From: Massilia timonae CCUG 45783
GTDB lineage: Bacteria > Pseudomonadota > Gammaproteobacteria > Burkholderiales > Burkholderiaceae_D
Assembly: GCF_000315425.1 (NCBI RefSeq)
Contig: NZ_JH992922.1
Span: 1,013,922 to 1,077,921, forward strand
DNA length: 64,000 nt
Direction: 5' to 3'
The notes beneath the pieces were generated by a model that worked only from the letters and a program-made list of their open reading frames with translations, was not told where the DNA came from and searched no databases. The position numbers and the translations under genes are program-made. Below, one piece after another: positions 1 to 64,000 of the stretch (its first letter is position 1; every line of letters begins with the position of its first letter).

Positions 1-185
1 GCGGCAAGGTGCTCGGGGTGATCGATCTCACCGGCCTGCTGCCGCCCGACCAGCGCGGCACGAAGGAGGTCGATGCCGTCCTCAACGGCATCGCCTGGGA
101 TGGCAAGGGCAAGCGCCTGTTCGTCACCGGCAAGCTGTGGCCCAAGCTGTTCGAGATCGAGCTGGTGCCGAAGCTTCGAAAGTAA
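1..185 (+). CDS. Glutaminyl-peptide cyclotransferase, C-terminal fragment
   Basis: The gene enters from the left edge; the readable frame starts at base 3 and stops with TAA at 183-185, so only about 60 C-terminal residues are visible. They contain the block [20 protein letters not shown] and end in [11 protein letters not shown], the typical last blade of the plant/bacterial-type glutamine cyclotransferase beta-propeller. That family converts N-terminal Gln to pyroglutamate and is usually exported. The signal peptide and the catalytic residues are outside the window. It converges on the oxidoreductase gene 14 bases downstream. Confidence 0.75.
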
Positions 186-199
186 GCTGCGCTGCTGAT

Positions 200-1225
200 C
201 TAGGAGCGGTCGGTGACGTCGATCACGACCTTGCCGAAGTGCGCGCCGGACGCCATGTGGCGATACGCCTCCTGGGCCTGGCCGAACGGGAACACGCGAT
301 CGATCACCGGCTTGACGCCGCTCACGTCCACGAAGCGCATCACGTCTTCCAGCATGGCGCGGCTGCCGACATAGATGCCCACCAGGCGCTTGGCGCTGGC
401 CAGCAGCGAGGCCGGATTGACTTCACCGCCGAAACCGCTGACGCCGCCGATGACGGCGACGGTCCCGCCCATCGCGGCGCTCGACACCGATTTGTTCACC
501 GTCCCCTTGCCGCCCACTTCCAGCACCACCTGGGCGCCGACGCCGTGGGTGAGGTGCAGCACCTCGTCGTGCCACTCGGGAATCGCCTGGTAATTGATCG
601 TGTGGTGGGCGCCCAGCGCGCGCGCCCGCGCCAGCTTGTCGTCGCTGGACGAGGTGACGATGGCGCGCAGGCCCGCCGCGCGCGCCAGTTGCAGGCCGAG
701 GATCGAGACGCCGCCGGTGCCCAGCAGCAGCACGGTATCGCCCGGCTTGACATGATTGCTGGAGACGAAGATCGCGTTCCAGGCGGTGACCGCGGCGCAC
801 GGCATGGTCGATGCCTCGATGAAGGACAGGCCGGCCGGGATGATGGCCAGCGCGTCCTCGTGCAGGATGACTTCTTCGGCCAGCATGCCGTCGATGTCGC
901 CGCCCAGGCCGTGACGCACCTTGTCAGGCGTCGGCCCGCCTTCCAGCCAGTGCGGGAAGAAGGAGCCGGCCACGCGGTCGCCGACCTGCACCCGGGTCAC
1001 GCCGGGACCGACCGCCAGCACTTCGCCGGCGCCGTCCGAGCACGGGATGATGGGGTCCTCGACCGAGACCAGGTAGTTGCCGCCGGCGACCATCAGGTCG
1101 CGGTAGTTGAGCGAGACGGCGTGCACGCGGATGCGCACCTCGCCCAGGCCGAGGTCGCGCTCCGGGTAGTCGATGCACTGGAGGCCGTCGATGTTCGCGC
1201 CGTGAAGAATCTGGTAAGCCCGCAT
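200..1225 (-). CDS. Zinc-free NAD(P)-dependent alcohol dehydrogenase / quinone oxidoreductase (MDR family)
   Basis: A 341-residue medium-chain dehydrogenase/reductase. The N-terminal GroES-like fold shows SLNYRD and CSDGAGEV. The cofactor-binding Rossmann segment carries LLLGTGGVSILGLQLA near residue 170, and the protein ends GAHFGKVVIDV as in QOR-like members. The cysteine-rich structural zinc loop of classical alcohol dehydrogenases is absent. The frame stays open upstream, but the ATG at 1225 is chosen because AAGGAGAT (complement of 1231-1238) sits 5 bases before it and the family starts at MRAYQ. The substrate cannot be told from sequence. It appears to be a single-gene unit. Confidence 0.85.
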   Translation of the reverse strand: MRAYQILHGANIDGLQCIDYPERDLGLGEVRIRVHAVSLNYRDLMVAGGNYLVSVEDPIIPCSDGAGEVLAVGPGVTRVQVGDRVAGSFFPHWLEGGPTPDKVRHGLGGDIDGMLAEEVILHEDALAIIPAGLSFIEASTMPCAAVTAWNAIFVSSNHVKPGDTVLLLGTGGVSILGLQLARAAGLRAIVTSSSDDKLARARALGAHHTINYQAIPEWHDEVLHLTHGVGAQVVLEVGGKGTVNKSVSSAAMGGTVAVIGGVSGFGGEVNPASLLASAKRLVGIYVGSRAMLEDVMRFVDVSGVKPVIDRVFPFGQAQEAYRHMASGAHFGKVVIDVTDRS

Positions 1226-1368
1226 GCGTAAATCTCCTTCTGGTTGATCGGTACGCGGGCCATTGTACGCGGCTGGCCGAGGGCGGGACGCTCGCCAGTC
1301 GCGCGTCTGTCGAGTGTCGGGTTTATGATAAATTAGGATTCTTGGTTGCAACCCGCAAGAGGTAGAAC

Positions 1369-1593
1369 ATGGAAGAACAAGCAGCTTGGAAATTGCTTAA
1401 AACAGTACTCGGAGTCGCTGCCTTCATCGCCTTTGGCGTGGGCGTCTGGGGCGGGTGGACGGTGGCGAAAACGTATTTCGATACGAAGGATGCAGCCCAC
1501 TCCCGTTACACCGGCTTGGCCACCATCAGCCAGAAAATCACGATGAACGCCGCGAACGCCGGCACGCCCAGCGTCACCCAGATCCTGAAATAA
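1369..1593 (+). CDS. Possible small membrane protein overlapping the DUF2269 gene tail-to-tail
   Basis: An open frame of 74 codons preceded by AAGAGG about 8 bases before the ATG. Residues 11-33 form one convincing hydrophobic helix (VLGVAAFIAFGVGVWGGW), followed by charged residues. From about residue 46 the frame runs antisense to the 3' end of the DUF2269 gene, and that part looks like random antisense coding. It could be a genuine short one-helix protein with an opportunistic tail, or chance. I recognise no family. Confidence 0.35.
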   Translation: MEEQAAWKLLKTVLGVAAFIAFGVGVWGGWTVAKTYFDTKDAAHSRYTGLATISQKITMNAANAGTPSVTQILK

Positions 1594-1970
1594 CGCCAGT
1601 ACAGCGCCGGTAACGGCGTATCGAGCCGCGCCGCCTCCGCCGCCATGTCGCGCATGCGGATCTGCAGCCACACCACCGGCAGCCAGCAGGCGCCGGCGAT
1701 CACGTACAGGATGATCGACCACATGATCCATTTGCTGTGCAGCGGATAGCCGGCCAGGTGGATCATGTAGAAGCCCGTCAGCGGCTGCAGGATGGCGGTG
1801 GTGGCCGTGAACAGCCAGTCGGCGATGACGACGTATTTCGCCACCACCGCGATCGCCCGCACGTCGCGGCTGACGTTCGCGAACAGCATGTACCAGGCCG
1901 ATCCGATGCCGGTGCCGAACAGCAGCGTCGACGAGACGATATGCAGCCATTTCAGCACCACGTAATCCAT
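1506..1970 (-). CDS. DUF2269 family integral membrane protein
   Basis: A 154-residue protein with four hydrophobic helices, starting MDYVVLKWLHIVSSTLLFG. The Lys-x-Leu-His motif at the start of helix 1 and GTGIGSAW are typical of the DUF2269 family, whose function is unknown. Its ATG overlaps the TAA of the upstream SDR-DoxX gene by one base (TAATG), so the two are translationally coupled. That coupling suggests joint work at the membrane, possibly redox-linked given the DoxX module, but this is inference. Confidence 0.85.
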   Translation of the reverse strand: MDYVVLKWLHIVSSTLLFGTGIGSAWYMLFANVSRDVRAIAVVAKYVVIADWLFTATTAILQPLTGFYMIHLAGYPLHSKWIMWSIILYVIAGACWLPVVWLQIRMRDMAAEAARLDTPLPALYWRYFRIWVTLGVPAFAAFIVIFWLMVAKPV

Positions 1971-3262
1971 TATTTTTCCTCGAGTTGATACAGCAGCCAG
2001 ATCGCCGCCAGCATCGGCAGGTTCTTGGTCAGCGGCCCGTAGGGATGCAGCAGGAATTCAGGCAGCTTGAACGCTATCACGATCGTATAAAACCCGATCA
2101 GGCCCAATTGTGCGAGCCATAGCCAGCGCCGCCGCGCCAGGAACAGGATGCCAAGCCCCAGCAGCAGGTCGAAGCTGGCGGCGCCATACAGCATCAATGG
2201 CTGCAGGTCGGGAGGAATGCCGGTGCGCGCCAGCAGCTCGTAGCTGGCCTCGACCGGATACAGGCCGAAGGAGACGATCGCGGTCAGGATCCACACCGCC
2301 GCGATGCTGTAGCGGAGCATCGGCAGCAGCCAGCCGAGCTTGGCGCGCGCGCGTTCGCCGTCCGGGTCGCCGATGAATTCATCCGGTGAGCGCGGCAGAT
2401 GGCCGAGCAGCATCGCCGTCTGCATGACGTCGCCCGTGTTGTCGCGGTCCAGCATGCTCAGCGCATCGCGGCTGATGAGCGAACCCGGCAGGACGGCGGC
2501 CGCCAGCCGCGCCACCGGTCCCGGCAGGGGCAGCACACGCTGGCGCCCCATGCCCATCGATGAGCGCAGCAGGCCGAGATAGTCGGTGAACGGCATCGCC
2601 TGCGGCCCCACCAGCGGCACCCGCATCGAGGTGCCCGCTCCCGGCGCCATCGGCAGGCGGTGCTTGAGCAGGCCGACGATGGCCAGCGCCAGGTCGTCGA
2701 CGTGGATCGGTTGCACCAGCTGCGGCTTGCTGCCGAAGCGCAGCGTGAACGGCATGCTGGCCAGGGTGCGGAAGGTGCGCGCGCTGGCGCCGTCGCGGCC
2801 ATACACGAGCGAGGGCTGGACGATGTAGGAGCGCAGCGGCAGCGAGGCCAGGTAGTCGTCGGCATCGCGCTTGGACAGGTGGTAGGGCGTCGTCGCATCG
2901 CGGTCGGCGCCCAGCGCCGACAGTTGAATCACCATCTGCACGTCGTGCGATTCGGCGCAGGCGGCGAACAGCGCGCGCGGCGTGTCGCGGTGCAGGCGGG
3001 CGAAATCCTGGCGTCCGCTTTCGCGGAAAATGCCGACCGTGTTGATCACGACGTCGATATGCGACAGGCGCGCCAGCCAGGTGGATTTATCGGTATCTTT
3101 GGAAAAATCGGCGTGGATAGTGCTCAAGCGCGGGTCAGCGCTTTTCGGAAGCTTCGCTTCAGGTGCTCTCACCGCGCACACGACGTGGTGGCCTTCGGTG
3201 AGCAACGCCTGCAGCAAATGTTGCCCGATGAAACCGCTCGCCCCCGTCAGCAAAATCCGCAT
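1970..3262 (-). CDS. SDR-type epimerase/reductase fused to a C-terminal DoxX-like membrane domain
   Basis: A 430-residue two-part protein. Residues 1-300 are an atypical SDR: the nucleotide-binding GASGFIGQH lies at residues 7-15 and the catalytic YHLSK at 127-131. Residues about 310-430 hold four hydrophobic helices of the DoxX-like type (LARTGIPPDLQPLM, DLLLGLGILFLARR). The N-terminal half resembles the NDUFA9/YwnB-like group of NAD(P)-binding proteins; the tail anchors it in the inner membrane. It is first in a two-gene unit with DUF2269. The divergent neighbour starts 36 bases away, so regulatory DNA is shared. Confidence 0.85.
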   Translation of the reverse strand: MRILLTGASGFIGQHLLQALLTEGHHVVCAVRAPEAKLPKSADPRLSTIHADFSKDTDKSTWLARLSHIDVVINTVGIFRESGRQDFARLHRDTPRALFAACAESHDVQMVIQLSALGADRDATTPYHLSKRDADDYLASLPLRSYIVQPSLVYGRDGASARTFRTLASMPFTLRFGSKPQLVQPIHVDDLALAIVGLLKHRLPMAPGAGTSMRVPLVGPQAMPFTDYLGLLRSSMGMGRQRVLPLPGPVARLAAAVLPGSLISRDALSMLDRDNTGDVMQTAMLLGHLPRSPDEFIGDPDGERARAKLGWLLPMLRYSIAAVWILTAIVSFGLYPVEASYELLARTGIPPDLQPLMLYGAASFDLLLGLGILFLARRRWLWLAQLGLIGFYTIVIAFKLPEFLLHPYGPLTKNLPMLAAIWLLYQLEEK

Positions 3263-3298
3263 CCGTGCTTCCCTTCACATCAAGTAAAAGAGGATTGT

Positions 3299-3772
3299 AT
3301 GGAAAATACGGCATTACAGCGCGCACTCATCTCCGGGGCGACTTCGAGCATCCTGTCGACGGTGGCGATGTCCGTGGTCGGCAAGATGCAGACCGGCAGC
3401 GCCTATGCACCGACCAATGCCGTCAGCCACTATGTGCATGGCCATAAAGCAGGCTACCGCGACCGCTTCTCGCTGCGCTACACGGTTCCCGGCTACCTGA
3501 TCCACCATGCCAGCGCGACCTTCTGGTCGTTCGTGTTCGAACGCGCGCTCGGGGGTGTGATGGACGGCAAGAACCCGATGGCCATTGCCGCCGCCTCGGC
3601 GGCGACCTCCGCGTTCGTGGCCTTCACCGACTACAAGCTGACGCCGCGGCCGCTGCAGCCGGGCTATGAAAAGCGCCTGTCGCGCAATGCGCTGGGCGTG
3701 GTGTATGCGGGGTTTGCGATCGGACTGGCGATCGGCGCCATCATGTCGCGCAAGAACGAACCGCCGAAATGA
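3299..3772 (+). CDS. Conserved hypothetical membrane protein
   Basis: A 157-residue protein starting MENTALQRALISG, with AGAGGA 6 bases before the ATG at 3299. It has a hydrophobic N-terminal segment, a central region (HYVHGHKAGYRDRFSLRYT), further hydrophobic stretches (ATFWSFVFERALGGV, NPMAIAAASAATSAFVAF) and a last helix before the basic tail MSRKNEPPK. The layout recalls small YagU-like inner-membrane proteins, but I cannot assign it to a family with certainty. It is divergent from the SDR-DoxX gene. Confidence 0.75.
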   Translation: MENTALQRALISGATSSILSTVAMSVVGKMQTGSAYAPTNAVSHYVHGHKAGYRDRFSLRYTVPGYLIHHASATFWSFVFERALGGVMDGKNPMAIAAASAATSAFVAFTDYKLTPRPLQPGYEKRLSRNALGVVYAGFAIGLAIGAIMSRKNEPPK

Positions 3773-3815
3773 ATGGTGAGCGGCGCGGGCTGGATGCCCG
3801 CGCCGGTGAACGGGA

Positions 3816-4757
<942 letters not shown>

Positions 4758-4824
4758 AGTTCTGCTCCTTCATGTCAAGTTGCTACGATATTAACCGAGC
4801 CGCCAAATGCTCGCTACACGGTTC

Positions 4825-4849
4825 GCGGCGCCGTTCGGCGCGGCTTTTT
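4825..4849 (+). terminator. GC hairpin followed by a T-run, upstream of the RHH gene
   Basis: GCGCC and GGCGC arms around a GTTC loop (4828-4841), followed by GGC and five T. It has the form of an intrinsic terminator read on the plus strand, but no plus-strand gene ends here; the nearest gene upstream, yedI, is transcribed away from it. It could end a short transcript or act as an attenuator in the leader of the RHH gene at 4977. Only the shape is seen; activity is inferred. Confidence 0.35.
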
Positions 4850-4976
4850 GCATTTCATGCCTGGAAATCTGCATCTCGTCGCTTTTGCCGGGCGACTGCC
4901 GGTCTGCATACGTATAGTGCAACGCTGAAGGTTGCGGCACTGCAGCCTCGTCCCCCCAAACGAAGGAGATCATCCA

Positions 4977-5198
4977 ATGCATACCGATTCGATCCAGCCT
5001 GCCGCTTCCACTTCCGCTCCGGTCCGCCGTGCCCGTCCGCCGAAGCGCAAGACCCGCATCACGATCTATCTCGACGACGAGGTGCTGAAGGAATTCCGCA
5101 ACTTGTCCGAGCGTTGCGGCACCGGTTACCAGACCCTGATCAACGCCGCGCTGCGCAACCGTTTGAGCGGTCCGGTCATCGAATCTGGCGTCGCATAA
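4977..5198 (+). CDS. Ribbon-helix-helix protein, BrnA-like, without a toxin partner
   Basis: A 73-residue protein. A basic proline-rich arm (residues 15-27) is followed by an RHH fold: the strand TRITIYLDDEVLKEFRNL and GTGYQTLINAALR, the usual second helix of the BrnA antitoxin/CopG group. The ATG at 4977 is chosen because AAGGAG lies 9 bases upstream. BrnA-type proteins usually bind DNA and pair with an upstream BrnT toxin. No brnT-like gene is visible here, so this is either a lone regulator or an orphan antitoxin. HU is encoded 89 bases downstream. Confidence 0.75.
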   Translation: MHTDSIQPAASTSAPVRRARPPKRKTRITIYLDDEVLKEFRNLSERCGTGYQTLINAALRNRLSGPVIESGVA

Positions 5199-5231
5199 GG
5201 CTTCCTTTCAAATTTCCCTCGGGGAGCGGCA

Positions 5232-5259
5232 TTACACATAGCAATATTTATGCTAATCT
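5232..5259 (+). promoter_or_regulatory. Candidate promoter of the HU gene
   Basis: TTACAC (5232-5237) and TAATCT (5254-5259) are 16 bases apart in an AT-rich pocket of otherwise GC-rich DNA. They lie about 28 bases before the HU start codon, which has a strong GGAGG. This is a reading by eye; the -35 matches the consensus at only part of its positions. Confidence 0.4.
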
Positions 5260-5287
5260 TCCCGCTCTTTTAACCCCGGAGGGATTT

Positions 5288-5575
5288 ATGAAAAAAGGCG
5301 AACTGATCGCAGAATTCGCGAAGCGCACCGAGATGTCGGGCGCTGCCGCTGGCGACGCCGTGAACACCATCATCGAGATCATCACCGAGCGCCTGAAAAA
5401 GGGCGACACGGTGGGCATCACCGGCTTCGGCACCTTCTCGGTGACCAAGCGCGCCGCACGCAAGGGCCGTAACCCTGCCACCGGCGAAGTGATCAAGATC
5501 GCGGCGTCGAAGAGCCCGCGTTTCTCGGCTGGCGCGACCCTGAAGGCAGCGGTCAACCCGACCAAGAAGAAGTAA
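5288..5575 (+). CDS. HU/IHF family DNA-binding protein
   Basis: A 95-residue nucleoid protein. It has the helical N-terminus MKKGELIAEFAKRTEMS, the core VGITGFGTFSVTKRAARKGRNP with the DNA-arm signature (GFGTF, RKGRNPATGE), and a lysine-rich tail PTKKK. The family binds and bends DNA as a dimer. The ATG is preceded by GGAGG at 5 bases. The sequence fits HU better than IHF, but the subtype is not certain. It is transcribed alone from its own probable promoter. Confidence 0.93.
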   Translation: MKKGELIAEFAKRTEMSGAAAGDAVNTIIEIITERLKKGDTVGITGFGTFSVTKRAARKGRNPATGEVIKIAASKSPRFSAGATLKAAVNPTKKK

Positions 5576-5699
5576 TCAGTACCCGGCCTCGCGTCGCGGC
5601 CCGTTCGCGGGTCGCGCGCGCTGGCTGAATGTGTCGTTTCTTGCCTCCCCGGCAGTCGTCTTCCCCCTCCTTCCGCAGCACCATTCATTTTTCACCACC

Positions 5700-6338
5700 A
5701 TGAGCTTCGCCACCTGGATCGCCTTCGTCATCGCCGGTTCGCTGATCGCCATTTCGCCCGGTTCCGGCGCGGTCCTGTCGATGTCGCATGGCCTGGCCTA
5801 CGGCCTCAAGAAGGCCAGCGCGACCGTCCTCGGCCTGCAGCTGGGCCTGGTCCTGGTGCTGGTCATCGCCGGCGCCGGCGTCGGTTCGCTGCTGCTGGCA
5901 TCCTCGGTCGCCTTCACGGCGGTCAAGGTGATCGGCGCGCTGTACCTGATCTATCTCGGCATCAGCCAGTGGCGCGCCGCCCCGGCGCCCGGCCCGACGG
6001 CGTCGACCGCCGGCCTGGAAGCGCATCCGTCCTTCGGCAAGCGCGTGCTGACCGGCTTTCTCACCAATACCACGAACCCGAAGGGCATCATCTTCATGGT
6101 CGCCGTGCTGCCGCAATTCATCGCCAAGGATGCGCCGCTGCTCACCCAGCTGGCGATCCTGGGCGTGACCATGGTGGCGATCGATTCGATCGTGATGCAC
6201 GGCTACGCCGCCCTGGCCGCCTCGATGCAGCGCTTCATGCGCGATCCACGCCACATGCGCCTGCAGAACCGCGTGTTCGGCGCGGTGCTGGTGCTGATCG
6301 GCTCGATGCTGTTCTTCGTCAAGCGCCAGCCGGCCTGA
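5700..6338 (+). CDS. LysE/RhtB family amino-acid exporter
   Basis: A 212-residue inner-membrane protein starting MSFATWIAFVIAG, with the family hallmark ISPGSGAVLSMSHGLAYG in the first loop and six hydrophobic segments. LTGFLTNTTNPKGIIFMVAVLPQF is the second conserved block. Members export homoserine, threonine, lysine or similar amino acids; the substrate here is unknown. An upstream in-frame ATG exists at 5631, but the family starts at the internal ATG used here. Confidence 0.9.
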   Translation: MSFATWIAFVIAGSLIAISPGSGAVLSMSHGLAYGLKKASATVLGLQLGLVLVLVIAGAGVGSLLLASSVAFTAVKVIGALYLIYLGISQWRAAPAPGPTASTAGLEAHPSFGKRVLTGFLTNTTNPKGIIFMVAVLPQFIAKDAPLLTQLAILGVTMVAIDSIVMHGYAALAASMQRFMRDPRHMRLQNRVFGAVLVLIGSMLFFVKRQPA

Positions 6339-6474
6339 CAATGTGCATGGCGCCGGCTACTATTTCCGCTAAGCCGGCAGATGCAACTTTGTGTAACCCG
6401 CGTTGTCCGCGTGGGAGCTCGAGCGTTGTAATGAGGCTGAACCACCCCGTCCGCGTTCCATCCTGGAGCATGTC

Positions 6475-8391
6475 ATGACCCATCGCCTCGTCCATACCGC
6501 CGCCCTGCTCGCCCTGGCTGCGATTTCCACCTGCGCGTCCGCGCAGACCGTGCTGCAGACCGATCCGCCAGGGCAGGTCGAAGCGACCGGCAACGGCGTC
6601 ATGGAAACCGAGCCGCCGGGCCGGGTGGGCCGCGTTTCCCTGGTCCAGGGCCAGGTCGAGATCGGCGGTGACGTCGGCGCCGAGAGCGCCGCCGCCGTGG
6701 TCAACTGGCCGGTCACCACGCGCAACCTCGTCACGACTTCGCCCGGCGCCCGCACCGAGATCCGCATCGGCTCCACCTCGATCCGCCTGGACGGCGACAG
6801 CTCGCTCGAGTTCACCGAACTGGACGACGACCGCCTGCGCCTGCGCCTGCACTTCGGCAGCGCCAGCATCCGCGTCATGAACAGCGAGGTGGCGCCCGAG
6901 TTCGAACTGCGCACGGCCCAGGCGACCGTGCGCCTGACCCAGCCGGGCCGCCTGCGCGTGGACGCCGACCGCGTGCCCGACACCAGCCTGGTGAGCGTGC
7001 TCGATGGCGAGGCCCAGGTCGACGGCGCCGGCGCCAGCCTCACCGTGCGCGCCGGCCGCAGCGCCGAGGTACGCGACGAGGACGTGAGCACGCGCCAGGC
7101 GCGGCGCGACGAATTCGACGACTGGGCCCTCACGCGCGACCAGGCGCTGGTGGCCGGGCAGTCGTCGCGCCACATCGGCACCGAGATGACCGGCTACGAA
7201 GAGCTCGACCGCTACGGCAGCTGGAGCACCCACTCCGACTACGGCAGCCTGTGGACGCCCACCGTGGTGGCATCCGACTGGACGCCCTACCGTGACGGCC
7301 AGTGGAGCTATATCGCGCCGTGGGGCTGGACCTGGGTCGACAATGCGCCATGGGGCTATGCGCCCTTCCACTACGGCCGCTGGGTGCAGGTGCGCAACCG
7401 TTGGGCCTGGGCCCCGGGCCGTCTCGAGCGGCGGCCGGTATGGTCGCCGGCGCTGGTCGGCTGGGTCGGCGGCGGCAACTGGAGCGTCGGCTTCGCCTCG
7501 CACGACCTGCACGCGCATGGCTGGTATCCGCTCAGCCCCTACGACCGCTACGTGCCCGGCTACCGCCTGTCCAGCGAGCGCCTGCGGCGCCTGAACGACT
7601 GGCGCCACGCCACCCGCCGCGCGGCCCAGCAGCGGCCGGGACACCAGGGCCTGACCGTGGTGCCGCGCGAGCACTTCGGCGGTCGCGGGCCGGTGGTCGT
7701 GCCGCGCGCGCCGCGCCCCGACCGCGCGAACTTCGCGCTGCCGCGCGGACCGGGCAGCGCCCCGCCGCCGCCGCTGGTGGCGCGCGCCGACTGGAACCGT
7801 GGGAACAACGAACGGCGCGACCTGCTCGAGCGGCGCGAGGTGCGCCAGCGCCTGGAGACCGGCCATGTGACGCGCGACGGCTTCGTGCAGGATCGCGGCC
7901 GCCTCGAGACGGACCCGATGGCGCGCCAGCGCGAGAGCAACGAGCGCCTGTCGCGCGAACGCTTGCAGCAGCAGGAGCGCGTCGTGCGCCAGCAGGAAGA
8001 GCGCGACCGCATGCAGCGCGACCTGGACAACCGCATGCAGGCCGACCGCATGAGTTTCGGGCGCCACGCCGAGCGCGAACGCGAGCAGCGCGAACGCATG
8101 CGCGAGCGGGCCGAACGCGGCCAGCAACTGCAGCAGCAGCGCCCGCCGGCCATGGCGCCCACTACGGCGCCGGCGTTTGCTCGCCCCGAACCGCGACCGA
8201 TGCCGCGGCCCGACGTGCGTCCGCCGCCGCACATGGTTGCCGCGCCGCCGCCACGGCCCGCCCCGCCGCCGCAGATGGTCGCCCCGCCCGCGCCGCGCCC
8301 GCAACCGTCCGCGCCGGCCTTCACCCCGCGCGGCGGCGGCGAGCAGCGCGCCCATACGGATGCGCGCGGCCGGCAAATTCAGGAACGCTGA
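6475..8391 (+). CDS. Secreted FecR-domain / DUF6600 protein with charged and proline-rich tail
   Basis: A 638-residue protein with a signal peptide (cleavage after about residue 23, CASAQ). A FecR-like beta domain spans about residues 40-170 (GRVSLVQGQVEIGG, TEIRIGSTSIRLDG). A tryptophan-rich central part at about 235-365 has repeated Trp-Gly motifs (WGWTWVDNAPWGYAPFHYGRW) typical of DUF6600. An Arg/Glu/Gln-rich probable coiled coil follows at about 440-560, then a proline-rich end. No membrane anchor follows the signal peptide, so it is probably periplasmic or envelope-associated. No sigma/anti-sigma pair is adjacent. GGAG precedes the ATG at 6475. Confidence 0.85.
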   Translation: MTHRLVHTAALLALAAISTCASAQTVLQTDPPGQVEATGNGVMETEPPGRVGRVSLVQGQVEIGGDVGAESAAAVVNWPVTTRNLVTTSPGARTEIRIGSTSIRLDGDSSLEFTELDDDRLRLRLHFGSASIRVMNSEVAPEFELRTAQATVRLTQPGRLRVDADRVPDTSLVSVLDGEAQVDGAGASLTVRAGRSAEVRDEDVSTRQARRDEFDDWALTRDQALVAGQSSRHIGTEMTGYEELDRYGSWSTHSDYGSLWTPTVVASDWTPYRDGQWSYIAPWGWTWVDNAPWGYAPFHYGRWVQVRNRWAWAPGRLERRPVWSPALVGWVGGGNWSVGFASHDLHAHGWYPLSPYDRYVPGYRLSSERLRRLNDWRHATRRAAQQRPGHQGLTVVPREHFGGRGPVVVPRAPRPDRANFALPRGPGSAPPPPLVARADWNRGNNERRDLLERREVRQRLETGHVTRDGFVQDRGRLETDPMARQRESNERLSRERLQQQERVVRQQEERDRMQRDLDNRMQADRMSFGRHAEREREQRERMRERAERGQQLQQQRPPAMAPTTAPAFARPEPRPMPRPDVRPPPHMVAAPPPRPAPPPQMVAPPAPRPQPSAPAFTPRGGGEQRAHTDARGRQIQER

Positions 8392-8438
8392 GGAAAACGC
8401 CGGCATTGGCTACAATGCGCATTTACACAGGATTAGTC

Positions 8439-8705
8439 ATGGACCCGAAAGAATCCCTCATAGAATACCCGAGCGAATTCCCGATCAAGGTGATGGGCGC
8501 GACCCATATCGATTTCGCTCCCACCATCGTCGCGCTAGTGACCCAGCTGGATCCGACTTTCCATGAAGGCAAGCTGGAAACCCGTCCTTCGGCCAAGGGC
8601 AACTACACCGGCCTGACCGTCACCGTCACCGCCACCAGCCGCGAGATGCTGGACGAGGTGTACCGCACCCTGTCGACCCACCCGATGGTCAAGATGGTCC
8701 TGTAA
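8439..8705 (+). CDS. ybeD: DUF493 family protein YbeD
   Basis: An 88-residue protein starting MDPKESLIEYPSEFPIKVMG and ending STHPMVKMVL, the conserved ends of the YbeD/DUF493 family, a small ferredoxin-like-fold protein. In many Beta- and Gammaproteobacteria it lies directly upstream of lipB and lipA, as it does here apart from the intron between them. A role in lipoate metabolism has been suggested from this linkage only. Confidence 0.92.
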   Translation: MDPKESLIEYPSEFPIKVMGATHIDFAPTIVALVTQLDPTFHEGKLETRPSAKGNYTGLTVTVTATSREMLDEVYRTLSTHPMVKMVL

Positions 8706-8728
8706 GGGCGGCTTGCCATCTCGTCAAC

Positions 8729-8760
8729 GGGGCAGGCTGCCTGTTCGGCAGGCACGCCCC
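8729..8760 (+). terminator. Two-tier hairpin after ybeD, no T-run
   Basis: Outer arms GGGGC/GCCCC (8729-8733 and 8756-8760) and inner arms GCCTG/CAGGC (8739-8743 and 8749-8753) enclose a TTCGG loop, 23 bases after the ybeD stop. There is no T-tract, so factor-independent termination would be weak. It may also be a transcript-stability element. It lies 28 bases before the intron's 5' end. Confidence 0.35.
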
Positions 8761-8772
8761 ATCGTGCTGGCT

Positions 8773-8778
8773 TATAAT
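8773..8778 (+). promoter_or_regulatory. Perfect TATAAT -10 box just before the intron, presumed lipB promoter
   Basis: TATAAT in the context GGCTTATAATGACGG. No good -35 is found 16-18 bases upstream. Transcription would begin near 8785, only a few bases before the intron's first base at 8789. In an intron-free ancestor this box would lie directly ahead of lipB. The promoter role is inferred from the perfect hexamer and its position. Confidence 0.45.
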
Positions 8779-9875
8779 GACGGGGCTGGTGCGACCTGCG
8801 GTCGCTTATGTCGCTCTGCGGCAATCATTTGAAGCTGTACCTTATCTTGCAAGCCACTCGGTAAGTCCTTGATTCAGTTAGACTAAATTTCCTGGACTGG
8901 CATTTAAAAACCGTGGGCTCCCTAATTGCGTCTGCAATTCTCGGGGAAACAACTCAAACAAACACCGACAAACGCAATCCTCGGCAGGGGCGTTTCCACG
9001 CCTGAGCACGTAGAATCTGCTAACGTTAGGGGCCTAATTGGGCTATGTTTGTTGTCTCAACGCAACGATTCATCGAAATCTAAGCAAATTTCTCAACCTG
9101 AGAATCAAAGAGACGGACCCGCTCGGGTCTTGCTGTCAAAAGGTACGGCGGTAAGCGCAAACTCTGCGATATCTTGTCACACCCGAGGGATCGGGCCCGT
9201 GACCAGGTGTACGACCACCTGACACCTACTCGAACATGCCAGCCTGGCAACGGGTTGGTTTGAAGCTTCGACGACGATGTCCCCCGTTTAACACGGTGCA
9301 TTCCACACGCGAGTGAGGGTGCAGAAACTGCTAGCAGCAATGCGGTGGAGGGGCTAGGTGAGGCTGCATGGGTAATGTAATGTGAACTGACGCTTGAACC
9401 CTCGTAAACATTGACGGGCCTAAGCTGCTGCTGGCCCGAACCAAACGGTATGTGGTTAGTTGTCTCCGTCAGCCTAGGGGATACGTCGTTACTAAACCAC
9501 CGGGGGAAAGTCAGACCCTAAACAGTCATGTGCGGCAGGCTATGCCGTGCTGGTATCACAGGGAACAGGGTAAGCCCGATTCGCTGCCTATCCCAGAGCA
9601 CCGGGATAGGCAAGTAACTCGACGGGAGAAGATCCTAAGAGAAGCCCTTGGCGAAGCGGGTATGGGAGGATGGAAAAAGCGAACGCCGGCTTGTAATGGG
9701 ACGGATAGGGATTCGAGATTTGTCCCGACGTGAAAGCGTGCAGACTTCCATCTGGTGCAACAGTCGTCAAACGACTACATAGACAAGTAGATTCCACAAC
9801 CGCCCCAAGGGACGCAGCCTCCCTTCGGGGACGGTTTGCGTCCTCGTCGGGCAACTACTACGACGAGGTTCAGCA

Positions 9876-11576
9876 ATGAGAGTAATCGAAGACAACTTCG
9901 GTTCTGCGTCCTCGCACCCTCCTACCGAATGGACCACCATTGATTGGCGGCGCGTTCAAAAGAGTGTGAAGGTCATGCAGATCCGTCTAACGAAGGCTAC
10001 ACAGGAAGGCGACTGGCGCAGGGTGAAATCCCTGCAGCGGTGGCTGACCCGCTCGTTCAGCGCGAAGGCGTTGGCGGTTAAACGAGTGACTGAGAATCAA
10101 GGTAAACGTACTTCAGGTGTGGACCGGCAGCTATGGGAAACACCGTCGCAGAAGTATGCGGCAATTGCGCAGTTGCAGAAACGGCGGTATCGACCCCGGC
10201 CTCTCCGGAGGGTCTATATCCCCAAAGCCAATGGGAAAGAACGCCCGCTGGGTATTCCAACCATGAGAGACCGAGCGATGCAGGCGCTTTTCCTGTTCGC
10301 GCTCGATCCGGTGCTGGAGACGGTAAGCGACCCGAACTCGTATGGGTTCAGGAAGAACCGCTCGACGGCAGACGCAATGGGCCAAATCTTCCTCCAGACA
10401 TGCCGGGGAAACTCGGCGCAATGGGTGCTGGACGCGGACATTGAGGGCTTTTTCGACAACATCAACCACGAATGGATGATCAGACATGTCTGCATGGACA
10501 AGACGATCCTTCGGAAATGGCTGAAAGCCGGGGTAGTCGACCGGGCGCAATTGTTGGCCACCACAGCAGGAACGCCGCAGGGTGGCATCATCAGCCCTGC
10601 ACTAGCAAATTGGACGCTGAATGGACTGGAAACCGAACTGACGAAGTACCTTGGTACACGAGTCGGTCGGTCGAAGGTCGAAAAGCTGAAAGTCGGGGTC
10701 GTACGATATGCGGACGATTTTGTGATCACAGGGGTCTCGCAAGAGCTTCTGGAAAACGAGATCCGGCCTTGGGTGGAAGAGTTCCTAGCAATACGGGGAC
10801 TACGACTGTCTCAAGCCAAAACCAAAGTCATACACATCGACAAAGGCTTTGACTTCCTCGGGTGGAACTTCCGGAAATACAACGGAAAACTACTCATCAA
10901 GCCAAGTAAGAAAAACGTTAAAACGTTCTACGAAAAGCTGAGGAAAGTCATCGGCGATAACCTCGCAAGTAAGCATGAGAACCTGATTCGACTGCTGAAC
11001 CCGATACTACGGGGCTGGGCGCAGTATCACAGTCCCGTGGTGGCCAAAGCAACGTTCTCGCTCGTGGAGTCGCTGATGTTTTGGCGGCTCACGAGGTGGG
11101 CCAAGAGGAGGCACCCAAGGATGAAACTCAGCAAAATCCGCAAGAAGTACTGGCGGACAGTAGGAGATCGGAACTGGGTGTTTGCGGCAGTCGTGCGCAA
11201 AAAGGATGGCACGAAAGGGTTACTGGAGCTGTACTCGCTTCCGGGTACCCCGATCGAACGCCACAGGAAAATCAAGGGGGAATACAACCCTTATGACCCA
11301 CAATGGGAAGTGTATGGCGAAACCCTTCGTCAGGAGCGGATGCTGAAGAGCATGCGCTACCGAAAGGAATGGGCGAAGTTGTATTCCGACCAACGAGGCC
11401 TGTGCGCGTTATGCGGGCAGGAGATGGACATGTATACCGGATGGCATGACCACCACATAGAGTACCGTGTGGCCGGTGGCAGCAATGCCCTTGGAAATCG
11501 CGTATTATTGCACCCTAATTGCCACTCGCAAGTGCATAGCCTTGGATTACAAATTGTTAAGCCGGTTCCTGAATAG
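9876..11576 (+). CDS. ltrA: Group II intron reverse transcriptase/maturase with HNH endonuclease
   Basis: A 566-residue multifunctional intron protein. The RT N-terminal domain (about 15-85) is followed by fingers/palm with IPKANGKERPLGIPT, the TPQGGIISP block at 233-241 and the catalytic YADD at 278-281. The maturase X domain follows (about 340-430). The C-terminal HNH nuclease has C510-C513, D525-H526-H527 and HPNCH at 546-550. All active-site motifs are intact and the frame is uninterrupted, so the intron should be capable of splicing and retrohoming. GAGG lies 8 bases before the ATG. Base use is less GC-rich than in the neighbours, in keeping with a mobile origin. Confidence 0.95.
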   Translation: MRVIEDNFGSASSHPPTEWTTIDWRRVQKSVKVMQIRLTKATQEGDWRRVKSLQRWLTRSFSAKALAVKRVTENQGKRTSGVDRQLWETPSQKYAAIAQLQKRRYRPRPLRRVYIPKANGKERPLGIPTMRDRAMQALFLFALDPVLETVSDPNSYGFRKNRSTADAMGQIFLQTCRGNSAQWVLDADIEGFFDNINHEWMIRHVCMDKTILRKWLKAGVVDRAQLLATTAGTPQGGIISPALANWTLNGLETELTKYLGTRVGRSKVEKLKVGVVRYADDFVITGVSQELLENEIRPWVEEFLAIRGLRLSQAKTKVIHIDKGFDFLGWNFRKYNGKLLIKPSKKNVKTFYEKLRKVIGDNLASKHENLIRLLNPILRGWAQYHSPVVAKATFSLVESLMFWRLTRWAKRRHPRMKLSKIRKKYWRTVGDRNWVFAAVVRKKDGTKGLLELYSLPGTPIERHRKIKGEYNPYDPQWEVYGETLRQERMLKSMRYRKEWAKLYSDQRGLCALCGQEMDMYTGWHDHHIEYRVAGGSNALGNRVLLHPNCHSQVHSLGLQIVKPVPE

Positions 11577-11594
11577 GAACTTATTGTTGTGCTT

Positions 11595-11675
11595 GAGCCG
11601 TGTGCTATGAAAGTAGCATGCACGGTTCTTAGGGGGGAGGGGTTCTGGTAACAGACCCTTCCTACCCTCCTCCAT
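11595..11675 (+). ncRNA. Group II intron domains V and VI
   Basis: Domain V is the hairpin from GAGCCG (11595) to GGTTCT (11629), with a GAAA tetraloop and the catalytic AGC near its base. Domain VI follows as a G-rich strand (11632-11647) folding back on a C-rich strand ending in CTCCTCC. An unpaired A in CCTACC is a candidate branch point. The intron ends AT, after which the exon continues ACTATGG. Confidence 0.88.
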
Positions 11676-11705
11676 ACTATGGCCCGATGCCTCGCCCCCG
11701 ATTCC

Positions 11706-12401
11706 ATGTCTTCGATCCACCCCGCCGCGCCGCTCGTCCGTGAACTCGGCCGCGCCGACTACGAACCCACCTTCGCCGCCATGCGCGCCTTCACCGACGC
11801 GCGCACGCCCGAGACCCGGGACGAATTGTGGATCGTCGAGCACCCGCCCGTGTTCACGCTGGGCCTGGGCGCCGATCCGGGCCACGTGCTGGCGCCGCAC
11901 GGCGTGCCGGTGGTCCAGACCGACCGCGGCGGCGAGGTCACTTACCACGGCCCCGGCCAGGTCGTGATCTACCTGTTGATGGACTTGCGCCGCAACAAGC
12001 CGGGCGGCAAGCTGTATGCGCGCCAGTTCGTGGAAAAAATCGAACAGGCGGTCATCGATGTATTAGGGGCGTATAATCTGGCCGGTGAGCGCATCGCCGG
12101 CGCGCCCGGCATCTATATCGCCGAGGGCCCGCGCAAGGGCGCCAAGATCGCCGCGCTCGGCCTCAAGGTGCGCGGCAACGGCTGCACCTATCACGGCGTA
12201 TCGCTGAACGTGGGCATGGACCTGGCCCCGTTTACCTGGATCAACCCGTGCGGCTATTCGGGATTGGCCACGGTCGACATGCGCACCATGGGCGTCGAGG
12301 CGCCGCTGGCCGATGTCCAGCAGGCGCTGGCCAGGGCCCTGACCGGGCATCTCGGCCAGTCGCCCGTGCCAGACAGTGTCCCAACCGAACAAACCAACTG
12401 A
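11706..12401 (+). CDS. lipB: Lipoyl(octanoyl) transferase LipB
   Basis: Transfers octanoyl groups from acyl-carrier protein to lipoyl domains in the cytoplasm, the first step of lipoate assembly. The 231 residues show [12 protein letters not shown], the catalytic Lys in [14 protein letters not shown] and the acyl-accepting Cys in WINPCGYSG. The ATG at 11706 matches the family start; another in-frame ATG at 11679 lies 3 bases after the intron. Neither has a good Shine-Dalgarno in the unspliced sequence. lipA follows after 24 bases. The group II intron separates the gene from its presumed promoter. Confidence 0.95.
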
Positions 12402-12425
12402 CGCCCTTCTGGGGCAACGAGCCAA

Positions 12426-13418
12426 ATGACTTCCGAAATCGACACCGGCATCGCCTCCGCATCCGCCTACAACGCCAGCGAAAAGCAGAAAGGCGCCAGC
12501 AAGACGTCGCGCATCCCGATCAAGATCGTGCCGATCGCGGACGTCGAGCGCCTGAAAAAGCCGGACTGGATCCGCGTCAAGGCCGCCACCGCCTCGTCGC
12601 GCTTCTACGAAATCAAGGACATCCTGCGCGCCAACAAGCTGGTGACGGTGTGCGAGGAAGCCAGCTGCCCGAACATCGGCGAATGTTTCGGCAAGGGCAC
12701 CGCGACCTTCATGATCATGGGCGACAAGTGCACCCGCCGCTGCCCGTTCTGCGACGTCGGCCACGGCCGCCCGGATCCGCTGGATGTGAATGAGCCGGGC
12801 AACCTGGCCAAGACCATCGCCGACCTGCGCCTGTCCTACGTCGTGATCACTTCGGTCGACCGCGACGACCTGCGCGACGGCGGCGCCGGCCACTTCGTCG
12901 AGTGCATCCAGAAGACCCGCGCGCTGTCGCCCAACACCAAGATCGAAGTGCTGGTGCCGGATTTCCGCGGCCGCCTCGAAAAGGCATTGAACATCTTCGC
13001 CGACGGCCTGCCGGACGTGATGAACCACAACCTGGAAACCGTGCCGCGCCTGTACAAGGAAGCGCGTCCTGGCGCCGACTACAAGCACTCGCTGGTCCTG
13101 CTGCGCGACTTCAAGAAGATGTACCCGAGCGCGGTCACCAAGTCGGGCCTGATGGTCGGCCTGGGCGAGACCGACGAAGAGATCCTCGAAGTCATGCGCG
13201 ACATGCGCGAGCACGACATCGACATGCTGACCATCGGCCAGTACCTGGCGCCGACCAGTTCGCACCTGCCGGTGCGCCGCTACGTGCATCCTGATGTCTT
13301 CAAGATGTTCGAAGAAAAGGCGTATGAGATGGGCTTCGTGCACGCCGCCGTGGGCGCGATGGTGCGTTCGTCGTACCACGCCGACCAGCAGGCGCACGAG
13401 GCGGGCGTCGCCGCCTAA
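12426..13418 (+). CDS. lipA: Lipoyl synthase LipA
   Basis: A radical-SAM enzyme inserting two sulfurs into octanoyl-lipoyl domains. In its 330 residues the auxiliary cluster ligands are C76, C81 and C87 ([12 protein letters not shown]), the radical-SAM ligands are C102, C106 and C109 (CTRRCPFC), and the C-terminal RSSYHA supplies the conserved serine. It is co-transcribed with lipB. Its last four bases overlap the stop of the convergent AraC-type gene. Confidence 0.97.
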
Positions 13419-14407
13419 GCCAGCCCGGCCAGCCCGGCCACTTCGGCTGCCCCGGCAGCCGCCCTGCCCAGCCGGCGACAGCGTGCCGGCGGCGGCAGGC
13501 CATGGTTCCTGAAGTGCCGCCGCAGCGATTCGGCCGACCCCAGGCCGGCGAGGTCGGCGACGGCGTCGATGGACAGGCTTGGGCGCGTCTCCAGTATCCT
13601 TTCCGCCAGCGCGACCCGCTCGCCCACCAGCCAGGCCAGCGGCGTCACGCCGGTGACGTCCTTGAAGCGGCGCTGGAAGGTGCGCGTGCCCATTCGCGCC
13701 CGGGCCGCCATCGACTCCACCGTGTGCCCCGCCCGCACGTTTTCTCTTACCCAATCCATCAGCTGCGCGATCGCGTTGCGCTCGCCCGGCGGCAGCGGGC
13801 GCGCCACGAGCTGGGCCTGGTCGCCGTCGCGGTGGGCCGGGATCACCAGGCGCTGCGCCACGCGGCTGGCCAGCTCGGCGCCGAAGTCGCTGCGCACCAC
13901 GTGCAGCAGCATGTCCAGGCCGGCGGCGGAACCGGCCGACGTCACGATGCGGCCGTCCTGCACGTACAGCACGCCCTGCTCCACTTCTACTTGCGGGAAG
14001 CTTGCCGCGAGCCGCTCGAGATAGCGCCAGTGGGTGGTCGCCCTGCGGCCGTCCAGCAGGCCGGCATGGGCCAGCACGAAGCTGCCGGAACAGATCGCGC
14101 ACAGCCGCGCGCCGCGGGCTTGGGCGCGGCGCAGCGCGTCGACCAGGCTTGGCGGCGGCGGCTCCGCCGCGTCGCGCCAGCCGGGGATGACGATCGTGTC
14201 GGCGGCGTCGAGCGCCTCCAGGCCGTGCGGCGCGACGACGCTCAAGCCGCCCATGGCGCGCAGCGGGCCGGGGTCTAGGGCGCACACCGCATGCGTGTAC
14301 CAGGGCACGCCGAGCTCCGGCCGCTCGAGGGCGAACAGCTCCACCGCGCAGCCGAATTCGAAGGTGCACAGGCCGTCGTAGACGAGGATGGCGACATGGT
14401 GGGGCAT
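13415..14407 (-). CDS. GlxA-type transcriptional regulator (DJ-1/PfpI domain plus AraC HTH)
   Basis: A 330-residue protein. Residues 1-190 are a DJ-1/PfpI amidotransferase-like domain ([21 protein letters not shown]; nucleophile-elbow Cys in [17 protein letters not shown]). Residues about 215-310 are an AraC double helix-turn-helix ([29 protein letters not shown]). Such proteins sense small metabolites and activate catabolic genes; the ligand is unknown. The likely target is the divergent rhodanese gene, whose start is 90 bases away. Confidence 0.9.
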
Positions 14408-14497
14408 GGCGCGATGTTACCAGTTTCTGTCGTCCCGCCACCTGCCCCGGCCCCTCGTTCGCTGCCACACTGCAGGCTCTTTCAACGAGGAGCAACC

Positions 14498-14905
14498 ATG
14501 ATGACTTCACCCGTTTCCGCGGTTCCGGCGGCGCCGAGCGACAGGGCGCTGGCGCATTTCAGCGCGGCGTTCGAATACGAGACCGACTGCGCCGACGTGC
14601 ATGCGGCCTTCGAGGGCGGCCACCCCGACTTCGTCCTGTTCGACGTGCGCGGTCCCGCGCTGTACGCGGCCGGCCACGTGCCGGGCGCCCTGAACATGCC
14701 GCACGCGAAGCTGGTCGAGGTCAAGCTGCGCGATTATCCGATGGACACGCTGTTCGTCGTCTACTGCGCCGGCCCGCATTGCAATGGCGCGCACCGCGGC
14801 GCCGCGCGCCTGGCGGGGCTGGGGCGGCCGGTCAAGCTGATGATCGGCGGCGTCAGGGGCTGGGTCGATGAAGGCTATGCGCTCGTGAAAGACGGGGGCG
14901 CCTGA
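14498..14905 (+). CDS. Rhodanese-like domain protein
   Basis: A 135-residue single rhodanese domain: VLFDVRGPALYAAGHVPGALNMPH is the conserved first half, and the active-site loop follows VVYCAGPHCNGAH. The first Cys of that loop is the expected sulfur carrier; a second Cys five residues on is a slight oddity. GAGGAG precedes the ATG. It probably moves sulfane sulfur in the cytoplasm. It is divergent from the GlxA-type regulator and may be controlled by it. Confidence 0.87.
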   Translation: MMTSPVSAVPAAPSDRALAHFSAAFEYETDCADVHAAFEGGHPDFVLFDVRGPALYAAGHVPGALNMPHAKLVEVKLRDYPMDTLFVVYCAGPHCNGAHRGAARLAGLGRPVKLMIGGVRGWVDEGYALVKDGGA

Positions 14906-14967
14906 CGGACAATGCGTCGGTCGCTTACGCGCTATAGTGGCGGCAAGCGATTCTGACGCATTCACTC

Positions 14968-16983
14968 ATGAGCAACCACCACGACAATCTTTCTTCCGAC
15001 AACCTCGAGAACGACGACGCCTTCCTCGAGCGCGAACTCGGCCTGGCCGCGCGCGGCATCGAGCTGGTCAAGCTCGAAGGCCGCGTGTTCCTGCGCTTTT
15101 CCGGCGAGGTGCAGTACGAAGGCCTGCGCGTGCCCTACCGCCTGGTGCCGGCGCGCGGCGTGCTGGCCAAGCCGAGCAAGTGGCGCAAGATGGACTTGCT
15201 GGCGCGGCGCGAGCTGGTCGAGGAACGCACCGACCAGAAAGACCTGCAGCGCCTGCACCTCGAAGCCGAGGAATTCGTGCGCGACATCGCCGAGGATGCC
15301 GACCAGTTCGGCTGGGACCCGATGCTGTTTCTCGACGTGCTCGACGAGCTGGAAACGTCCGAGCCGGCCGAGTACGTGTTCCAGCGCATCTCGCAGCGCC
15401 TGACCCACGCGGTCGAGCGCGAAGAGGAAGAGCGCCATGCGGCGCGCACCAAGGAAAGCATCAACCTGGCCGAGTATCCGCGCTCGTTCGAGGTGGCCAG
15501 CCGCATGCAGCGCAAGTTCATCGCCCTGCTGGGGCCCACCAACTCGGGCAAGACCCACCGCGCGATGGAGGCGCTGGCCAAGGCCGGCAGCGGCGTGTAT
15601 CTGGCGCCGCTGCGCCTGCTGGCGCTGGAGAACTACGAGCGCCTGCAGGCCGCGCGTCCGCACGGCGAGCCGATCAAAGTCAGCCTGATCACCGGCGAGG
15701 AACGGCGCCTCGAAGAAGGCGCGACCCACGTCGCCAGCACGGTCGAGATGCTCGACACCAAGACGCCGGTGGAAGTGGCCGTGATCGACGAGATCCAGAT
15801 GCTGGCCGACCGCGACCGCGGCGCGGCCTGGACCACCGCCGTGGTCGGGGCGCCGGCGAACGTCGTGTACCTGGTCGGCGCGCCGGAAGCGCGGCGCGCG
15901 ATCGAGGCGCTGGCCGAGCGCCTGGAGGTGCCGCTCGAGGTTCACGTGCTCAAGCGCATGGGGCCATTGTCGATGGAGCCGTCCAGCGTGCGCAAGCTGT
16001 CGAACCTGCGCCGCGGCGACGCCGTGATCTGCTTCTCGCGGCGCGAGGTCTTGATGTGGCGCGACATGATCACCGAGAAGGGCCTGTCGGTGGCGACGGT
16101 GTATGGCAACCTGTCGCCCGAGGTGCGCCGGGCCCAGGCCGAGCGCTTCCGCGAAGGGCAGGCCGACATCGTGGTCGGCACCGACGCGCTGGCGATGGGC
16201 CTGAACATGCCGATCGCGCGCATCGTGATGACCACCACGGTCAAGTACAACGGCTATGAGGAAGAAGAGATCCCGGCGGCGCTGGCCAAGCAGATCGCGG
16301 GCCGGGCAGGGCGCTACGGCGTGCACGAGGAGGGCTTCGTCGCCGGCTACGACGACGACACCCACCAGGTGATGCGCGCGCTGATGAAGGAAAAGATCCC
16401 GCCGGTGGCCGCCACCGGCTTCGCAGTCGCGCCGTCGCTCGAGCAGCTGCACCGCATCGCGGCGGTGACCGGCGAGACCTCGCTGGTCAAGCTCCTGAAA
16501 CGCTTCGTGCACAATATCGACGTGCCGGACGGCTTCTTCTACCCGCGCATCACCGAGGAGCAGAACGAGCGCGCCGAATGGCTCGACACGCTGCCCTTGT
16601 CGGTGGCGGAAAAATTCATGCTGTCGCTGGTGCCGATCTCGAGCCGCGTGCCGGTGCTGCAAAGCGCCTGGGAACACTGGGCGCTGTCGCTGGCCAAGAA
16701 GAAGGTGGTCAAGCTGCAGCCGAACCCGAATCCGCAGCACCTGTTCTACATGAACCTGCAAGAGGTCGAGGACACCTGCCGCGTGTATTCGGCCTATGCC
16801 TGGCTGGGCTACCGCGAGCCGGAATACTTCCCGAGCATCGAGCTGGCCCAGGAGCTGGCGCGCGAGGCGTCGGAGCGGGTCGACGCGATGCTGCAGCAGC
16901 AGAATTCGGCGGCGCGCAGGCGCCAGGGGAGCAAGCAGGGAGGCAAGCAGGGCGGACGACAGGGTGGCGCCAAGCGCCGTTGA
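14968..16983 (+). CDS. SUV3-like DEAD/DEAH-box RNA helicase
   Basis: A 671-residue superfamily 2 helicase. Walker A is GPTNSGKT at 189-196 and the Walker B variant is DEIQ at 274-277, both typical of the mitochondrial degradosome helicase SUV3. The second RecA domain has CFSRREV, VYGNLSPEVRRAQAERF, VGTDALAMGLNMP and QIAGRAGRYG. The N-terminal 180 residues are a family-specific extension; the tail is rich in Gln, Gly, Lys and Arg and may bind RNA. SUV3 unwinds structured RNA for exonucleases. No nuclease gene is adjacent. Confidence 0.9.
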   Translation: MSNHHDNLSSDNLENDDAFLERELGLAARGIELVKLEGRVFLRFSGEVQYEGLRVPYRLVPARGVLAKPSKWRKMDLLARRELVEERTDQKDLQRLHLEAEEFVRDIAEDADQFGWDPMLFLDVLDELETSEPAEYVFQRISQRLTHAVEREEEERHAARTKESINLAEYPRSFEVASRMQRKFIALLGPTNSGKTHRAMEALAKAGSGVYLAPLRLLALENYERLQAARPHGEPIKVSLITGEERRLEEGATHVASTVEMLDTKTPVEVAVIDEIQMLADRDRGAAWTTAVVGAPANVVYLVGAPEARRAIEALAERLEVPLEVHVLKRMGPLSMEPSSVRKLSNLRRGDAVICFSRREVLMWRDMITEKGLSVATVYGNLSPEVRRAQAERFREGQADIVVGTDALAMGLNMPIARIVMTTTVKYNGYEEEEIPAALAKQIAGRAGRYGVHEEGFVAGYDDDTHQVMRALMKEKIPPVAATGFAVAPSLEQLHRIAAVTGETSLVKLLKRFVHNIDVPDGFFYPRITEEQNERAEWLDTLPLSVAEKFMLSLVPISSRVPVLQSAWEHWALSLAKKKVVKLQPNPNPQHLFYMNLQEVEDTCRVYSAYAWLGYREPEYFPSIELAQELAREASERVDAMLQQQNSAARRRQGSKQGGKQGGRQGGAKRR

Positions 16984-17066
16984 GCCGGCCGAGTAGAAGC
17001 ATCACTCGACCCGGTGGAACGATCCCGGTGTACGATGCCGTTTTTTACAACAACATCGAGACACAC

Positions 17067-17489
17067 GTGAATACCAAGTACACCCCGGAAGCCTTCAACG
17101 AGTTCGGCGCCAAGTTCCTCCCTGGCCACCTGGGCATCCGCATCACTGACGTCAGCCCCGGCAAGCTGTCCGCCGAGATGAAGGTCGAGCCGCAGCTGCT
17201 GGCGCCCAATGGCTACCTGCACGCCGGCAGCGTGGTCACCCTGGCCGACACCTGCGCCGGCTATGGCTGCGTCAGCAACCTGCCGGAAGGCGCCCAGAAT
17301 TTCACCACCATCGAACTGAAATCGAACCACCTGGGCACCGCGCGCGAAGGCACCTTGGCCTGCACCGCCACCGCGGTGCACCTGGGCCGCACCACGCAGG
17401 TGTGGGACGCCACCGTCACGGACCAGGCCAGCGGCAAGACCATCGCCCTGTTCCGCTGCACCCAGATGATCCTGTATCCGAAAGCCTGA
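17067..17489 (+). CDS. PaaI-family hotdog thioesterase
   Basis: A 140-residue hotdog-fold protein. PNGYLHAGSVVTLADTCAGYG holds the HxG..x..AD catalytic helix, and FTTIELKSNHLGTAREGTL and HLGRTTQVWDATVTD complete the fold. Members hydrolyse acyl-CoA esters. The GTG at 17067 is taken as the start because the conserved region begins just after it; an earlier in-frame GTG at 17031 is possible. It is convergent with tlpA, 3 bases away. Confidence 0.85.
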   Translation: MNTKYTPEAFNEFGAKFLPGHLGIRITDVSPGKLSAEMKVEPQLLAPNGYLHAGSVVTLADTCAGYGCVSNLPEGAQNFTTIELKSNHLGTAREGTLACTATAVHLGRTTQVWDATVTDQASGKTIALFRCTQMILYPKA

Positions 17490-17492
17490 GCC

Positions 17493-18020
<528 letters not shown>

Positions 18021-18034
18021 GGTCGGTCGATATG

Positions 18035-18065
18035 AAAAAACGGCAGGACCATTATAGTCCTGCCG
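18035..18065 (-). terminator. Intrinsic terminator after dolP
   Basis: Perfect 9-bp arms CGGCAGGAC (18041-18049) and GTCCTGCCG (18057-18065) with a 7-base loop. Read on the minus strand they are followed by six T (18040-18035). It lies 28 bases past the dolP stop and should end the lpoA-yraN-diaA-dolP transcript. Confidence 0.85.
18051..18056 (-). promoter_or_regulatory. TATAAT inside the terminator loop, candidate tlpA -10
   Basis: The loop of the dolP terminator reads TATAATG on the minus strand, a perfect -10 hexamer 31 bases before the tlpA ATG. No clear -35 is seen 17 bases upstream, so the promoter role is tentative. Confidence 0.35.
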
Positions 18066-18092
18066 CTTCTGGTGGGCTGATGAAGGCCTTGT

Positions 18093-18737
18093 TTAATCCA
18101 GCGAAGCCTGCGCCGGGCTGTTCTGCCGCACGCGCGGATCTTCTTCGTTGATGTATTCAAAGATCTTCACCACGCGGGTGACGCCCGAGACGCCCTTGGC
18201 GACATCGGCGGCGATATTGCCTTCGCGCGGAGTGACGAGGCCCATCAGGTAGACCACGCCGCGTTCGGTGGTGACCTTGAACGAGATCGCCGACACGGTC
18301 TTCATGTCGACCAGGCTGGTCTTGACCTTGGTGGTGATCAGCGCGTCGTTCGAGCGCGAGGTGTAGCTCGACGAACCGGAGACCGCCAGCTCGTTGATGA
18401 CCGACACCACGTTGGCGATCTTGCGCACTTCGCGCTCGGCCGCCTGCTTCATGGCTTCGTCGCGCACTTCGCCGGTCAGCAGCACGCGGCGGTTGAAGCT
18501 GGTGACGTTGACGTTGCCGGCATCGCCGGTGACTTTGCGCATTTCCAGCTCGGCCTTGACCGTGATCGACTTGTCCTCGGTCTGGGCGCCCAGCGTGCGG
18601 CGGTCGACCGTGGACACGGCGCCGGCCACGCCGGCGCCGACGATCAGGCCGAAGCAGCCCGACAGCGATGCCGCCAGGGCGGTGCCCAGCACGACTTTGG
18701 TCAATAGCGCGGCCATGGGCCGGCGGGTGTTACGCAT
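18093..18737 (-). CDS. dolP: BON-domain outer-membrane lipoprotein DolP (YraP)
   Basis: A 214-residue protein with a lipoprotein signal (lipobox LSGC, residues 24-27 or so) followed by two BON domains (about 60-125 and 135-205: [17 protein letters not shown] and [17 protein letters not shown]). DolP supports outer-membrane integrity and acts with the Bam machinery in E. coli. The ATG at 18737 overlaps the end of diaA by 8 bases, and the order lpoA-yraN-diaA-dolP matches E. coli exactly, which supports the name. Confidence 0.92.
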
Positions 18738-19326
18738 TCTCGTCTCCTCCGAACAGCGCGACGTCGATGCCGTCGCAGATGCAGTGAATGGCGCACAGGT
18801 GGACTTCCTGGATGCGCGCGGTGCGCGCATGCTGGACGTTGATGTGCACGTCGGCGTCGGTCAGCAGCTTGCCCAACTGGCCGCCGTCCTTGCCGGTGAA
18901 GGCCACGATGCGCATCTCGCGCTCCAGGGCCGCCTCGACCGCGGCCAGCACGTTGGCCGAGTTGCCCGAGGTCGAAATCGCCAGCAGGATGTCGCCCGCC
19001 TGGCCGAATGCCTGCACCTGCTTCGAGAAGATCTCCTTGAAGCTGTAGTCGTTGCCGACCGCGGTCAGGATCGAGGTGTCGGTGGTCAGGGCGATCGCCG
19101 GCAGCGGGAAGCGCTCGCGCTCGAAACGGCCGACCAGCTCGGCCGCGAAGTGCTGGCAGTCGGCGGCCGAACCGCCGTTGCCGCAGGCCAGGATCTTGTT
19201 GCCGTTGGAGAGGGCGCTGAACATGAGTTCTACCGCCGCCGAAATGGAAGGAGCCAGGGTGGCGGCCGACTTCATCTTCAGGTCGGCGCTCTCCTGGAAG
19301 TGAGCGAGGATGCGTTGAGTATTCAT
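18730..19326 (-). CDS. diaA: SIS-domain protein DiaA (GmhA-like)
   Basis: A 198-residue sugar-isomerase-fold protein: [41 protein letters not shown] and the C-terminal [14 protein letters not shown]. GmhA and DiaA share these motifs. The position between yraN and dolP points to DiaA, the DnaA-binding replication-initiation factor, rather than the heptose isomerase. Sequence alone does not exclude isomerase activity. Confidence 0.88.
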
Positions 19327-19382
19327 AGCCGAGGATTATAGTGCAGCGGCAACCCCACCTGAGCAAGCGCAGTAAAAATTGC

Positions 19383-19742
19383 TTACACTTCAATGATGTT
19401 CCGCAACCATTCGATATGCTCGCCATCGATGGCGACCAGGTCGAAACGGCAGGGAGGAGTGACGGGAAAACGCAACAGATAGACTTGCGCCGCACAGACC
19501 AGGCGGTGGATCTTGGCAGGGGTGATGCTGGCGGCGGCGCCGCCGTGTGCGCGGTCGGCGCGCTGGCGCACCTCGACGAACACCAGGGTTGCGCCATCGC
19601 GCATGATCAGGTCGATCTCGCCGCCCTTGCAGCGAAAATTCTCCTCGACCCGGGACAGTTTATGGTGTTTTAAGTAATCGAGGGCGGCGCGTTCCCATTC
19701 CCGGCCCTGGGCCTGCCGTCGGGACAGGCGCAAGGGCCACAT
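19383..19742 (-). CDS. yraN: UPF0102/YraN family endonuclease-like protein
   Basis: A 119-residue protein with a restriction-endonuclease-like core: GREWERAALDYL, ENFRCKGGEIDLIMRDGATLVFVEVRQR (the E...D...E-x-R pattern, where R replaces the more common K) and RFDLVAI. The ATG at 19742 follows the lpoA stop (19744-19746) almost directly. Function is unsettled; links to Holliday-junction and cell-division processes have been suggested for relatives. Confidence 0.9.
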   Translation of the reverse strand: MWPLRLSRRQAQGREWERAALDYLKHHKLSRVEENFRCKGGEIDLIMRDGATLVFVEVRQRADRAHGGAAASITPAKIHRLVCAAQVYLLRFPVTPPCRFDLVAIDGEHIEWLRNIIEV

Positions 19743-19743
19743 T

Positions 19744-21084
19744 TCATAAACCGGTCGCGACCGGTTCGAACACGCGGCGCGGGCGCGGAAGGCTGTCGCC
19801 GCCGGCATCGTCGGTGAGGATTTCTTCAGTCGGGCCATTGTCGCGCACCACGACGCCGGTCTCGACGCGGCGGAAGGCGCGATCGCCCTGGCCGACGTTC
19901 ACCGACAGGCGGCCGGTGGCGCCATCGAGTTCGAACGCGCCGGTGGGGCGTTGCGCCAGTTCGCGCGCGATGCGGTAGGCGTCGATGCCGAGCGCGTACA
20001 GGCGCTGCGGATCGAGCCCCTGGCCGCCATTGCTCCAGCGCGGATAGCCGGCGACGGCCGGATGGTCGGGCTGTACGGTCCAGGGCAGGTCGAGGAAGCG
20101 CACGCCGACCAGTTCGGCCGGCACGCTGGACATGTCGAGGCCCGGATTGACCGAGGCGGTGCCATAGGTCGGCAGCGAGGTGCCGATCGCCATGCGCACC
20201 TGGCGCAGGCCGTTGGCGTCGAGGGCGGCATACACCAGCTGCGGCGGCTCGGCCGACAAACGGGCGCGCAGCTCGGCCAGCGCATTGCCGTCGACGTAGC
20301 CGCCTTCGGCCGGCAGTTCGACCGTCGCGTGCATGCGGCCCAGTTCGGCCCAGCGCTGGCTGAAGGCGCCCGACAGGCGTTGCTGCCAGGCGGCGCGGCC
20401 GGTCAGCACCAGGGCCTGGCCGACCGGCTGCTCGCTCGCGGCCCACTCGGCCACCTGGCGCGCTTCGTCTTCGAGCGACAGGCCGATGACGAGCATCTGG
20501 CGCGGCAGCGGGGAATTGACTTGCGGGTGGTTCAGGGCGATGGTCGGCTTGTTGACCGCGCCGCTGGTGGCCAGGGCCGCCACGGCGGACCGCGCCAGCG
20601 GACCGACCACGATATCGTTCTGCTCGGCCGCGCCGCGATAGGCGTCGAGCGCGGCCTGCGTCGAGTCGCCGGTGGGCACCAGGTTGACGGTGACGCCTTC
20701 GCGCTGCTGGTCGTGGGCGGCCATGAAGCCGGCGCGCACCGCTTCGGCCGGCTGGGCCAGCGCCTGCGACTCGAGCGGCAGCAGCAGCGCCACGCGCACG
20801 GCCGGGCCGCTGTACGGCGCCGACGATGGCGCCGCGGCGCGCGGGCCGCCGCCGGCGCTCGGCGGCAGTTCGACCGGATTGGTCTGTACGCCACTTTCTT
20901 CGCGCGGCGGCGGCGTGTAAGCTGGCGCCGGTGGCGGCGCATTCGTCACCGGCGTCGCAGGACCGCACACTCCGCCTGGCATGCCGCAACCGGTATCGGG
21001 AGGCAGCGGCGTGCTGCCGCAGCCTGCCAAGAGTGTAATGACGGCGGCCGCGAGCAAGCCCGGTAGATTTTTTTTCTTCAGCAT
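19744..21084 (-). CDS. LppC/LpoA-family penicillin-binding-protein activator lipoprotein
   Basis: A 446-residue outer-membrane lipoprotein. The signal peptide ends in the lipobox LAGC (about residues 19-22), then comes a Pro/Ala-rich linker to residue 90 and a periplasmic-binding-protein-like LppC domain (VRVALLLPLESQALAQPAEAV, DIVVGPLARSAVAAL). LpoA activates PBP1A from the outer membrane. It lacks the long TPR half of E. coli LpoA, as is usual in Betaproteobacteria. It is first in the operon, and its start codon is only 11 bases from that of the divergent rsmI. Confidence 0.9.
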   Translation of the reverse strand: MLKKKNLPGLLAAAVITLLAGCGSTPLPPDTGCGMPGGVCGPATPVTNAPPPAPAYTPPPREESGVQTNPVELPPSAGGGPRAAAPSSAPYSGPAVRVALLLPLESQALAQPAEAVRAGFMAAHDQQREGVTVNLVPTGDSTQAALDAYRGAAEQNDIVVGPLARSAVAALATSGAVNKPTIALNHPQVNSPLPRQMLVIGLSLEDEARQVAEWAASEQPVGQALVLTGRAAWQQRLSGAFSQRWAELGRMHATVELPAEGGYVDGNALAELRARLSAEPPQLVYAALDANGLRQVRMAIGTSLPTYGTASVNPGLDMSSVPAELVGVRFLDLPWTVQPDHPAVAGYPRWSNGGQGLDPQRLYALGIDAYRIARELAQRPTGAFELDGATGRLSVNVGQGDRAFRRVETGVVVRDNGPTEEILTDDAGGDSLPRPRRVFEPVATGL

Positions 21085-21095
21085 CGGAACCCTTT

Positions 21096-22001
21096 ATGAC
21101 AGATCAGCAGACCATCGACATCGCCCGACTTCCCGTCATGGGCGAGGCGGCCCAGCAGTCCTATCCTACCGCAACGCTGTACGTCGTGGCTACTCCGATC
21201 GGCAACGTCACCGACATCACCCTGCGTGCTTTACACCTGCTGGCCCTCAGCGACGTGGTCGCCTGCGAGGACACGCGCAAGACCGGTGCGCTGCTGCAGC
21301 GCTTCGGCCTGTCCCAGCCGACCATCGCCGCGCACCAGCACAACGAGCGCGAAGTGGCCGAGAAAATCGTCGAGCGCCTGCGCGCCGGACAACGCGTGGC
21401 GCTGGTGTCCGACGCCGGCACGCCGGGCGTGTCCGATCCCGGCGCGCGCATCGTCGATGCGGTGCGCAGCGCGGGCCTGAACGTGGTGCCGCTGCCGGGT
21501 CCCTCGGCCGCGATCGCGGCGCTGTCGGCCAGCGGCCTGGTGAACGACCGCTTCCACTTCGTCGGCTTCCTGCCGGCCAAGGCCAAGGGCCGCGAGGCGG
21601 CGCTGGCGCCGTTGGCGCGCGAGACCTCGACCCTGGTGTTCTATGAGGCGCCGCATCGCATCGTCGATTGCGTCGAGGCGCTGGCGGCGGCTTTCGAGCC
21701 GACCCGGCAGGTGGTGTTCGCCCGCGAGCTGAGCAAGATGTTCGAGGAAGTGCACCGCTGCGAACTGAAGGATGCGCGCGCCTGGGTCACGGCCGACCAG
21801 CACCGCGAGCGCGGCGAATTCGTGGTGCTGGTGGCCGGCGCCGTCGAGGCCACGGACGCCGAAGATGCCGAGGCCGAGCGCGTGCTGCAGATCCTGTTGA
21901 GCGAGTGCAGCGTGAAGCAGGCGGCGAACCTGGCGGCGCAGATCACGGGGCGCAAGAAGAATGCGCTCTACGAGCGTGCGCTGCAGATCAAGGGTGAATG
22001 A
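21096..22001 (+). CDS. rsmI: 16S rRNA (cytidine1402-2'-O)-methyltransferase RsmI
   Basis: Methylates the ribose of C1402 in 16S rRNA using SAM. The 301 residues show LYVVATPIGNVTDITLRAL, CEDTRKTGALLQRF, LVSDAGTPGVSDPG, PLPGPSAAIAALSASGL and YEAPHRIVD, all signature blocks of the tetrapyrrole-methylase-fold RsmI family. The first ATG at 21096 gives a 25-residue leader before the conserved part; an internal ATG at 21138 is an alternative and would widen the very short gap to the divergent lpoA-like gene. Confidence 0.96.
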   Translation: MTDQQTIDIARLPVMGEAAQQSYPTATLYVVATPIGNVTDITLRALHLLALSDVVACEDTRKTGALLQRFGLSQPTIAAHQHNEREVAEKIVERLRAGQRVALVSDAGTPGVSDPGARIVDAVRSAGLNVVPLPGPSAAIAALSASGLVNDRFHFVGFLPAKAKGREAALAPLARETSTLVFYEAPHRIVDCVEALAAAFEPTRQVVFARELSKMFEEVHRCELKDARAWVTADQHRERGEFVVLVAGAVEATDAEDAEAERVLQILLSECSVKQAANLAAQITGRKKNALYERALQIKGE

Positions 22002-22005
22002 CGGC

Positions 22006-22617
22006 TTACCACTTGCAGCCCGAATCCTTTTTCTCCATCAGTAAATAAATCGGCGCCAGCAGCCCGCCCGGAAGGCCGTCCTTGCAATCGGGCCGCTTGG
22101 CTTCGCGGATGCCGCGCGCCAGCTTGGATTCGGTCTGCAGCGCCGGCTCGGGGAATTGCGCGAGCGCCGTGCCTTCCTTCGACGGGTCGCGCAGGTGGGC
22201 ATTCGCGCGCGCCACCGCGCGCGCCGCGTTCATGTCGAACTTCGGCGCTGGTTCCGCGGTTTCTTCCTGTTGCACGACGAACGGATCGGGCTCGGCGCGT
22301 GAACTTTCCGGGACCGCGATCACGGCTTGTGGCGGCGCAGGCCGGGTCGTGCGTGGTGCAGCGGCGGCGCTGGGGGCTGGCGCCGGGGGACGAACGATTT
22401 CCGGCGCGGGTGGTGGCGGTGGCGGCGCCGGAGGGGCGATCATGACGGACAGCACAGTCGGCTCGGCCGGCGCGATCTCCATGGTCTTGAACGTCGTATT
22501 CCGGTACGCCAGCAGGAATAATGCGTGCACCGCGATCGATACCGCGACGCCGATGACGATGCGCCGGTTGCCTCGTTGCAGGCTGACCGGGTCGCCAAAG
22601 TTCAGAGCCATATGCAT
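22006..22617 (-). CDS. TonB-like proline-rich single-pass membrane protein
   Basis: About 203 residues. One N-terminal helix (IGVAVSIAVHALFLLAYR) carries the His characteristic of TonB-type anchors. A Pro/Ala spacer follows (about residues 50-95), then a charged region and a short C-terminal domain with Cys pairs (RPDCKDGLPGG, DSGCKW). No exbB/exbD is adjacent. It may be a periplasm-spanning energy-transfer or scaffold protein; I cannot name it. Three in-frame ATGs exist (22626, 22617, 22611); 22617 is best spaced from GAGGT. Confidence 0.65.
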   Translation of the reverse strand: MHMALNFGDPVSLQRGNRRIVIGVAVSIAVHALFLLAYRNTTFKTMEIAPAEPTVLSVMIAPPAPPPPPPAPEIVRPPAPAPSAAAAPRTTRPAPPQAVIAVPESSRAEPDPFVVQQEETAEPAPKFDMNAARAVARANAHLRDPSKEGTALAQFPEPALQTESKLARGIREAKRPDCKDGLPGGLLAPIYLLMEKKDSGCKW

Positions 22618-22716
22618 GACATACATACCTCAACTTAACTTCAGAAAACTACCAGCTCGCTATTTTGCAACGAAAACTTGACCAGGTCACGCGAAACCGA
22701 TATTATCTCGCTTCTT

Positions 22717-22793
22717 CGGAGTGTAGCGCAGCCCGGTAGCGCACCTGGTTTGGGACCAGGGGGTCCAAGGTTCGAATCCTTGTACTCCGACCA
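22717..22793 (+). tRNA. tRNA-Pro (anticodon UGG)
   Basis: A 77-base cloverleaf. The acceptor CGGAGTG pairs with TACTCCG, and the D arm includes AGCCCGGTAGC. The anticodon stem CCTGG/CCAGG has loop TTTGGGA with TGG at 22751-22753. The T arm carries GGTTCGAATCC, and discriminator A plus encoded CCA (22791-22793) end the gene. UGG reads most proline codons. Confidence 0.97.
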
Positions 22794-22805
22794 GCATTAA
22801 GAGAA

Positions 22806-22836
22806 AAGCCGACAACGTGAGTTGTCGGCTTTTTTC
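22806..22836 (+). terminator. Bidirectional intrinsic terminator between tRNA-Pro and liuE
   Basis: Arms GCCGACAAC (22808-22816) and GTTGTCGGC (22821-22829) around GTGA, followed by six T on the plus strand and preceded by four A, so it also has a short T-run on the minus strand. It can end both the tRNA transcript and the long liu/bio operon, whose last gene stops at 22865. Confidence 0.88.
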
Positions 22837-22864
22837 GTTGTGGGGTGCCGTCCACCCCGACGAT

Positions 22865-23782
22865 TCATCCGGCGCGCTTGGCCGCGATCGCGTTGCCGGC
22901 GCGGCTGATGCTCTTGCGGCCCAGCTGCTGCGAGATGAACAGGCCGGCATCGACCACCTGGTCGAGATCCACGCCGGTCTCGATGCCCAGCCCCTGCATC
23001 AGGTACAGCACGTCCTCGGTCGCCACGTTGCCGGTCGCGCCCTTGGCATAGGGGCAGCCGCCCAGGCCGGCCACCGAGGAGTGGAAGATCGCCACGCCCA
23101 CCTCCATCGCCGCATAGATGTTGGCCAGCGCCTGGCCATAGGTGTCGTGGAAGTGGCCGGCCAGCTGGGCGATCGGGAATTCGCGCGCCGCGCGCAGCAT
23201 CACGGCCTGGGTCTTGCGCGCGGTCGAGACGCCGATGGTGTCGGCGATGTCGATCTCGTCACAGCCCAGGTCGCGCATGCGCGCCACCACGTCGCCGACG
23301 GCGTCAAGCGGCACCTCGCCCTGGTAGGGGCAGCCGAAGGCGGTGCTGATCGAGCCGCGCAGGCGCAGGCCGTGTTCCTTCGCCGCGCGCGCCACCGGCT
23401 CGAAGCGGGCGATCGACTCGGCGATCGAGCAGTTGATGTTCTTTTGCGAGAAGGCTTCGGAGGCCGCGCCGAACACGACCACCTCGTCGGCCCCGCCGGC
23501 AAGCGCGGCCTCGAAGCCCTGCATATTCGGCACCAGCGCCGAATAGATGGTGCCGGGCTGGCGCGCGATGCGCGCCAGCACCTCGGCGCTGGTCGCCATC
23601 TGCGGCACCCATTTCGGCGACACGAAGGCGGCCGCTTCCACGTTGACGAAGCCGGCGCGCGCCAGGCGCTCGACCAGTTCGACTTTCACGTCGGCGCTCA
23701 GCGCTTCCTTCTCGTTCTGCAGGCCGTCGCGCGGGCCGACTTCGACGATCTTGACTTTGGTGGGCAATGCAGGCTGGTTCAT
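22865..23782 (-). CDS. liuE: Hydroxymethylglutaryl-CoA lyase
   Basis: Cleaves HMG-CoA to acetyl-CoA and acetoacetate, the last step of leucine breakdown. The 305 residues show VEVGPRDGLQNE, the metal-binding GHFHDTYGQALANIYAA and the active-site Cys loop GLGGCPYAKGATGNVATED. The ATG at 23782 lies 1 base beyond the ghrA-like stop; a TTG at 23794 is in frame but less likely. It is the last gene of the minus-strand liu/bio operon. Confidence 0.95.
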   Translation of the reverse strand: MNQPALPTKVKIVEVGPRDGLQNEKEALSADVKVELVERLARAGFVNVEAAAFVSPKWVPQMATSAEVLARIARQPGTIYSALVPNMQGFEAALAGGADEVVVFGAASEAFSQKNINCSIAESIARFEPVARAAKEHGLRLRGSISTAFGCPYQGEVPLDAVGDVVARMRDLGCDEIDIADTIGVSTARKTQAVMLRAAREFPIAQLAGHFHDTYGQALANIYAAMEVGVAIFHSSVAGLGGCPYAKGATGNVATEDVLYLMQGLGIETGVDLDQVVDAGLFISQQLGRKSISRAGNAIAAKRAG

Positions 23783-23783
23783 C

Positions 23784-24713
23784 TCAGTATCCAAGTTGGC
23801 GGTCGACCAGGTCGTCGACCGGTTCGCCGTCTTCCAGGGCGCCGATCTTGGCGGCGATCTGGCGCACGGCGTCGAGGCGCATGGTGAGCGCCGAGATATG
23901 CGGGGTGAGGGCGATGCGCGGTTCGTTCCAGAACGGATGCGGGGCCGGCAGCGGCTCGTGGCGGAACACGTCGAGCGTGGCGCCGGCGATGTGCCCCGAG
24001 CGGATCAGCGTCATCAGGTCGGGCTCGGCCAGGATCGCGCCGCGCGAGACGTTGATCAGATAGGCGCCGGGCGCCAGCTTGCCCAGCCGGTGGCGGTCGA
24101 GCAGGTTGGTCGTGTCCGCGGTGAGCGGCAGCAGGCAGACCAGCACCCGCGTGCCGTGTAAAAAGTCGTCGAGCCCCTCCATGCCGGCATAGGTCGGCAC
24201 CCCGGGGATGTCCTTCGGGCTGCGGCTCCAGCCGCGCACCGGAAAGCCGAAATGGCGCATCGCCTCGACCACCGGCATGCCGAGCTTGCCCAGTCCCATG
24301 ACGCCGATCGTGAACGACTCTTTCGGATGCTGGGGCAGCGGATTCCAGGCGCCGTGCCGTGCCTGCTGTTCGTATTCGTCGAAGCGCCTGAAGTAGCGCA
24401 GCACGGCGTGCGCCACGTACTCGGCCATCTGCACGCCCATGCCGGCGTCGCCCAGGCGCACCAGCGGCACGCGCGGCAGCGTCTCGCCGAACTTGAGCAC
24501 GGCGTCGACGCCGGCGCCCATCAGGAAGATCGCCTTGACCTCGTCCAGCTGCGCCAGCAGGCCGGGCGCCGGGTTCCACAATACCGCGTAATCGCAGGGG
24601 GGCAGCAACTGGCCCTCCTTCCAGGTGACCGTTTCGACGCCTGGCATCATGGCCGAGAACTCGCGTTCCCACGGCTCGATGACGCCATCGCCCCGGTACA
24701 GGACAATGCGCAT
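23784..24713 (-). CDS. D-2-hydroxyacid dehydrogenase, GhrA-like
   Basis: A 309-residue NAD(P)-dependent reductase resembling glyoxylate/hydroxypyruvate reductase A: VMGLGKLGMPVVEAMRHFG is the nucleotide-binding loop, and RGWSRSPKDIPGV, LINVSRGAILAEPDL and the catalytic His region ALTPHISALT follow. Its tight packing against liuE inside a leucine-catabolic operon is unexpected; the substrate could be a branched 2-hydroxy acid, but this is inference. Confidence 0.88.
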   Translation of the reverse strand: MRIVLYRGDGVIEPWEREFSAMMPGVETVTWKEGQLLPPCDYAVLWNPAPGLLAQLDEVKAIFLMGAGVDAVLKFGETLPRVPLVRLGDAGMGVQMAEYVAHAVLRYFRRFDEYEQQARHGAWNPLPQHPKESFTIGVMGLGKLGMPVVEAMRHFGFPVRGWSRSPKDIPGVPTYAGMEGLDDFLHGTRVLVCLLPLTADTTNLLDRHRLGKLAPGAYLINVSRGAILAEPDLMTLIRSGHIAGATLDVFRHEPLPAPHPFWNEPRIALTPHISALTMRLDAVRQIAAKIGALEDGEPVDDLVDRQLGY

Positions 24714-24744
24714 GTCTCCCCCTCGTTTTTGTCAGGGTGGTTCT

Positions 24745-24862
24745 GGCACCTCGAAAAACCTGCTGCGCGTTGCATTTTCGGTCTGCGATGCTCGCTGTAC
24801 TCCAGTACAGCTGCGCTTCTCACCCGAAACTGCTGCCGCTCGCGACGGTTTTTCGAGGTGCC
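24745..24862. repeat. Nested palindromic intergenic element
   Basis: Perfect 16-bp arms GGCACCTCGAAAAACC (24745-24760) and its complement (24847-24862) enclose 86 bases. Inside them lies a second perfect palindrome, GCTGTACT-CC-AGTACAGC (24794-24811). It fills the gap between liuD and the ghrA-like gene and would be transcribed as a long hairpin in the operon mRNA. There is no coding potential. It looks like a REP/MITE-type repeated sequence, but only one copy is seen in this window. Confidence 0.75.
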
Positions 24863-24877
24863 CTTTATGGGTCTTGC

Positions 24878-26890
<2,013 letters not shown>

Positions 26891-26930
26891 GCGCTTATCT
26901 TTCGCTGATGGTTGTTCGGACGAATTGTGG

Positions 26931-26956
26931 GCGCGGCCGTGTCTCCCCGGCCGCGC
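26931..26956 (-). other. Strong GC hairpin between bioB and liuD
   Basis: Perfect 9-bp arms GCGCGGCCG (26931-26939) and CGGCCGCGC (26948-26956) with an 8-base loop, located between the bioB stop and the liuD start. No T-run follows on the minus strand, so it is not a simple terminator. It may set mRNA stability or limit read-through between the biotin and liu parts. Confidence 0.5.
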
Positions 26957-26967
26957 AGGGTGCTGCA

Positions 26968-28002
26968 TCAGCAGCCGCAAGCTTCCTTCTGTACCGAATC
27001 GAGCGTGGCGGCGCGCGTCTTGAGGCCCAGCTTCTCGAGCAGCACGCGGTCGTCGTCGGCTTCCGGATTGTCGGTGGTGAGCAGCTTGTCGCCGTAGAAG
27101 ATCGAGTTGGCGCCGGCCATGAAGCACATCGCCTGCACCGCTTCGCCCAGCTCGCGACGGCCCGCCGACAGGCGCACGCGCGCTTGCGGCATGGTGATGC
27201 GCGCGACCGCGATGGTGCGCACGAATTCGATCGGGTCCAGCTTGTCGAGGCCGTGCAGCGGCGTGCCCTCGACCTGCACCAGGTGGTTGACCGGCACCGA
27301 TTCCGGATACGGGTTCAGGTTGGCCAGCTGGGCGATCAGGCCGGCGCGCTGCTCGCGCGTCTCGCCCATGCCGACGATGCCGCCGCAGCAGACCTTCAGG
27401 CCCGCTTCGCGCACGCGGCCCAGCGTGTCCAGGCGGTCCTGGTATTCGCGGGTCGAAATGACGTTGTTGTAAAAGTCAGGCGCGGTGTCGATATTGTGGT
27501 TGTAGTAGTCCAGGCCCGCTTTTTTCAGCTGCTCGGCCTGGCCGGCTTCGAGCATGCCCAGCGTGGCGCAGGTCTCCATGCCCAGCGCCTTCACTTCGCG
27601 CACCATGGTCTCGACCTTTTCCATGTCGCGCTCCTTCGGGCTGCGCCAGGCGGCGCCCATGCAGAAGCGCGTCGCGCCGCTGGCCTTCGCCGCGCGCGCC
27701 GCGTCCAGCACGGTGTCGATGTCGAGGATCTTCTTGGCTTCGACGCCGGTGTCGTAGCGCGCCGCCTGCGGGCAGTAGCCGCAGTCTTCCTCGCAGCCGC
27801 CGGTCTTGATCGACAGCAGGGTCGCCAGTTCGACGTCGCCGTCCGGGAAGTATTCGCGGTGCAGGGTCGAGGCGCGGTGCATCAGTTCCGGGAATGGCAG
27901 CTCGAACAGCGCGAGCACGTCGGCCAGCGGCCAGGTGGCGTTTTCCGCTGGTTTGATCGGGGCCGCCGGGCGGTGCAGGGCGACGGTGTTCATATTGGAC
28001 AT
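26968..28002 (-). CDS. bioB: Biotin synthase BioB
   Basis: A radical-SAM enzyme that inserts sulfur into dethiobiotin. The 344 residues contain the cluster motif CEEDCGYC preceded by LLSIKTGG, and also [23 protein letters not shown] and [17 protein letters not shown]-like C-terminal blocks. It ends in CGC. It is the last biotin gene of the block bioA-F-D-B and is separated from bioD by 10 bases. Confidence 0.97.
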
Positions 28003-28012
28003 GGTGGTTCCT

Positions 28013-28861
28013 TCAGGACTGGCCTCGCGTGGACGGCCATCCCGGCAGTCCAGCGAGATCGATGAATTCGGCCGCCGCGGCGGCCGTCGGTGTTTGCAGG
28101 CGCGGCACGCGGCCCAGCAGCGGCGCCGGGATGCGCTGTGCCAGCGCCTCGATGTTCTCTTGCTCGAACCTCATATTCGGGTCGGCCGTGTTGGCGACCC
28201 AGCCGGCCAGCACCAACCCGCGCGCCACGATCGCTTCGACCGTGAGCAGGGCGTGGCTGATGCAGCCCAGGCGCATGCCGACCACCAGGATCACCGGCAG
28301 GTTCAGTTGCGCGGCCAGGTCGGCGCTGTCGAAGTTGTCGTTGAACGGCACCCGGAAGCCGCCCACGCCCTCGACCACGACCGCGTCGGAGGCGGCCTGG
28401 ATCTCGGCGAAGGCGGCGATGATCGGCGCCGATTCGATGGTGACGTTTTCCAGCGCGGCGGCGATGTGCGGCGCCGCCGGTTCGCGCAGCATATACGGCG
28501 TCGTGATCGACGACGGCAGGTGCACGTTGCCGGCAGCGACCAGCATGTCGGCGTCGTCGTTATGCAGTTCGCCGTCGCGCAGTTCGGCGCCGGCCGCCAC
28601 CGGCTTCATGCCGCAGGCGCGCACGCCGCTGGCGGCGAGCTTGTGCAGGATGGCGCTCGAGACCAGGGTCTTGCCGATCTCGGTGTCGGTGCCGGTGACG
28701 AAGCAGGCGAAGCGCGAAGGCAGGCCGTCGATGGCGCGCGCCTCGAGCTCTGGCTCAAGTTCCGGTCTATGAGCCGGCTCGTGGAGGTCGACCTCTGGCA
28801 CCGCAGCGGGCGGCGCCGCGATCGGGTCGTCATTGTCGTTCAGGTTGTTCGGGTTGTTCAT
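28013..28861 (-). CDS. bioD: Dethiobiotin synthetase BioD with N-terminal extension
   Basis: Closes the ureido ring of biotin using ATP. The P-loop [14 protein letters not shown] starts only after about 50 residues; enzymes of this family usually start right at it. The preceding stretch is low-complexity, rich in Asn, Pro, Asp and Glu ([13 protein letters not shown]). Other motifs: GMKPVAAGA and [12 protein letters not shown]. The ATG overlaps the bioF stop as ATGA, which supports this start despite the extension. Confidence 0.93.
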
Positions 28862-30045
28862 GGTGCGGCCTTTTCCAGTCTGTTGAGCGCCTGCGCCAGT
28901 TGCGCGACGTCGTCGATGCCGTGGGCGGCCGACAAGGTCACGCGCAGGCGCGCCGTGCCCGGCGCCACGGTCGGCGGGCGGATCGCCGGCACCCACAGGC
29001 CCTGTTCATGCAGGGCGGCGGAGGCGCGCAGCGCGGCGTCGTTGCTGCCGATGATGACGGGCTGGATCGCGGTGGTCGACGCCGCCAGTTTCCAACGTTG
29101 GAAATCCAGCGACTCGCGCAACTGCCTGACCAGCCCCGCCAGGTGGGCGCGTCGTGATTCTCCTTCGGCGCCGCCAATGATATCAAGGCTGGCGAGCAGG
29201 GCGTGCGCGAGGGCCGGCGGGCAGGCCGTGGTGTAGATGTAGGGACGGGCGCGCTGCACCAGCAATTCGATGACGCTGGCGTGCGCGGCGACGAAGGCGC
29301 CGCCGACGCCGGCCGCCTTGCCGAGCGTGCCCATATACACCAGGTTGGGCGAGCGCAGGCCGAAGTGTTCGAGCGCGCCGCGGCCGTTCGTCCCCAGCAC
29401 GCCGAAGCCATGGGCGTCGTCGACCACCAGCCAGGCGCCGTGACGCTCGCACACGGCCAGCAGCGCCGGCAGCGGGGCCAGGTTGCCGTCCATGCTGAAG
29501 ACGCTGTCGGTGACGACGATTTTCGTGGCGGCGGTGCTGGCCTTCAGTTGCGCCTCGAGCGCATCGACGTCGCCATGCGGATAAACGGTGACGCCGGCCT
29601 TCGCCAGGCGCGCGCCGTCGATCAGCGAGGCGTGGTTCAGCTCCTCCGAGAAGATCGTCGCATCGGCATCCAGGCCCAGCGCGGTCAGGATCGCGAGGTT
29701 GGCCATATAGCCGGTGCACAGCGTGAGCGCGCGCGCCTGTTGCAGGTGCGGCGCCATCCACTCGGCCAGGCGCTCTTCCAGCACGTGGTGGGCGCGGCCG
29801 TGGCCCGACACCAGGTGCGAGGCGCCGCTGCCGGCGCCGTACAAAGTGGCGCCCGCGCGCAATGCTTCGATGACCACGGGATGCGACGCCAGGCCGAGGT
29901 AGTCGTTGCTGCAGAAGGCCAGCAGCATACGATCGTCAACCCGTTGGCGCGGCGCGCAGGCGCCGTCGGTCACGCGACGCTTGCGCACCAGGCTGTGGGC
30001 GGCGAGCGCGTCGAGCTTGCGGTCGATGGCGGCAATCAGGTTCAT
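28858..30045 (-). CDS. bioF: 8-amino-7-oxononanoate synthase BioF
   Basis: A PLP enzyme condensing pimeloyl thioester with alanine. The 395 residues show [35 protein letters not shown] and the PLP lysine in [15 protein letters not shown]. The open frame continues far upstream through bioA, but the ATG at 30045 gives the family start and lies 2 bases after the bioA stop. Confidence 0.96.
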
Positions 30046-30047
30046 GG

Positions 30048-31388
30048 TCACGCAGCAATCACCGATTCGAAGGTCTTGATGGTGCGCGCGGCCAGGCCGG
30101 CGACGTCCTCGTCGTCCAGCACATAGGGCGGCATCAGGTAGACGGTGCGGCCGATCGGGCGCAGCAGCAGTTCGTTCTCGACCGCGGTGGAGAAGAAGCG
30201 GCGCGAGAAGGTCGAGGCGCGATCCTTGTCCGGCTCGATGGCGTCGAACGCGAAGATCATGCCGCGCTGGCGGAAGTGGCGGGCGCGCTCGTGTTCCGCC
30301 AGCGGCGCCAGCGCGATCGTCATTTTGGTGGCCAGTTCGCGATTGCGGTTCAAGACATCGTCTTCCTCGAAGATGTCGAGCGTGGCCAGCGCGGCGCGGC
30401 AGGCCAGCGGATTGCCGGTGTACGAGTGCGAGTGCAGGAAGCCGCGCGTGATGTCTTCGCTGTAGAAGGCCTGGTAGATGTCGTCGCGGGTGAGCACCAG
30501 CGACAGCGGCAGGTAGCCGCCGCTGATGCCTTTCGACAGGCACATGAAGTCGGGCCAGATCGACGCCTGTTCGCAGGCGAAGAAGGTGCCGGTGCGCCCG
30601 CAGCCGACCGCGATCTCGTCGGCGATCAGGTGCACATGGTGCTGGTCGCACAGGTCGCGCAGCAACTTGAGGTAGAGCGGGTCGTACATCGCCATGCCGG
30701 TCGCGCACTGCACCAGCGGTTCGACGATGATGGCCGCGATGTTGTCGCCGCGCTGCTCGAACAGTTCCTTCACTTCCAGGATCGCGCGGCGCGCCACGTC
30801 CTGGGCGGTTTCGCCTTCGCCCGCGTTGCGCGCGTCGGGCGCGCTCACCACGTGGGAGGCGCGCAGCAGCGGGCCATAGGCATCCTTGAACAGCGGGACG
30901 TCGGTGACCGACAGCGCGCCGATGGTCTCGCCGTGGTAGCTGCCTTGCAGGCAGACGAATTCCTGTTTGGCCGGCTTGCCGGCATTGCGCCAGGCGTGGA
31001 AGCTCATCTTCATCGCGATCTCGACCGCGGAAGCGCCATCCGAGGCGAAAGTGGCGTGGCCCAGCGCGTGGCCGGTCAGCTTCGACAGGCGTTCGGCCAG
31101 CTCGACCACCGGCGCATGCGTGAAGCCGGCCAGCATCGCGTGTTCGAGCTTGTCCAGCTGGTCTTTCAGCGCGGCGTTGATGCGCGGGTTCGCATGGCCG
31201 AACAGATTGACCCACCACGAGCTGATGCCGTCCAGGTAGCGCTTGCCGTCATAGTCATAGAGCCACGGGCCCTTGCCATGGCTGACCGCGATCAGCGGCA
31301 CCTCCTCGTGATGCTGCATTTGCGTGCAGGGATGCCATACGCTGCGCAGGCTGCGCGCGATCCACTCGGAGGAGGTCGATTGAGTCAC
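30048..31388 (-). CDS. bioA: Adenosylmethionine-8-amino-7-oxononanoate aminotransferase BioA
   Basis: A class III PLP aminotransferase making 7,8-diaminononanoate. The 446 residues show HPCTQMQHHEEVPLI, LDGISSWWVNLFGHANP, FASDGASAVEIAMKM, DEIAVGCGRTGTFFACE and the PLP lysine in CLSKGISGGYLPLS. No ATG exists in a suitable place; a GTG at 31388 is taken as start, 16 bases after the liuC stop. It is the first biotin gene in the block, translated from the same transcript as liuC. Confidence 0.94.
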   Translation of the reverse strand: MTQSTSSEWIARSLRSVWHPCTQMQHHEEVPLIAVSHGKGPWLYDYDGKRYLDGISSWWVNLFGHANPRINAALKDQLDKLEHAMLAGFTHAPVVELAERLSKLTGHALGHATFASDGASAVEIAMKMSFHAWRNAGKPAKQEFVCLQGSYHGETIGALSVTDVPLFKDAYGPLLRASHVVSAPDARNAGEGETAQDVARRAILEVKELFEQRGDNIAAIIVEPLVQCATGMAMYDPLYLKLLRDLCDQHHVHLIADEIAVGCGRTGTFFACEQASIWPDFMCLSKGISGGYLPLSLVLTRDDIYQAFYSEDITRGFLHSHSYTGNPLACRAALATLDIFEEDDVLNRNRELATKMTIALAPLAEHERARHFRQRGMIFAFDAIEPDKDRASTFSRRFFSTAVENELLLRPIGRTVYLMPPYVLDDEDVAGLAARTIKTFESVIAA

Positions 31389-31404
31389 TTCTGTATTCCA
31401 ATAT

Positions 31405-32199
31405 CTATGATTGCAGCCATGTGGGCTTGCGTTTTTCAAGGAAGGAAGCCACGCCTTCCCGCCCTTCCAGTGAGGCGCGGATGGCGGCGATGCGGCCGGC
31501 GGTATCGAGCAGCAGCGCATCGTCGACTGGTTTGCCGACGATGTCGCGCACCAGCGTCTTGGCTTCCTTCAGGGCGTTCGGGCTGTTGTTGACCAGGGCG
31601 CGGGCAATGCCGGCGACCGTCGCGTCGAGCGCGTCGGCGGCCACCACTTCATGCGCGAAGCCGATGCGGCGCGCCTCAAGCGCATCGAAACGTTCGGCCG
31701 TCAAGAAGTAGCGGCGCGCGGCCTGCTCGCCCATGGCCTTGATCACGTAAGGCGAGATGGTAGCCGGAATCAGGCCGAGCTTCACTTCGGACAGGCAAAA
31801 ACCGGCGGTGTCGATGGCGACGACGATGTCGCAGGCGGCCACCAGCCCCATGCCGCCGGCGTAGCAGTCGCCCTGCACCTTGGCCACGGTGGGCTTCGGG
31901 CACAGGTAGATCGTGCGCAGCATGTCGGCCAGGCGCAGCGCATCTTCCTGGTTTTCTTCATGCGAGTAGCCGGCCATCTTCTTCATCCAGTTCAGGTCGG
32001 CGCCGGCGCAGAAGGCCGGACCGTTCGCGGCCAGGACGATGGCGCGCACCGTGTCGCTCCGGCCCAGTTCATCGAAGGCCAGCGCCAGTTCGGCGATCGC
32101 GTGCTCGTTGAAGGCGTTGCGCAGCTCGGGGCGGTTCAGGGTGACGGTGGCGACCTTGTCGGCGATCGCGATGGTGAGGGTCTGATAGTCCATATTCAT
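31405..32199 (-). CDS. liuC: Methylglutaconyl-CoA hydratase (enoyl-CoA hydratase family)
   Basis: A 264-residue crotonase: LNRPELRNAFNEHAI, the oxyanion hole region ANGPAFCAGADLNWMKKM, and QGDCYAGGMGLVAACDIVV with the conserved glycine pair. In a liu operon it hydrates 3-methylglutaconyl-CoA to HMG-CoA. The start at 32199 has GGGAGAG directly before it. It lies 7 bases after liuB and is followed by bioA. Confidence 0.93.
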   Translation of the reverse strand: MNMDYQTLTIAIADKVATVTLNRPELRNAFNEHAIAELALAFDELGRSDTVRAIVLAANGPAFCAGADLNWMKKMAGYSHEENQEDALRLADMLRTIYLCPKPTVAKVQGDCYAGGMGLVAACDIVVAIDTAGFCLSEVKLGLIPATISPYVIKAMGEQAARRYFLTAERFDALEARRIGFAHEVVAADALDATVAGIARALVNNSPNALKEAKTLVRDIVGKPVDDALLLDTAGRIAAIRASLEGREGVASFLEKRKPTWLQS

Positions 32200-32206
32200 C
32201 TCTCCC

Positions 32207-33814
32207 TTACATGCGGAACACGCCGAACTTCGTGTCCTCGATCGGCTTGTTCATGGCGCTTGATAAGCCCAGGCCCAGCACCATGCGCGTATCAACCGGA
32301 TCGATCACGCCATCGTCCCACAGGCGCGCGCTGGCATAGTAGGGGTGGCCCTGGTGTTCGTACTGGTCCTTGATCGGCTGCTTGAACGCGGCTTCTTCTT
32401 CGGGCGACCACTGGCCGCCTTTCGCTTCCAGCCCATCGCGCTTGACGGTGGCCAGCACCGACGCCGCCTGATCTCCGCCCATCACCGAGATGCGCGCGTT
32501 CGGCCACATCCACAGGAAGCGCGGCGAGAACGCGCGGCCGCACATGCCGTAGTTGCCTGCGCCGAAGGAGCCGCCGATGATGATGGTGAACTTCGGCACC
32601 GAGGCGGTGGCGACGGCGGTGACCATCTTGGCGCCGTTGCGGGCGATGCCTTCGTTTTCGTACTTGCGGCCGACCATGAAGCCGGTGATGTTCTGCAAAA
32701 AGACGAGCGGGATCTTGCGCTGGCAGCACAGTTCGATGAAGTGGGCGCCTTTCAAGGCGGACTCGGAGAACAGGATGCCGTTGTTGGCGATGATGCCGAC
32801 CTTCATGCCGTAGATGTGGGCGAAGCCGCACACCAGCGTGGTGCCATATCTCGCCTTGAATTCGTCGAATTCGCTACCGTCCACCACGCGCGCGATCACT
32901 TCGCGCACGTCGAAGGGCTTGCGGGTATCGACCGGAATGACGCCATACAGTTCTTCAGGGGCGTACTTCGGCTCCACGCTCTCGCGCAGCGCGCCCTGCA
33001 CCGGCTTGACCCGGTTCAGGTTCGAGACGATGGTGCGCGCCAGCGCCAGCGCATGCGGATCGTTCTGGGCCAGGTGGTCGGCCACGCCCGACAGGCGGGT
33101 GTGGACGTCGCCGCCGCCCAGGTCTTCGGCGCTGACCACTTCGCCGGTCGCGGCCTTCACCAGCGGCGGGCCGCCGAGGAAGATCGTGCCCTGTTCCTTG
33201 ACGATGATCGACTCGTCGCTCATCGCCGGCACGTAGGCGCCGCCGGCGGTGCACGAACCCATCACCACGGCGATCTGCGGGATGCCCTTGGCCGACAGGT
33301 TCGCCTGGTTGTAGAAGATGCGGCCGAAGTGGTCGCGGTCGGGGAAGACGTCGTCCTGGTTCGGCAGGTTGGCGCCGCCCGAGTCGACCAGGTAGATGCA
33401 GGGCAGGTTGTTCTGCTCGGCGATCTCCTGCGCGCGCAGGTGTTTTTTCACCGTCATCGGGTAATAGGTGCCGCCCTTGACGGTGGCATCGTTACAGACG
33501 ATCACGCATTCCTGGCCCGATACGCGGCCGATGCCGGTGATGATGCCGGCGCTGGGGGCGGCGCCGTCATACATCTCATAGGCGGCCAGCTGCGAGAATT
33601 CGAGGAAGGGCGTACCCGGATCGAGCAGGTGTTCGACGCGCTCGCGCGGCAGCAGCTTGCCGCGCGCAACGTGCTTGGCGCAGGCCGCTTCGCCACCGCC
33701 CTGGGACATCTGGGCAACGCGCGCGCGCAAGTCGTCCACCACCGCCTGCATTGCCGCGGCATTGGTCTTGAAGTCCTCGCCGCGCGGGTTCAGTTTGCTC
33801 TCGATCTGGGGCAT
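32207..33814 (-). CDS. liuB: Methylcrotonyl-CoA carboxylase beta (carboxyltransferase) subunit
   Basis: The 535-residue carboxyltransferase half of the biotin enzyme: [54 protein letters not shown]-type acyl-CoA site, [11 protein letters not shown] and [19 protein letters not shown]. The internal ATG at 33814 ([13 protein letters not shown]) is the usual family start. It is the first dedicated catabolic gene of the operon. A LiuR-type palindrome lies about 250 bases upstream, within ychJ. Confidence 0.95.
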
Positions 33815-33860
33815 GTGCCGTCCTCTGCTTTCGTCTCTTTTTTGTCCGCCTCTCGCGGCG

Positions 33861-34322
33861 CTACTTCTTGTCAGGGAAACTGCCGTCCAGGTAGAACCAG
33901 CGAAGCGCGCCATCCGGGCCGGGTTCGCGCACGAAGCGGCTGACTTCGTGCAGGCGGTGCGCACGGCCGCCAACCTTGAAGCGGGCGACGAATTCGACGC
34001 TATCCTCGTTGATACGGTTCGGGTCTTGCTCTGGATCGTCCGGCAATTCTGCTTTACGTTGACGTAAACGTAAAGCAGTTTTTATCTCGAGTCCGAGCCA
34101 GCGCATGGGCTCGGACTCGTCGATGATCGCTTCCTGCGGGCGGGTACTTGGATGCCAGGTGGCAACCAGATAGGACTCGTCCTTGAGCGTGAATGCGGTA
34201 TACCGCGAGCGCATCAGGGTTTCGGCGGTCGGCGGCAGGGCCGCGCCGGCCAGGTAGGGTCCGCAGCATTGCGCGAACGCGGGGCCGCCGCAGGGGCAGG
34301 GAGAGGTGGGACGGGTGGACAT
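33861..34322 (-). CDS. ychJ: YchJ/UPF0225 family SEC-C motif protein carrying an embedded LiuR-type site
   Basis: A 153-residue protein with an N-terminal zinc-binding SEC-C-like motif ([16 protein letters not shown]) and the YchJ body ([63 protein letters not shown]). Residues 82-92 ([11 protein letters not shown]) look like an insertion relative to the usual family and are encoded by the 30-bp palindrome at 34049-34078. Function is unknown. It precedes liuB by 46 bases on the same strand. Confidence 0.9.
34049..34078. promoter_or_regulatory. LiuR-type palindrome inside ychJ
   Basis: Perfect 12-bp arms CTGCTTTACGTT (34049-34060) and AACGTAAAGCAG (34067-34078) with a 6-base centre GACGTA. 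The core TTACGTTGACGTAAACGTAA (34054-34073) is identical at 19 of 20 bases to the site upstream of liuA. It lies within the ychJ coding sequence, about 250 bases before liuB. No good -10 is visible next to it. Confidence 0.75.
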
Positions 34323-34402
34323 GGCGGCAATTATCCGCGATTTCGCGACTGTGGGTCATGCGGGCTGCATGACTCCGGCGCCAAGGATAATTGCTGGAAC
34401 GT

Positions 34403-34423
34403 ATAGACAGGCGAAGTGTCTAT
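34403..34423. promoter_or_regulatory. Inverted repeat upstream of higA
   Basis: ATAGACA (34403-34409) and TGTCTAT (34417-34423), perfect 7-bp arms 7 bases apart, 67 bases before the higA start. This is a typical operator layout for an autoregulating antitoxin; the binding itself is inference. Confidence 0.45.
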
Positions 34424-34490
34424 TTCATCGTAAAAGTGGACCGCAGCTAAAAAATTCAGCAGTTGGGTATGGACTTGTACTGGAGCTTAT

Positions 34491-34793
34491 ATGTTTGCCA
34501 ATCGAATGCGGCCAGTTCATCCTGGAGAGGTTCTGCGTGAAGAATATTTGGTGCCACTGAAAATGTCAGGTGATGCATTAGCCGTCGCGTTGCTCGTCAG
34601 TCCCGCACAAGTGAATAGAATCAGGCGCGAAAAGTCTGGTATCAGTCCAATCATGGCGTTGCGCCTTTCACGTTACTTCGGAACGACTCCAGAGTTCTGG
34701 TTGAACTTGCAGATGATGTACGAGCTTCAAACAGCCAAGTCCCTGTCTGGAGAATCGATCACCAAGATGATCCAGCCACGTTGTAGCCGTTGA
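34491..34793 (+). CDS. higA: HigA-family antitoxin-like HTH protein, no toxin gene
   Basis: A 100-residue Xre-type protein with the HigA/VapI signature: MRPVHPGEVLREEYLVPLKM, a helix-turn-helix (GDALAVALLVSPAQVNRIRREKSGIS) and ALRLSRYFGTTPEFWLNLQ. HigA proteins repress their operon and neutralise the HigB RNase. No higB-like frame lies on either side. The surrounding 400 bases are clearly more AT-rich than the neighbours, which suggests horizontal acquisition. Confidence 0.88.
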   Translation: MFANRMRPVHPGEVLREEYLVPLKMSGDALAVALLVSPAQVNRIRREKSGISPIMALRLSRYFGTTPEFWLNLQMMYELQTAKSLSGESITKMIQPRCSR

Positions 34794-34810
34794 CGCATGA
34801 ACGGAATTTA

Positions 34811-36043
34811 TTAACGCAGCGTCAACCCATCCAACCCAAACGGCGGCGCCTTCCCCTGCACCAGGTCGGCCAGCACCGCCGCCGTCCCGCAGGCAAACGT
34901 AAACCCCAACGGCCCGTGCCCGACGTTCAGCCACAGATTGTCATACCGGGTGGCCCCGATGATCGGCGCGCTGCTCGGCGTGGCCGGCCGCAAGCCCGCC
35001 CACACCGAGACCTGCGAATAATCCGCCGCGCGCGGCATGGTGTCGCGCACCTGGCGCGTCAGGCCCTCGACCCGCTTCGGATCGTGGCGCAGGTCCTCGC
35101 CCACCATGTCGACCATCGCCGCCACCCGCAGCCGGTCGCCGATGCGCGCATACAGCACCTTGCGTTCGAAGTCGGTGACGCTGATCTCGGGCGCCACGTC
35201 GTCCTGGCGGATCGGGGCGGACAGGCTGTAGCCCTTGAGCGGATACAGCGGCAGGTCGATGCCGATCGATCCGGCCAGGTCGCGGCTCTGGATCCCGGCC
35301 GCCAGCACGTAGGCGTCCGCCGTGAGCAGGCCGCCGGCCGTCTCGACGCCGCGGATGCGTCCGCGCTCGGCGTACAGCCCGCGCGCCTCGCCATGGACGA
35401 AGCCGCGAAAGCGCGGGTGTTCTCGCAGGCGCCCGGCCAGGGCCAGGCAGAAGGCGTGGCAGTCGGCCACCGCCTCGCCGGCGTTGTAGATGCCGCCGGC
35501 CAGCAGGTGCTGGCTTGCCGCCAGCGCCGGTTCGCGCGCGCCGCACTCTTCGGGCGACCAGACCTGGCCGGCGCCGGGTTTCGACGCCGCTGCCTCGAAC
35601 ACCTCGCGCGAGCGGTAGACCACCAGCTTGCCGGCGTCGCGCCAGTGGAAGGATTCGGGCGGCACCACCAGATCGAGCTGCCCCATCGCGCGGCGCGAGC
35701 ATTCTCCCAGCTCGAGCAGCTTGGCCGTGGTGCGGCGGTTGACGTCGGCGCGGCAGTGGGCCAGGAAGCTGGCCAGCCAGCGGTACTGGCGCAGGTCGGC
35801 CTCCGGCTTGAAGCGCAGCGGGCCGTCGGCCTGGAACAGCCATTTGACGGCCTTGAGCGGAATGCCTGCGTCGGCCAGCGGCGAGACGTAGCGGTAGCTG
35901 AGCTGGCCGCCGTTGCCGTAGCTGGCGCCGCTGCCGACTTCCGGCGCGCGCTCGAGCAGGGTGACGCCGTAGCCGGCTTCCACCAGCCACCAGGCCGATG
36001 CCAGGCCGACGACGCCGCCGCCGATCACGATGATGTGCTGCAT
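34811..36043 (-). CDS. dadA: D-amino acid dehydrogenase small subunit
   Basis: A 410-residue FAD-dependent oxidoreductase of the inner membrane that deaminates D-amino acids such as D-alanine. The FAD-binding IVIGGGVVGLASAWWLVEAGYGV is at the N-terminus, with GASYGNGGQLSYRYVSPLA following and WAGLRPATPSSAPIIG and NVGHGPLGFTFACGTA at the end. No alanine racemase is adjacent. It could use D-Ala released by the cell-wall enzymes encoded nearby (inference). Confidence 0.92.
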   Translation of the reverse strand: MQHIIVIGGGVVGLASAWWLVEAGYGVTLLERAPEVGSGASYGNGGQLSYRYVSPLADAGIPLKAVKWLFQADGPLRFKPEADLRQYRWLASFLAHCRADVNRRTTAKLLELGECSRRAMGQLDLVVPPESFHWRDAGKLVVYRSREVFEAAASKPGAGQVWSPEECGAREPALAASQHLLAGGIYNAGEAVADCHAFCLALAGRLREHPRFRGFVHGEARGLYAERGRIRGVETAGGLLTADAYVLAAGIQSRDLAGSIGIDLPLYPLKGYSLSAPIRQDDVAPEISVTDFERKVLYARIGDRLRVAAMVDMVGEDLRHDPKRVEGLTRQVRDTMPRAADYSQVSVWAGLRPATPSSAPIIGATRYDNLWLNVGHGPLGFTFACGTAAVLADLVQGKAPPFGLDGLTLR

Positions 36044-36159
36044 GCCAGACTCGTTTGTTCAGATTGGGGGAGAGAGCTTAGAGGCTGGTTGGACGGCCCG
36101 CCAATGAATGGTGGGCGAACAGTCATAACCGGCATATATGTACGCATTTGCGCGAGCGT

Positions 36160-37455
36160 TCACGAAGATTGGCCGAGGATGGCGCGCCGGTAAACACTTG
36201 CCAGCACGCGTTCCTCGTAGCGCGCCAGCGAGGAATCGCGGCCCGGATCGGTCGACGGGTCACGCGCGCTGCCGCCGGCCAGCACCACGATGCCGTTGCC
36301 ACTGGCGCGGTCCATGGCGAAGACCGAGCGCAGGCCGTAGGCGTCGCCCAGGTGGCCCACCGCGTCGAAGCCGGGCGTCAGCCACATCCCGGGACGGTCG
36401 GGATAGTGGGCGTTGCCCAGGCCGCGCGGGCTGAGGATGCTGCCCAGCGGGTTGCCGTTGCCGCCGACGCCGTCGTAACGCCAGTGGCGGGCGAACATCC
36501 GGTCGAGCGTCGCTTGTTGCAGCAGGCGCTTGCCGTCATGCACGCCGCCCGCCATCAGCATGCGCATGACGACGCCAAGGTCGCGCGCCGAGATGCGCAG
36601 GCCGCCGGTCGGGCTGAACGGCGTGGCGTTCGTGCCCGGCACGTAGCCGGCCAGGCCGGGCGGCGGCTGGATGCCGGGGGCGTCGACCTGCGCGACCCAG
36701 GGGCCGTCGGATTGCCAGGTGTCGCTGTCCACCGCGCGCTTGCGGTAGATGGTCGCCAGCCGGTCCTGCGCCGCCTTCGGCAGTTCGGACGGATTGTAGC
36801 CGGCCTGCAGGCCGAGCGGCTGCAACAGCAGGCGCGCCATCAGGCGGTCGAAGCGTTCGCCGGTCACGCGCTCCATGATCGTGCCGATCAGGCCGAAGCC
36901 CAGGTTGCAGTAGCTGTAATAGGCGCCGTCAGGGCCGGCGAGGCTCGACCAGGCGGGCCGCACGTCCTTCAGCGCGGTCGTGGCCGGCCAGAAGTAGCCG
37001 GCGTCGTCGCGCAGCGAGGAGGTATGCAGCAACAGGTGGCGCAGGGTGATCGCCTGGTTGGCGAAATGCGGATTGCGCAAGTCGAAACCGAGGTAGTCCG
37101 AGACGTCGGCATCGAGATCGACCTTGCCGTCTTCCAGCAGGCGCATCAGGCCGAGCGTGGTGACCAGCTTCGAGATCGAGGCGATGCGGAACAAAGTATC
37201 CGGTGTGGCGGGACGGTCGGGCATGGCGCCGTTGCCGATGGTGCGGCGCCCGAACGCGCCTTCGTACACCGGCCGACCGGCGCGCAGGGCCACCACCGAC
37301 AGGCTGGCCAGCGGGAAGGCGGGATCATCGGCGATGGCAGCCAGCTCGGCGTCGAGCGAGGCCACACCGCCGGACGCCGGCGGCATCGCCGCGAACAGCG
37401 GTTCCATCGCGCCCAGCATGACCATGCCGAGCAGGGATCGCCTGCCGTGATTCAT
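36160..37455 (-). CDS. Beta-lactamase class C family serine hydrolase
   Basis: A 431-residue exported protein with a basic N-terminus and hydrophobic segment (RRSLLGMVMLGAMEPLFAAM). The SxxK motif is SISK in LFRIASISKLVTTLG, the YxN motif is YCN in YYSYCNLGFGLIG, and a conserved HLLLHTSSL follows the first motif. Such proteins act as D,D-peptidases, esterases or beta-lactamases; which one is not decidable here. It lies between dadA and the divergent peptidoglycan-recycling operon. Confidence 0.87.
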   Translation of the reverse strand: MNHGRRSLLGMVMLGAMEPLFAAMPPASGGVASLDAELAAIADDPAFPLASLSVVALRAGRPVYEGAFGRRTIGNGAMPDRPATPDTLFRIASISKLVTTLGLMRLLEDGKVDLDADVSDYLGFDLRNPHFANQAITLRHLLLHTSSLRDDAGYFWPATTALKDVRPAWSSLAGPDGAYYSYCNLGFGLIGTIMERVTGERFDRLMARLLLQPLGLQAGYNPSELPKAAQDRLATIYRKRAVDSDTWQSDGPWVAQVDAPGIQPPPGLAGYVPGTNATPFSPTGGLRISARDLGVVMRMLMAGGVHDGKRLLQQATLDRMFARHWRYDGVGGNGNPLGSILSPRGLGNAHYPDRPGMWLTPGFDAVGHLGDAYGLRSVFAMDRASGNGIVVLAGGSARDPSTDPGRDSSLARYEERVLASVYRRAILGQSS

Positions 37456-37579
37456 GTCATTCCTTTTTTATTGAGTTTGCGGGATCAGGATACGGACAGC
37501 CCGAAACCCTTGCCTAATGAATAGCCGTGGGGACGCCATAACTCTTTTGTATTGGTCTCAAGTGGTATGCTTCCACGGT

Positions 37580-38320
37580 ATGAACACCCCCGGTCCCGGA
37601 TTCCAGGTCAACCTGGACGACAATTCTCCCCTCTACATGCAGCTGGCGCGCAAGCTGGCGCAGGACGTGCGCGACGGCCGCTACCAGGCCGACCAGGCGC
37701 TGCCCTCCGAACGCATGCTGTCCGAACAGCTCGACGTCTCGCGCGTCACCGCGCGCAAGGCGATCGACCAGCTGGTCGAGCAGGGCCTCGTGGTGCGCCG
37801 TCGCGGCTCGGGCAACTATATCGCGCCGCGCATCGAGCAGCCGCTGTCGAACCTGTCGAGTTTTTCGGAACAACTGCAGCAGCGCGGCTACACCCCGCGC
37901 TCCGAGTGGCTGCGCCGCGAAGTGGTCTTGGCCGACGCCGACGAGCAGCTCTCGCTGGGCCTCTCGCCCGGCGCGCGGGTGGCGCGCCTGGAACGCCTGC
38001 GCCTGGCCGACGACGTCGTGATGGCCTACGAGGTCAGCGTGATCCCGGCCACGGTGCTGCCGCGTCCCGATGGCGTGGCCGCCTCGCTGTACGCCCACCT
38101 CGGCAAGACCGGCCACATGCCGGTGCGCGCGCTGCAGCATATCCGCGCCATGAACGCCGACGCCGAGCTGGCGGCGCGCCTGGACGTGCCGGAAGGCCGC
38201 GCGGTGCTGTTCATCACCCGCGTCGGCTACCTGGAATCGGGCGAGCCGGTCGAGCTGACCCATTCCTACTGCCGCAGCGATCACTACGACTTCGTGGCTG
38301 AGCTGCGCCGACCCGCATAA
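37580..38320 (+). CDS. GntR-family (HutC/UTRA) regulator of amino-sugar genes
   Basis: A 246-residue regulator. The winged-helix N-terminal domain has PLYMQLARKLAQDVRDGRY and LPSERMLSEQLDVSRVTARKAIDQL; the UTRA ligand domain follows (GYTPRSEWLRREV through VELTHSYCRSDHYDFVAEL). The UTRA/NagR group senses phosphorylated amino sugars. The ATG at 37580 fits the family start. It directly precedes murQ and the rest of the recycling operon, so it probably controls them. Confidence 0.9.
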   Translation: MNTPGPGFQVNLDDNSPLYMQLARKLAQDVRDGRYQADQALPSERMLSEQLDVSRVTARKAIDQLVEQGLVVRRRGSGNYIAPRIEQPLSNLSSFSEQLQQRGYTPRSEWLRREVVLADADEQLSLGLSPGARVARLERLRLADDVVMAYEVSVIPATVLPRPDGVAASLYAHLGKTGHMPVRALQHIRAMNADAELAARLDVPEGRAVLFITRVGYLESGEPVELTHSYCRSDHYDFVAELRRPA

Positions 38321-38415
38321 CCTCGCGGCATGGCGGCGGCCGATCCTTTCATGGGATGGCTTGCCGAATTGGTATTACACTGGTTTCATCACAATTCCAT
38401 CCTCGAGACACGGCG

Positions 38416-39294
38416 ATGCTCAATACCGAAACCCCTTCCCAGGCGCACGCCGCCCTCGACCAGTATCCGACCACCGAACTGGTGAACGTCTTCGTCGACG
38501 ACCAGTTCCAGGCCGTCGAGGCGGTGCGCAAGGCCGCGCCGCGCATCGCCGCCGCCGTCACCGCCGCGCTGCCGCGCATGGAGGCGGGCGGACGCCTGAT
38601 CTATGTCGGCGCCGGCACCTCGGGCCGCCTCGGCGTGCTCGACAGCGTCGAGCTGTACCCGACCTTCTCCTGGCCGCATGGACGCGCGGTGGCGCTGCTG
38701 GCCGGCGGGAGCGACGCGATGTTCGTCGCGGTCGAAGGGGCCGAAGACGACGTGGAGCAGGGCGGCGCGGACCTGGAGGGCGTGAACGTGGGGCCGGACG
38801 ACGTGGTGCTGGCGATCGCCGCATCGGGCGGCACGCCGTATGTGCTGGGCGCGATCCGGGCCGCGCGCGCGGTCGGCGCGCTGACGATCGGCTTCGCCAA
38901 CAACCCGGACGCGCCGGTCACGCGGGAAGCCGAAATCGGCATCACCCTGGACACCGGGCCGGAAGTGGTCTCGGGCAGCACGCGCCTGAAGGCCGGCACC
39001 TCGCAAAAGATCGCGCTGAACACCTTTTCCAGCGCGCTGATGGTGCGTTTGAACAAGGTCTACGGCAACCTGATGGTAGACTTGAAGGCTACCAATGCCA
39101 AACTGGTACGGCGCGCGATCCGCCTCACCAGCTTCGCCACCGGCGCCGACGAGGAGGCCGCGCGGGCGGTGCTGGAGCAATGCGGATTCCACGTCAAGAC
39201 CGCCATCGTGGCCTTGTCCAAACAAACCAGTGTCGAGCAGGCGCAAGCGCTGCTGGAAGCGGCGCGCGGCAGCGTGCGCCAGGCGCTCGCGTAA
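38416..39294 (+). CDS. murQ: N-acetylmuramic acid 6-phosphate etherase MurQ
   Basis: Splits MurNAc-6-phosphate into GlcNAc-6-phosphate and D-lactate. The 292 residues have YVGAGTSGRLGVLDSVELYPTF, the catalytic glutamate region AVEGAEDDVEQG, AIAASGGTPYVLGA and SGSTRLKAGTSQKIALN. This SIS-domain pattern is diagnostic. It stands between a GntR regulator and an AmpG-like permease, the standard setting for murein-sugar recovery. Confidence 0.96.
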   Translation: MLNTETPSQAHAALDQYPTTELVNVFVDDQFQAVEAVRKAAPRIAAAVTAALPRMEAGGRLIYVGAGTSGRLGVLDSVELYPTFSWPHGRAVALLAGGSDAMFVAVEGAEDDVEQGGADLEGVNVGPDDVVLAIAASGGTPYVLGAIRAARAVGALTIGFANNPDAPVTREAEIGITLDTGPEVVSGSTRLKAGTSQKIALNTFSSALMVRLNKVYGNLMVDLKATNAKLVRRAIRLTSFATGADEEAARAVLEQCGFHVKTAIVALSKQTSVEQAQALLEAARGSVRQALA

Positions 39295-39335
39295 GCGCGT
39301 TTCCGCAGCCTTGCCTAAGGGCACAAGAAAGAGAC

Positions 39336-40601
39336 ATGCAGAAACCGCAAGCGAACCGCCCATGGCTGTGGGTGCCGTCCCTGTACTTCGCCCAGGCCAT
39401 CCCCTATGTCGTGGTGATGAACCTGACCGTCATCATGTACAAGGACATGGGGATCTCGAATTCCGACATCGCCTTCTACACCAGCCTGCTGTACCTGCCG
39501 TGGGTCGTCAAGCCGCTGTGGTCGCCCATCGTCGACATGTTCGGCACCAAGCGCCGCTGGACCGTGCTGTTGCAGATCGTGGTCGGCGCTTCGCTGATCG
39601 CGGTCGGCACCGTATTGCACACACCGGCCTTTTTCGCCGTCAGCCTGGCCGTCATGTGGATCATGGCGTTCAGCTCGGCCACCCATGACATCTCGGCCGA
39701 CGGCTTCTACATGCTGGGCCTGCGCCAGCAGCAGCAGGCCGCCTTCGTCGGCGTGCGCAGCACCTTCTATCGCCTGGCGACCCTGGTCGGGCAAGGCCCG
39801 CTGGTGGTGCTGGCCGGCTACCTGGCCGTGAGCCTGGGCGACGTCAGGCAAGCCTGGGCGATCGTGTTCTACGTACTGGCCGGGATCTTCTTCGCCGCAT
39901 TCGCCTGGCACCAGTTCGTGCTGCCGGTGCCCGAGGACGACCGTCCCGCCCCGACCACCAATAATCCGCTGCGCGACTTCTTCGGCACCTTCGCCGCCTT
40001 CTTCAGGAAGCGCGACATCTGGATGATCGTCGCCTTCATCCTCACCTTCCGCCTGGGCGAGGCCCAGCTGCTCAAGCTCGTGGCGCCGTTCCTGAAGGAC
40101 CCGGTCAGCGAAGGCGGCCTGGGGCTCACCACCGCCGAATACGGCATCGCCTACGGCACGGTCGGCATCATCGCGCTGACGCTGGGCGGCCTGGCCGGCG
40201 GCTGGCTGATCTCGCGCCTGGGGCTCAAGCGCTGCCTGTGGCTGATGGTGTTCGCGATCCACCTGCCGGACCTGGTGTTCGTCTATCTGTCGCAGACGCA
40301 GCCCACCGACCTGGTGACGGTGTCCGCCTTCCTCGCGCTCGAGCAGTTCGGCTACGGCTTCGGCTTCACGGCCATGATGATGTACATGATCATGGTGGCC
40401 GATGGTCCCAATAAAACCGCGCACTATGCAATCTGCACCGGCCTGATGGCGCTGGGCATGATGGTGCCGGGCATGTGGAGCGGCGACCTGCAGGAATACC
40501 TGGGCTACAAGCACTTCTTCATCTGGACCTGCCTGGCGACGATCCCCGCATTCATCGTGGCGGCGCTGGTGAAGATCGATCCCGAATTCGGGAAAAAATA
40601 A
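39336..40601 (+). CDS. MFS permease, AmpG-like
   Basis: A 421-residue inner-membrane protein with about 12 helices, beginning PWLWVPSLYFAQAIPYVVVMNL. It has the AmpG-like loops LYLPWVVKPLWSPIVD and SSATHDISADGFYM, the latter resembling the (Q/S)D..DG motif of AmpG/muropeptide and acetyl-CoA MFS carriers. It probably imports MurNAc, anhydroMurNAc-containing disaccharides or GlcNAc. It lies between murQ and a nagX-like gene. Confidence 0.88.
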   Translation: MQKPQANRPWLWVPSLYFAQAIPYVVVMNLTVIMYKDMGISNSDIAFYTSLLYLPWVVKPLWSPIVDMFGTKRRWTVLLQIVVGASLIAVGTVLHTPAFFAVSLAVMWIMAFSSATHDISADGFYMLGLRQQQQAAFVGVRSTFYRLATLVGQGPLVVLAGYLAVSLGDVRQAWAIVFYVLAGIFFAAFAWHQFVLPVPEDDRPAPTTNNPLRDFFGTFAAFFRKRDIWMIVAFILTFRLGEAQLLKLVAPFLKDPVSEGGLGLTTAEYGIAYGTVGIIALTLGGLAGGWLISRLGLKRCLWLMVFAIHLPDLVFVYLSQTQPTDLVTVSAFLALEQFGYGFGFTAMMMYMIMVADGPNKTAHYAICTGLMALGMMVPGMWSGDLQEYLGYKHFFIWTCLATIPAFIVAALVKIDPEFGKK

Positions 40602-40607
40602 CGGGCC

Positions 40608-41750
40608 ATGATCGACGCACCGGTGCGCCTGACATCGCTCGACGCCTTCCGCGGCTTCACCATCGCCGCGATGGTGCTCGTGAATAATCCGGGCGACTGG
40701 GGCCACCTGCATGCGCAGCTCGCGCATGCGGCCTGGCATGGGTGGACGTTCACCGACACCATCTTCCCTTTCTTTTTATTCATTGGCGGCGTCGCGATGG
40801 CGCTGTCGCTGGGCCGCCTGGCCGCCGCCGGCGCGCACAAGCCGCAGCTGCTCCTCAAGCTGGCCAAGCGTGCCGCGTTGATCTTCCTGATCGGCTTCCT
40901 GCTCAACCTGATCCCGCGTTTCGATTTCGACAGCGTGCGCATTCCCGGCGTGCTGCAGCGCATCGCCCTGTGCACCTTGCTGGCGGCGCCGCTGGTGGTC
41001 TACCTGACGTGGCGCGGCCAGGCGCTCGCCGTCTTCCTGCTGCTGGCGCTGTACAGCGTGCTGATGCTGCTGGTGCCGGTGCCCGGCATCGGCGCAGGCA
41101 ACCTGGAGCCGGGCCGGGATGCCGGCGCCTGGATCGACCGCGCGCTGATGGACGGCCACCTGTGGGCGCAGGCGAAGACCTGGGACCCGGAAGGCCTGGT
41201 GTCCACGCTCCCGGCCGTGTGCAGCCTGTTGTTCGGCGTGCTGGCCGGCCGCCTGCTGCTCTCGGCGCTGCCGCGGGTCGAGCAGGTGGTGTGGCTGATG
41301 CTCTCCGGCCTGGCCTGCCTGGCGCTGGGCTCCACGCTCGACGCGGTCCTCATGCCGATCAATAAAAGCCTGTGGACGCCATCGTTCTGCCTGTTGATGA
41401 GCGGCTGGGCGCTGCTGGCCTTCGGCGCCAGCTACTGGCTGCTGGACGCGGCGCCGTCAACGGCACTGCGCGAGCGCATGCAGCGCCTGAGCACCCCCTT
41501 CGTCATCTACGGCATGAACGCGCTGTTCATCTTCGCTTTATCCGGCCTCATCGCCAAGATGCTCGGTTTGATCCAACTCACGCAGCCGGACGGTAGCCAG
41601 CTCGCGCTCGGCCGACTCCTGTACGCGCCGTTCGCCGCGCTGCCGCTGGACCCACGCAACACCTCATTACTGTACGCCATCGCTTTCAACGCCTGCATGT
41701 TTGCCATTGCCTGGTGCATGTGGCGCAAGCGCTGGTTCGTCAAAGTCTGA
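40608..41750 (+). CDS. NagX-like DUF5009/heparan-alpha-glucosaminide N-acetyltransferase family membrane protein
   Basis: A 380-residue protein of about ten helices starting LTSLDAFRGFTIAAMVLVNNPG, with HGWTFTDTIFPFFLFIGGVAMALS and HIS-poor but conserved loops (RIPGVLQRIALCTLL). This is the NagX/HGSNAT-like family, found in N-acetylglucosamine regulons and thought to acetylate amino sugars across the membrane. It starts 6 bases after the permease, so the two are coupled. Confidence 0.9.
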   Translation: MIDAPVRLTSLDAFRGFTIAAMVLVNNPGDWGHLHAQLAHAAWHGWTFTDTIFPFFLFIGGVAMALSLGRLAAAGAHKPQLLLKLAKRAALIFLIGFLLNLIPRFDFDSVRIPGVLQRIALCTLLAAPLVVYLTWRGQALAVFLLLALYSVLMLLVPVPGIGAGNLEPGRDAGAWIDRALMDGHLWAQAKTWDPEGLVSTLPAVCSLLFGVLAGRLLLSALPRVEQVVWLMLSGLACLALGSTLDAVLMPINKSLWTPSFCLLMSGWALLAFGASYWLLDAAPSTALRERMQRLSTPFVIYGMNALFIFALSGLIAKMLGLIQLTQPDGSQLALGRLLYAPFAALPLDPRNTSLLYAIAFNACMFAIAWCMWRKRWFVKV

Positions 41751-41771
41751 ACAGAACACAAAGGAGCCACT

Positions 41772-43373
41772 TTGCTTCCCGATATGAACAAACGCGCTTT
41801 CACGCTCGGCATGGCCAGCGCCTTCGCCCTGGGCGGTCTGCTGGCCGGCTGCGGCACCAAGCCGCTCACCCGCGACGTGCCGGTCGCCGAAACCAGCGGC
41901 GGCGACGACCCGCCCGCCGCGCCGCGCGAGCTGCGCGCCGCCTGGGTCTCGACCGTCGCCAATATCGACTGGCCCAGCAAGCCCGGCCTGTCGTCCGCCA
42001 AGCAGCAGCAGGAAGCCATCGCCATCCTCGACCGCGCCAAGTCGCTGAACCTGAATGCGATCGTGCTGCAGGTGCGTCCTTCGGCCGATGCGATCTATCC
42101 GTCGAAGATCGAGCCGTGGACCGAGTACCTGAGCGGCGCGCAAGGCAAACCGCCAATGCCGGCCTACGATCCGCTCAAGTTCTGGATCGACCAGGCGCAT
42201 GCGCGCGGCCTCGAGCTGCACGCCTGGTTCAACCCCTACCGTGCGCGCATGGACGCGGCGCGCTCGCAGTCGGCGCCGAACCACATCACCAACACCAATC
42301 CCGACATCGTCAAGCGCTATGGCAAGTTCATGTGGATGGACCCGGGCGAGCCGGAAGCCGTCAAGCAGACCATGGACGTGATCCTCGACGTCGTGCGCCG
42401 CTACGACATCGACGGCGTGCACATCGACGACTATTTCTATCCCTACCCGATCGAGGCCACGCCGGCCGTGGCCGGCAATGCCGCCGCGCTGGATGGCCGC
42501 GCGGCCAGGGCCGAACTGGACTTCCCCGACGATCCGGCCTGGCAGCGCTACCTGAAGAGCGGCGGCACATTGGCGCGCGCCGACTGGCGCCGCGACAATG
42601 TCAACCGCCTGATCGAGGCCATGTACAAGGGCATCCATGCCGAAAAAAGCTGGGTGCGCTTCGGCATCAGCCCCTTCGGCCTGGGCCGGCCCGACCGCCG
42701 TCCGCCTGGCATCGTCGGCTTCTCGCAATACGACAAGCTGTATGCCGACGCCGAACTGTGGCTGCAGGAGGGCTGGCTCGACTACTTCGTGCCGCAGCTG
42801 TACTGGCCGATCAAGCCGCCGGGCCAGGCCTATGACGTGCTGCTGGACTACTGGATCGGCCAGAACCCGCTCGGCCGCCATATCTGGCCGGGCCTGTTCA
42901 CCAGCCGCATCGGCGCGCCGACCCGCGACTACGAGCCGGACGAAGTGCTGCAGCAGGTCAGCGTGACCCGTTCGCGTCCGCTGGCCACCGGCCACATCCA
43001 CTTCAGCATGGTGGCCCTGATGCAGAACCGCAAGGGCATCAGCGACCAGCTGCGCACGACCCGCTACACCGGCCAGGCGCTGGTGCCGGCCACGCCGTGG
43101 CTGGGCAGCACGCGGCCCGGCACGCCCGCGATCAAGGCGACCCGCGGCGCCAGATCGGTCGACCTGAGCCTGAAGGCGGGCAAGGGCAATGCCCTGTATG
43201 CGATCTGGGCCCGCCACGGCAATGAATGGCGCTTCGCCGTGGCGCCGGCGGCGCGCGCGACCTGGACGATTTCCGACGACGAACGCCTCGGCCCGGCCGA
43301 GATCGTCGTGGTGAGCGCGGTCGACCGCCTCGGCAACGAGGGCGAGCGCGTGCGTGTGTGGTCGAAACCATAA
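41772..43373 (+). CDS. GHL10/DUF187 glycosidase lipoprotein (DigH/YngK-like)
   Basis: A 533-residue lipoprotein (lipobox LLAGC, about residues 23-27) with a TIM-barrel GHL10 domain: RELRAAWVSTVANIDWPS, LNAIVLQVRPSADAIYPS, LHAWFNPYRAR, DGVHIDDYFYPYP and YFVPQLYWPI, plus a C-terminal beta domain. E. coli DigH of this family hydrolyses peptide-free glycan strands. AAGGAG lies 5 bases before a TTG at 41772 but 17 before the first ATG at 41784, so TTG is preferred. Confidence 0.9.
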   Translation: MLPDMNKRAFTLGMASAFALGGLLAGCGTKPLTRDVPVAETSGGDDPPAAPRELRAAWVSTVANIDWPSKPGLSSAKQQQEAIAILDRAKSLNLNAIVLQVRPSADAIYPSKIEPWTEYLSGAQGKPPMPAYDPLKFWIDQAHARGLELHAWFNPYRARMDAARSQSAPNHITNTNPDIVKRYGKFMWMDPGEPEAVKQTMDVILDVVRRYDIDGVHIDDYFYPYPIEATPAVAGNAAALDGRAARAELDFPDDPAWQRYLKSGGTLARADWRRDNVNRLIEAMYKGIHAEKSWVRFGISPFGLGRPDRRPPGIVGFSQYDKLYADAELWLQEGWLDYFVPQLYWPIKPPGQAYDVLLDYWIGQNPLGRHIWPGLFTSRIGAPTRDYEPDEVLQQVSVTRSRPLATGHIHFSMVALMQNRKGISDQLRTTRYTGQALVPATPWLGSTRPGTPAIKATRGARSVDLSLKAGKGNALYAIWARHGNEWRFAVAPAARATWTISDDERLGPAEIVVVSAVDRLGNEGERVRVWSKP

Positions 43374-43391
43374 TGCGGGTAGCATCACGGT

Positions 43392-44309
43392 ATGCCGACT
43401 GATCAAGACATTCTGCGCGTAGCAGGCGCCGGCCTGGGCATCGACGCCGGCGGCACCCAGACCCGCTGGGCGCTGGCGGCGCCCGGCGGCGCGATCCTGG
43501 CCGAGGGCACGGTCGACGGTCTCTCCGCCCTGCAGATGGCCACGCCCCACGGCCGCGACGCCGTGCGCGCCACCTTCGAACGGCTGGCGGCGGCGGTATT
43601 GCAGCATGCGAACCCGGTGCGGGTGCAGGCCGGCCTGACCGGCTTCGGCGGCGATGGCGAACTGCTGCAGGGCTGGCTGGCCGCCTTGCTGGGCGTGGCG
43701 CCGGGCGCGGTCACCTTGTGCAACGACATCGAGATCGCCTACCGCGCCAGCTTCGCGCCGGGCGAAGGTTACCTGGTCTATGCCGGCACCGGTTCGATCG
43801 GGGCCTTCATCGACGAGCACGACGTGTTCCACCGCGCCGGCGGCCGGGGCGTGGTGCTGGACGATGGCGGCGGCGGCTTCTGGATCGCGCGCGAAGCGCT
43901 GCGCCACATCTGGCGCAATGAAGACGAACGTCCCGGCTGCTGGCGGGATTCGCCGATGGCGCATGCCGTGTTCGAACACGTCGGCGGATCGGACTGGGCC
44001 GAATCGCGAAAGTTCATCTATCAAAACGAGCGCGGGACGGTCGGCAAGCTGGCGCTGGCCGTCGCCGCCAGTGCGCAAAGCGATCCGGCGGCGCGCGCCA
44101 TCCTGGTCGACGCCGGCCGCGAACTGGCGCGCCTGGCGTCGGCCTTGATCGCGCGCTTCGGGGCGCGTCCGGTGGCCTTGAGCGGACGCGCCGCCGAACT
44201 GCATCCGCTGATCGCCGACACCATGCGCGCAGCGCTGCCCCCGAATATCGACTTTGCGCAGACCGGATTGCGCGCCCACCACGCGGCCGCGCGCCTGGCG
44301 CTGGGTTGA
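43392..44309 (+). CDS. BadF/BadG-type sugar kinase (MurNAc/GlcNAc kinase-like)
   Basis: A 305-residue ASKHA-fold kinase: phosphate-1 loop GLGIDAGGTQTRWALA, VTLCNDIEIAYRASFAPGEG, YAGTGSIGAFI and LDDGGGGFWIAREAL. BadF-type relatives include eukaryotic GlcNAc kinase and MurK, which phosphorylates MurNAc and GlcNAc. In this operon it is the only visible source of MurNAc-6-phosphate for MurQ. Substrate assignment is inference from context. Confidence 0.88.
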   Translation: MPTDQDILRVAGAGLGIDAGGTQTRWALAAPGGAILAEGTVDGLSALQMATPHGRDAVRATFERLAAAVLQHANPVRVQAGLTGFGGDGELLQGWLAALLGVAPGAVTLCNDIEIAYRASFAPGEGYLVYAGTGSIGAFIDEHDVFHRAGGRGVVLDDGGGGFWIAREALRHIWRNEDERPGCWRDSPMAHAVFEHVGGSDWAESRKFIYQNERGTVGKLALAVAASAQSDPAARAILVDAGRELARLASALIARFGARPVALSGRAAELHPLIADTMRAALPPNIDFAQTGLRAHHAAARLALG

Positions 44310-44337
44310 ACGACAAGAAACCACCAAGGAGAACAAG

Positions 44338-45339
44338 ATGAAATCGATCGCCGCCTTACTCGCCCTGACCGTGCTGGCGGGCTGCTCCACCGTCCCGCGC
44401 TACGACACCACCTATACCGCCAAGGGCCAGTCGAGCCGGGCGCGCTTCCTGGTGCTGCATTACACGGTCGCCAACACGCCGAGCTCGATCAAGATCCTGA
44501 CCGAGCAGCAGGTCAGCTCGCACTACCTGCTGACCGACGAGGCGACGCCGAAGATCTATCGCCTGGTCGACGAGAACCGCGCCGCCTGGCATGCCGGCAA
44601 TTCGAGCTGGAAGAACTTCACCCAGCTGAACAACAGCTCGATCGGCATCGAGATCGTCAACGCCGGCTGGAAGGACACGCCGACCGGCCGCGTCTATGCG
44701 CCGTTCCCGCAAGCGCAGGTGGACGCCCTGGTTCCGCTGGTAAAAGACATTGTCCAGCGCCACGGCATCGCGCCCGAGAACGTGCTGGGCCACAGCGACA
44801 TCGCGCCGTTGAGGAAGCAGGATCCGGGTCCGCAATTCCCGTGGCAGCGCCTGGCGCAAGAGGGCCTGGTGCTGTGGCCGGACGCCGCCCGCGTGGCGGC
44901 CGTGCGCCCGGCCTTCGACGCCCTGCTGCCCGACGTCGGCTGGTTCCAGCGCAAGCTGGCGACCCACGGTTTCGGCATTGTGCAAAGCGGCGTGTACGAC
45001 GAAGCCACCCGCACCACGCTGGCGGCGTTCCAGATGAAATACCGCCCGCTGGACATTTCCGGCAATCCGGACGCCGAGACGGCGGCGCTGCTCGAAGTGC
45101 TGACCACGCCGGCCGGCACTCCGCCGCCGCCGATGCCGGTGATCCCGGCCCAGCCGCTGCCGCTGCCGCAGCAAGCGCCGGCGCCCATGCCGGCGCCCAT
45201 GCCGCCGGTCGGTACGCCAGTGCCGCCATCGGCGCCGGCCCCGACTGCCGAGCCGCTGCCGGGCGCGCTGGAGAACGTGCCGCCGACCGCGCCGGTGCCT
45301 GCGCCCGTGCCTGCCACGCCGCCAGTGAATACACCGTGA
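44338..45339 (+). CDS. N-acetylmuramoyl-L-alanine amidase (AmiD-like lipoprotein)
   Basis: A 333-residue lipoprotein (lipobox LAGC, about residues 14-17). The Amidase_2 zinc domain is at about 30-185 (FLVLHYTVANTPSSI, SSHYLLTDEATPKIYRLV, WHAGNSSW, GHSDIAPLRKQDPGPQFPW), and a peptidoglycan-binding-1 domain at about 195-260 (GWFQRKLATHGFG, TTLAAFQMKY). The last 70 residues are proline-rich. It removes stem peptides from MurNAc at the outer membrane. It is the last gene of the operon, with AAGGAG before the ATG. Confidence 0.93.
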   Translation: MKSIAALLALTVLAGCSTVPRYDTTYTAKGQSSRARFLVLHYTVANTPSSIKILTEQQVSSHYLLTDEATPKIYRLVDENRAAWHAGNSSWKNFTQLNNSSIGIEIVNAGWKDTPTGRVYAPFPQAQVDALVPLVKDIVQRHGIAPENVLGHSDIAPLRKQDPGPQFPWQRLAQEGLVLWPDAARVAAVRPAFDALLPDVGWFQRKLATHGFGIVQSGVYDEATRTTLAAFQMKYRPLDISGNPDAETAALLEVLTTPAGTPPPPMPVIPAQPLPLPQQAPAPMPAPMPPVGTPVPPSAPAPTAEPLPGALENVPPTAPVPAPVPATPPVNTP

Positions 45340-45379
45340 CCCATCGCCGTACAGCAATTTTCGCTGTATCCTTCGCCCA

Positions 45380-45409
45380 TCCACCCTGTGCGTATGCGGG
45401 GTGGGTTTT
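45380..45409 (+). terminator. Terminator of the peptidoglycan-recycling operon
   Basis: CCACCC (45381-45386) pairs with GGGTGG (45399-45404), followed by GTTTTC. It lies 42 bases after the amidase stop and just before the LysR gene. The T-run is only four, so termination may be partial. Confidence 0.55.
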
Positions 45410-45427
45410 CTACTGAAGGATGAAGCA

Positions 45428-46327
45428 ATGCGTCTGCGTCATATCGAGGTATTCCACGCCATCATGCAAGTCGGCACCATCAGCGGCGCCGCCCAGGTGC
45501 TGCATATCTCCCAGCCGGCGGTGACCAAGGTGCTGCAGCACGCCGAGCTGCAGCTGGGCATGCCGCTGTTCGAGCGCGTGCGCGGCAAGCTGTATCCCAA
45601 GCCGGAAGCGCACCGCCTGTTCGCCGAAACCGAGAAACTGAACCGCGACCTGCAGGGCATCCGCCGCCTGGCCGCCAGCCTCAAGGGCCGCGCGGTCGAG
45701 ACCGTGCGCCTGGTGTCGACGCCGACCATCGCGGTCAGCGTGCTGCCGGTGGGGATGACGGCCTGGCGCCGCGATTTTCCCGAAACCCGTTGTGAGCTTG
45801 CAACGCATCACACGAGCGAGATCGTCAATGCGCTGCGCCTGGGCGAAGCCGACCTCGCGCTGTCGCTGCAGGATCCGCGCCATCCCGGCATCGTGGCCGA
45901 GCCGATCGCGCACGGCCTGCTGACCGTGGTGGCGCCCGCCGGCACCTGGACCGACGACGAATGCAAAAAGCCGATCTCGGCCGAAGACCTGAGCGGTGAA
46001 CTGATCGGCCTGGCCGACCGCGATCCGCTGGGCGAGATGGTCGTCGCCGCCTGCGAGGCCCAGGGCGTGCAGCCGGTGTTCCGCACCGTGGTGCAGACCT
46101 ACCAGATCGCGCGCTCGCTGGTGGAGGCCGGCGCCGGCACCGCCATCCTCGACCCGTTCACCGCCGCCTCGGCGGCCCCAAGCAAGGTGCAGTGCCGCCA
46201 GTGGTCGCCATCGATCCCGGTGCACCTGTACCTGCTCACCGCCAGCCATTCGCCCCTGTCGCACGGGGCGCGCGAGCTGGCCAACTGCATCGGCGCGACC
46301 GCGCGCGCCTGCCTTGAACAAAAGTAG
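45428..46327 (+). CDS. LysR-family transcriptional regulator
   Basis: A 299-residue regulator with the N-terminal winged helix (MRLRHIEVFHAIMQVGTISGAAQVLHISQPAVTKVLQH in pieces) and a periplasmic-binding-like effector domain with VSVLPVGMTAWRRDFP and GLADRDPLGEM. The ATG at 45428 has AAGGA upstream; an in-frame GTG at 45401 falls in the terminator and is rejected. The next gene, a D-Ala-D-Ala dipeptidase, starts 3 bases later and is presumably part of the same unit. Confidence 0.92.
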   Translation: MRLRHIEVFHAIMQVGTISGAAQVLHISQPAVTKVLQHAELQLGMPLFERVRGKLYPKPEAHRLFAETEKLNRDLQGIRRLAASLKGRAVETVRLVSTPTIAVSVLPVGMTAWRRDFPETRCELATHHTSEIVNALRLGEADLALSLQDPRHPGIVAEPIAHGLLTVVAPAGTWTDDECKKPISAEDLSGELIGLADRDPLGEMVVAACEAQGVQPVFRTVVQTYQIARSLVEAGAGTAILDPFTAASAAPSKVQCRQWSPSIPVHLYLLTASHSPLSHGARELANCIGATARACLEQK

Positions 46328-46330
46328 ACC

Positions 46331-46942
46331 ATGACGCTTACCCTCGCCAGCGAGGACATCGCCGGCAGCCCCGAATTTCGCCACCTGGACAGCATCGCCG
46401 GCATCGACGTCGACCTGCGCTACGCCACGGCCAACAACTTCGTCGGACGCGACCTGTATTCGCCCTACGACTGCGCCTGGCTGCACGTCGAGGCGGCGGC
46501 GGCGCTCGAGCGCGCGGTGGCCTGGCTGGCCGTGCATGCGCCCGGCTTGAAGCCGCTGGTGCTGGACGCCCTGCGTCCTCAGCGCGTGCAGCAGCAGTTG
46601 TGGGATGCGCTCGAGGGCACCGACCTGCGCCTGTATCTGGCCGATCCGGCGCGCGGCTCGATCCACTCCTACGGCATGGCGCTCGACATCACCTTGCTCG
46701 ATGCCGACGGCGTCGAACTGGACATGGGCACCGGCTTCGACGACATGACGGAGCTGTCGCATCCGGCGCTGGAAGAAGGCTTTTTGCTGGCCGGACAACT
46801 GACCGAGCATCAGCTGGCCAACCGGCGCCTGCTGCGTGAAGCGATGCTGCAGGCCGGCTTCCTGGGCATCAAGACCGAGTGGTGGCACTTCGATTGCGGC
46901 GACCGCGACCTGGTGCGCGCCACCTTCCGCCGGGTGCTGTAG
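46331..46942 (+). CDS. D-alanyl-D-alanine dipeptidase (VanX/DdpX family)
   Basis: A 203-residue M15D metallopeptidase. The zinc site is SIHSYGMALDI (SxHxxGxAxD) together with EWWHF near residues 182-186; the catalytic Glu is in the latter. DALRPQRVQQQLW is the third family block. The enzyme splits D-Ala-D-Ala; chromosomal DdpX-type enzymes let cells reuse it as a nutrient. There are no vanH/vanA neighbours, so a resistance role is unlikely. It ends exactly where the convergent cyclase gene ends. Confidence 0.92.
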   Translation: MTLTLASEDIAGSPEFRHLDSIAGIDVDLRYATANNFVGRDLYSPYDCAWLHVEAAAALERAVAWLAVHAPGLKPLVLDALRPQRVQQQLWDALEGTDLRLYLADPARGSIHSYGMALDITLLDADGVELDMGTGFDDMTELSHPALEEGFLLAGQLTEHQLANRRLLREAMLQAGFLGIKTEWWHFDCGDRDLVRATFRRVL

Positions 46943-48079
46943 TTACGCGGCCAGCTCGACCGATTCGACCCGGTTGCGGCCGTTGCGCTTGGCCGCATAC
47001 AGCTGCTTGTCGGCCGCCACGATCAGGTCGGGCAGGGTGACGCGCAGGTTGGCGCTGGCGAAATCGAAGGCGGCCACGCCGAAGCTGGCGCTGGTCGGCA
47101 CCGGTTCGCCGTCGACCGTGAAGGTGCTGGCGGCGAAGGCATCGCGCAGGCGGTCGGCCAGGACGGTCGCCCCCGCCGGCCCGGTCTCGGGCAGGATCAG
47201 CAGGAATTCCTCGCCGCCGTAGCGCACCACCGCATCGACGCCCTGGCGCGTCATCCGCTGCAGCAGGGTGGCGAAGTTCTGGATCACGTGGTCGCCCTGG
47301 TGGTGGCCGAAGGTGTCGTTGATGTGCTTGAAGTGATCGATATCGCACAGCACCACCGAGACCGGATGGCCGAAGCGCCGCGCCCGCGCCAGCTCGGCGC
47401 CCAGCAGATGGTCGTTCAGGTAGTGGCGGTTGTAGCAGCCGGTGAGCTGGTCGCGCTCGGCCAGGCGCTTCAATTGCGTCTGCAGCCGGAATTCCTCGCG
47501 CGCCACCCGGTTGAAGCGGCGCGCCGCCAGGATGCCGAAGGTGTTGATCATCGCCAGCAGCATGCCCATCGTGAGCAGGTCGGCGACCGGCCGCGGCGGC
47601 AGCAGGGTGTGCACCAGCGCCAGGAAGACGATGACGCCGCCGCTCGCGATCGCGGTGGCGTAGGCCAGCCGGTTCGGGATGTACAGGTAGATCACGACCT
47701 GGATCACCACCATCGACAGCGCATGCCAGTGCACCTCGTTCGGACGGGCCAGCGCAACCACCATGAAGCAGCCCAGCGACAGGATTTCGGCGCTCGACGC
47801 GGCCAGCCGGGTGCCGCGTATGGACAGCGGACGGCGATAGGCCAGCCAGGCGCAGATGCCGCCATTGACGGCCACGCCCAGGCGCGCCGGCAGGGTTTCC
47901 CTGAGCGCGGTGTCCAGGCCCAGCGCCGCGATATCGGTCAGGAAGAAGAACTGGAAAAACACGACGCAGAACAGCAGCGTGAAGCCGAGCAGCGAGCGCG
48001 TACGGGGAAGCTGACTGTTCAGGAATTCGGTCTCGTCCGCGGCGCGCGCGAATTCTCCGGTCAGGGGATGGAATTTCAT
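46943..48079 (-). CDS. Membrane diguanylate cyclase (GGDEF)
   Basis: A 378-residue protein. A cytoplasmic N-terminus is followed by about six helices (residues 32-195), then a GGDEF domain with LTGCYNRHYLND, LCDIDHFKHINDTFGHHQGD and RYGGEEFLLILPETG. The active-site GGEEF is intact, so it should make cyclic-di-GMP. The inhibitory RxxD site five residues upstream is absent (QGVD), so product inhibition may be lost. It is convergent with the dipeptidase gene and is a single-gene unit. Confidence 0.92.
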   Translation of the reverse strand: MKFHPLTGEFARAADETEFLNSQLPRTRSLLGFTLLFCVVFFQFFFLTDIAALGLDTALRETLPARLGVAVNGGICAWLAYRRPLSIRGTRLAASSAEILSLGCFMVVALARPNEVHWHALSMVVIQVVIYLYIPNRLAYATAIASGGVIVFLALVHTLLPPRPVADLLTMGMLLAMINTFGILAARRFNRVAREEFRLQTQLKRLAERDQLTGCYNRHYLNDHLLGAELARARRFGHPVSVVLCDIDHFKHINDTFGHHQGDHVIQNFATLLQRMTRQGVDAVVRYGGEEFLLILPETGPAGATVLADRLRDAFAASTFTVDGEPVPTSASFGVAAFDFASANLRVTLPDLIVAADKQLYAAKRNGRNRVESVELAA

Positions 48080-48256
48080 GGATGATCAGGACAGCCAAAC
48101 TTGAAAGTCGGCAACGCGTCCTGCGGAGGCGGAACCGGAGCGCGGGACACACACCAGGCCGCTATTGTGTCAGCTTTTGCTATCGAAAACTAACGAATTA
48201 TAGTAATTCGATAGTGACCTTGTTTCGACAGCATTGTTTACCTGTGCATTCACGGT

Positions 48257-49717
48257 TCAGGGCGCGGCGCCCGAGCGCGCCACCCAGTCCACCAGCGTGT
48301 CGAGCACGATGCGTCCGCGGCCATTGCCGCTTTGCTCGCTGTTGATCATCGCCACGAACACGCAAGGAATGCCGTTCGCGTCCGGCACGTAGCCGGCCAG
48401 GGCGGTGACGTTGCGCAGCGAGCCTGTCTTGAGGCGCGCGCGGCCGGCGGCGGGGCTGTCCTGCAGGCGGCGGCGCATGGTGCCGTCGACCGCGCCGATC
48501 GGGATGCTGGACTGGAATTCCGGCGCCCAGGGGCTGCGCAGCCCGGCCTGCAACAGGCGCGCCATCTGCTGCGCGCTGATGCGCTCGATGCGCGACAGGC
48601 CGGAGCCGTTGTCGATCACGAAGCCGGTGTCGTCGATCTGCTTTTCGCGCAGCCAGGCGCGCACGGCGGCGTCGGCGCGGGCGAAGGTCGATTCCCCGGC
48701 CAGCGGCAGCGCCAGGCTGCCCGCCACCGGATCGGCCTGCAGGCTGCCCAGGCTCAGGAACAGGGTGCGCGCCAGCGCGTTGTCGGAAGGCTTGTTGGTG
48801 TCGCGCACCAGTTCCGGCAGCAGCCGCGACACGTGGGCGGCGAGCAGACGGGCGTCAAGCGGCGTCGCGCCGGTGATGGTGCGGCCGCTCAGCACGCCTC
48901 CTTGATCGCTCCAGGCCTGGCGCACCAGGCGGCTCACGTAATCGTCGCGATCGAGCACGTTGACGCCGTAGCTGCGGTTGCAGTTCTTCGGAAAGGTGCC
49001 GCGCAAGACCACCTTGATGCGGCCATCGGGCTGGCGCTGCGCCTCGGGCAGCTTCCAGCCGGCCTCCCATTGGGCGCAGTCGGCGTCGACCAGGGTCATC
49101 TCGGAGGCCACCGAGACCCGCTCCAGTTGCGGATGCATGCGCAGCCGCAGGGTTGACGCGGTGGAGCGCATGTCGAGCTGCAGCATGTTCTTGTTGACCA
49201 GCAGGGCGTCGGGGATCACGTTGTAATACGCTTCGGGCGACTCGTCGAACGGCGGCAGGCCGACATCCGGACGGTCCGGCTGGAACAGGGCGCGGTCGAG
49301 CACCAGGTCGCCCTCGATGCGTTCGATGCCCTCGTAGCGCAGCGCGCGCAGCATGTCGGCGATGTGTTCGCCGGATAAGTCGGCATCGGCGCCGCCCTTC
49401 ATGTACAGGCTCCCGCGCAGCACGCCGTCCTCGACCTGGCCAGTGGTGCGCAGCTCGGTGCGGCCGCGGAAGGCGGGGCCCAGGCGTTCCAGGCCGACCA
49501 GGGTCGTCACCAGCTTCATGGTCGATGCCGGCTGCATCGGCAGGCCGGCCCGGTGTTCCAGCACGGTGGCGTCGCCGCGCAGCACCAGCACCCCGATCTC
49601 GTCCTGCCCGATGCCGTTCTGCTGCAGCGCCTGGGCCACCGGTTGCGGCAGCTGGGCGTGGGCGAACGAGATGCTCGTGAAGAGCGCGGCAAGAGCGAAG
49701 ACGGAGCGTTGGAGCAT
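48257..49717 (-). CDS. dacB: D-alanyl-D-alanine carboxypeptidase/endopeptidase (PBP4, DacB)
   Basis: A 486-residue periplasmic S13 peptidase with a signal peptide (AHAQ cleavage near residue 21). The catalytic SxxK is STMK in MQPASTMKLVTTL, the SxN motif is SDN in NKPSDNALARTLF, and the KTG box is in RLKTGSLRNVTALAGYV. It trims and cuts peptide cross-links. It follows the SpmAB-like gene by 10 bases on the same strand, so the two are probably co-transcribed. Confidence 0.95.
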   Translation of the reverse strand: MLQRSVFALAALFTSISFAHAQLPQPVAQALQQNGIGQDEIGVLVLRGDATVLEHRAGLPMQPASTMKLVTTLVGLERLGPAFRGRTELRTTGQVEDGVLRGSLYMKGGADADLSGEHIADMLRALRYEGIERIEGDLVLDRALFQPDRPDVGLPPFDESPEAYYNVIPDALLVNKNMLQLDMRSTASTLRLRMHPQLERVSVASEMTLVDADCAQWEAGWKLPEAQRQPDGRIKVVLRGTFPKNCNRSYGVNVLDRDDYVSRLVRQAWSDQGGVLSGRTITGATPLDARLLAAHVSRLLPELVRDTNKPSDNALARTLFLSLGSLQADPVAGSLALPLAGESTFARADAAVRAWLREKQIDDTGFVIDNGSGLSRIERISAQQMARLLQAGLRSPWAPEFQSSIPIGAVDGTMRRRLQDSPAAGRARLKTGSLRNVTALAGYVPDANGIPCVFVAMINSEQSGNGRGRIVLDTLVDWVARSGAAP

Positions 49718-49727
49718 GCTGTTCCTT

Positions 49728-50966
49728 TTAACCGAAGAAGAGATAGGCGACGAAGATGGCGGCGACGATGCCGATCAGGTCGGCCAGCAGGCCATAGCTG
49801 ACCGCATAGCGGGTCTTGCGGATGCCGACCGAGCCGAAATACAGGGCGATGATGTAGAAAGTGGTGTCCGAGGCGCCCTGCAGGATGCTGGCCAGGCGGC
49901 CGACGAAGGAATCGACGCCGTAGGTATTGATCGCATCGATCATCATGGCGCGCGCGCCGCTGCCCGACAGCGACTTCATGAGCGCGGTCGGCAGCGCGCC
50001 GACGAAGTCGGTCTGCAGGCCGAGCGAGGCGAACACCCAGGCGAAGCCGTTCACGATCAGGCCCAGGATGCCGGAGTTGCGCACCACGCTGATCGCGACG
50101 ATCATGCCGACCAGGTAGGGGATGATCTTGATCGCGGTCTCGACTCCGCCCTTGGCGCCTTCGATGAAGGCCTCGAACACGTTCACCTTTTTCATCAGGG
50201 CCCCGGTCATGAAGGCGGCGATCACCGAGAACAGCACCAGGTTGGCGACCACGGTCGACACCAGCTGGATCTGCGATTTATCGAGGAAGTAGGTAAAACT
50301 GAACACCATCGACGCGATCAGCGCGGCGGTGCCGCCGATCCAGGCAAAGACCACCGGGTCGAACATATTGATGCGCTGGCGGATGCCCACCGCGATGATG
50401 CTGAAGATGGTGGCGGTATAGGTGGCGATCAGGGTCGGGATGAAGATGTCGGCCGGATTGGCGGCGCCGAGCACCGCGCGCTGGGCCATGACGGCCAGCG
50501 GGATGATGGTCAGGCCGGAGGTCTGGATCACCAGGAACATCAGCTGGGCGTCGCTGGCCTCGTCCTTCTTCGGGTTGATCGACTGCAGGCTTTCCATCGC
50601 CTTCAGGCCGAAGGGCGTGGCGGCGTTGTCCAGCCCCAGCATATTGGCCGAGAAGTTCATCACCATGTGGCCATTGGCCGGATGGTCCCGCGGCACGCCG
50701 GGGAAGATGCGCGAAAAGAAGGGCGCGATCACGCGCGCGAACAGGTTGATGGCGCCGGCCTTTTCGCCGACGTTCATGATGCCCAGCCAGAAGGTCATCA
50801 CGCCGGCGAGCGGCAGGGCGATGTCCATCACGGCCATCTTGGCCGAGTCGAAGGTGCCGTCGATGATGCGCTTGAAAATCTCGGTATCGCCGAGGAACAG
50901 CCATTGGAATAGCGCTGCGATGAAGCCGACGAGGAAGAAGCCAGTCCAGATGTAATTGAGTGCCAT
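49728..50966 (-). CDS. Nucleoside-recognition (Gate) domain membrane protein, SpmA-SpmB fusion type
   Basis: A 412-residue integral membrane protein with two Gate-like halves. The first contains VMTFWLGIMNVGEKAGAIN and NFSANMLGLDNAATPFGLKAM (SpmA-like); the second contains YLVGMIVAISVVRNSGIL and SSGSGARAM-like SLSGSGARAMMIDAI (SpmB-like). In Bacillus these proteins are needed for spore dehydration; in non-sporing Proteobacteria the role is unknown. The pairing with dacB recalls the spmAB-dacB order of Bacillus. Confidence 0.88.
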   Translation of the reverse strand: MALNYIWTGFFLVGFIAALFQWLFLGDTEIFKRIIDGTFDSAKMAVMDIALPLAGVMTFWLGIMNVGEKAGAINLFARVIAPFFSRIFPGVPRDHPANGHMVMNFSANMLGLDNAATPFGLKAMESLQSINPKKDEASDAQLMFLVIQTSGLTIIPLAVMAQRAVLGAANPADIFIPTLIATYTATIFSIIAVGIRQRINMFDPVVFAWIGGTAALIASMVFSFTYFLDKSQIQLVSTVVANLVLFSVIAAFMTGALMKKVNVFEAFIEGAKGGVETAIKIIPYLVGMIVAISVVRNSGILGLIVNGFAWVFASLGLQTDFVGALPTALMKSLSGSGARAMMIDAINTYGVDSFVGRLASILQGASDTTFYIIALYFGSVGIRKTRYAVSYGLLADLIGIVAAIFVAYLFFG

Positions 50967-51129
50967 GAAGTAGGTCGCTGCTGGGTATCGCACGATTGTG
51001 CAGTGGACAGGGGCTGAGGGCAAGCCGCGTGGATGAAAGAATGCAGCCGCACCATGTGCAAAAGTTATGAGCGTTGCCTCGGGCAGGGCGCCGGCCTATG
51101 ATACGCAACGCCCAACACGCCCCGCCGTC

Positions 51130-52875
51130 ATGACATTCCGCTACGCCGCCGCCCTTGTATTCACCCTGTCCTGCCTTGGTGCGCAGGCGGCCGGAGCCCA
51201 GGCGCAGCCGCCGGCGCAGTCGGAGCAAAAAGTGCTGCGCATGTTCCTGTCCACCAGCGAAACGGGGCTCGACCCGGCGATGGCGTCCGACAACGCCACC
51301 CTGTCGCTGCTGGAAAACCTGTTCGATCCGCTGCTGCGCTACGACTACCTGGCGCGGCCGGCCAAGCTGCGGCCGAACACGGTAACTGCGATGCCCCAGG
51401 TGAGCGCCGACGGCCTGACGTATACCTTCCGCATCCGCCCCGGCATCCATTTCACGCCCGACCCGGCCTTCAAGGGCGTGAAGCGCGAAGTCACCGCCGC
51501 CGACTATGTCTACAGCCTCGAGCGCCTGCGCGACCCGTCGCTCAGGTCGCCCTGGTCGTATATGCTCGAAGGCAAGCAGGTGGAGGCGGTCGACCGCTAC
51601 ACCCTGCGCATCCGCCTGGCCGCGCCCGACAACAACTTCCTGTTCTATCTCGCCACCCCGGCCACCGGCGTGGTGGCGCGCGAGGTGATCGAGGCCTATC
51701 CGGGCCAGGCCGGCAACCATCCGGTCGGCACCGGCCCCTTCATGGTCAAGGAATGGAAGCGCAGCGACCGCATCGTCCTGCTGGCGAATCCCTATTCGAC
51801 GGCCGTGTTCCATGCCACGCCGGGAGACGACCCGGAAGACCGGGCGATTGCCGCCGCCCTGAACGGAAAACGCCTGCCGCGGGTGGACCGGATCGACGTG
51901 AAGATCGCCGAGGAATTCCAGGGCCGCATGCTGGGCTTCCTGAATGGCGAATACGACTACCTGGAACAGATTCCCGAATCGATGACCGAGATGGTGGTGC
52001 GCGATGGCGAACTCAAACCCGAGCTGGCGGCGCGCGGCATCGTGCTGTCGCGCTTCCCGGTGCTGCAGACCTATTACATGTGGATGAACATGAACGACCC
52101 GGTGGTCGGCGGCTACGGAAAGGACAGGGTAGCGCTGCGGCGCGCGATCTCGATGTCGTATAACAGCGCGGAAGACATCGCGCTGCTCAAGAAGGGATTC
52201 GCGATCAAGGCCGAATCGCCGCTGCCGCCGAACGTGCTCGGCTACGATCCGGATTACCGCAGCCCGGTGCCCTACAACCCGGCGCTGGCCAACGCGCTGC
52301 TGGACCGCCATGGCTACGACGGGCGCGATGCCGATGGTTTCCGGCGCGCGCCTGGTGGCAAGCCGCTGACGCTCACGATGCACAGCGAAGCCACCGTCGG
52401 CGGCCGCCTGCGCGACGAGTTGTGGAGAAAATGCCTGAACGCGATCGGCCTGCGCGTGGTGTTCAAGTCGGACAAGAAGACCGAGATCATCAAGGCGTCG
52501 CGCCTGGGCACGGTGCAGATGTTCGAAAGTAACTGGATTGCCGACTTCCCCGACGGCGACAATTTTTACCAGCTGCTGTACGGACCCAATGCGGGCCGCG
52601 CCAACTACGCGCGTTTCAACCTGCCCGAGTACAACGTGCGCTACGAAAGAGCGCGTCTGCTCGGCGATGGTGCGCAGCGCAACCAGCTGTATTTCGAGAT
52701 GAATCAGCTCATCCACGCCTATAACCCATGGGTGCCGTTGACCCATGTGCTGTCCGGCGACCTGCGTCATCCGTGGTTGAAAAACTACAAACGGCATCCG
52801 GTCGAATTCACGACCTGGCGTTACCTCGATGTCGATGTTGCGCAAAGAGCACGCTCCGCCAGAGCTAAGCGATAG
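51130..52875 (+). CDS. ABC-type peptide-binding protein (SBP family 5), no transporter genes nearby
   Basis: A 581-residue periplasmic protein with a signal peptide (ALVFTLSCLGAQAAGAQA). The family-5 fold shows TLSLLENLFDPLLRYD, ADGLTYTFRIRPGIHFTPDP, GNHPVGTGPFMVKEWKRSDRIVL and ESNWIADFPDGDNFYQLLYG. Members deliver oligopeptides, dipeptides or murein tripeptide (MppA) to an ABC permease. No permease or ATPase gene lies in the window. Neighbours for cell-wall turnover make a murein-peptide ligand possible but unproven. Confidence 0.88.
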   Translation: MTFRYAAALVFTLSCLGAQAAGAQAQPPAQSEQKVLRMFLSTSETGLDPAMASDNATLSLLENLFDPLLRYDYLARPAKLRPNTVTAMPQVSADGLTYTFRIRPGIHFTPDPAFKGVKREVTAADYVYSLERLRDPSLRSPWSYMLEGKQVEAVDRYTLRIRLAAPDNNFLFYLATPATGVVAREVIEAYPGQAGNHPVGTGPFMVKEWKRSDRIVLLANPYSTAVFHATPGDDPEDRAIAAALNGKRLPRVDRIDVKIAEEFQGRMLGFLNGEYDYLEQIPESMTEMVVRDGELKPELAARGIVLSRFPVLQTYYMWMNMNDPVVGGYGKDRVALRRAISMSYNSAEDIALLKKGFAIKAESPLPPNVLGYDPDYRSPVPYNPALANALLDRHGYDGRDADGFRRAPGGKPLTLTMHSEATVGGRLRDELWRKCLNAIGLRVVFKSDKKTEIIKASRLGTVQMFESNWIADFPDGDNFYQLLYGPNAGRANYARFNLPEYNVRYERARLLGDGAQRNQLYFEMNQLIHAYNPWVPLTHVLSGDLRHPWLKNYKRHPVEFTTWRYLDVDVAQRARSARAKR

Positions 52876-53094
52876 ATTCCGTTAGTTTTTCCTAAATAAA
52901 ATATTCCTGCTGGTTATACTGCCCTCCGGATAATTCATTGGCACCTGAGATTTTTGTGGGCGTACTCTGAATTCACAACATAACGTAATGCTAAGAGCGA
53001 ACTAGCCATTACGAAGAGAGCAGGCCAGGCGCCGCACCCCTGCGGTGCACCAGACTGGCCCAAGACCGCCAAGGGAAACGTTAGGAGAAACACG

Positions 53095-55950
53095 GTGAAA
53101 TTAAAAGAGCTGGCACAGTGGATGGCCTTGATGGGCGCTGCCGCCCCGATCGTGGCACAAGCGCAGGCACAGGCGGAAGCGTCGATGCAGCGGGTGGAAA
53201 TCACCGGCTCGAGCATCAAGCGCATCGCCAAGGAAGGTGCGCTGCCGGTTGAAATCATTTCGCGCAAACAGCTCGAGGACCAGGGCATCGTGACGGCCGA
53301 GCAGCTGATCGCGACCCTGAACGTCAACGGCAACGGTTCCGACAACCTGGCGTCGAACGCCGACGTGACGTCCGGCGCCCAGCGCGGCAACAACGGCGCC
53401 TCGAGCGCCAACCTGCGCGGCCAGGGTTCCGATTCGACCCTGGTGCTGCTCAACGGCCGCCGCGTCGCGACCCACGGCATGAAGGGCTCGGCGGTCGACC
53501 TGAACTCGATCCCGATGGCGGCGGTCGAGCGCGTCGAAGTGCTGAAGGACGGCGCCTCGGCCGTGTATGGCACCGACGCGATCGGCGGCGTGATCAACTT
53601 CATCCTGCGCAAGAACTACAAGGGCCTGGAAGCCCAGGCCTTCACCGACATCGCCGAAGAGAGCGGCGGCGAAATCGGCCGCGCCACCATCACCGGCGGC
53701 TGGGGCGACCTCGACACCCAGGGCTGGAACGTGCTGGTGACGGCCGCGCACAGCGAGAACAAGGCGCTGCGCGGCGACCAGCGTGATTTCGTGAATACCT
53801 TCCAGCCGAACCGCGGCGTGTCGGTCGATACCCGCGGCACGCCGAGCGGCAACATCTTCGCCACCACCCTGGCGCCGACCCTGCTGTCGCGCACCGGCAC
53901 CGGTCCGACCATCCCGGGCGGCGGCACCGTGGCCTACAACGGCATCAGCCTGCTCGACCTGCCGGGCGGCCCTGGCTGCGACAGCATCGACGGCATGGGC
54001 GCCTACGACGAGAAGCTCTGGGATTCGCCGGGCGCCGCCTATGGCTGCGCCTGGGATACCGGCCGCGCCGCCGTGCTGCAGCAGCCGGTCAAGAATTCGA
54101 ATGCGCTGGCGCGCGCCACCTTCCGCATGGGCGAGCACGAGTTCTATGCCGAAGGCGTGGCCTCGCGCGTCGAAGTAGCCAAGCGCTTCTCGCCGAATCA
54201 GATTTCTCCTTCCGCCTCGACCTTCGGTCCGACCTCGTTCTACCCAAGCACCGGCGCCGCCTACGACGACGTGTACAACGCGCTGGTCAAGGTCTTCCCG
54301 AGCATCTCGGCCAACTACGGCCTGCCGATCGCCTACCGCTGGCGCTGCATGGAGTGCGGCAACCGCGAGATCGAGACCGAGACCAAGGCCGGCCGCCTGC
54401 TGCTGGGCGCCGACGGACCATTGAGCCTGTTCGGCAAGCGCTACGACTACCGCGTGGGCCTGTCGCGCGCCTTCAGCGAATCGGATTCGACGCTGGGCAC
54501 CGGCTACAACTACACCCGGGCGCTGGCCGACGTGCTGGGTTCGGGCATCGTGAACCCGTTCCTGCTGCCGGGCCAGAGCCAGAGCCAGGAAGCGATCGAC
54601 GCGATCCGCGCCACCTCGGCCGCCGGCGTGGTGATGTATGGCGGCAAAGTGACCATGACGCAGTTCGATGCCGCGATTTCGGGCGAACTGTTCAACCTGC
54701 CGGCCGGCCCCGTCATGGCCGCGCTGGGCACCGACCTGCGCCGCGAGGAATACAAGTTCAATGGCGACCGCCGCGCCGCCGACGCGCGTCCGGCGATCCT
54801 GAACGCGCCGTTCGACGACGTCAACGCGCTGGACCAGGTCAAGCGCGACATCAAGGCGATCTACGCCGAGGTGCTGGTGCCGGTGACCCAGGCGCTGGAA
54901 CTGACCTTCGCCATCCGCCGCGACGACTACACGGGTTTCGGCGCCACCACCAATCCGAAGGTGTCGTTCCGTTACCAGCCGATCCCGCAACTGATGTTCC
55001 GCGGCTCGTACAACGAAAGCTTCCGCGCGCCGTCGTTCAACCAGCTGTTCAACGGCGTGACCGAGTCGCCGTATGCAGGCAAGGACCTGGCCGACCCGGC
55101 CACCTGCCCGATCGGCCGCGTCGACAGCACGATCGCCGGCTGCGAGGCCGTCAACCCGGTCACCATCACCGGCGGCCAGCCGATGCTGGGACCGGAAACG
55201 GCGAAGCAGGGCAGCCTGGGCGTGGTGTTCGAGCCGACCAGCTACTTCTCGGCCAATGCCGACCTGTGGGAGATCCGCAAGTACGACACGATCGATTCGT
55301 TCAATGTGGCGACCATGGTCGAGAACTACAATCTGTTCCAGGACCAGTTCATCCGTGACCCGGCCACCGGCCAGCTGGCCATCATCGACCAGCGCTGGCT
55401 CAATGCCGGCGAGCGCATCACGCGCGGCGTCGAAGTCGGCGCCCGCCTGAACGGCAAGTTCAGCACCGGCGCCGTGTGGACCGTGGGCCTGGACGGCTCG
55501 CGCCTGCTCGAGAAGAAGTCGCGCGCCACGAAGAACTCGGAGTTCGGCGAAAGCGAAGTAGGCCGCTTCCTGTTCACCGGCGACCTGGGCCTGAAGTGGA
55601 AGCACAGCGCCTACGTCACCTACAAGCAGGGCAACTGGAGCGGCATGCTGCAGAACATCTACCGTTCGGGCTATGACGACCAGGTGCTGCCGGGCGTGGC
55701 CAGCGGTCGCATCGTGCCGTCGAACTACAGCAGCAAGGTCGACGACTATTCGATCTTCAACCTGTCGGTGAACTATACGGGCTTCCAGAACCTGACCCTG
55801 ACCGCGGGCGTCAAGAACCTGCTGGACGAAGATCCGCCGTTCGCGATCACCTACGACAGCAACACCGGCGCCGGCAGCAGCTGGGAACCGCGCGTCGCCG
55901 ATCCACGGGGCCGTTCGTTCACCCTGATGGCCAACTACAAGTTCTTCTGA
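53095..55950 (+). CDS. TonB-dependent outer-membrane receptor
   Basis: A 951-residue protein starting with GTG, with AGGAG upstream. After a signal peptide (APIVAQAQA) come a TonB-box-like region (MQRVEITGSSIKRI), the plug domain (LLNGRRVATHGMKGSAVDLNSIP, VERVEVLKDGASAVYGTDAIGGVINFIL) and a long beta-barrel ending in RSFTLMANYKFF with the terminal aromatic residue. The type resembles receptors for peptides or complex organic substrates; the ligand is unknown. It is monocistronic and closed by a strong terminator. Confidence 0.94.
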   Translation: MKLKELAQWMALMGAAAPIVAQAQAQAEASMQRVEITGSSIKRIAKEGALPVEIISRKQLEDQGIVTAEQLIATLNVNGNGSDNLASNADVTSGAQRGNNGASSANLRGQGSDSTLVLLNGRRVATHGMKGSAVDLNSIPMAAVERVEVLKDGASAVYGTDAIGGVINFILRKNYKGLEAQAFTDIAEESGGEIGRATITGGWGDLDTQGWNVLVTAAHSENKALRGDQRDFVNTFQPNRGVSVDTRGTPSGNIFATTLAPTLLSRTGTGPTIPGGGTVAYNGISLLDLPGGPGCDSIDGMGAYDEKLWDSPGAAYGCAWDTGRAAVLQQPVKNSNALARATFRMGEHEFYAEGVASRVEVAKRFSPNQISPSASTFGPTSFYPSTGAAYDDVYNALVKVFPSISANYGLPIAYRWRCMECGNREIETETKAGRLLLGADGPLSLFGKRYDYRVGLSRAFSESDSTLGTGYNYTRALADVLGSGIVNPFLLPGQSQSQEAIDAIRATSAAGVVMYGGKVTMTQFDAAISGELFNLPAGPVMAALGTDLRREEYKFNGDRRAADARPAILNAPFDDVNALDQVKRDIKAIYAEVLVPVTQALELTFAIRRDDYTGFGATTNPKVSFRYQPIPQLMFRGSYNESFRAPSFNQLFNGVTESPYAGKDLADPATCPIGRVDSTIAGCEAVNPVTITGGQPMLGPETAKQGSLGVVFEPTSYFSANADLWEIRKYDTIDSFNVATMVENYNLFQDQFIRDPATGQLAIIDQRWLNAGERITRGVEVGARLNGKFSTGAVWTVGLDGSRLLEKKSRATKNSEFGESEVGRFLFTGDLGLKWKHSAYVTYKQGNWSGMLQNIYRSGYDDQVLPGVASGRIVPSNYSSKVDDYSIFNLSVNYTGFQNLTLTAGVKNLLDEDPPFAITYDSNTGAGSSWEPRVADPRGRSFTLMANYKFF

Positions 55951-55964
55951 TTGGCCTACACTGA

Positions 55965-56011
55965 GGGCCCGCGCCATGGAGGTTTTCGGCCTCCCGGCGC
56001 GGGCCTTTTTT
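55965..56011 (+). terminator. Strong two-tier terminator after the TonB receptor
   Basis: GCCCGCGCC (55967-55975) pairs with GGCGCGGGC (55996-56004), with an inner stem GGAGG/CCTCC around GTTTTCGG-like loop bases and a following run of six T. It starts 16 bases after the receptor stop. Confidence 0.88.
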
Positions 56012-56033
56012 CATCTGGAGTCCTGCCTCACGC

Positions 56034-57086
56034 ATGAAGATCAGCCGCCGCAGCTTCGGCGCCATCGCCGCCGCCTTGTCCCTTGCCTTGCCCGGCCTTG
56101 CCGCAGCGCGCCAGCACCCCTCACGCCCCATGAAAAAACTCATCAAACCACCGCGCCTGAAGCGCGGCGACACCGTCGGCCTGATCGCGCCCGGCGGCTA
56201 TACCAACGACCGCGCCATCGAGAAGGCGGTGCGCAATATCGAAGCGCTGGGTTTCAAGGTCAAGACGGGCGCCTATCTGCGCGAAGTGTTCGGCAACTAT
56301 GCCGGCTCGGTCCAGCAGCGCCTGGCCGATCTGCATGCGATGTTCCTCGACCCGGAAGTGAAGGCGATCTGGCCGATCCGCGGCGGCTCGGGCTGCATCT
56401 CGCTGGTCTCAAGCCTCGACTACGAGCTCATTCGCCGCAATCCGAAGGTCCTGATCGGCTATTCCGACATCACGGCACTGCATCTCGCGATCCTCAAACA
56501 GACCGGCCTGGTGACCTTCCACGGTCCGGTGGCCTCGTCGACGATGACGCCATATTCGAGCGAGCACATGATGGCGGTGCTGACCGAGCCGCAGGCCAGC
56601 TACACGATCCCCATGTCGCACGAGAACGCGCAGCGCGCCGCGAGCGAGCCGCATTTCGGCGTCCACACCTTCACCCACGGCGTGGCCACCGGTCCGCTCA
56701 TGGGCGGCAACCTGTCGCTGGTGGCGGCGCTGGCCGGCACGCCGTATGCGGCCGACATCAAGGACAGCATCCTGTTCCTGGAAGAGGTGAACGAAGCGCC
56801 GTACCGGATCGACCGCTGGATGACCCAGCTCGACCTGGCGGGCGGCTTCAACAACGCGGCGGCGCTGGTGGTCGGCATTTGCGAGAACTGCGGGCCGGAG
56901 CACGAAGACATTTCATTGACGCTGGAGCGGACCCTGGGCCTGCACCTGCATCCGCTGACGATTCCGGCGGTGTCGGGCTATTCGATCGGGCATATCCGCA
57001 ACCAGTTCACCCTGCCGATGGGGATCCAGGCGCGGATCGATACCAAGGCGCAGACGATCACGCTGCTGGAGCCTGCCGTTACCTGA
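56034..57086 (+). CDS. ldcA: LD-carboxypeptidase (S66) with a twin-arginine signal
   Basis: A 350-residue S66 peptidase that removes the terminal D-Ala from murein tetrapeptides. KRGDTVGLIAPGG, the segment IRGGSGCISLVSSLD, the nucleophile serine in LIGYSDITALHLAIL, MGGNLSLVAALAGTPY and FLEEVNEAPYRIDRWMTQL are family blocks. Unlike cytoplasmic LdcA it starts MKISRRSFGAIAAALSLALP, a Tat-type signal, so it should act in the periplasm. Its last 8 bases overlap the convergent GNAT gene. Confidence 0.92.
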   Translation: MKISRRSFGAIAAALSLALPGLAAARQHPSRPMKKLIKPPRLKRGDTVGLIAPGGYTNDRAIEKAVRNIEALGFKVKTGAYLREVFGNYAGSVQQRLADLHAMFLDPEVKAIWPIRGGSGCISLVSSLDYELIRRNPKVLIGYSDITALHLAILKQTGLVTFHGPVASSTMTPYSSEHMMAVLTEPQASYTIPMSHENAQRAASEPHFGVHTFTHGVATGPLMGGNLSLVAALAGTPYAADIKDSILFLEEVNEAPYRIDRWMTQLDLAGGFNNAAALVVGICENCGPEHEDISLTLERTLGLHLHPLTIPAVSGYSIGHIRNQFTLPMGIQARIDTKAQTITLLEPAVT

Positions 57087-57630
57087 CGCGCCGGCTCATC
57101 ATGACCGAGCCGTGCGATTCGCCATCGATGCGGTACAGGTCGGGCACCTCGCCCGTGACGACGAAGCCGGCGCGTTCGTACAGCCGGCGCGCGGCGAGGT
57201 TTACCGACAGCACGTCGAGGTCGACCCATTCGAGCGGCGGCGTGGCGGCAGCCCAGGCCAGCGCCGTCTCGACCAGTTGCCGGCCCAGTCCAAAGCGCCG
57301 GTAGTCGCGGTGCACGCCCATGCCCAGCAGCGCGCGGTGGCTGGAAGCTGGATCGGACCGCGCGCGCAGGTCGACATGGCCCGCGATCGCACCCAGCGTG
57401 TCGAGCGCGATCCACATATGGCGCCAGCCCGGCTGGCCGAACGGCACCGAGAAGCTGGCCGCGAAGGCCGCCGCCTTCTCGGGCGGCACGCGCGACTGGA
57501 GGCGCGACAGCGGCTGGAACAGCGGCATGCCGCCGCGGCCATTTTCCTGCAGCTGGTCGTCGAGATACTGGAACAGCTGCGCCAGCCGCTCGGGCTCGAG
57601 CGGCACGATCCGCAGTAAAGGAAGGCTCAC
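57079..57630 (-). CDS. GNAT-family N-acetyltransferase
   Basis: A 183-residue acetyltransferase. The acetyl-CoA pocket motif is HRDYRRFGLGRQLVETALAWA, followed by VNLAARRLYERAGFVVTGEVPD near the end. It starts with GTG at 57630, which overlaps the TGA of the acyl-CoA dehydrogenase gene (GTGA), so it is translationally coupled to it. The substrate is unknown. Confidence 0.87.
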   Translation of the reverse strand: MSLPLLRIVPLEPERLAQLFQYLDDQLQENGRGGMPLFQPLSRLQSRVPPEKAAAFAASFSVPFGQPGWRHMWIALDTLGAIAGHVDLRARSDPASSHRALLGMGVHRDYRRFGLGRQLVETALAWAAATPPLEWVDLDVLSVNLAARRLYERAGFVVTGEVPDLYRIDGESHGSVMMSRRVR

Positions 57631-58766
57631 AGCGCGCGCGCGATCAGGATCTTCTGGATATCGCTGGTGCCTTCATAGATCTGGCACACGCGCACGTCGC
57701 GGTAGATGCGCTCGACCGGGAAGTCGGCCACGTAGCCATAGCCGCCGAACACCTGCATCGCGCTCGACACGACGTTCTCGGCCATCTCTGACGCGAACAG
57801 CTTGGCCATCGCCGCCTCCTTCAGGCAGGGCAGGCCCGCATCCTTCATCGCGGCGGCGTGCAGGATCAGCTGGCGCGCGGCTTCGATCTTCATCGCCATC
57901 TCGGCCAGGCGGAACTGCACCGCCTGGTGCTCGAAGATCGGCTTGCCGAAACTCTCGCGCTCCTTCGCATAGCCGAGCGCCGCCTCGTAGGCCGCGCGCG
58001 CCATGCCGACCGATTGCGAGGCGATGCCGATGCGGCCGCCCTCCAGCCCGGACAGGGCGATCTTGTAGCCCATGCCCTCCTCGCCGATCAGGTTGGCCGC
58101 CGGGATGCGGCAGTTGTCGAACACGATCTGCGCCGTGTCCGACGAATGCTGGCCCATCTTCTGCTCGATGCCGGCCACGATGTAGCCGGACGTAGCGGTC
58201 GGCACCCAGAAAGCGCTGATGCCCTTCTTGCCGGCCGCCTTGTCGGTGACGGCCATGACGATGGCCACGTCGCCATGCTTGCCGCTGGTGATGAACTGCT
58301 TGGCGCCGTTGATGACGTAGCTGTCGCCGTCACCGCCTTTGTCACGTACTGCTGTGGTGCGCAGCGCCGCCGCATCGCTGCCGGTGTGCGGTTCGGTGAG
58401 GGCGAAGGCGCCCAGCAGCTCTCCCTGGGCGAGAGGGCGCAGCCAGCGTGCTTTTTGCTCTTCGTTCGCATACATCATGGCGATGCTGCACACGGGGCAG
58501 TTGTTGACCGAGATGATGGTCGAGGTGCCGCCGTCGCCGGCCGCGATCTCTTCGAGCACCAGCGCCAGCGACACGTAGTCCAGGCCCGCGCCGCCATACT
58601 GCTCCGGCACCGCCACGCCGAAGGCGCCCAGGGCCGCCAGTTCCTTCAGTTCCTCTTTCGGGAAATGGTGTTCGCGGTCCCAGCGCGCGGCGTTGGGGGC
58701 CAGGCGCTCCTGCGCAAAGCTGCGCAGGGCGTCGCGGATCATCTGGTGTTCTTCGCTCAGGATCAT
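57627..58766 (-). CDS. Acyl-CoA dehydrogenase (short/branched-chain type)
   Basis: A 379-residue FAD flavoprotein: FAQERLAPNAARWDREH, GAFALTEPHTGSDAAAL, YVINGAKQFITSGKHGD and QVFGGYGYVADFPVERIYRDVRV. The catalytic base is the Glu of CQIYEGTSDIQKILI. It oxidises acyl-CoA at the alpha-beta bond and passes electrons to ETF. It is a second dehydrogenase in a minus-strand block with a thiolase and liuA, and may handle another branched acyl-CoA. Confidence 0.92.
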   Translation of the reverse strand: MILSEEHQMIRDALRSFAQERLAPNAARWDREHHFPKEELKELAALGAFGVAVPEQYGGAGLDYVSLALVLEEIAAGDGGTSTIISVNNCPVCSIAMMYANEEQKARWLRPLAQGELLGAFALTEPHTGSDAAALRTTAVRDKGGDGDSYVINGAKQFITSGKHGDVAIVMAVTDKAAGKKGISAFWVPTATSGYIVAGIEQKMGQHSSDTAQIVFDNCRIPAANLIGEEGMGYKIALSGLEGGRIGIASQSVGMARAAYEAALGYAKERESFGKPIFEHQAVQFRLAEMAMKIEAARQLILHAAAMKDAGLPCLKEAAMAKLFASEMAENVVSSAMQVFGGYGYVADFPVERIYRDVRVCQIYEGTSDIQKILIARAL

Positions 58767-58801
58767 GGTGTCTCGTGTGTCTTTTTATGTGTAGTGATTG
58801 C

Positions 58802-59470
58802 CTACCAGGCGATGGCGGCGCCGTCGTGGTTCAGGAAGCTGCCGTTGGCGCTGGCGTCCACCTTCGCCAGGGTAGCGCGCAGGTCGCGCACGCTGTGCTC
58901 CGGCGTCAGGCTGGCGCCCGAGCCGCCCATATCGGTCTGAACCCAGCCCGGATGGAAGGCGACACAGGTGACGCCTTGCGCGCCATAGGTGATCGACGCG
59001 TCCCTCAGCACGGAGTTGAGCGCCGCCTTGCTGGCGCGGTACAGCGTGCCTTCGGTGCCCGTGCGCTCTCCGATCGATCCCATGCGCGAGGAGACGACCG
59101 CCAGCTTGCCGCGCGTGTCGGCCAGCAGCGGGCCGATGATGGGGATCAGGCGCATCGCGGCCAGCACGTTGGTGTGCATGACGGCGTCGAATTCGGGACC
59201 GGTCGGGAAGCTGCCGTGGGTCGGGCCGTAGACACCGGCCACCAGCCAGGCGGCGTCGACTTGTTCATCGTCGAGGCGCCAGGCCAGCGCCGCGATCGAA
59301 TCGGCCACCGTGACGTCGAGCTGGTGGGCCTCGGCGCCGAGGTGGACCAGTTCATCGCAGTCTTCCTGCTTGCGCGCGGTGGCGATGACGCGCCAGCCCT
59401 CGAGCCGGTACTGGCGGACCATCTCGTGGCCGATGCCGCGCGAGGCGCCGATGATCAGTGCGGTTGGCAT
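58802..59470 (-). CDS. Short-chain dehydrogenase/reductase (C-factor-like)
   Basis: A 222-residue SDR with LIIGASRGIGHEMVRQY (cofactor site, residues 5-21), the catalytic Ser region AVVSSRMGSIG and YRASK as the YxxxK motif, then HPGWVQTDMGGSGA. The small size and GWVQTDM block resemble CsgA/C-factor-like reductases. It lies between the acyl-CoA dehydrogenase and thiolase genes on the same strand. Confidence 0.9.
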   Translation of the reverse strand: MPTALIIGASRGIGHEMVRQYRLEGWRVIATARKQEDCDELVHLGAEAHQLDVTVADSIAALAWRLDDEQVDAAWLVAGVYGPTHGSFPTGPEFDAVMHTNVLAAMRLIPIIGPLLADTRGKLAVVSSRMGSIGERTGTEGTLYRASKAALNSVLRDASITYGAQGVTCVAFHPGWVQTDMGGSGASLTPEHSVRDLRATLAKVDASANGSFLNHDGAAIAW

Positions 59471-59544
59471 GATGAACTCCCTGTGAACGGTTGAATCCTC
59501 AATGTTCGCATGGTTCGTTCATCATTGCCGCGCTGGTCGACGGA

Positions 59545-60744
59545 TTACACCAGCTCGATCGCCATCGCGGTGGCCTCGCCGCCGCCGATGCACAGCGAGG
59601 CCACGCCGCGCTTGCCGCCGCTGCGCTTGAGCGCGCCGAGCAGGGTGACGATGATGCGCGCGCCGGAGGCGCCGATCGGGTGGCCCAGCGCGCAGGCGCC
59701 GCCGTGGACGTTGACCTTGCCGTGCGGGATGTCGAGGTCGCGCATGGCGGCCATCGGCACCGCGGCGAAGGCTTCGTTGATCTCGAACAGGTCGACGTCG
59801 CCGGCCGTCCAGCCGGTCTTCTTGAACAGCTTGCGCATCGCGCCGATCGGGGCGGTGGTGAACAGGTTCGGCTCTTGCGCGTGGGTGGCGTGGCCCAGCA
59901 CGCGCGCGATCGGCGTCAGTCCCAGTTCCTTGGCCTTCGATTCGCGCATCATCACCAGCGCGGCGGCGCCGTCGTTGATCGACGACGACGAGGCGGCGGT
60001 CACGGTGCCGTCCTTCTTGAACGCAGGCTTGAGCGACGGGATCTTGTCGACCTTGGCCTTGAGCGGGCCTTCGTCCTTGTCGATCACGGTGTCGCCGGCG
60101 CGGCTGGTGACGCTGACCGGGGCGATTTCCCAGTCGAAGCCGCCCTCGAGGCTGGCGGCCTGCGCACGCTTGACCGAGGCGATCGCGAACGCGTCCTGCT
60201 CCTCGCGCGTGAACTGGTACGTCGCCACGCACTCTTCGGCGAAGGTGCCCATCGAGCGGCCTTCGCCGGTCTTCTCGTTGCGCGAGTAGGCGTCTTCCAG
60301 GCCGTCGAGCATCATGTGGTCGAACATCGGCGCGTGGCCGATGCGGTAGCCGCCGCGCGCCTTCGGGATCAGGTAGGGCGCATTGGTCATCGACTCCATG
60401 CCGCCGGCGACCACGATGTCGGCGCTGCCGGCCACCAGCTGGTCGTGGGCGAAGATGGCGGCCTGCATCGCCGAGCCGCACATCTTGGACAGCGTGACGG
60501 CGCCGGTCGACAGCGGCAGCCCGGCCTTGATCAGCGCCTGGCGCGCCGGGGCCTGGCCCTGGCCGGCCATCAGGCAGTTGCCGAAGTAGACGTGCTCGAC
60601 CGCGTCAGGGGCGACGCCGGCGCGCTCGACCGCGGCCTTGATCGCCACCGCGCCGAGGTCGCTCGCGGTCTTGGAAGAAAAATCGCCCTGGAAGGCGCCC
60701 ATCGGGGTGCGCGCTGCGCCGACGATGACGACTGGATCGTTCAT
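59545..60744 (-). CDS. Acetyl-CoA C-acetyltransferase (thiolase)
   Basis: A 399-residue thiolase: VIVGAARTPMGAFQGDF, the acyl-accepting Cys in TLSKMCGSAMQAAIFA, NVHGGACALGHPIGASGARI with the catalytic His, and VASLCIGGGEATAMAIEL with the second Cys. It splits acetoacetyl-CoA or a related 3-ketoacyl-CoA, fitting the acetoacetate end of leucine breakdown. The ATG at 60744 has GGAG 9 bases upstream; a TTG at 60759 is in frame but less likely. It is 22 bases downstream of liuA. Confidence 0.95.
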   Translation of the reverse strand: MNDPVVIVGAARTPMGAFQGDFSSKTASDLGAVAIKAAVERAGVAPDAVEHVYFGNCLMAGQGQAPARQALIKAGLPLSTGAVTLSKMCGSAMQAAIFAHDQLVAGSADIVVAGGMESMTNAPYLIPKARGGYRIGHAPMFDHMMLDGLEDAYSRNEKTGEGRSMGTFAEECVATYQFTREEQDAFAIASVKRAQAASLEGGFDWEIAPVSVTSRAGDTVIDKDEGPLKAKVDKIPSLKPAFKKDGTVTAASSSSINDGAAALVMMRESKAKELGLTPIARVLGHATHAQEPNLFTTAPIGAMRKLFKKTGWTAGDVDLFEINEAFAAVPMAAMRDLDIPHGKVNVHGGACALGHPIGASGARIIVTLLGALKRSGGKRGVASLCIGGGEATAMAIELV

Positions 60745-60766
60745 GGTATCTGTCTCCAATGAAGGG

Positions 60767-61951
60767 TTACATGGTTTCGCCGAACAGCTCGCGGCCGATC
60801 AGCATGCGACGGATTTCGCTGGTGCCGGCGCCGATCTCGTACAGCTTGGCGTCGCGCCACAGGCGGCCGACCGGGTATTCGTTGATGTAGCCATTGCCGC
60901 CCAGGGTCTGGATCGCTTCGCCCGCCATCCAGGTGGCCTTTTCGGCGCTGTACAGGATGGCGCCGGCGGCGTCCTTGCGCAGGGCGCGCACTTGTTCCGG
61001 CATCGTTGCGCGGTCGCAGGCCTGGCCCACGGCATACACATAGGCGCGGCAAGCCATCATGGTCGAATACATGTCGGCGATCTTGCCCTGCATCAGCTGG
61101 AACTCACCGATCGCCTGGCCGAACTGCTTGCGCTCGTGGATGTACGGCACCACGGCGTCCATGCAGGCCGACATGATGCCCAGCGGGCCGCCGGACAGCA
61201 CGGTGCGTTCGAAGTCCAGCCCCGACATCAGGACGTTGACGCCCTTGCCGACGCCGCCCAGCACGTTTTCCACAGGTACTTCGCAATCCTGGAACACCAG
61301 TTCGCCGGTGTGCGAGCCGCGCATGCCCAGCTTGTCCAGTTTCTGCGCGATCGAGAAGCCCTTGAAGCCTTTTTCGATCAGGAAGGCGGTCATGCCGCGC
61401 GGGCCCGCCTCGAGGTCGGTCTTGGCGTACACCACCAGGGTGTCGGCATCCGGACCGTTGGTGATCCACATCTTGTTGCCGTTCAGGACGTAACGATCGC
61501 CCTTGAGGTCGGCGCGCAGCTTCATGCTGACCACGTCGGAACCGGCATTCGGCTCGGACATCGCCAGCGCGCCGACGTGCTCGCCCGAGATCAGTTGCGG
61601 CAGATAGCGACGTTTTTGTTCCTCGGTGCCGTTGCGCTTGATCTGGTTGACGCACAGGTTCGAATGGGCGCCGTAGGACAGGCCGACCGAGGCCGAGGCG
61701 CGCGAGATTTCTTCCATGGCCACGATGTGCGCCAGGTAACCCATATTGGCGCCGCCGTATTCCTCGCCGACGGTGATGCCCAGCAGGCCCAGTTCGCCCA
61801 TCTTCTTCCACAAGTCCATCGGGAACTGGTCGCTGCGGTCGATCTCCGCCGCGCGCGGGGCGATTTCGCTCGCCGCGAATTGTTGGACTGCTTCGCGCAG
61901 CGCGGCGATGTCTTCGCCATGGTCAAAGGTCAAGCCTGGGAGATGCAGCAT
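60767..61951 (-). CDS. liuA: Isovaleryl-CoA dehydrogenase
   Basis: A 394-residue acyl-CoA dehydrogenase of the isovaleryl type: [76 protein letters not shown] and [32 protein letters not shown]. It converts isovaleryl-CoA to 3-methylcrotonyl-CoA, the substrate of LiuBD encoded 27 kb away. A LiuR-type palindrome overlaps its predicted promoter. It is first in the minus-strand block. Confidence 0.96.
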
Positions 61952-62004
61952 GTCGTCCTCACGGTGAACGGTGGTTGGGCAGAGTGGGCAGCCAGTGAAG
62001 GAAT

Positions 62005-62033
62005 ATCATACTCGCCTGTTACGTTAACGTAAA
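62005..62033 (-). promoter_or_regulatory. Predicted liuA promoter overlapping the LiuR-type site
   Basis: On the minus strand, TTTACG (62033-62028) and TATGAT (62010-62005) are 17 bases apart, 54 bases before the liuA ATG. The -35 lies within the palindrome, so a bound regulator would affect RNA polymerase directly. Confidence 0.5.
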
Positions 62034-62038
62034 CGTAA
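62019..62038. promoter_or_regulatory. LiuR-type palindrome upstream of liuA
   Basis: TTACGTTAACGTAAACGTAA: arms TTACGTT and AACGTAA with a 6-base centre. It matches the site inside ychJ at 19 of 20 positions. The MerR-type gene at 62946 is the presumed binder, since LiuR regulators control liu genes in many Proteobacteria. Confidence 0.8.
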
Positions 62039-62564
62039 AGTGAAGTGGTCTACGACAGCCTCTTCAACCGGCGACAAGCCCGCCGCACCAGCACGGACGT
62101 CACGCTGATGAGAATGACAATAAATGCATTCACCAAGAATAAATGTCTGGTTATTGAACAGGGTAGAAAACGGCGATTCTACGATTCTTAAAAGGCAGAA
62201 AAGGAATGGGGCAGATTGATAAATGTTAAATGTGGTATTTACACCATAAGGTGGCCATCGAGTCGCCTTTGTTGTTATCCTCAAACAACGCACTACGTCA
62301 TATCGCCACGGATGAAAAATAAAGATTTTTTTATGGCAATATGTGGTTGTTTTCTTTGCTGGATCTTATTGCCCGTTCAGCGCTCGCAAAGCCTTAGTGA
62401 TGCTCCCAGCCAATCCAGAACAATGCGCTCGACAGGGGAGCAGACATGGTCCGGGTCGCGCCGCGGTCTGGGCGCCGAACAGGGGGGAATAACGGGAAGG
62501 AGGTCGAGGAAATTCTGTCGCGTACAAAGTTCTGATGGCTGCCAATCATAGCTGGAGACAAACC
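62039..62564. other. AT-rich stretch without a convincing gene
   Basis: About 525 bases, much of it AT-rich compared with the rest of the window (for example 62100-62360). One short frame from ATG 62311 to 62551 has a hydrophobic start (FFMAICGCFLCWILLPV), but its second half looks non-coding and it has no clear ribosome-binding site. I see no RNA gene, no repeat and no terminator of note. The composition suggests acquired or decayed DNA. Confidence 0.5.
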
Positions 62565-62774
62565 ATGAAAACGCTATTGCTTATCCTATTGCTGTCAACG
62601 AGTGCCACCTTTGCGTTCGCCAATACGGCGCATTACGAATTGAAGGTTTGGCAGAGCAATAATCAGAATCTCAAGAGTATCGGGAAATACGCGACATTGG
62701 GTCAATGCCGGACGGCGCTCGCCGAATTCCGCAAGGCTAATTCAGGATGGGCGGGGGGATGCTTCAATATCTAG
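62565..62774 (+). CDS. Small secreted protein, unknown family
   Basis: A 69-residue protein. The signal peptide MKTLLLILLLSTSATFAFA is followed by about 49 mature residues (HYELKVWQSNNQNLKSIGKY, TLGQCRTALAEFRK, GGCFNI) with two cysteines that could form one disulfide. GGAG lies 8 bases before the ATG. Codon use is AT-rich like the surrounding stretch. I recognise no family. It may be an acquired envelope or effector-like protein. Confidence 0.55.
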   Translation: MKTLLLILLLSTSATFAFANTAHYELKVWQSNNQNLKSIGKYATLGQCRTALAEFRKANSGWAGGCFNI

Positions 62775-62945
62775 TTCACGAGATCGTTCCGACTCCTGGA
62801 ACCGGAACCCTGAACAGCATGCATGCAATCCGCACGGCGTCGATCGCCATTGCGGATTGAATGTCTTCGTGCTGCGACAGTTGAGTTGATCAACCACTTT
62901 TGATCGGCTGAATCACTGCAGGCCTTGCCGCGGACCAGGCGAATG

Positions 62946-63350
62946 TCACGCCGTGTCGCGCGCCGCCTCGTCCTCGCTCAGCAGGCGACGGCATTCTTCC
63001 TCGTGGGCCGAAATCTCTTCCAGCGCCATCTCGATGTCAGCGCGCTGCTGTTCCAGGGTCAGACGCTGCTGGGCCAGCACGCCCAGGAAGCGGTTGATCT
63101 GTGCCACGGTGTCCCTTGGCGACTCATACATGTCGACGATGCTCTTAATTTCGGACAGCGTCAGGCCGAGGCGCTTGCCGCGCAGGGTCAGTTTCAGGCG
63201 GGTGCGGTCGCGCGGGGTGTACACGCGGTTGCGTCCGCCCACGCCTTCGCGCTTGGGGCTGAGCAGGCCCTGGTCTTCATAAAAACGGATCGCCCTTGCG
63301 GTGATGTCGAATTCGCGCGCCAGTTCGGCAATGGTATAGGTAGTGGGCAT
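62946..63350 (-). CDS. liuR: MerR-family regulator LiuR
   Basis: A 134-residue MerR regulator. The N-terminal winged helix has YTIAELAREFDITARAIRFYEDQGLLSPKR in pieces and GRNRVYTPRDRTRLKLTLRGKRLGLTLSEIKSIVDMY; a dimer-forming coiled coil follows (FLGVLAQQRLTLEQQRADIEMALEEI). No metal-binding cysteine loop is present. This length and motif set fit LiuR, which controls leucine/isovalerate catabolic genes. It sits beside liuA and three copies of its presumed site. Confidence 0.9.
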   Translation of the reverse strand: MPTTYTIAELAREFDITARAIRFYEDQGLLSPKREGVGGRNRVYTPRDRTRLKLTLRGKRLGLTLSEIKSIVDMYESPRDTVAQINRFLGVLAQQRLTLEQQRADIEMALEEISAHEEECRRLLSEDEAARDTA

Positions 63351-63413
63351 GAGATTTAAGGCAATTGGGAAACGCTGGCGGAATCGCTTAGAATCGAAAA
63401 ATGATACCGTGAT

Positions 63414-63433
63414 TGCCGTTTACGTTAACTGTC
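63414..63433. promoter_or_regulatory. Partial LiuR-type site between liuR and the MBL-fold gene
   Basis: On the minus strand the sequence holds GTTAACGTAAACG, identical over 13 bases to the liuA site, with one arm degraded (14 of 20 in all). It is 64 bases before liuR and 54 before the MBL gene, so it could serve autoregulation, the divergent gene, or both. Confidence 0.5.
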
Positions 63434-63486
63434 GGTTTCGCCACATTGTAGCGCGGTCCACCGACCCGGAAAATGAAAAGAATGCC

Positions 63487-64000
63487 ATGAATGCCCTCGA
63501 AGCCCAGCTGGATTATCCATTTGGCGACACCATCCCTGTTCCCGGCGCCGTGCACGAGGTCATGCCGGGCCTGCGCTGGGCGCGCATGCCGTTGCCGTTT
63601 GCGCTGGACCATGTCAATGTGTGGCTGCTGGAAGACGAACTCGAGGAGCGGCGCGGCTGGAGCCTGGTCGATACCGGCGCCAGCACCGACGCCACCCGCG
63701 CCGCCTGGGAACAGGTATTGGCCGGGGGGCTGGATGGCCGGCCGCTGCTGCGCCTGATCGCGACGCATTGTCATCCCGACCACGTCGGCCTGTCCGGCTG
63801 GCTGTGCACGCGTTTTGGGGCGCCGTTCTGGACCACCACCGGCGAGTTCGGCTTCATGCGCATGATGGCGGCGGCGCTGCCGGGCGTGGATGGGCCGTCG
63901 GCCATTCCCCATTTCGAACGCCACGGCCTGGTCGATGCGGCGATGCTGGACCAGATGCGCAGCCGCCGCAATTACTATCCTTCGCTGGTGCCGTCGGTGC
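63487..64000 (+). CDS. MBL-fold metallo-hydrolase, N-terminal part
   Basis: The first 171 residues of a metallo-beta-lactamase-fold hydrolase that runs past the right edge. LPFALDHVNVWLLED and WSLVDTGAS precede the metal-binding THCHPDHVG (HxHxDH, about residues 98-103). The ATG at 63487 is the first that fits. It is divergent from liuR with a partial LiuR-type site between, so it may be a LiuR-controlled thioesterase or hydrolase (LACTB2-like); the substrate is unknown. Confidence 0.88.
   Translation, partial: MNALEAQLDYPFGDTIPVPGAVHEVMPGLRWARMPLPFALDHVNVWLLEDELEERRGWSLVDTGASTDATRAAWEQVLAGGLDGRPLLRLIATHCHPDHVGLSGWLCTRFGAPFWTTTGEFGFMRMMAAALPGVDGPSAIPHFERHGLVDAAMLDQMRSRRNYYPSLVPSV

Follow-up and report, generated by a model that had tools for sequence, protein, structure and literature searches.

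Background

Ll.LtrB, a homing-site group II intron, encodes a protein with reverse transcriptase (RT), maturase and endonuclease functions and has one conserved site. In the part of a 2015 review that was consulted, three target specificities of bacterial mobile introns are distinguished, namely homing sites, terminators and attC sites, and promoters are absent from that account (PMC4424553). Distances to terminators were measured in a further study whose main text, in the portion covered, does not contain the word promoter (PMC8919778). The proteins of EcI5 and TeI4h read A-15 of the DNA target, TeI4h also reads C-16, and the authors leave room for the RNA reading some bases upstream of IBS2 (PMC2882425, in part). 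Group II introns that target promoters were not encountered in the literature searched, which included accessible parts of PMC4424553, PMC4853749, PMC8919778, PMC3522654, PMC12350094 and PMC2882425; a 2020 genomic-neighbourhood study (Waldern and co-workers) or subscription papers could hold one.

A group II intron between the lipB promoter and lipB

The window, that is, the whole 64,000-nucleotide stretch of Massilia timonae CCUG 45783 that was analysed (contig NZ_JH992922.1; coordinates below are window positions and the features named all lie on the forward strand), contains a mobile group II intron of 2,882 nt at 8789-11670, delimited by Rfam matches, empty sites and D5/D6 and present as a single copy in the genome. 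Upstream, and relevant as context only, is a DUF493/YbeD family gene (8421-8705, start approximate; NCBIfam PRK02047 on 8421-8702). It is followed by the -10 box of the lipB promoter, TATAAT at 8773-8778, and by the 5′ end of the intron, GTGCG at 8789, both exactly where an earlier note, made from the sequence alone, had placed them. Beyond the intron are the 3′ exon, which is the lipB leader (11671-11705), lipB itself (octanoyltransferase, 11706-12401) and lipA (lipoyl synthase, 12426-13418). Both genes are identified by profile matches and the ATG at 11706 aligns with the lipB starts of relatives, which bears out the start codon and gene order that had been proposed. A second in-frame ATG for lipB is present at 11679.

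The lipB gene was found in 97 other genomes, and 29 lipB loci of relatives were fetched, none of which has an intron at this position. At 25 of these 29 loci TATAAT is kept, and the 10 nt behind it close with GGGCTG or a slightly altered form of it and run straight into the lipB leader; at the other four, lipB directly follows the DUF493 gene and the lipB promoter seen here is missing. Intron-free relatives (L004, L003) read TTATAATGACGGGGCTG-TCCATACTATGG at the site, which puts the first base of the 3′ exon at 11671 and the intron at 8789-11670. An intron end at 11675, as given in the earlier note, is ruled out by these empty sites and by the EBS3 pairing described below, and the GGGGCTG-ACTATGG junction expected there was not found in the intron-free relatives. 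Blastn alignments of several relatives reach intron nucleotide 2880-2882 and then stop; the 3′ ends shared by the relatives' introns came from a motif search and are thus not independent support for the 3′ end. The empty sites do support the original placement of the intron between the lipB promoter and lipB, as well as the suggestion of a leader of a few dozen bases after splicing, which would measure about 4 + 35 nt.

Transcription is predicted to start near 8785. If it does, the transcript contains no more than some 4 nt of 5′ exon, and IBS2, which overlaps the -10 box, would be of no help in splicing that transcript; expression of lipB would depend on splicing or on read-through. The intron might then act as a control point for lipoate synthesis, as the earlier note had suggested. 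A simple scan of 8600-11760 on both strands returned two promoter-like and four terminator-like sites (shuffle means 1.3 and 3.1), from which the box at 8773 is absent because the scan demands a -35 hexamer.

The ribozyme core matches Rfam group-II-D1D4-7 (RF02012) at 9203-9353 over the full length of the model (104.9 bits). Domain 5 (11595-11628; Rfam and fold) and domain 6 (11631-11670; fold) are spanned by a full-length RF00029 match at 11593-11670 (65.2 bits; fold z -6.19), and a bulged A in domain 6, at 11664 and seventh from the intron end, is a candidate branch point. The intron-encoded protein of 566 aa (9876-11576) comprises RT, maturase (X) and HNH endonuclease domains in an intact reading frame (RVT_N and Pfam RVT_1, GIIM and HNH; TIGR04416, 374.1 bits), and the RT and HNH motifs had correctly been described as intact. 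An IIB-like mobile intron is indicated by the 5′ end (GUGYG, here GTGCG at 8789), domains 5 and 6 with the bulged A near the 3′ end, the RT-maturase-endonuclease protein, EBS1-3 pairings with covariation and a clean empty site. Assignment to group IIC is ruled out by the HNH domain, since IIC introns have no endonuclease, and by the upstream flank, 8600-8789, in which the scan found no terminator-like site and the -10 box lies instead. A single-site homing intron is likewise ruled out, as close relatives sit at many unrelated genes. For the intron family as a whole we infer splicing, mobility and the transcription starts.

Insertion sites of related introns

The first set of relatives comprises 41 loci with an RT at least 61% identical (the window included), of which 36 were scored; L113, L096, L108, L033 and L035 were left out because the 5′ end was not placeable. 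A distant set of 26 loci below 58% yielded 14 scored loci, the other 12 being without a chosen 5′ end. L062-L070 are shorter stretches of places counted under later locus numbers, L075-L090 (partial or distant matches) were left out of scoring, and L117 and L038 are apparently from the same contig and have an identical protein. For the first set, 5′ ends were chosen manually among GTGCG candidates while the flanks were visible, and a fixed rule was applied to the held-out set only. For the latter, 52 places were fetched, one of which (L196) runs off its contig, leaving 51 readable introns. Four of the held-out introns had been retrieved before the prediction was made, their 5′ flanks being unread at the time, and the 3′ edge of L185 (G022) was known beforehand.

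Among the 24 non-redundant sites of the first set, 20 have a -10 box matching at least five of six positions and located 9-12 nt before intron nucleotide 1 (shuffles: mean 0.39, maximum 4 in 2000 runs). The prediction written beforehand for the held-out set, TAnnnT at 9-12 nt, was found in 51 of 51 readable introns, with a spacing of 10 nt in 34, 11 nt in 10, 12 nt in five and 9 nt in two; the box matches at least five of six positions in 39 and only four of six in 12. When the held-out sites are reduced to non-redundant ones without homology to sites of the earlier set, the box is there in 29 of 29 cases (shuffles: mean 1.1, maximum 6); L197 is included in both held-out counts despite a doubtful 5′ end and a misfit EBS2. 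Placement of the box is beyond chance. The earlier note had treated the lipB intron as one odd insertion; the intron is there, and in the comparison it is one case of a systematic specificity. Empty sites that keep both box and spacing were also found at slpA (18 of 20 fetched loci) and ubiE (10 of 12), and at the divergent amgK/lptD promoter introns occur on both strands (L095, L097), in either case 10 nt beyond the box of the strand concerned.

Exceptions in the first set are L107, a decayed copy that lacks a box where one would be expected, L091, with CATAAT at 12 nt, and L126 and L115, whose boxes have four of six matches. The box is absent from more distant introns (0 of 13, with L118 set aside) and from two further relatives. 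L118 (56%) is the one outgroup in 14 with a box, at 9 nt, and in a quick tree it falls into the promoter lineage, on a branch that unites the 36 with L118 at a support of 91, which does not reach the starred level. L194 and L195 of the held-out set (57-58%) also have weak boxes, again at 9 nt. An additional stretch of 300-480 nt close to the 5′ end of the intron was considered as a targeting device, but a strict link was rejected: L105 is at a promoter site and lacks it, and L040 and L109 have it elsewhere.

A -35 signal is not enriched at the intron sites, nor is one seen at -10-like sites upstream of genes in the M. timonae genome. In this GC-rich genome TA(T/C)AAT lies upstream of genes at 21 of 64 sites versus 517 of 10,500 random positions, as judged from crude gene calls (305 genes in 464 kb), so that sequence reading alone would yield part of the promoter association.

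Housekeeping genes, a tRNA-Leu and riboswitches are found downstream of the family's introns. The next downstream gene has an NCBIfam match in 18 of 19 cases tested in the first set, several below the curated cut-off, and in 10 of 10 chosen held-out cases, several cut by the edge of the fetched stretch; the start-codon part of the prediction rests on these 10 selected loci. At 17 of the 24 non-redundant first-set sites an NCBIfam-matched gene starts 5-78 nt past the intron. L102 and L104 each have an ORF longer than 300 aa, a candidate gene, beginning 16 nt and 30 nt past the intron, and the tRNA-Leu lies downstream at L037, L039 being the same site. ZTP and Mn2+ riboswitches lie a few bases past the intron end in the held-out set (Rfam, 20 loci). 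A gene, candidate gene or tRNA-Leu thus stands behind the intron at 20 of 23 readable first-set sites (L093, which runs off its contig, left out), as compared with 21 of 64 when only the motif is considered; the remaining three are L107, L126 and L116, and at the last two a clear gene behind the intron was not found.

Guide pairings

Base pairing between intron and target was derived from a covariation scan of an alignment of 30 of the 36 scored loci. Its strongest signal is EBS1-IBS1 (97% of cells paired in the 30 introns), which in the lipB intron joins EBS1 (CAGCCT, 9470-9475) to IBS1 (GGGCTG, 8783-8788), the last six bases of the 5′ exon (-1 to -6). EBS3 at 9508 pairs with the first base of the 3′ exon (+1, 11671), as it does in 27 of 28 introns of the first set and 50 of 50 held-out introns. 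EBS2 (ACATTG, 9408-9413), placed by the covariation scan and a register test, pairs with IBS2 (TAATGA, 8775-8780) through four Watson-Crick pairs and one G.U pair; IBS2 consists of the last four bases of the -10 box and two more, leaving T8773 (-16) and A8774 (-15) outside the guide-RNA pairing. When the spacing of the box shifts, the EBS2 register tracks it in 28 of 30 first-set and 50 of 51 held-out introns, including 16 of the 17 held-out introns with a spacing other than 10. A regular expression found EBS2 in 32 of 51 held-out introns (27 agreed), and alignment columns were used instead. If each site is put in register solely by the EBS2 of its intron, T-16 is present at all 55 non-redundant sites and A-15 and T-11 at 53 each. 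The guides are diverse, with 55 distinct EBS1 and 36 distinct EBS2 among 81 introns (30 of the first set and the 51 held-out).

Probable promoter targeting and its alternatives

DNA targeting explains the match of EBS2 to the box better than splicing does, since the promoter's own transcript does not contain the -10 box. From these comparisons it is probable that the introns represent a retromobile group II lineage, met in Burkholderiales in this analysis, that is directed to the core of sigma70-type promoters in DNA, with near-fixed insertion about 10 bases past the -10 box, apparently as part of the guide RNA matches the box. T-16/A-15 would be read by the protein of the RNP, just as A-15 is by proteins of studied IIB introns, and the rest of the target by the RNA; the RNP would reverse-splice into the sense strand around transcript position +4/+5. 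Insertion would take over the host promoter and leave it intact, each transcript would consist of an exon of about 4 nt followed by the intron, and splicing would restore an almost native short-leader mRNA, so that the intron could live in front of essential genes. Roughly even chances are given to a fuller version, in which promoter homing evolved as a fourth target specificity: the RNP would read the -10 box, perhaps on the melted non-template strand of the open promoter, insert at about +4, be transcribed first from essential-gene promoters, remove itself by splicing, with some four bases as its 5′ exon, and re-match its guides to each promoter.

Insertion might instead be coupled to transcription, the RNP invading the non-template strand melted by RNA polymerase, so that the target is the open promoter and not the sequence as such; this is unlikely, yet several observations agree with it. 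RNA polymerase melts about -11 to +3, and with a start 7 nt past the box the guide-read positions -14 to -1 plus A-15 are nearly the melted strand. T-16, A-15 and T-11 correspond to the most conserved positions of the -10 box, T-11 is T at 53 of 55 sites while other EBS2-read positions vary, and a gene, candidate gene or tRNA follows the introns more often than a gene follows the motif alone, although selection against gene damage could give the same excess. Sigma, however, would occupy that same strand, and the HNH protein and full EBS1-3 pairing permit ordinary target melting. Moreover, A-15 is read by proteins of studied introns without any promoter, according to the part of PMC2882425 consulted.

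Survivor bias, whereby introns insert widely and only copies directly behind a promoter persist, being expressed and breaking no gene, is improbable. It would account for the position of the named-gene sites just upstream of that gene and for the sparing of coding sequence by promoter-proximal insertion, but it leaves the narrow 9-12 nt spacing unexplained, and EBS2 tracks a box outside its own promoter's transcript. Introns of other clades, furthermore, are maintained in other places (a box precedes 0 of 13, L118 excluded, and is missing in two further relatives). A bias towards A+T-rich, readily melting DNA in front of IBS2 that hits promoters by chance has a parallel in TeI4c, which selects A or T at -13 to -16 (PMC2882425, in part), but is very improbable, as T at -16 (55 of 55) and A at -15 (53 of 55) are specific bases and not A or T. 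An ordinary homing intron with a one-off position at lipB and a coincidental box, for which the single copy in M. timonae might speak, can practically be dismissed in view of the box common to 51 of 51 held-out introns, which contradict it, and 20 of 24 first-set sites.

Comparison with known systems

If promoter targeting holds, insertion just behind promoters would be a fourth specificity beside the three of the 2015 review. A -10-box retroelement would show how a parasite persists before essential genes, transcribed wherever it is inserted and at little cost to the host if it splices. This opens the questions of splicing with a four-base 5′ exon without IBS2, of help from the open promoter in reverse splicing, and of guide adaptation at each site; such an element, retargetable and inserting at transcription starts, might also find use as a tool.

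Like the group IIC introns, as described in the consulted parts of PMC4424553 and PMC8919778, the lipB-intron family would be aimed at one kind of regulatory element instead of a single homing site, and it spares coding sequence. Unlike them, it is found at the -10 box of promoters and not after transcriptional terminators or at attC, it has an HNH domain and EBS1, EBS2 and EBS3 pairings whereas IIC introns are without endonuclease, and it would be transcribed by the host promoter whereas IIC introns are thought to be seldom transcribed. With EcI5 and the T. elongatus TeI4/TeI3 introns it shares EBS-IBS pairing combined with a few 5′-distal bases read by the protein, including A-15, and no promoter specificity is described for those introns in the part of PMC2882425 consulted. 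The lipB-intron family differs from them in the near-fixed T-16 and A-15, in the use of EBS2 on the rest of the box and in its occurrence at many unrelated genes. It resembles Ll.LtrB in its RT-maturase-endonuclease protein and in the target-primed reverse transcription to be expected from it, and is unlike Ll.LtrB, with its one conserved home site, in having 55 distinct EBS1 among 81 introns.

The intron and its boundaries

The element lying between the -10 box TATAAT (8773-8778) and lipB (from 11706) is a complete group II intron spanning 8789-11670, with a DUF493/YbeD gene upstream and lipB followed by lipA downstream. Rfam models match at full length both a D1-D4 stretch (9203-9353) and D5/D6 (11593-11670), the latter being strongly folded (z -6.19) with its bulged A at 11664, the seventh base counted from the intron end. 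The intron protein of 566 aa carries RT, maturase and HNH domains, which bears out the earlier note's view that RT and HNH are intact, and the intron is the sole match within the 6.1-Mb genome. Most of the introns scored contain a poorly conserved extra RNA of 300-480 nt near the 5′ end (8810-9200 in the window), which showed no strict tie to promoter sites when the relatives L105, L040 and L109 were compared. A tRNA gene is located at 22717-22790.

The empty lipB site of intron-free relatives (loci L004 and L003 of other genomes) reads TTATAATGACGGGGCTG-TCCATACTATGG, so the 3′ exon starts at 11671. At 25 of 29 lipB loci fetched from relatives, TATAAT and the next ten bases, the last six being GGGCTG or close to it, are fused directly to the lipB leader; at the remaining four, lipB directly follows the DUF493 gene and this promoter is missing. 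The intron end at 11675 and the junction proposed in the earlier note were five bases off. Alignments with several related introns reach intron nt 2880-2882 and then end, and then there is EBS3, which covariation places at 9508: its base is paired to the opening base of the 3′ exon in 27 of 28 introns and in 50 of 50 introns from the held-out set described below.

A -10 box 9-12 nt ahead of the intron

Relatives of the intron were fetched and their 5′ flanks read; those scored with an RT identity of 61% or more number 36 and represent 24 non-redundant sites. A box, defined as a hexamer matching TATAAT at five or more of six positions with T1, A2 and T6 obligatory and lying 9-12 nt 5′ of the intron, is present at 20 of these sites (shuffle control: mean 0.39, maximum 4, 2000 runs). 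Among more distant introns the box occurs in only one of 14, L118, which falls with the promoter lineage in the tree; the other 13 lack it (0/13), as do two extra 55% relatives from beyond the order. Genome G684 holds two copies with an identical EBS1 guide, L097 and L107, and the latter, with a broken protein frame and a site lacking the box, has the appearance of an ectopic move. In Pseudomonas aeruginosa, a circular "plasmid" record of 2,837 bp (L237; CP075775.1, 1-2837) consists of exactly one relative of the window intron (RT 63.4% identical), its first base joined head to tail to its last; possible explanations are a circular DNA form of the intron, tandem insertion and an error of assembly.

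The held-out set comprised four introns from a genus search that preceded the written prediction, their 5′ flanks being still unread at that point, and those from two more families searched afterwards, 52 introns in total, of which 51 were readable when the 5′ end was assigned by a fixed rule. As predicted in writing, TAnnnT was found at 9-12 nt in 51/51 (10 nt, n=34; 11 nt, n=10; 12 nt, n=5; 9 nt, n=2), and 39/51 boxes match at five or more positions. For a stricter subset of 29 non-redundant sites without homology to earlier sites, the counts were 29/29 for TAnnnT (shuffles mean 1.1, maximum 6) and 22/29 for a match of at least 5/6 (mean 0.2, maximum 3).

Recognition of the box

Every intron column was scanned for covariation against target positions -1 to -21 (5′-exon bases counted back from the intron) in 30 introns. 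The strongest signal joins EBS1 (9470-9475) with -1 to -6, 97% of cells being paired, and a second, separate signal joins EBS2 (9408-9413) with -9 to -14, that is, the final four box bases and two more. The EBS2 base facing -14 is G in 24/30; G pairs with both T and C, and therefore TATAAT and TACAAT are read equally. Where the box is TATCAT, TATGAT, TATTAT or TATCCT, EBS2 is in most cases altered to fit, and where it stands at 9, 11 or 12 nt the best EBS2 register moves equally. The register tracks the box in 28/30 first-set and 50/51 held-out introns, including 16/17 of those with a spacing other than 10. The 81 introns carry 55 distinct EBS1 and 36 distinct EBS2 sequences.

With the register taken from EBS2 only, the non-redundant sites show T-16 in 55/55, A-15 in 53/55 and T-11 in 53/55. 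No guide pairing involves T-16 or A-15, and their reading by the intron protein would be the simplest account, because the EcI5 and TeI4h proteins read A-15 and the TeI4h protein also C-16, according to PMC2882425, in which RNA reading of some such bases is left possible.

Probable promoter character of the target sites

The target sites look like promoters. The gene directly 3′ of the intron had an NCBIfam match for 18 of 19 first-set proteins tested (including lptD, amgK, argH, ubiE, rimO, pmbA, dapA, argF, pyrG, ribF, secB and lptA), several of them under the curated cut-off, for example lptD, amgK, an FKBP gene ("slpA") and a BamE-like gene. All ten held-out proteins chosen also matched, some being incomplete at the end of the fetched stretch (guaB, psd, secA, lepA, erpA, rpiA, argC and zapD among them). 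A tRNA-Leu adjoins the intron at three loci, two of them probably one contig. At L233 (3365-3586) and L236 (705-803), Mn2+ and ZTP riboswitch matches start no more than a few bases from where the intron ends, overlapping the D5/D6 match by 9 and 2 bases; the ribozyme thus stands between promoter and aptamer.

The divergent amgK/lptD region offers a natural two-way promoter test: L095 and L097, whose regions align as reverse complements, have introns on opposite strands, each 10 nt past the box of its own strand. The -10 boxes of both strands overlap in this intergenic region (CCCTTATTATATGGG). Among intron-free relatives, box and spacing are kept at 18/20 fetched slpA loci (the exceptions being L165, with a different intron there, and L172, with a 4-base alignment offset) and at 10/12 ubiE loci (excepting L179, the intron copy itself, and L182, without a box).

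Two observations speak against seeing the sites purely as promoters. The intron sites show no enrichment of a -35 element, although it is equally lacking where -10-like sequences precede genes of the Massilia genome; and in a GC-rich genome the motif by itself already favours promoters (21/64 sites). The RNP may require an open promoter as its target, or it may read the sequence alone.

Proposed mechanism and comparison with known group II introns

Transcription starting 7 nt past the box would yield a transcript with about four exon bases ahead of the intron. IBS2, the exon target of EBS2, would therefore be absent from the RNA, and the EBS2-IBS2 match would be best explained by DNA targeting. 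Read-through from upstream could provide longer 5′ exons. Splicing is predicted to restore a nearly native leader.

A 2015 review lists three bacterial group II target specificities, namely homing sites, terminators and attC (PMC4424553), and terminators were the reference point for the distances measured in a survey of 2022 (PMC8919778). No report of promoter-targeting group II introns was found in the literature searched, which covers few subscription papers. The window element is a group II intron by every structural feature tested, and is filed here as one with a new target specificity.
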